Origin: an uncultured Erysipelotrichaceae bacterium
GTDB taxonomy: Bacteria > Bacillota_I > Bacilli_A > Erysipelotrichales > Erysipelotrichaceae
NCBI GenBank assembly: GCA_946621045.1
Contig: CAMOOA010000012.1
Coordinates: 1 to 18,020 of the forward strand
Reading direction: 5' to 3'
Length of the DNA: 18,020 nt
Made by a program: the position numbers and the translations under genes. Under the pieces are notes generated by a model. That model made no database searches. It was not told where the DNA came from and saw only the letters and a list, made by a program, of their open reading frames with translations. Below, one piece after another: positions 1 to 18,020 of this stretch (position 1 is the first letter of the stretch; each line of letters begins with the position of its first letter).

Positions 1-1
1 A

Positions 2-385
2 TGTCTTGCCTTCGGCGGCTGCGGCGTCCATGTGCCGTGCTGTATGGCGGTATATCTTCTGAAGCGGGTCTATGCCGCAGATCCTTCTTCGGTATACGGG
101 GAAATCCTGCCGTGGATCGGCTGGTTTCTGGTGCCTGCGACCGTGCTGTTCATGATCTTTTTTATCCTGACGGCATCTGTGCAGTTACGGGCATTCGCAA
201 AGGGACATACACCGTATCCAAAATGGTGCGCGGTGTTCTCTCTGTTTGCGGGCGTTGTCTGGATGATCATCATGCGTCTCTGCGGAGACCATGCATTAAC
301 CAATGCCCTGGCAACGGGATGGATCAGCGCTGCCAATCTCTGGATGATGGGCGGACTGCTGTATATGAACGGGAAGGTGATGTGA
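2..385 (+). CDS. Multi-pass membrane protein, 5' end outside window (DUF6796-like?)
   Basis: Reading frame 2 is open from the left edge and stops at 383-385, so this is the C-terminal ~127 residues of a gene that begins upstream. The first internal ATG (32) has no ribosome site and lies mid-frame, so it is not taken as the start. Three hydrophobic segments are visible: around WIGWFLVPATVLFMIFFIL, then WCAVFSLFAGVVWMIIM, then a weaker one near ISAANLWMMGGLLYM. This indicates an integral membrane protein. No catalytic motif is seen. The pattern recalls the uncharacterised DUF6796 membrane family, but that is a weak impression. The stop codon overlaps the ATG of the next gene by one base (TGATG), so the two are almost certainly co-transcribed and translationally coupled. 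Function unknown. Confidence 0.7.
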   Translation, partial: CLAFGGCGVHVPCCMAVYLLKRVYAADPSSVYGEILPWIGWFLVPATVLFMIFFILTASVQLRAFAKGHTPYPKWCAVFSLFAGVVWMIIMRLCGDHALTNALATGWISAANLWMMGGLLYMNGKVM

Positions 386-996
386 TGTTCTGGGACAATG
401 TGGCGTGGGTCTATGACATCTTTGTGAATGTCATCAACCGCAGGACGCATCAACAGCTAAAGCAGATCATCGCCGCATTAATGGAGCCGGATGACGATGT
501 GCTGGAATGCGCGTGCGGGACCGGAATGTTAACGGAGGTAATGGCACAGAAATGCAGGCATGTTACCGCGACGGACTATGCGGAAAAGATGCTGAAGAAG
601 GCGGAGAAAAACTGCCGTGCATATTCCAATATCACCTTTGAACCGGCAGACATTACTAAGCTGCCGTATCCGGACAATACCTTTGACAGGGTTGCCGCAG
701 GCAATGTGATTCATCTTCTGGATGAACCGCTGAAGGCGCTGCGGGAACTCAACCGGGTATGCAGAAGCGGCGGAGTGCTGATCATTCCGACCTATATGAA
801 CAAAGAGGAATCCGGGAGGGACAGCGGCTTTTCAAAAGCGGTGGGCAAAGCCGGCGCGGACTTCAAGCGCCAGTTCACACCCCACACCTATAAACAGTTC
901 TTTCTGGATGCGGGATACAGCGATGTGCAGATTTATGAAGCGCAGGGACGGATTCCCTGTGCTGTAGCGGTAATGACAAAACAGGAGGGGTTATGA
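385..996 (+). CDS. Class I SAM-dependent methyltransferase
   Basis: The 203-residue protein has the size of a single-domain Rossmann methyltransferase. Motif I is VLECACGTG (residues 39-47), the glycine-rich SAM loop. D64 in TATD is the likely acid that binds the SAM ribose. A post-motif segment ADITKLPYPDNTFD matches the motif II/III region, and a C-terminal PHTYKQFFLDAGY segment is typical of Methyltransf_11/UbiE-like enzymes. The acceptor substrate cannot be read from sequence. ATG 385 is chosen because it overlaps the stop of the upstream gene and precedes the conserved start of the domain. The same frame is open back to position 1, but those codons encode the neighbouring membrane protein in another frame. 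The stop overlaps the next start (ATGA), indicating an operon with the hydrolase. Confidence 0.88.
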   Translation: MFWDNVAWVYDIFVNVINRRTHQQLKQIIAALMEPDDDVLECACGTGMLTEVMAQKCRHVTATDYAEKMLKKAEKNCRAYSNITFEPADITKLPYPDNTFDRVAAGNVIHLLDEPLKALRELNRVCRSGGVLIIPTYMNKEESGRDSGFSKAVGKAGADFKRQFTPHTYKQFFLDAGYSDVQIYEAQGRIPCAVAVMTKQEGL

Positions 997-1778
997 AAGT
1001 AGTTGAATACGGAAACAGAACGTCTCCGTTAATGACGATTTTTCAGTGCACGGCAGAGCCCTGGTGGGTATTCAAGCCGTCCGCAGAGGAACTGGAGAAA
1101 GACTTTCATATTCTTTTATTTGCGGCGGACGGGCATGATGAATCCGGAACGGATTTTATATCGGTAGAGAAATATGCCCATGATGCGGCGGAATACCTTG
1201 CCGTGCATGGGTATGATCATGTGGACCTCATGTACGGTGTCTCCCTCGGCGGAGCCACCGTGGTCCGCTTTCTGGCCGCGGAATCCATCCCCGTCACAAA
1301 AGCGATCATCGATGCGGGCATCACGCCGTATCCGTATCCGAAGCCGGTCTGCCGGCTGATCGCCGCAGGCGACTTTCTGTCTGTCTCCCTTGCGACAAAG
1401 AACCGGACCGTCATGGAACTGATTGCGCCGCCGAACCGGTGGACGCCGGCCGGTGAAAATCCGGCGGACCATTACGATAAGATCTTTGACTTTGAGAAGA
1501 ATCATTATTCTTATCGGACCTTATACAACTCCTTCTGGTCCGCAAACAATTACACAATGCCTGATCCGGTGCCGGCAGTGGATACGTATATCGAATACTG
1601 GTACGGGGAAGGAGAGAAACATGCCCGTGCGAAAAACTGCGCCTATGTGAAGCGCGTCTATCCCCAGACGATATCGAGGGAGTTCCGCGGTCTCATGCAT
1701 GCGGAACTGGTGCTGATGTATCCGAAGCTGTTCCGCGAAGAGATCCTGCGGGTATGGAATCAGAAACGAAGTTACTGA
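993..1778 (+). CDS. Alpha/beta-hydrolase family protein
   Basis: The 261-residue protein carries the nucleophile elbow G82-V-S84-L-G86-G, with S84 as predicted nucleophile. H236 in GLMHAEL is the likely catalytic histidine near the C-terminus. The acidic member may be E206 or E208 in YGEGE, the usual place after strand 6. There is no signal peptide, so it should be cytoplasmic. The family covers esterases, lipases and peptidases, and the sequence does not reveal a substrate. It starts inside the methyltransferase stop codon (ATGA at 993-996), so it is translationally coupled to it. The run membrane protein, methyltransferase, hydrolase looks like one transcription unit. No convincing terminator follows: the 85-base gap to the next gene is AT-rich and contains only a 3-4 bp GCG/CGC hairpin. 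Confidence 0.82.
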   Translation: MKVVEYGNRTSPLMTIFQCTAEPWWVFKPSAEELEKDFHILLFAADGHDESGTDFISVEKYAHDAAEYLAVHGYDHVDLMYGVSLGGATVVRFLAAESIPVTKAIIDAGITPYPYPKPVCRLIAAGDFLSVSLATKNRTVMELIAPPNRWTPAGENPADHYDKIFDFEKNHYSYRTLYNSFWSANNYTMPDPVPAVDTYIEYWYGEGEKHARAKNCAYVKRVYPQTISREFRGLMHAELVLMYPKLFREEILRVWNQKRSY

Positions 1779-1863
1779 GCATAGCAGAAAAATTTGAAGC
1801 GAAATCGCAGCGTCACTGTTTACTTTTTGAATAAAAATGCAAAAATATAAACGGAGGATAGTT

Positions 1864-2904
1864 ATGTTCAGCAAAAATCTGAAATACTACAGATTAAAGA
1901 AACACATGTCAAAAAAAGATCTTGCGGACAAAGCAAAGATCAGTGCAATGGCTGTTACAAATTATGAAAAAGGTGAACGAAATCCAAGCATGGAGATTCT
2001 GAATGCATTAGCAGACGCTTTGGATGTCAGAGTATCCGATTTTCTTGCGGTCAGAGATAAGAACATAACCTTTCAGCATGCGGAATTTCGAAAGAATACG
2101 TTACTTTCCGCAGCCCGACAGGAATTCATCAGGGAATCCGTTGAGGAATACTTTAATCGTTTTATGACGGCGGTTGAAATCCTCGGCGGAAATGTACTGC
2201 CCGATTTTCCTCCATGTCATATGCTTACGCTGTCGGATGATATAGAAGAAAATGCTGTGTCATTGCGAAAGCATCTGGGTTTTGCGGAGGATGGTCCGAT
2301 AGAAGATCTGATCGGAAAACTGGAAAACAAGGGAATACTGATTTTTGACTGCAGTATTGATAATACCGACTTTTCCGGAATGAACGGGTTTGTGAATGAT
2401 CGGCCATATATTGTTCTGAATACGAAGATGAGCACTGAACGAAATCGCTCTACGGCAGTTCATGAACTGGCGCATCTGATGTTTAAATGGCCGGATGAAA
2501 TGAGCGAAAAAGTCATTGAGCAGACCGCAACCGCAATCAGCGGCGCCTTTCTGTTTCCAAGGTCGGATGTATTGCGGGAACTCGGAGTTCATCGATCTGC
2601 AGTAACCAATGATATGATCAGGGTCGCAAAGGAATACGGGATTTCCATGATGATGCTGGCAAAGCGCGCGGAACTCTGCGGTGTTTTAAAAGCGTCAGTC
2701 GCAAAACAGTTTTTCATAAAGGCATCAAAAGCCGGGTGGAGAACGGCAGAACCATCCAGAATTGAAAAAGAAATGCCGGTATTATTTGAACAGCTTGTAT
2801 ATCGTGCAGTAAACGAAGGCGACATCAGTATTCAGCGAGGTGCTGAGCTGCTGAAACTGCCATATAAAACCGTGGCTTCCATGTGTCATCCGGCGGAGGT
2901 GTAA
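1864..2904 (+). CDS. XRE-family HTH regulator fused to ImmA/IrrE-type zinc peptidase (COG2856)
   Basis: The 346-residue protein has two domains. Residues 3-62 form an XRE helix-turn-helix (LKYYRLKKHMSKKDLADKA, then AMAVTNYEKGERNPS). Residues ~145-275 form an ImmA/IrrE-like metallopeptidase with HELAH at 200-204 and a probable third zinc ligand E219 before the conserved A-F-L-F-P stretch (228-232). Known ImmA/IrrE proteins cleave a partner repressor; in fused XRE-COG2856 proteins both roles may sit in one chain. ATG 1864 is chosen over the in-frame ATG at 1837 because GGAGG (1852-1856) lies 7 bases upstream of it. The stop is 3 bases before the PIN gene, whose ribosome site lies inside this gene's last codons. 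Base composition is lower in GC than the flanks (about 40% in bases 2041-2100), suggesting transfer. Confidence 0.88.
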   Translation: MFSKNLKYYRLKKHMSKKDLADKAKISAMAVTNYEKGERNPSMEILNALADALDVRVSDFLAVRDKNITFQHAEFRKNTLLSAARQEFIRESVEEYFNRFMTAVEILGGNVLPDFPPCHMLTLSDDIEENAVSLRKHLGFAEDGPIEDLIGKLENKGILIFDCSIDNTDFSGMNGFVNDRPYIVLNTKMSTERNRSTAVHELAHLMFKWPDEMSEKVIEQTATAISGAFLFPRSDVLRELGVHRSAVTNDMIRVAKEYGISMMMLAKRAELCGVLKASVAKQFFIKASKAGWRTAEPSRIEKEMPVLFEQLVYRAVNEGDISIQRGAELLKLPYKTVASMCHPAEV

Positions 2905-2907
2905 CTG

Positions 2908-3504
2908 ATGGATTATGTCAGCAGCGACACCAATGTATGGATCGATTTTTCCGCAATTGGAAAACTGGATCTTCCATTTCGGCTGTCTTATACCTATCTG
3001 ATGAGCAGAGATGCGGTCGAGGATGAATTGCTGTCTCCGCCTGAACTGGGGAAGAAACTGATATCCAACGGTCTTGTGCCGGTTGAGATTACAATCGATG
3101 AGTTCCTGCTTGCGGAAAAATACGGAACAATGTACAGGAAACTGTCGATATATGACAGAATTGCGCTGGCAATTGCGAAATGCCGTGACATTACATTATT
3201 AACGGGTGACGGCGCTTTGCGAAAAGCCGCAAAACAGGAGGGAGTTCCTGTTACAGGAACTTTGGGGTTACTTGACCAGCTGTGGGGACAGAAACTGATG
3301 ACAGCAGAGGAATATCAGGATACGCTTCTGAGCTTGCTCGATGTCAATAATGGAGTGGTACGTCTGCCCGAGACAGAACTGGAATCACGACTGTCAAAAT
3401 TGCTGGATGCGGAAATCAATATAAGCAAAAGCGATACACATATAACAGCCGGCAAACTGACCGGAACTAATCGGCAGGACGGATCATATCCGGCAAATCA
3501 TTAA
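2908..3504 (+). CDS. PIN-domain protein, probable ribonuclease (toxin-like)
   Basis: The 198-residue protein begins with SDTNVWIDF, the N-terminal PIN strand with D7. The other acidic residues fall where the fold needs them: E38/E40 (AVEDELL), D83 (YDRIALAIAK) and D101 (LLTGDGALRKAA). That gives a complete predicted Mg2+ site. The region after ~115 (GTLGLLDQLWGQKLMTAEEY) resembles the tail of DUF3368-type PIN proteins. The last ~40 residues are polar and unmatched. PIN nucleases cut RNA and are often toxins of type II modules. GGAGG at 2895-2899, inside the upstream gene's end, serves the ATG 8 bases on, so synthesis should depend on translation of the XRE-peptidase. Toxin function is inferred from family and arrangement only. 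Confidence 0.8.
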   Translation: MDYVSSDTNVWIDFSAIGKLDLPFRLSYTYLMSRDAVEDELLSPPELGKKLISNGLVPVEITIDEFLLAEKYGTMYRKLSIYDRIALAIAKCRDITLLTGDGALRKAAKQEGVPVTGTLGLLDQLWGQKLMTAEEYQDTLLSLLDVNNGVVRLPETELESRLSKLLDAEINISKSDTHITAGKLTGTNRQDGSYPANH

Positions 3505-3556
3505 ACTGGCACCGTGATAAAAATCCCCTCAGAAATTGTGAGATCGATGAAAAACG

Positions 3557-3601
3557 TATCAGGGAAATCTGATAAACGTCCGCGTTTGCGGACGTCTTTT
3601 A
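3557..3601. terminator. Tandem hairpins; rho-independent terminator after PIN gene, probably bidirectional
   Basis: A perfect 8-bp stem ACGTCCGC/GCGGACGT (3576-3583 and 3588-3595) with loop GTTT is followed by CTTTT on the + strand. On the - strand it is followed by TTTATCAGATTT, so it can also stop the converging FAD-dehydrogenase transcript. A smaller 6-bp hairpin, TATCAG/CTGATA (3557-3574), sits directly in front. Confidence 0.75.
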
Positions 3602-3622
3602 TAAGGTTCGTAATAACGGTTT

Positions 3623-5203
3623 CTATTCGCTTGCCGGCGCGAAGCGGGCAATAATCTGTTCGGCGCATTTCACACCGTCAATGGCGGAACTGACGATGCC
3701 GCCGGCATATCCGGCGCCTTCGCCGGACGGATAGATGCCGGAAACCGGAGATTCCAGTGTTTTCAGATCCCGCAGGATGCGGATCGGGGAACTGGTCCGG
3801 GTTTCAACACCGGTAAAGAGGGCGCCTTCCGCAGTGAAGCCGGGGAAGATCGATTCCGTATGGACGAGCATTTCCTCCAGTGACTGATTGAGCGCATCCG
3901 GAAGTAATGCATGCAGGTCGGTCATGGTCACGCCGCGGGCATAGGTGGGCTGTACGGAAGTGACTTCGTTCAAAGAGGACTGTCTTAAATAATGGGCAAT
4001 CGTTTCACACGGAGCCTTTCCGTTTCCAAGATCATACGCCGCATGTTCGAGTCTTTCCTGAAAATGCATGCCCGCAAAGAGTCCGTCTCCGAAATCCGAG
4101 GCATCGACCTGAACCAGCAATGCCGCATTGGCATTCTTTCCGTCCCGTGCCGCATAGGACATCCCGTTGGTCACAACGGTGCCGGGAATGCTTTCGGCCG
4201 GGATGACATAGCCGCCCGGACACATGCAGAAAGAATAGACGCCTTTCTTTAAGGAAGAGGTATGGGACAGGTGGTATTCGGCTGCCGGAAGGGAGGAATA
4301 ATCCGGAATGTTCCGGTACTGTCTGGCATTGATGAATTCCTGCAGGTGCTCGGCCCGGAAGCCGACCGCATACTGCTTGGATTCCAGCGGCAGCTGCTTT
4401 TCATACAGCATCTTAAAAGTATCACGCGCACTGTGTCCGACCGCAAGGATCAGCGCCTGGCAGGGAATCGTTTCTCCGGCGGAAGTAATGATGGCCTGTA
4501 GTTTACTGTCTGTTATCACAAGATCCTGCAGGGCCGTCTCAAACCGGACCTCTCCGCCGAGCCGGATAATCTCACTGCGGATCGTTTTATTGATTTCACG
4601 GAACCGGTCCGTGCCGATATGGGGATGGTTGAGCCAGGCAATGGACGGATCGGCGCCTGCCTTGATCAGCTCATCGAGAATCAGTGAAACGCGCGGGTCC
4701 TTGACCCGTGTGGTGAGCTTTCCGTCCGAGAACGCACCAGCTCCGCCTTCGCCGAACTGCACATTGCGCTCGGGGTCAAGAACACCGGTCTTCCAGTACT
4801 GTTCCACCGCGGTGATCCGGTCTTCGGTTTTCGGACCGCGCTCAAGGATCAGCGGCCGGTATCCAAGCCGGGCAAGCAGTAATCCTGCGGCCATTCCGCA
4901 GGGCCCAAAGCCGATGACGACAGGACGGTGCGCAAGCGGTGCGGTGCCGCGTTCCCTGATCTGATAGACAAACGGGGTAACGGCGCGTGCCTGTTTCAGC
5001 CGTCTGAGCACAGAAGCTTCATTGCGCAGTTCAAAGCGCAGCCTGTACTGAAACGCCGGCTCATGGTTCGGCCGGGCATCCAGGGAGCGGTGAACGATGG
5101 ATGACGAAAGGATATCGGACCGGTTCAGCCGGTATTTTTTAATCGCTTTTTCAATCGGATCGCCCGATGAAGCGATCGCGGTTCTCAGTTCAAGTTCAAT
5201 CAT
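3623..5203 (-). CDS. COG2509-type FAD-dependent dehydrogenase
   Basis: The 526-residue flavoprotein has a ~90-residue N-terminal domain followed by an FAD Rossmann fold: VVIGFGPCG (95-103, GxGPxG) and the ribose-binding acid in ILERG (E121). The family signature FGEGGAGAFSDGKLTTR follows at ~150-165, and the C-terminal FAD segment contains GIYPSGEGAGYAGG. This matches the widespread uncharacterised COG2509 dehydrogenases; the natural substrate is unknown. No signal peptide or membrane segment, so cytoplasmic. The frame stays open to 5380, but ATG 5203 is preferred because the residues before it look non-coding and a TGATACAAT promoter box (5231-5223) overlaps the next ATG (5224). The ribosome site is weak (ACAGG). 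It is transcribed divergently from the M16C peptidase, with its 3' end near the terminator at 3576. Confidence 0.87.
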   Translation of the reverse strand: MIELELRTAIASSGDPIEKAIKKYRLNRSDILSSSIVHRSLDARPNHEPAFQYRLRFELRNEASVLRRLKQARAVTPFVYQIRERGTAPLAHRPVVIGFGPCGMAAGLLLARLGYRPLILERGPKTEDRITAVEQYWKTGVLDPERNVQFGEGGAGAFSDGKLTTRVKDPRVSLILDELIKAGADPSIAWLNHPHIGTDRFREINKTIRSEIIRLGGEVRFETALQDLVITDSKLQAIITSAGETIPCQALILAVGHSARDTFKMLYEKQLPLESKQYAVGFRAEHLQEFINARQYRNIPDYSSLPAAEYHLSHTSSLKKGVYSFCMCPGGYVIPAESIPGTVVTNGMSYAARDGKNANAALLVQVDASDFGDGLFAGMHFQERLEHAAYDLGNGKAPCETIAHYLRQSSLNEVTSVQPTYARGVTMTDLHALLPDALNQSLEEMLVHTESIFPGFTAEGALFTGVETRTSSPIRILRDLKTLESPVSGIYPSGEGAGYAGGIVSSAIDGVKCAEQIIARFAPASE

Positions 5204-5222
5204 ATAAGAAACCTGTTTTCCC

Positions 5223-5231
5223 ATTGTATCA
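5223..5231 (-). promoter_or_regulatory. Extended -10 promoter for FAD dehydrogenase
   Basis: Read on the - strand the box is TGATACAAT, an extended -10 (TGn plus TACAAT). No good -35 is visible. A start site ~6-7 bases downstream gives a leader of only ~13 bases, which supports ATG 5203 and rules out ATG 5224, because that codon overlaps the box. Confidence 0.4.
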
Positions 5232-5269
5232 CGAGAGTACGCAGGCAGAGCGTGTTTCGGGGAGTCATA

Positions 5270-5278
5270 TGATACACT
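5270..5278 (+). promoter_or_regulatory. Extended -10 promoter for M16C peptidase
   Basis: TGATACACT (TGn plus TACACT) lies 25 bases before ATG 5304, upstream of the AGGAG ribosome site at 5289-5293. It nearly matches the divergent box at 5223-5231. No clear -35 is seen. Confidence 0.4.
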
Positions 5279-5303
5279 GTTAGCGGACAGGAGATAAAAA
5301 ACA

Positions 5304-8189
5304 ATGGATATTAACGTGAATGACCGCATCAGGGGCTTCCTGGTAACCCGTGTGGAGGATGCGCCTGACTGCCGCGGCACGCTGTATGAAATGGTTCATG
5401 AGAAGACCGGCGCCGGTCTTGTCTGGCTGAAACGGCCGGATGAAAACAAGACCTTCTGTATCGGCTTCAAGACGATTCCGGAAGATGACAGCGGAGTATT
5501 TCATATCTGCGAACACTCCGTACTGAACGGATCGAGAAAGTATCCGGTGCGGGAACCGTTTGTGGACCTGCTTAAAAGCTCGCTTCAGACCTTCCTGAAT
5601 GCGATGACCTATCCGGATAAAACCATCTATCCGGTATCGAGCCGGAATGCCAGGGACTTCCTGAATCTGATGGATGTCTATCTGGATGCCGTTCTGCATC
5701 CGGCGATCTATACCAACCCGAATATCTTCTATCAGGAAGGCTGGCACTATGAGATCCGCGATCCGAAGGAAGAGCCGGTATTCAAGGGCGTCGTGCTCAA
5801 TGAAATGAAAGGCGCGTTCTCCTCGGTGGATGAAGTCATGATGAACGAGGTCATGCGCCGGCTGTATTCCGATACCTGTTATAAATACGTTTCCGGCGGC
5901 GATCCGGAGAAGATCACGGATCTTACATACGAACAGTTCCTTGCGGCGCATGCGAAGTTCTACCATCCGTCCAATTCGAGAACCGTGCTGGACGGCGATC
6001 TGGATATCGATGCGGCGCTTGAGAAGATCGATTCCTTCTTTGCGGAATACGACAATGAAAACATGACCTTCCCGACCGGTCACCAGGATGACCTGACGCC
6101 GACGGTGTCGGAAGTTGCCTATGAGATCGGCGAGGATGAGCCGGAGAGCGAGAAGACGGAAGTCGCGCTCACAAAGATCCTCTGCGACTATGACGATGTG
6201 GAAACGCAGATGGCATGGCGGGTGCTCTCCACGATGCTTACCGGTTCGAATGAGGCGCCGCTGAAGAAGGCGATTCTGGAAAACAGACTCGGCCAGGATG
6301 CCGACTTTGACCTCATGGATGAAATTGCCCAGCCGTATATCGGCCTTGTGGTGCGCAATACCGAAAAGGAAAATGCGGAGAAGATCCGGCAGTGCATGCA
6401 CGATGTCGCCGCAAAACTCCTTGCGGACGGTCTGCGGAAGGAAGAACTCAAGGCCATTCTCAACCAGATGGAATTCCGCTACCGTGAACAGAGCGAACCC
6501 GCCGGCGTAAAATTCGCGGCGACGATCTACCAGTCCTGGATGTACGGCGGCGATCCGGCAATGTACATTTCGGTCGGCAGTCTGTATGAAACCCTGCGTC
6601 AGAAGGCGGATACGGATTACTTCGAAAACCTGATCCGGAAGGATCTTCTGGATACGGATGCGTATGCCATGACGGTCGTTGTGCCGGACAGGAAGCTTGC
6701 GGAGAAGCGGAAGGAAAAGGAAGCCGCCAAACTGAAGGCCGCAAAGGAATCCTGGCACGAGGATATTGCGTCCTACGTGGAACTGAACCACAATCTCGAT
6801 CTCTGGCAGGCCCAGGAGGATACGCCCGAACAGAAGGCGACACTGCCCGCCTTGCAGAGAAGCGATGTGGATCCGCTGCCAAGACCGATGGAGCCGAAGG
6901 AATCCGAATACAAGGGCGTTCCGGTGCTGCTGTATCCGGAAAGCGATAACGGCATTGTCTATCTGAATCTCTATTTCAATCTTGCGGGCGTCACAAAGGA
7001 TCACCTCAGCGAAGTATCGCTGATGACGGATCTCTTCCTCCGCCTGCGTACGGCGGAACATACGCTTCCCGAGCTGCAGGAGCTGATCCGCGCCAATATC
7101 GGAACGCTGCGCTTCCGCAACGACGCATTTACCGTAAACCGGGACCGTTCGTCCTGTTATCCGGTGCTTGCGGTGCACTGTTCCGTGCTGAAACAGAATG
7201 TCGCGAAGGCGGTTGAGCTGATCCGGGAAGTCATGCTGGAGACGCAGTATGAAAAGGAAACGATCCTGCCGATCCTCCAGCAGTCGAAGGAACAGTACCG
7301 CCAGATGTTCATCGGCGGCGGACATGCGGCTGCGGTTCTGCGCGTCGGCGCCCAGGGCAGCGCGGAAGGCGTGGCCAAGGAATACTTCAGCGGCTATGAA
7401 TCCTTTACCTATACGAATGATCTGATCGAACATTACGAAGAGAAGTTTGAAGAACTGAAGTACGCATGCGAAATGTACTGCGGCGAACTGTTCTCCAAAG
7501 CCCGCATGACGATCAGTATCACCGGGGAAGATCACCTCCATGCGCTTGATCCGCTGCTGGAAGCTCTGCCAGTATCGCAGGCGCAGCGCGCAAAAGTGCA
7601 TTATCCCCTGTTTGAAAAGAAGAGCGAAGGCATTCAGGTTCCTGCGCAGATCTCCTTTGCGGTCAGCGGAAACAACCTGCAGAACTATGACTTCGCCTAT
7701 TCCGGCGTGATCCGTACGGTTGCCCAGATCCTGACCTACGGCTATCTCTGGAATGAGATCCGCGTCAAGGGCGGTGCGTACGGAACCGGCTTTGCGGCAA
7801 GCCGCAACGGCAATGTCGCATGTTACAGTTATCGGGATCCCAGTCCGGCAAACAGCCTGAAGACCTTTGAAAAAGCTGCAGATTATATTGAGGATCTGGC
7901 AGACCAGGGAACCGATCTTACTCCCTATATCATCGGTACGATTGCGGCGAATGAACCGCTGCTTACACCCGGCGCAAAGGTTATGCTCGGAGACGGATCC
8001 TGGTTCTGCGGCGTTACCTATGAGGACCGTGTAAAGCTGCGCAGGGAGATTCTCGATACCGGAAATGATGACCTCCGCGCGGCGGCGGACGCACTGCGGA
8101 AGGCATTTGCGGAGGCGGAGAGCTGTGTGGTGGCTTCCGCGGAAGCACTGGAACAGTGCGGCATTACGGATATCAAATCGATTGCTTAA
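5304..8189 (+). CDS. M16C-family zinc metallopeptidase (presequence-protease-like)
   Basis: The 961-residue length fits full double-lobed M16C enzymes. The inverted zinc motif HICEH is at 67-71 (H67, catalytic E70, H71). The third ligand is E167 in VVLNEMKG, exactly 100 residues after H67, as in plant PreP. Other hallmarks are GSRKYPVREPF, TFLNAMTYPDKTIYPVSS and FYQEGWHYE. In the second lobe, R820 and Y826 (EIRVKGGAYG) match the conserved Arg/Tyr pair that completes the active site across the two halves. The family degrades short unstructured peptides inside a closed chamber. There is no signal peptide, so a cytoplasmic peptide-recycling role is likely. ATG 5304 follows AGGAG by 10 bases. The gene is monocistronic, with its own promoter box and terminator. 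A long antisense frame opposite it is a composition shadow. Confidence 0.93.
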   Translation: MDINVNDRIRGFLVTRVEDAPDCRGTLYEMVHEKTGAGLVWLKRPDENKTFCIGFKTIPEDDSGVFHICEHSVLNGSRKYPVREPFVDLLKSSLQTFLNAMTYPDKTIYPVSSRNARDFLNLMDVYLDAVLHPAIYTNPNIFYQEGWHYEIRDPKEEPVFKGVVLNEMKGAFSSVDEVMMNEVMRRLYSDTCYKYVSGGDPEKITDLTYEQFLAAHAKFYHPSNSRTVLDGDLDIDAALEKIDSFFAEYDNENMTFPTGHQDDLTPTVSEVAYEIGEDEPESEKTEVALTKILCDYDDVETQMAWRVLSTMLTGSNEAPLKKAILENRLGQDADFDLMDEIAQPYIGLVVRNTEKENAEKIRQCMHDVAAKLLADGLRKEELKAILNQMEFRYREQSEPAGVKFAATIYQSWMYGGDPAMYISVGSLYETLRQKADTDYFENLIRKDLLDTDAYAMTVVVPDRKLAEKRKEKEAAKLKAAKESWHEDIASYVELNHNLDLWQAQEDTPEQKATLPALQRSDVDPLPRPMEPKESEYKGVPVLLYPESDNGIVYLNLYFNLAGVTKDHLSEVSLMTDLFLRLRTAEHTLPELQELIRANIGTLRFRNDAFTVNRDRSSCYPVLAVHCSVLKQNVAKAVELIREVMLETQYEKETILPILQQSKEQYRQMFIGGGHAAAVLRVGAQGSAEGVAKEYFSGYESFTYTNDLIEHYEEKFEELKYACEMYCGELFSKARMTISITGEDHLHALDPLLEALPVSQAQRAKVHYPLFEKKSEGIQVPAQISFAVSGNNLQNYDFAYSGVIRTVAQILTYGYLWNEIRVKGGAYGTGFAASRNGNVACYSYRDPSPANSLKTFEKAADYIEDLADQGTDLTPYIIGTIAANEPLLTPGAKVMLGDGSWFCGVTYEDRVKLRREILDTGNDDLRAAADALRKAFAEAESCVVASAEALEQCGITDIKSIA

Positions 8190-8209
8190 ACTGCATTCTA
8201 TTCAAGCGG

Positions 8210-8238
8210 AAGGCCTGCGAAATTGCAGGCCTTTTCTG
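8210..8238 (+). terminator. Rho-independent terminator after M16C peptidase
   Basis: A perfect 9-bp stem AAGGCCTGC/GCAGGCCTT (8210-8218 and 8225-8233) with loop GAAATT leads into TTTTCT, 21 bases after the stop codon. Confidence 0.85.
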
Positions 8239-8301
8239 CCGGCAAACGAAGAAAAACGGCAGGCAGCCTGCGTGAATTGATATAAAATGCAGTCCGGTTT
8301 C

Positions 8302-8330
8302 TGTCGCAATTCATTTCATGCATGTACAAT
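8302..8330 (+). promoter_or_regulatory. Candidate promoter for permease-c-di-GMP fusion gene
   Basis: TACAAT at 8325-8330 is a good -10 box about 50 bases before ATG 8381. The -35 position (TGTCGC, 17-bp spacing) is poor, so an activator may be needed or the box may be fortuitous. Confidence 0.3.
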
Positions 8331-8380
8331 AGAGTTAATCGTACGTTTTTCCAAAACCGCAGGATCGGTGAGGTATCATT

Positions 8381-11300
8381 ATGAACTCTGAAAAAAAATA
8401 CTCCAGAAATATGAGCCCGCTTGCCGTATGGGCGTTTGCGATCGGCACCAGTGTCGGCTGGGGATCGCTGATTGTGACGGCGCGGACCTATCTTGCGCAG
8501 GCAGGGCCGCTCGGCACGACGTTCGGCCTGTTTGCGGGGACCCTGATCATGCTGCTGATATGCCGCAGTTACGCGTATATGATGAAGAGCTTCCCGGAAA
8601 ACGGCGGAGCCTATGCCTATGCGCGGGAAGTCTTCGGCTATGACATGGGATTTCTTGCGGCGTGGTTTATCGTAATTACCTACCTTGCGATGCTGTGGGC
8701 AAATGCGACATCTTTGCCGCTGTTTGGAAAGATCTTTCTCGGCGGCTTTTTTGAGGTCGGAAAGATGTACACCATCTTCGGCTATGACATCTATTTCGGC
8801 GAAGTGCTTCTGTCGGTCGCTGCCCTGGTGTTCTTCGGGTTCCTGAGTTCCCGCAACAAATTCCTGATCAACCGCATCATGATTGCGCTGGCGCTGCTGT
8901 TTACGGGGGCGATCGTGATCACCTTCGCCGCATCGATGATCGGCGGCCGCAGCCGGATTGCCATGCCGTATCTGCCGGATGCGTCCGAGCTTTCGCAGAT
9001 TGCGAGAATTGCGGTAATTTCACCATGGGCGTTTATCGGATTTGAAAGCGTGTCCCATCAGATGGAGGAGTTCCGGTTTGAAAAAGGCCGCAGCTTCCGC
9101 ATTCTGGTTTGGGCGGTAATTTCGACGTCCGTACTTTATATTCTGATTACCCTCGCATCCGTCACCGCCTATCCGCCGCAGTATTCCGGCTGGCTGGAAT
9201 ACATTAAGGACCTCGACAATCTCAGCGGAATTGAGGCGCTGCCGACATTCTATGCGGCGTATACGTATCTTGGAAACGGCGGTTACTATCTCCTGATGGC
9301 TGCGCTGCTTGCGCTGGTGATTTCGAGTCTGATCGGAAACATCACATCGCTGAGCCGGATGATCTGCGCGATGGGAAAGGACCGGGTCATTCCGGAGTCC
9401 TTCGGAAAACTGAATAAATACTGCGTGCCGGAGAAAGCGATATGGCTTGTTGTATTAATGTCCTGCGTGATGCCGCTGGTCGGCCGCACGGCGATCAGCT
9501 GGATCGTGGATGTCACCACGATCGGCGCGGTCATGCTGTACGGGCTTGTTTCGGCCTGCGCCTATTCGCTGGCCAAGAACATGGGCGATACCCGGGAAAT
9601 GTATTACGGACTTGCCGGTGTCATAACCATGATCGCAATCGGCGCATGGTTTCTGCTTCCGAGTCTCTTCGTAAAAGGAAGCATCGCAACGGAAACATAT
9701 CTTCTGTTTATTCTCTGGAGTGTGCTGGGCTTCCTCTTTTTCCGGTACATCCTGCGCCGCGACAAAAAAAAGCGCTTCGGAACTTCCGTCAGTGTATGGG
9801 TCGTTCTGCTTGCGCTCGTCCTGCTTGTATCGCTGATCTGGATGCGGCAGTCAATGATCACGTCGTATGACACGACGCTTGCGGACATGCGGGCGTACTA
9901 TCATCAGCCCGGCGAAAGCAGTGAGGAGAGGACAAGGGATGAGCTCTATATCGCTGAGCTTATGGACCGTCATGAAGTCCTGAACTCAAGAACCATGCTT
10001 ATCGCGGTCGGCATGTTCGGATTTGCGCTGACCGTGATGCTGACGAATCACTCCTATATGAACCGGCGCCAGATGGAAAGCGAGATGAAGGCAAACCGCG
10101 ATCCGATGACCGGCGTCATGTCCAAGCACGCCTGGGTCGCAAAGGAAAAGGAAATCGATGCGGAAATCCGCGAAGGGGAGAGAAACGAATTTGCGGTCGT
10201 TGTCTGTGATGTGAACGGACTGAAGAAGATCAATGACACGCTGGGGCATAAAGCCGGAGATGAGTATATCCGCAAGGCATGCGCGCTGGTCTGCGATGTC
10301 TTCCAGCACAGTCCGGTATTCCGCGTCGGCGGCGATGAATTTGTGGCGCTGCTTACCGGGCGCGACTATGCCGTGCGTCATGAACTGATGAGCGCCCTGC
10401 ACGAGCGGTCGGCCGAAAACATCGGTCGGAACGAGGCGGTCGTTTCGGGCGGTCTGGCAGACTTTGAACCGGACAGGGATACCATCCTTCACCAGGTATT
10501 TGAACGGGCAGATGCGGAGATGTACAAGGAAAAGAAACTGCTCAAGAGTCTCGGCGCAGTTACCCGCGATGAGGAGCCGGATGTGCCGTATCTTCCGGAA
10601 CCGGAGCCGGTGGAAGAGATCATTTCCGTACGCCGGAAGATTCTGATCGTCGAGGATGAACCGATCAATCAGGAACTGCTTTCGACAATACTGGAAGAAG
10701 ACTATGAAATCCTGCTTGCGTCGGATGGCGGGGAAGCGCTTCAGGTGATGCGTGACCACAGCGATGAAATCGCGATTGTTCTCCTTGACCTGCAGATGCC
10801 GGGAATGAACGGCATCGACGTAATGAAAAACATGAAGAAGGACGCTTCGATTGCCGACCTCCCGGTGATTGTGCTGACTGCCGATCAGGAGGCCGAACTG
10901 AAGTGTCTCAAACTCGGCGCAATGGATTTTATTTCCAAGCCGTATCCGATCTGGGAAGTTGTCCGGGCCCGTGTGGACAAATGCATTGAACTCTCGGAAG
11001 ACCGTGAGACGATTCAGTCCACCGAGCGCGACAACCTGACAAAACTCTTCAATATCAGTTATTTCCACAACTATGTCCGGAAGTTTGACCAGCATTACTT
11101 TGACATGCCGATGGATGCGGTCGTTGTGGACATCAATCATTTCCATATGATCAATGAACGGTTCGGAAAGATGTACGGAGATACCGTACTGCGCCGGATC
11201 GGTGAGAGAATCCGGCGGCTCTGCCGTGAGATCAACGGTGTCGGCTGCCGCCAGGGCGCGGACATCTTCCTGATCTACTGTCCGCACCGGGATGATTACG

Positions 11301-12700
11301 AATGGGTCATGAAACAGATTCAGACCGCTCTGACCGAAGAGGAGCTTTCCACCAGCCGGGTCCGTCTGCGGCTCGGCGTATATCAGAATGCCGACAAGAC
11401 GCTTGATATCGAGCGGCGCTATGACCGTGCCAAGATCGCTTCGGATTCCGTCAAGACAGGCCGCGCCTCCATGATCGGAATCTATGATGAGAAAATGGGA
11501 GAGAGTGCCCTCTATCACGAGCGGCTGCTCGAAGACTTCCGGAAGTCGATGGACAACCGCGATTTCCTGGTATTCTTCCAGCCCAAATATGATATCCGTC
11601 CGGAGACGCCGGTACTGGCAAGTGCGGAGGCACTGGTGCGCTGGAAACATCCGGAACTGGGAATGATCAGCCCGGGAGTATTTATCCCGCTGCTTGAGGA
11701 AAACGGCATGATCACGGAACTGGACCGGTATGTCTGGCGTGAAACCGCCGCAACGATCCGGAGATGGAAAGACACGTTCGGATACTCCGTGCCTGTTTCG
11801 GTCAACGTTTCAAGGATTGACATGCTGATGCCGAACCTGAAAGCGGTGTTCCAGGAAATACTGGATGAATATCAGCTGACAAACAACGACCTGATTCTCG
11901 AAATCACGGAATCCGCATATACCGGAGAATCCGACCAGGTGATCACTACCGCAAGAGAGCTCCGGAACATGGATCTCGGCTTCCGCATTGAGATGGATGA
12001 CTTCGGCACGGGATACTCCTCCCTCGGCATGCTTTCGAATCTTCCGATCGATGCCCTGAAGCTGGACATGTCATTTGTCCGCAGCGCCTTCGGAGAAACC
12101 AGGGATACCCGGATGATCGAGCTGATCATTGACATTGCGGATTATCTCCATGTGCCGGTCGTTGCGGAAGGCGTTGAAACCGAGGAACAGTACCTGGTTC
12201 TCAAAGCACTCGGGTGCGATCTGATTCAGGGATATTACTTCTCGAAGCCGGTGCCGGAGGATGAATTCCGAAGCTTCCTGAAAGAGCGGAAAACGCAGAG
12301 CGGGGAAATCACGCCGGTTGTGCGCCGTACTGCCATGAGAATCTCACGCGCGCTGTCCGGAGACTTTGAGGATATCTACTATGTGGATATCATTACCGAC
12401 TGCTATCTCAAATTCACTTCGGGATCGGGCGGGGATCTGGATATTTCCCCGGGCGGTACGGATTTCTTCGACACTGCTGTGAATGAACTCCTCGCAAAGA
12501 CCGCGGAATCCGACCGGCAGGCGCTGTCGGATGCCCTGCAGAGAACCGCGCTCATGAAACAGATCAACAGCGGCGAGGAAGTAAGCATCAGGTTCAGCAT
12601 GCTGAAGAACGGGAAACCGGTTCCGTACCTTCTGAAAACCATCCGGACCCGGGCGAGCGACACGCATCATATTGTGATCGGTGTACAGCCTCAGAAGTGA
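8381..12700 (+). CDS. APC permease-GGDEF-REC-GGDEF(degenerate)-EAL-PAS-like fusion protein
   Basis: 1439 residues, start ATG 8381 after GTGAGG (8368-8373). Residues ~12-460 form a 12-TM APC-superfamily permease: broken-helix-like GTSVGWGSL (22-30), PENGGAYAY, then the basic cytoplasmic end RRDKKKR. TM13 (~470-487), a ~50-residue outside loop and TM14 (~538-556) follow. GGDEF1 (~572-725) is intact: D610, N618, D627, GGDEF 650-654, with no RxxD inhibitory site. The receiver (~752-870) has E758/D759, phospho-acceptor D803, T833 and K853. GGDEF2 (~881-1040) is degenerate (GADIF 959-963). EAL (~1045-1300) keeps E1083, N1142, E1174, D1206, D1207, K1227, E1263 and Q1283, predicting an active phosphodiesterase. 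Residues ~1315-1439 look PAS-like. Both synthase and hydrolase activity on c-di-GMP are predicted, gated by a transporter-like sensor and by phosphorylation. Whether it still transports is unknown. Confidence 0.92.
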   Translation: MNSEKKYSRNMSPLAVWAFAIGTSVGWGSLIVTARTYLAQAGPLGTTFGLFAGTLIMLLICRSYAYMMKSFPENGGAYAYAREVFGYDMGFLAAWFIVITYLAMLWANATSLPLFGKIFLGGFFEVGKMYTIFGYDIYFGEVLLSVAALVFFGFLSSRNKFLINRIMIALALLFTGAIVITFAASMIGGRSRIAMPYLPDASELSQIARIAVISPWAFIGFESVSHQMEEFRFEKGRSFRILVWAVISTSVLYILITLASVTAYPPQYSGWLEYIKDLDNLSGIEALPTFYAAYTYLGNGGYYLLMAALLALVISSLIGNITSLSRMICAMGKDRVIPESFGKLNKYCVPEKAIWLVVLMSCVMPLVGRTAISWIVDVTTIGAVMLYGLVSACAYSLAKNMGDTREMYYGLAGVITMIAIGAWFLLPSLFVKGSIATETYLLFILWSVLGFLFFRYILRRDKKKRFGTSVSVWVVLLALVLLVSLIWMRQSMITSYDTTLADMRAYYHQPGESSEERTRDELYIAELMDRHEVLNSRTMLIAVGMFGFALTVMLTNHSYMNRRQMESEMKANRDPMTGVMSKHAWVAKEKEIDAEIREGERNEFAVVVCDVNGLKKINDTLGHKAGDEYIRKACALVCDVFQHSPVFRVGGDEFVALLTGRDYAVRHELMSALHERSAENIGRNEAVVSGGLADFEPDRDTILHQVFERADAEMYKEKKLLKSLGAVTRDEEPDVPYLPEPEPVEEIISVRRKILIVEDEPINQELLSTILEEDYEILLASDGGEALQVMRDHSDEIAIVLLDLQMPGMNGIDVMKNMKKDASIADLPVIVLTADQEAELKCLKLGAMDFISKPYPIWEVVRARVDKCIELSEDRETIQSTERDNLTKLFNISYFHNYVRKFDQHYFDMPMDAVVVDINHFHMINERFGKMYGDTVLRRIGERIRRLCREINGVGCRQGADIFLIYCPHRDDYEWVMKQIQTALTEEELSTSRVRLRLGVYQNADKTLDIERRYDRAKIASDSVKTGRASMIGIYDEKMGESALYHERLLEDFRKSMDNRDFLVFFQPKYDIRPETPVLASAEALVRWKHPELGMISPGVFIPLLEENGMITELDRYVWRETAATIRRWKDTFGYSVPVSVNVSRIDMLMPNLKAVFQEILDEYQLTNNDLILEITESAYTGESDQVITTARELRNMDLGFRIEMDDFGTGYSSLGMLSNLPIDALKLDMSFVRSAFGETRDTRMIELIIDIADYLHVPVVAEGVETEEQYLVLKALGCDLIQGYYFSKPVPEDEFRSFLKERKTQSGEITPVVRRTAMRISRALSGDFEDIYYVDIITDCYLKFTSGSGGDLDISPGGTDFFDTAVNELLAKTAESDRQALSDALQRTALMKQINSGEEVSIRFSMLKNGKPVPYLLKTIRTRASDTHHIVIGVQPQK

Positions 12701-12741
12701 ACAATACCCCGCCTGATTATGATCCGGCGGGGTATTGTTTC
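12701..12741 (+). terminator. Strong terminator directly after the fusion gene
   Basis: A perfect 13-bp stem ACAATACCCCGCC/GGCGGGGTATTGT (12701-12713 and 12726-12738) with a 12-base loop begins at the base after the TGA stop and ends in a short T run. It separates the fusion gene from the downstream EAL gene, so the two are not a simple operon. Confidence 0.75.
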
Positions 12742-12809
12742 CGGAAGGGCGCTGCCGCTCTGATTATTGCGTTGGCAGTGCGCAGATGCCGTGATTGTCA
12801 TAACCGGAA

Positions 12810-12838
12810 GATCCGGAATTCCTTTCCCTGTCCGGATC
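12810..12838. repeat. Inverted repeat, 8-bp arms, 13-base loop
   Basis: GATCCGGA (12810-12817) pairs perfectly with TCCGGATC (12831-12838). It is not followed by a T run, so it is not a terminator. It sits ~70 bases upstream of the promoter. Function unknown. Confidence 0.45.
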
Positions 12839-12880
12839 CGGCGGAAAAATACGTTTTATTCTGTCGAAAAAGTGCATGGG

Positions 12881-12898
12881 AGTCAACCATCAGTCAAC
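12881..12898 (+). repeat. Direct repeat AGTCAAC x2, 11-bp period (possible activator site)
   Basis: AGTCAAC occurs at 12881-12887 and 12892-12898, start to start 11 bases, i.e. one helical turn. It ends 9 bases before the -35 box at 12908. That geometry suits a response-regulator-type activator, but no regulator can be named. Confidence 0.4.
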
Positions 12899-12907
12899 TT
12901 CAGGGGG

Positions 12908-12935
12908 TTTTCAAATAATAAATAACGTTTATAAT
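12908..12935 (+). promoter_or_regulatory. Sigma-A-type promoter for the PAS-GGDEF-EAL gene
   Basis: A perfect -10 TATAAT (12930-12935) is preceded at 16-bp spacing by TTTTCA (12908-12913), a 4/6 match to the -35 consensus. The predicted start near 12942 leaves a leader of about 110 bases to ATG 13051. Confidence 0.6.
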
Positions 12936-13050
12936 GCATGTGTAATTCAACGGACACATAGTGGACACAGTCGCCCGCCCTTCAGATTCCTCTGAGGGAC
13001 CCGCGGAACCGGATTGGTCACTGCCTTCAGGTGATTACGGAGACAATGAT

Positions 13051-15213
13051 ATGGAAAAGTTTCAGTTCAGTCCGGTCCAGCATATGATTCTGGAACGGTC
13101 ACCGGTGCCCTTCGGCATTTACCAGTACATAAATCAGAAAATCGCGGTGATTCTTGTCAGTGACGGATTCCTCGATCTTTTTCACGTGAGCCGGGAAGGA
13201 CTGGCCGAACAGATGGAAGAAAATGCCCATGTGTTCACACACCCCGCTGATGTCGCAAAGGTTTCCGGCGCAATCCGGCGGTTTGCGACGGAAGGCGGAG
13301 ACTACGATGTGGTATACCGCACAAAAGCGCCGGACGAGGACCATTACACGATCATTCATGCGCTCGGAAAACATGTGCCGACCAATGACGGACGGCAGCT
13401 TGCGGTAATCTGGTATGCCGATGAGGGTGCGATAAAGACGGGACCGGAGACGGAAGACATTGAAGTAAATCTTACGGTTCTGAATCACACGATGCAGGAT
13501 ATCCTCAGCGCAGACTATGTCATGCGCCGGTATCATTACGATGATGTGACCGGACTGCCGAATATGAGTTATTTTATTCAGCTGGCAAGTATGTCACACC
13601 GGAATTATCCGGCAGCGGACCCGGCCGTTGTATTTTTTGATCTGACCGGGATGAAGCGCTATAACGAGCGTTACGGTTTTGCGCAGGGCAACCGGCTTCT
13701 GCGCGGATTTGCGGAGATCCTGCAGGATGAGTTCAAGGCGGAAAACTGCGGACGGCTCAGCGGTGATCATTTTGCGGTATATATGCAGGATGCGTCGGGC
13801 ATGGATGCTGTGATGAACCGCGTCTTTAAACGTGCGGGAACGCTGAATGAAGGAAGAAGCCTTCCGGTGCGTGCCGGCATTTACCGGTTTGCGTACGGGG
13901 ATACGGATATGACAAATGCCTGCGACCGGGCAAAGATTGCCTGCGACCAGGAACGCAGTTTCTACAATTCGGCATATACCGTCTTTAATGAGACGTTCTT
14001 TCAGAAGCTGGAACAGCAGTCTTACGTACTGGAAAACTTTGACCGCGCGCTGAACGAAGGCTGGATTCAGGTATACTACCAGCCGGTTGTCCGTGCGGTA
14101 ACAGGGGAAGTCTGCGATGAGGAAGCTCTCGCCCGATGGGTCGATCCTGAGCGGGGAATCCTGAGCCCCGGTGAATTCATTCCGTATCTGGAAGATGCCG
14201 GAATGCTGCACAGGCTTGATCTTTATGTCATTGAAACCGCGCTCGCGGAAATCAGTGACCGGAAGGCCGCCGGACTCTTCATTGTGCCGATTTCCGTGAA
14301 CCTGTCCTGGAATGATTTCACGCGCAGAGATATGGTGACGGAAATCTCGGAGCGGCTGGACCGGTACGGCGTGCCGAGACATATGCTCAATGTGGAGATC
14401 ACGGAATCCGCGGTCGGAAAGAACCCGGAGTACATGCGTCTTCAGGTGGAACGGTTCCATCAGGCGGGCATTAATGTCTGGATGGATGATTTCGGAAGCG
14501 GATATTCCTCTCTGGAATTTCTGCAGAGTTTTGACTTTGATCTGATTAAGTTTGATCTTCAGTTCGTGAAGAATCTGTCTGCGGGTGAAAAAAGCAGGAT
14601 TATCATGACGCAGCTGGTTCAGATGGCCCTGAAAATAGGCATCGATACGATAGCCGAAGGTGTGGAGACTGCCGAACAGGAGAGTTTTCTGCGTGAAATC
14701 GGCGTCGACAAGATTCAGGGGTTCTATTACAGCCGTCCTGTCCCGCTGAAAGAAATACTGCGGCGGTATGCCAATAACGAAGGCATCGGCTTTGAAAATG
14801 TTGATGCGGCACAGTATTACAATGCAATCTCAAAGACAAACCTCAGCGATCCGGGTGTGACAAACGACGTATACAGCAGTGACTCTTATTACAATGCGGT
14901 GCCGATGGGTATCATCGAGCTGGATGGAGATACTGCTTATGCAGTGCGGTTTAACCAGTCCTTCCAGAGTGTGGTGAGCCGGCTGAAGGATATGCCGATC
15001 GATCTCAACGGAAAGAAAAACATGCGGGTGGAAATCGAACTGGATGATGTCTTCCGGGATGCGGCATTCCGGTGCGTGAAAACCGGAGAGTGGGAGTACA
15101 TCCGGGACTGCGTGCTGCGCGGGCTGACAATCAATGCCTTCCTGCGGAAAATTGCGGTCAACCCGGTAACCAATGCGGCTGCGGTGCTTGTGATTATGAT
15201 ATCGGTTCTCTGA
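13051..15213 (+). CDS. PAS-GGDEF(degenerate)-EAL-PAS-like protein, predicted c-di-GMP phosphodiesterase
   Basis: 720 residues. ATG 13051 is chosen over the in-frame GTG at 12961: GGAGA (13039-13043) sits 7 bases before the ATG, and the extra 30 residues are low-complexity and lack a ribosome site. Residues ~12-125 form a PAS-type sensor (ERSPVPFGIYQYINQK). GGDEF (~160-310) is degenerate, SGDHF at 237-241, and N214 replaces the usual substrate-binding Asp, so synthase activity is unlikely. EAL (~320-575) keeps the full set E358, N417, E449, D479, D480, K500, E536 and Q556, predicting hydrolysis of c-di-GMP to pGpG. Residues ~612-720 look like a second PAS fold (MGIIELDGD...). No membrane segment, so cytoplasmic. 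It has its own promoter after a terminator. Degenerate GGDEF domains often act as GTP sensors in such proteins. Confidence 0.9.
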   Translation: MEKFQFSPVQHMILERSPVPFGIYQYINQKIAVILVSDGFLDLFHVSREGLAEQMEENAHVFTHPADVAKVSGAIRRFATEGGDYDVVYRTKAPDEDHYTIIHALGKHVPTNDGRQLAVIWYADEGAIKTGPETEDIEVNLTVLNHTMQDILSADYVMRRYHYDDVTGLPNMSYFIQLASMSHRNYPAADPAVVFFDLTGMKRYNERYGFAQGNRLLRGFAEILQDEFKAENCGRLSGDHFAVYMQDASGMDAVMNRVFKRAGTLNEGRSLPVRAGIYRFAYGDTDMTNACDRAKIACDQERSFYNSAYTVFNETFFQKLEQQSYVLENFDRALNEGWIQVYYQPVVRAVTGEVCDEEALARWVDPERGILSPGEFIPYLEDAGMLHRLDLYVIETALAEISDRKAAGLFIVPISVNLSWNDFTRRDMVTEISERLDRYGVPRHMLNVEITESAVGKNPEYMRLQVERFHQAGINVWMDDFGSGYSSLEFLQSFDFDLIKFDLQFVKNLSAGEKSRIIMTQLVQMALKIGIDTIAEGVETAEQESFLREIGVDKIQGFYYSRPVPLKEILRRYANNEGIGFENVDAAQYYNAISKTNLSDPGVTNDVYSSDSYYNAVPMGIIELDGDTAYAVRFNQSFQSVVSRLKDMPIDLNGKKNMRVEIELDDVFRDAAFRCVKTGEWEYIRDCVLRGLTINAFLRKIAVNPVTNAAAVLVIMISVL

Positions 15214-15216
15214 GGT

Positions 15217-15258
15217 AAAACTGCAGGAAATGGTATCGTATGCCTTTCCTTCCCTGCA
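15217..15258 (-). terminator. Weak terminator for a - strand transcript
   Basis: An imperfect hairpin TGCAGG/CCTGCA (15222-15227 and 15253-15258) extends through an inner AAA-GG/CC-TTT helix. Read on the - strand it is followed by GTTTTAC; on the + strand there is no T run. It lies just past the stop of the small zinc-ribbon-like frame, which supports transcription of that strand. Confidence 0.35.
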
Positions 15259-15262
15259 CCAA

Positions 15263-15465
15263 TCATTTCCGAGGCACGGTAATCAGATATTCGTGACAAT
15301 CGTCACATACATATACTGTTTTCCTGTTTCCGAAAGGTCTGGCTGATACCTCCGGAAAATCATCTTCTGCATCGAGCCGGCCATAGGTTTTGTCGTACCG
15401 GTTCGAACCATTCTTCATTTTTGTAAATGACGTTGTCCAACAACCGGAATCCGGACACTGTACAT
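15263..15465 (-). CDS. Small zinc-ribbon-like protein, 5' end probably frameshifted
   Basis: The - strand frame ending at TGA 15265-15263 encodes a ~66-residue stretch that reads like real protein. It has CPDSGC near the N-terminus, a charged middle (NRYDKTYGRLDAEDDF), then VYVCDDCHEYL. Two cysteine pairs suggest a zinc ribbon. In-frame codons upstream offer no start: the frame passes through CAT GTA CAG TGT. An ATG at 15465-15463 lies 8 bases before the TGT codon, one base short of being in frame, so a single-base deletion (or sequencing error) would explain the break. The only in-frame ATG nearby (15418, 51 residues) would lose the first cysteine pair. No clear ribosome site or promoter was found. 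Function unknown; it may be a decaying gene. Confidence 0.42.
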
Positions 15466-15633
15466 GGCGCCCGGTTAAGCTTCCGGTATCCGCCTGTACT
15501 GATCGTGGATTTGTGTATCTGCCGGCTGTGAGAGCGGATTTTCTGCCTGATCTGACAGACGCTGCGGAAGACGGCAGAAAGAAATGCCGGAGAAACCGGC
15601 ACAGTGATATAAACAACAGGAGGAACCAATGGG

Positions 15634-16554
15634 ATGAAGCGAATAATTTCGGTAATACTTGCGGGAATGCTCTGTGCATGCGGCGGATCTTCTGCAGCAC
15701 AGGAAGAACCCGGACCGTCCGGGACTGAAGAAACAGGAACTGCTGCGCCGGCAAACAGCGAAATGTCTGCGGAGGCAGAACCGATGCCGGAACCGGAAGT
15801 GCGGAAAGATATCATTGCATTTCTGGAAGGTGCGTGGAATATCCGGACCAATGATTCGGAAACAGACTCTGATGCTGTTCTGGAGTTTGATCCGGCAGGG
15901 AAAACCGTTTATGCATTTGCCGGAGATGACAGGTATATCAGGGCGGGTACTGAACTGTTCAGCAGTGATGATTCGGCCGGTATCGCGGATGATGCGATTC
16001 GTCTTTCGGCATATGAAGCGGCTGATGATCTGATTGCGCAGTACGGAGACAATATGATGATTTATTCTTCGGACATGCAGTATCTCGCAGGTATCTATGA
16101 TGAGGAAGATTATCTGTTTCTTCGGGAACTTGGCAACGGTCTTTCCGTTCTGGATTCATCTGTGCTGAAAGAAGAGAATATGACAGGGGATTACGGGTGG
16201 GTCTTTACCCGGGATACCCGAACACCTCTTCCGGATGATGAAGAAGACAGAATGTGTGACGGTGACTATTATGCCTTCTGCTGGAAAAGGGACGGAGAAG
16301 CAATGCTTCTGCAGAAGGTGGATGCGGTGAAACAGACCGTCGACTGGTACGGCGAGGAGATCGATACCTTGCGGATCCGGCCGGTGTTCGATGACAGTTC
16401 CATGCGGATCCATCTGTATAACAGTGATGTAATGCCGAAGACATTTGCGCCCGGCCTGTACCGGGTGACGGTGGATGCGTCCGGCACAGTAACGGATCTG
16501 GAATCATTTGCATACATTGGCTACGGAGCTTACCGAATCATTCAGGATTCCTGA
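15634..16554 (+). CDS. Secreted lipoprotein of unknown function
   Basis: The 306-residue protein starts with a short basic end, a hydrophobic stretch and a lipobox LCAC with C16 as lipidation site (KRIISVILAGMLCACGG). It is therefore predicted to be anchored on the outer face of the membrane. A low-complexity acidic linker rich in E, P, A and S (~17-55) separates the anchor from the folded part. The rest is strongly acidic with repeated D/E/W/Y strands (GAWNIRTNDSETDSD, YGWVFTRD), probably beta-rich. I do not recognise the family. AGGAGG (15618-15623) lies 10 bases before ATG 15634; an out-of-frame ATG at 15629 makes a two-codon frame ending inside the real start. TATAAA at 15608 is too close to the ribosome site to be a convincing promoter, and a TGCCGG/CCGGCA hairpin sits at 15585-15601. 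A role in the neighbouring c-di-GMP system is only inferred from position. Confidence 0.8.
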   Translation: MKRIISVILAGMLCACGGSSAAQEEPGPSGTEETGTAAPANSEMSAEAEPMPEPEVRKDIIAFLEGAWNIRTNDSETDSDAVLEFDPAGKTVYAFAGDDRYIRAGTELFSSDDSAGIADDAIRLSAYEAADDLIAQYGDNMMIYSSDMQYLAGIYDEEDYLFLRELGNGLSVLDSSVLKEENMTGDYGWVFTRDTRTPLPDDEEDRMCDGDYYAFCWKRDGEAMLLQKVDAVKQTVDWYGEEIDTLRIRPVFDDSSMRIHLYNSDVMPKTFAPGLYRVTVDASGTVTDLESFAYIGYGAYRIIQDS

Positions 16555-16574
16555 AAAAATGCCGGCAACAGAAA

Positions 16575-16604
16575 AGGTGCGGAGATCAATCTTCGCACCT
16601 ATTT
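16575..16604. terminator. Bidirectional terminator between convergent genes
   Basis: An 11-bp stem (one G-T pair) AGGTGCGGAGA/TCTTCGCACCT (16575-16585 and 16590-16600) with loop TCAA is followed by ATTT on the + strand and by TTTTC on the - strand. It serves both the lipoprotein gene and the diguanylate cyclase gene. Confidence 0.75.
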
Positions 16605-16629
16605 GGTATTTCCGGGAAACAGTATGTAT

Positions 16630-17934
16630 TTACGGATGATTCGGGGGAAGCGGGGTTCCGGTCTCGAGGGATGAACCGGTGGAAATCATGAATCCTGCCA
16701 GCATCCGGCCAAGTGAAAACATGATCACGATTTCATCATCCTGCCAGATTCTGAGATTATGCGGCTCTGCGAAAATCAGGTATCCGTAAAAGAATCTGCC
16801 GGTCCTTACTTTGACCGCAAGAACGGTCTCAAAGGAATGCTTTTTCAGCGTCCTGAAGAACACGGGACTGAGTTTGCTGATGGTATCGATCTGATTGGTG
16901 GTGAAAACGTCATCTGTCATCAGCGCATCGATATCTTCCGCGCTTCCGGTCATTTCACCGGTGCGGATACTCCGCATCACACCGTCGCGGCCGGCATAAT
17001 ACATGTCGCTGATATGAAGATCATCTCCTACCGCTGAAAAGATGCGCCGCATTTTTTCGTGTACATCAAATGCGCTGTCAAACTGGTCCGCGATCTCACG
17101 GATGAGCTGATACTGCGTCCGGTGCTTCAGTTCACGGATCACAATATCCTTATGCTTGGCAGCCACATATATGATGTAGCAGTTCCTGCCCTTGCTTTTT
17201 CCGCGGTACAGTGTTTTATCTATGGCTTCAAACATCTCGTCATAATCGGACGCATCATGCGGAAAGGTCGCAAGGCCGGCTGTTCCGGTCACAAAAAGCT
17301 CAAATTCTCCCGCATGGTATGTCTTGCGGAAGACCCTGGCGTTGCTGAACATATCGAGGCAGAACTGCTTTTTCGCAAAATAGGAAGTGGCCTCAAGGTT
17401 AATGAACAGGAATTCATCGCCGCCGAATCTGCCCGCAACACCGCGTTCGTCAAGCAGACTGATCAGCGAGGATGCGACGCCCTGCAGAACAGCGTCCCCG
17501 GCCGCGTGCCCGTAGGTATCGTTGATGTATTTGAAATTATCAAGATCGATCATGCCGAACGTAAAAGGCCGGCCCTGTCGGATCAGATCCTGAACATACT
17601 CAATAATATAAGCACGTGTAACAAGCCCGGTGAGCGGATCCAGGACATCTGAAATCCTGCGGCCGTCGAGCAGTTTTTTAAAGAACGGATATTGTTCCAG
17701 CTGGCTGCGTGTATACATAGGCTTCCCTAATCTGTATTCTATCAGTTTTCGTGCATGTGTGTACAGAGCATGGTTTTCCGGCAGAACACAGGCAGAAAAA
17801 GATGTATGGGTACGGATAACTTCGGTGAGGGCATGCAGTACTGTCTGCCCGAACCGTGAAAAGGCGTAATGCGGGAAATATAATCCCGAGTTTGACAGTT
17901 GAATAAAAGAAGAATGACCGGAAGCTCCTTCCAT
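16630..17934 (-). CDS. GGDEF diguanylate cyclase with GAF-like C-terminal domain
   Basis: The 434-residue protein has a ~95-residue N-terminal segment of unknown fold (no clear membrane helix) and a GGDEF domain at ~96-260. That domain has DPLTGL (99-104), metal D130, substrate contacts N138 and D147, and an intact RFGGDEF (169-175). It is predicted to make c-di-GMP from two GTP. The inhibitory RxxD site five residues before the signature is absent, so product inhibition by that route is not expected. Residues ~265-420 look like a GAF-type sensor (helix, then ISDMYYAGRDGV..., and FFYGYLIFAEPHNLRIWQDDEI). Placing the sensor after GGDEF is the less common order. ATG 17934 is the only start in the frame, whose upstream limit is a stop codon. 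It lacks a good ribosome site and directly abuts a 14-bp palindrome. Convergent with the lipoprotein gene. Confidence 0.88.
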   Translation of the reverse strand: MEGASGHSSFIQLSNSGLYFPHYAFSRFGQTVLHALTEVIRTHTSFSACVLPENHALYTHARKLIEYRLGKPMYTRSQLEQYPFFKKLLDGRRISDVLDPLTGLVTRAYIIEYVQDLIRQGRPFTFGMIDLDNFKYINDTYGHAAGDAVLQGVASSLISLLDERGVAGRFGGDEFLFINLEATSYFAKKQFCLDMFSNARVFRKTYHAGEFELFVTGTAGLATFPHDASDYDEMFEAIDKTLYRGKSKGRNCYIIYVAAKHKDIVIRELKHRTQYQLIREIADQFDSAFDVHEKMRRIFSAVGDDLHISDMYYAGRDGVMRSIRTGEMTGSAEDIDALMTDDVFTTNQIDTISKLSPVFFRTLKKHSFETVLAVKVRTGRFFYGYLIFAEPHNLRIWQDDEIVIMFSLGRMLAGFMISTGSSLETGTPLPPNHP

Positions 17935-17948
17935 AATGCGTACGCATT
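17935..17948. promoter_or_regulatory. 14-bp perfect palindrome at the cyclase start codon (possible operator)
   Basis: AATGCGTACGCATT is a perfect 14-bp palindrome whose edge touches the cyclase start codon. A TTGACA (- strand, 17975-17970) lies upstream, but no acceptable -10 follows at 16-19 bases. A repressor site, or an RNA hairpin covering the start codon, are both possible. Confidence 0.4.
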
Positions 17949-18020
17949 TGGGAGGAGAGGTTCACTGGGTGTCAAACTCCCGCGCATGATATACCCTGTG
18001 AATTCCCCGGAATTAAGCGG

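Follow-up and report, generated by a model that had tools for sequence, protein, structure and literature searches.

A permease-headed protein with domains for c-di-GMP synthesis and breakdown, and a candidate family of APC-permease receptors

The locus described here raises the question of why a single reading frame should hold a complete membrane permease together with domains for both making and destroying c-di-GMP, and which of these parts would control which. The frame lies on the forward strand, at positions 8381..12700, of an 18,020-nt stretch of DNA from an uncultured Erysipelotrichaceae bacterium (the window, hereafter), and its open frame and Pfam matches give a protein of 1439 aa in the order permease, TM13/14, GGDEF, receiver (REC), degenerate GGDEF (GGDEF*), EAL and tail. 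A preliminary description, made from the sequence, proposed that a permease and a bifunctional c-di-GMP protein share one frame, with the permease setting the balance of synthesis and breakdown. We place slightly better than even confidence in a different division of labor, a permease-headed receptor enzyme in which the state of the permease controls synthesis, a kinase acting through the receiver controls breakdown, and the whole arose by the joining of two neighboring genes.

One frame, two halves

A homologue search matched 560 proteins at E<=1e-3. Among the best 120, which include the protein's own entry, 109 have its core order. Because this order is shared by 108 of the 119 other listed homologues and by a protein that Lachnospiraceae bacterium AC2029 encodes on a contig of 3.86 Mb, the architecture at 8381-12700 is confirmed as real and as a single frame; an assembly join, named beforehand as one finding that would undo the preliminary description, is ruled out, and the chance that assembly or gene calling has joined unrelated genes is negligible. 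The open frame, Pfam and these homologues thus bear out the first claim of that description.

The catalytic parts are well preserved. The first GGDEF domain (GGDEF1; residues 571-722, 10091..10546, +) has an intact GGDEF motif, as do all 120 rows among the best 120 of 560, and at the position of the inhibitory RxxD site it reads FQHS, with FxHS and similar across the same rows, and in the loci all 82 ORFs that belong to the fused or the GGDEF class have FxxS or YxxS there; we predict an active diguanylate cyclase free of the inhibitory site. The receiver (residues 752-873, 10634..10999, +), identified by Pfam and by its ED, LDL, TAD and KPY motifs, has all key residues for phosphorylation, namely the phospho-acceptor Asp, the acidic pair, the Thr/Ser and the Lys. 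It is followed by GGDEF* (QGADIF; residues 880-1030, 11018..11470, +) and by an EAL domain (residues 1050-1292, 11528..12256, +) whose catalytic motifs predict phosphodiesterase activity; in the best 120 of 560, the DDFG aspartates and EGVE are each present in 110 of the 111 rows with an EAL domain, and catalytic sites are kept in nearly all rows having the domains. The tail (residues 1306-1439, 12296..12697, +) has PAS-type secondary structure in the model and, searched as part of the whole protein, no Pfam match, and it is present in 66 of the best 120 rows. The C-terminal model reached a pTM of 0.48, and its domain arrangement is for that reason left out of the evidence; its structure-match list was taken up by model residues 322-747.

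Between GGDEF1 and the receiver lies a variable linker (residues 723-751, 10547..10633, +) whose first residues, GAVTR, match the C-terminus of shorter permease-GGDEF proteins. Eight such C-termini read GA-x-TR (five, one of them with one extra residue), GVGR (two) or GARAR (one), and the consensus in fused proteins is LGAVTRDDE. In the preliminary description the receiver was simply a further domain in the series; comparison instead shows that the protein divides into a permease-GGDEF half and a receiver-GGDEF*-EAL half, which are separable.

The permease head and its link to the first cyclase

The head (residues 1-460, 8381..9760, +) is a 12-TM APC permease with a GWG motif in TM1 (26-28) and a WAFIGFE motif in TM6 (216-222). 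Pfam assigns it to AA_permease_2 and AA_permease, the former with 92.9 bits against a cut-off of 27 over residues 13-430, so that the APC profile anticipated in 1-460 is indeed there. The sodium:solute symporter family is absent from the head in Pfam at E up to 0.01, and membership in the SLC5-STAC kinases is ruled out on these grounds. Fold matches of its predicted structure show an APC/LeuT fold, and they include KimA solved with c-di-AMP. A PDB search with the single head sequence gave no match, and one with an eight-row head profile found CAT, LAT, GkApcT-like and AdiC chains.

Under the reading that we favor, the substrate pocket of the head would receive a small molecule from outside the cell, most likely one that resembles an amino acid. 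At the TM1 position where AdiC has a small residue, Ser, the head has Trp, which might alter or block amino-acid binding and would suit a dead permease retained as a membrane anchor. We consider such a relic improbable, since TM1, TM3, TM6 and TM10 are the best-conserved stretches of the head in sequences down to 47% identity, and since AC2029 also encodes a stand-alone permease of 468 aa with the same GWG. The TM6 motif, for its part, looks transport-competent when compared with AdiC.

The head continues into TM13 (470-488), a predicted extracytoplasmic helical hairpin (489-537), TM14 (538-556) and a signaling helix, assigned from hydropathy, charges and the model (residues 461-572 in all, 9761..10096, +). 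Residues 431-570 match none of the Pfam profiles, which may or may not include one for STAC, and the model has two long helices there, with peaks of hydrophobicity. The modeled helices are continuous over 469-507 and 514-572, the second running from TM14 into GGDEF1, and within this segment W487, Q490, E566 and E568 are invariant in a 64-row alignment. In the receptor enzyme as we envisage it, the conformation of the head would pass through TM13-TM14 and the continuous helix to paired GGDEF1 domains and so set the rate of c-di-GMP synthesis. Alternatively, transport and signaling may both be real and yet uncoupled, the fusion fixing only dose or place, with c-di-GMP produced close to a transporter, while the sensed signals are cytoplasmic. 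The variable linker between the two halves is consistent with this possibility, which we rate as rather unlikely, whereas the unbroken helix and the four invariant residues suggest that GGDEF1, at least, is mechanically coupled to the head.

The receiver-EAL half as a separate gene

An alignment scan of genome contigs gave 525 relatives, from which 79 loci were kept (L001-L079); a first scan of the contigs with a single sequence gave no match. Complete ORFs in the 79 loci comprise 40 of head and GGDEF, 36 of head and GGDEF-REC-GGDEF*-EAL with or without the tail, and four of head and HisKA-HATPase-REC. Of 43 permease-GGDEF ORFs, 15 are followed directly, in the same orientation and at a distance of up to 400 bp, by a receiver-GGDEF*-EAL gene, which in three cases overlaps the upstream ORF by 4 bp; 18 of the 43 have such a gene no more than 500 bp away, whatever its side or strand, and 24 have enough downstream sequence and no such cassette directly downstream. 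Conversely, 22 of the 23 separate cassette ORFs in L001-L079 (1.18 Mb; one broken copy, in L010, left out) are no more than 500 bp from a headed gene, and the remaining one is a kinase gene away. Because its second half thus also exists as a separate gene near permease-GGDEF genes, the window protein resembles two operon partners fused into one, in which a permease-cyclase gene and a neighboring receiver-phosphodiesterase gene would have been joined.

Median identity to the receiver-EAL part of the window protein is 67.8% for fused cassettes (39 ORFs), 54.1% for separate ones in the same loci (22 ORFs), 46.5% for those beside permease-kinases (seven ORFs) and 32.6% for receiver-less EAL proteins (five ORFs). 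A cassette tree was limited to EAL domains of at least 200 bits with a GGDEF* match, which left window 12961-15213 and L026 as its controls; the three weaker EAL ORFs, of L042, L047 and L110, enter the identity comparison and are omitted from the tree. A branch at 100/100 sets the fused cassettes (40 rows) apart from the rest, and their nesting inside the separate cassettes depends on a root placed at the long-branched window control. The receiver-less GGDEF-EAL control of L026, 46% identical to the window, groups with the cassettes beside permease-kinases (100/100); being equally near, it weakens the idea that the latter are special kin of the fused cassette. The cassette tree supports one fused group, but the fused label needs three changes in a head tree of 45 rows, for which roughly one locus row in two was used, and 10 in a quick head tree of 154 rows, a figure raised by truncated forms that count there as separate groups. 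A single simple fusion is rejected as the full history.

Of 37 fused genes, eight have a hybrid kinase gene no more than 500 bp away, for instance 20 bp downstream in L005 and 11 bp downstream in L015; the other 29 have no kinase at that distance, and for nine of the 37 the sequence on one side or both is shorter than 0.8 kb. Open frames and Pfam reveal no kinase gene in the 18,020-nt window. Since the halves are neighboring genes in many relatives, sometimes beside hybrid kinase genes, two inputs, the permease for synthesis and a phosphorelay for breakdown, seem likely, rather than one input that sets the balance. Phosphate from a hybrid histidine kinase would reach the receiver independently of the permease, and the receiver, by way of GGDEF*, would then influence the breakdown of c-di-GMP by the EAL domain. 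Separately, an Rfam search of the whole window gave no match, and one of ten relative loci gave one sRNA match.

One kind of head, several outputs

Beyond the fused protein lies a wider family, missed by the preliminary description, in which related heads sit on GGDEF alone (~740 aa) or on hybrid histidine kinases (~930-1130 aa). Searches with three heads matched 560, 1974 and 1517 database proteins at E<=1e-3; the best 120 per query were examined, the first and third lists share 20 rows, and the remaining tails may include other permeases. GWG and WxFxGFE are each present in 120 of the best 120 matches to the window head, in 100 and 99 of 100 further rows from the third query's best 120, and in 111 and 114 of the best 120 matches to the kinase-type head; both motifs are retained across outputs. 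All of the best 120 of 1974 matches to the kinase-type head have HisKA, HATPase_c and Response_reg, and they share the box SHEIRTP.

The family is numerous in databases, yet its distribution is patchy. The loci are mainly from Bacillota, mostly gut MAGs, with some Actinomycetota by title. At E<=1e-80, heads occur in 13 of 200 genomes from the family to which genome G003 belongs (titled Lachnospiraceae), three of them with a frame of fused length and one with permease-GGDEF length, in eight of 398 genomes of its phylum, with fused length in G003 alone, and in one of 296 genomes of the phylum of G016, namely G016 itself. Four of 11 sampled genomes with the fused gene have no second head.

Sensor heads are usually recognized by a common input combined with exchanged outputs. 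A receptor-type head is supported here because one kind of head carries three outputs, and its presence on cyclases and kinases alike suggests that transporters have been reused as receptors. Control may instead run the other way, the head being a working transporter whose uptake is regulated by the cytoplasmic domains via c-di-GMP turnover or phosphorylation. APC-fold transporters with regulatory C-termini do occur (KimA with c-di-AMP; an APC-TrkA_C protein in L121), and the TM6 motif, transport-competent in appearance, would fit such a valve, but we think it unlikely: the outputs are exchangeable and include hybrid kinases with a conserved phosphoacceptor, and the conserved sites for a diffusible messenger would be needless for a purely local valve.

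The nearest known kind is the SLC5-headed kinases such as CbrA. SLC5/SSS-headed kinases (CbrA, MxtR/CrbS and PrlS; transceptors) combine, like the window protein, an N-terminal LeuT-fold transporter with cytoplasmic signaling domains, hybrid kinases included (PMC13022988, PMC7096432, PMC7918813), and the comparison with CbrA drawn earlier is supported to that extent. SSS domains are also joined to GAF and PP2C domains, according to a review (PMC7918813), so varied outputs on a transporter head are already known for SSS. In contrast, the window head is APC (AA_permease_2) rather than SSS/SLC5, with no STAC domain among the Pfam matches (Pfam may lack a profile for it), and the output is c-di-GMP synthesis and breakdown, a histidine kinase being absent from the window protein in Pfam and present in its sister proteins. 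CbrA also supplies evidence against a receptor: its activities are not significantly affected by its own substrate, histidine (PMC7096432), and a variant without the transporter domain can still signal, from which the review infers that the sensed signal is likely intracellular (PMC7918813). Together with the equally near L026 control, signaling without the transporter domain weakens the receptor reading and strengthens the uncoupled one.

Other comparisons concern single parts. Structural matches such as PA0575 and DosP are GGDEF-EAL proteins with a degenerate GGDEF, to which the window protein adds an intact GGDEF upstream, served by a separate membrane input, and a receiver that stands between its two GGDEFs. 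In PleD and RocR, REC adjoins GGDEF or EAL as it does here, but these matches have no transporter head, and the window REC lies mid-protein, after a fused cyclase. The EIIC fold is not known to be related to APC. PTS_EIIC places a transporter component in c-di-GMP enzymes, an arrangement that one paper calls rare and in which it describes EIIC, unlike the APC head, as a phosphoreceiver domain of the sugar PTS (PMC8846402). Titles and abstract openings of the open-licence literature searched describe neither APC-headed signaling proteins nor this exact domain order, in agreement with the preliminary description.

We give about an even chance to the broader proposal of an undescribed superfamily of APC-permease receptors, mostly in gut bacteria, whose head is placed on diguanylate cyclases, hybrid histidine kinases and the two-input c-di-GMP protein; solute occupancy would set synthesis, and a phosphorelay, perhaps at times from a permease-headed kinase, would set breakdown. 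A preprint on CbrA (PMC13022988) describes as rare those transceptors in which a secondary transporter and an enzyme share a single chain, against which the permease-headed family is numerous. Since a single kind of head carries three outputs, it is directly testable whether transport or ligand binding is what is sensed and, if the proposal is true, nutrient sensing would be tied to c-di-GMP in gut anaerobes.

The fused gene and its relatives

The preliminary description read the window protein (8381-12700, + strand) as an APC permease head followed by TM13/14, GGDEF1, a receiver (REC), a degenerate GGDEF (GGDEF*), an EAL domain and a PAS-like tail, and our searches confirm this chain. Residues 1-560, searched against 5.8 billion proteins with candidate length held to 0.55-1.75 times that of the query, gave 560 matches at E<=1e-3. 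Among the best 120 of these, the window's own protein included, 109 share the order permease-TM13/14-GGDEF-REC-GGDEF*-EAL, with the tail present in 66 and absent in 43; the remaining 11 are shorter or lack REC. The few of the 120 that are named are called 'amino acid permease' and come from Lachnospiraceae, Oscillospiraceae or Clostridia. Furthermore, Lachnospiraceae bacterium AC2029 (locus L008) encodes a fused protein of 1326 aa on a 3.86-Mb contig. These homologues and the AC2029 contig exclude the reading of the window gene as an assembly artefact.

An eight-row head alignment, run against GTDB genome contigs, found 525 relatives, of which the best 80 represent 79 distinct loci (L001-L079); animal sites in the locus titles, where given, are goat, sheep or roe deer gut. 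By Pfam domains, the complete headed ORFs comprise 40 of permease-TM13/14-GGDEF (~740 aa), 36 fused ones (22 carrying the tail and 14 lacking it), four permease-kinases, and one each of permease-PAS-GGDEF and permease-GGDEF-GGDEF*. One further complete ORF encodes the permease alone and is the front part of a fused gene that is split in two. At L010 (10001-14316) the fused gene is divided into a 483-aa permease frame and an overlapping frame of 968 aa for the rest, through a real frameshift or a sequence error.

Eighteen genomes drawn from the loci, each thus having a head by choice, were searched for heads. By frame length and domains, 11 have a fused gene; seven of these (G003, G004, G005, G006, G007, G008 and G017) also have a permease-kinase, and in the other four (G001, G002, G011 and G012) no second head was found at E<=1e-15. 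The permease-kinase head as query matched 1974 proteins, and all of the best 120, query included, contain HATPase_c, HisKA and Response_reg, the SHEIRTP box and the Asp of the last receiver. The permease-GGDEF head matched 1517 proteins (best 120 taken).

Other arrangements were seen alongside. At L123, L124 and L132 the head leads into PAS-like tail domains and these into a kinase or GGDEF, a further output variant; the L123 and L124 heads share a branch with L014 in the head tree. Tandem permease-kinase gene pairs of 810-838 aa occur at L130 (2504-7406, - strand) and L131 (393-5382, - strand). In the L130 pair, HATPase scores below cut-off and HisKA is unmatched in one copy, and HisKA scores below cut-off in the other; the L131 pair was scored with a custom kinase profile alone. 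These tandem genes possibly include pseudo-kinases. Permeases of 523-600 aa with only a short C-terminal extension (L115-L119) fall on a deeper head branch (L115-L118) or a long branch (L119); those of L117 and L118 adjoin a histidine kinase and receiver gene on the opposite strand (the L117 kinase by Pfam), possibly an unfused permease-coupled two-component system. In a sampled genome, an APC permease fused to TrkA_C (L121, 4376-6445, - strand, 689 aa) represents another regulated-permease architecture.

Two halves and their probable joining

Receiver-GGDEF*-EAL, the cassette, also occurs as its own gene of about 560-750 aa, with three of 1161-1184 aa. It directly follows 15 of 43 permease-GGDEF ORFs, on the same strand and at no more than 400 bp, the two genes overlapping by 4 bp at L019, L025 and L065. 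Four of the 43 have less than 1.5 kb of downstream sequence. No cassette lies directly downstream in 24, among which one stands just upstream (L054), convergent at 171 bp (L011) or behind one kinase gene (L032). When both sides and both strands are counted up to 500 bp, a cassette accompanies 18 of 43; this set of 43 and the same-strand one differ in a single ORF, L128 entering the same-strand count and L049 the 500-bp count. Conversely, the 23 separate cassettes in L001-L079 (the broken L010 piece left out) have as neighbour within 500 bp a permease-GGDEF gene (18), a fused gene (three) or a permease-kinase (one); the remaining cassette, that of L032, is one kinase gene away from its headed gene. 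Because these loci (1.18 Mb) were chosen by presence of a head, and extend no more than 10 kb past it, the cassette counts cover only stretches near heads. GA-x-TR ends five of eight permease-GGDEF C-termini inspected, and the same residues precede the linker in fused proteins.

Median identity to the window's receiver-EAL part is 67.8% for fused cassettes (39/39 ORFs), 54.1% for separate cassettes (22/22), 46.5% for those beside permease-kinases (7/7) and 32.6% for receiver-less EAL controls (5/5), of which that of L026 reaches 46%. In a 71-row cassette tree, 40 fused rows (one being the L010 piece) lie on one side of a branch with 100/100 support. The L026 control falls together with the seven cassettes that neighbour permease-kinases, also at 100/100, so these seven have no special kinship with the fused cassettes. 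On the head tree the fused label needs three changes with 45 rows and ten with 154, which disagrees with one clean fusion. The single fused group of cassettes and the several changes among heads together suggest that the cassette was fused once, and that heads were later exchanged or cassettes lost.

Kinase neighbours and other window genes

Of 37 fused genes, 8 have a hybrid kinase gene no more than 500 bp away, as do 7 of 43 permease-GGDEF genes; 3 of these 43 stand beside a permease-kinase. The kinase is 20 bp (L005) or 11 bp (L015) downstream of the headed gene, and the two frames overlap as called at L030 and L038. L019 and L025 share the order kinase, kinase, permease-GGDEF, receiver-GGDEF*-EAL. 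The order ~500-aa kinase, receiver-GGDEF*-EAL, permease-kinase recurs in seven genomes (L023, L110-L114 and L126; the L113 kinase is cut by the end of its stretch), and at L136 a permease-kinase adjoins receiver-GGDEF*-EAL. Seven neighbouring kinases were scanned: three have PAS, two match dCache weakly and below cut-off, and the last two lack any known input domain. At L052 an SpF59 sRNA (Rfam RF02440; 4581-4630, + strand), above gathering score, lies ~2 kb upstream of a kinase gene.

No kinase gene was found in the window. Beside the fused gene, Pfam identifies a second c-di-GMP gene (12961-15213, + strand, 750 aa; marginal PAS_3, GGDEF and EAL) and a third, encoding a GGDEF protein (16630-17934, - strand, 434 aa). 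The GGDEF-EAL of the second is only a distant relative, its identity to the rows of the cassette tree reaching 35% at most. By profile matches, a gene for an HTH and IrrE-like metallopeptidase and, 3 bp behind it, one for a PIN domain (1837-3504, + strand) look like a toxin-antitoxin-type pair; the best NCBIfam match of the first is an spr1629-type repressor/antitoxin (109.7 bits, far below the cut-off of 335), and the PIN match is just below cut-off.

The permease head as a candidate sensor

In alignment to AdiC and CadB, the TM6 motif WAFIGFE matches WSFIGVE of AdiC, and the TM1 motif GWG sits at the AdiC GSG position. At these motifs lie AdiC Trp202, Gly206, Glu208 and Ser26, which we take to matter for substrate or gating. 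A stand-alone AC2029 permease of 468 aa also has GWG, so the Trp alone is no argument for lost transport. This permease gene (L120, 5386-6792, - strand) is flanked by two genes judged by eye to be ATP-grasp-ligase-like, and farther away come sugar-nucleotide-type genes; these neighbours might point to what the wider branch takes as substrate.

The solute-sensor role proposed in the preliminary description is plausible, and the head is most likely a receptor or transceptor. Its conformation would be relayed to GGDEF1 by TM13-14 and the helix behind them, and a hybrid kinase would act on the receiver and thereby control the EAL domain. We infer each of these control steps; what was observed is the architecture, the motifs, the order of genes and the phylogeny.

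Caution about a permease-sensor mechanism comes from CbrA, whose transporter domain moves histidine while its activities are not significantly affected by it (PMC7096432), and which still signals in a variant without that domain (PMC7918813). In a CbrA structure preprint such transceptors are called rare and mechanical coupling through STAC is proposed (PMC13022988). SSS heads are reported on kinases and in combination with GAF and PP2C (PMC7918813). The main text of a review of c-di-GMP sensory domains mentions PTS_EIIC as rare and nowhere uses the word permease (PMC8846402). PMC11109136 gives a 5TMR-NRAMP protein as the sole one among its assemblies with an integral membrane transporter as fused domain, and in passages of PMC9371280 APC permeases appear solely in an expression table. 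Among the papers listed by searches of an open-licence library, no title or abstract opening describes an APC permease joined to GGDEF, EAL or a histidine kinase, which leaves absence from print unproved.

Transporter-headed signalling proteins are already known, and the window family is of the same kind; the APC head and its outputs are new. The wider family of permease-headed signalling proteins is the real find, and its evolutionary path can be read.
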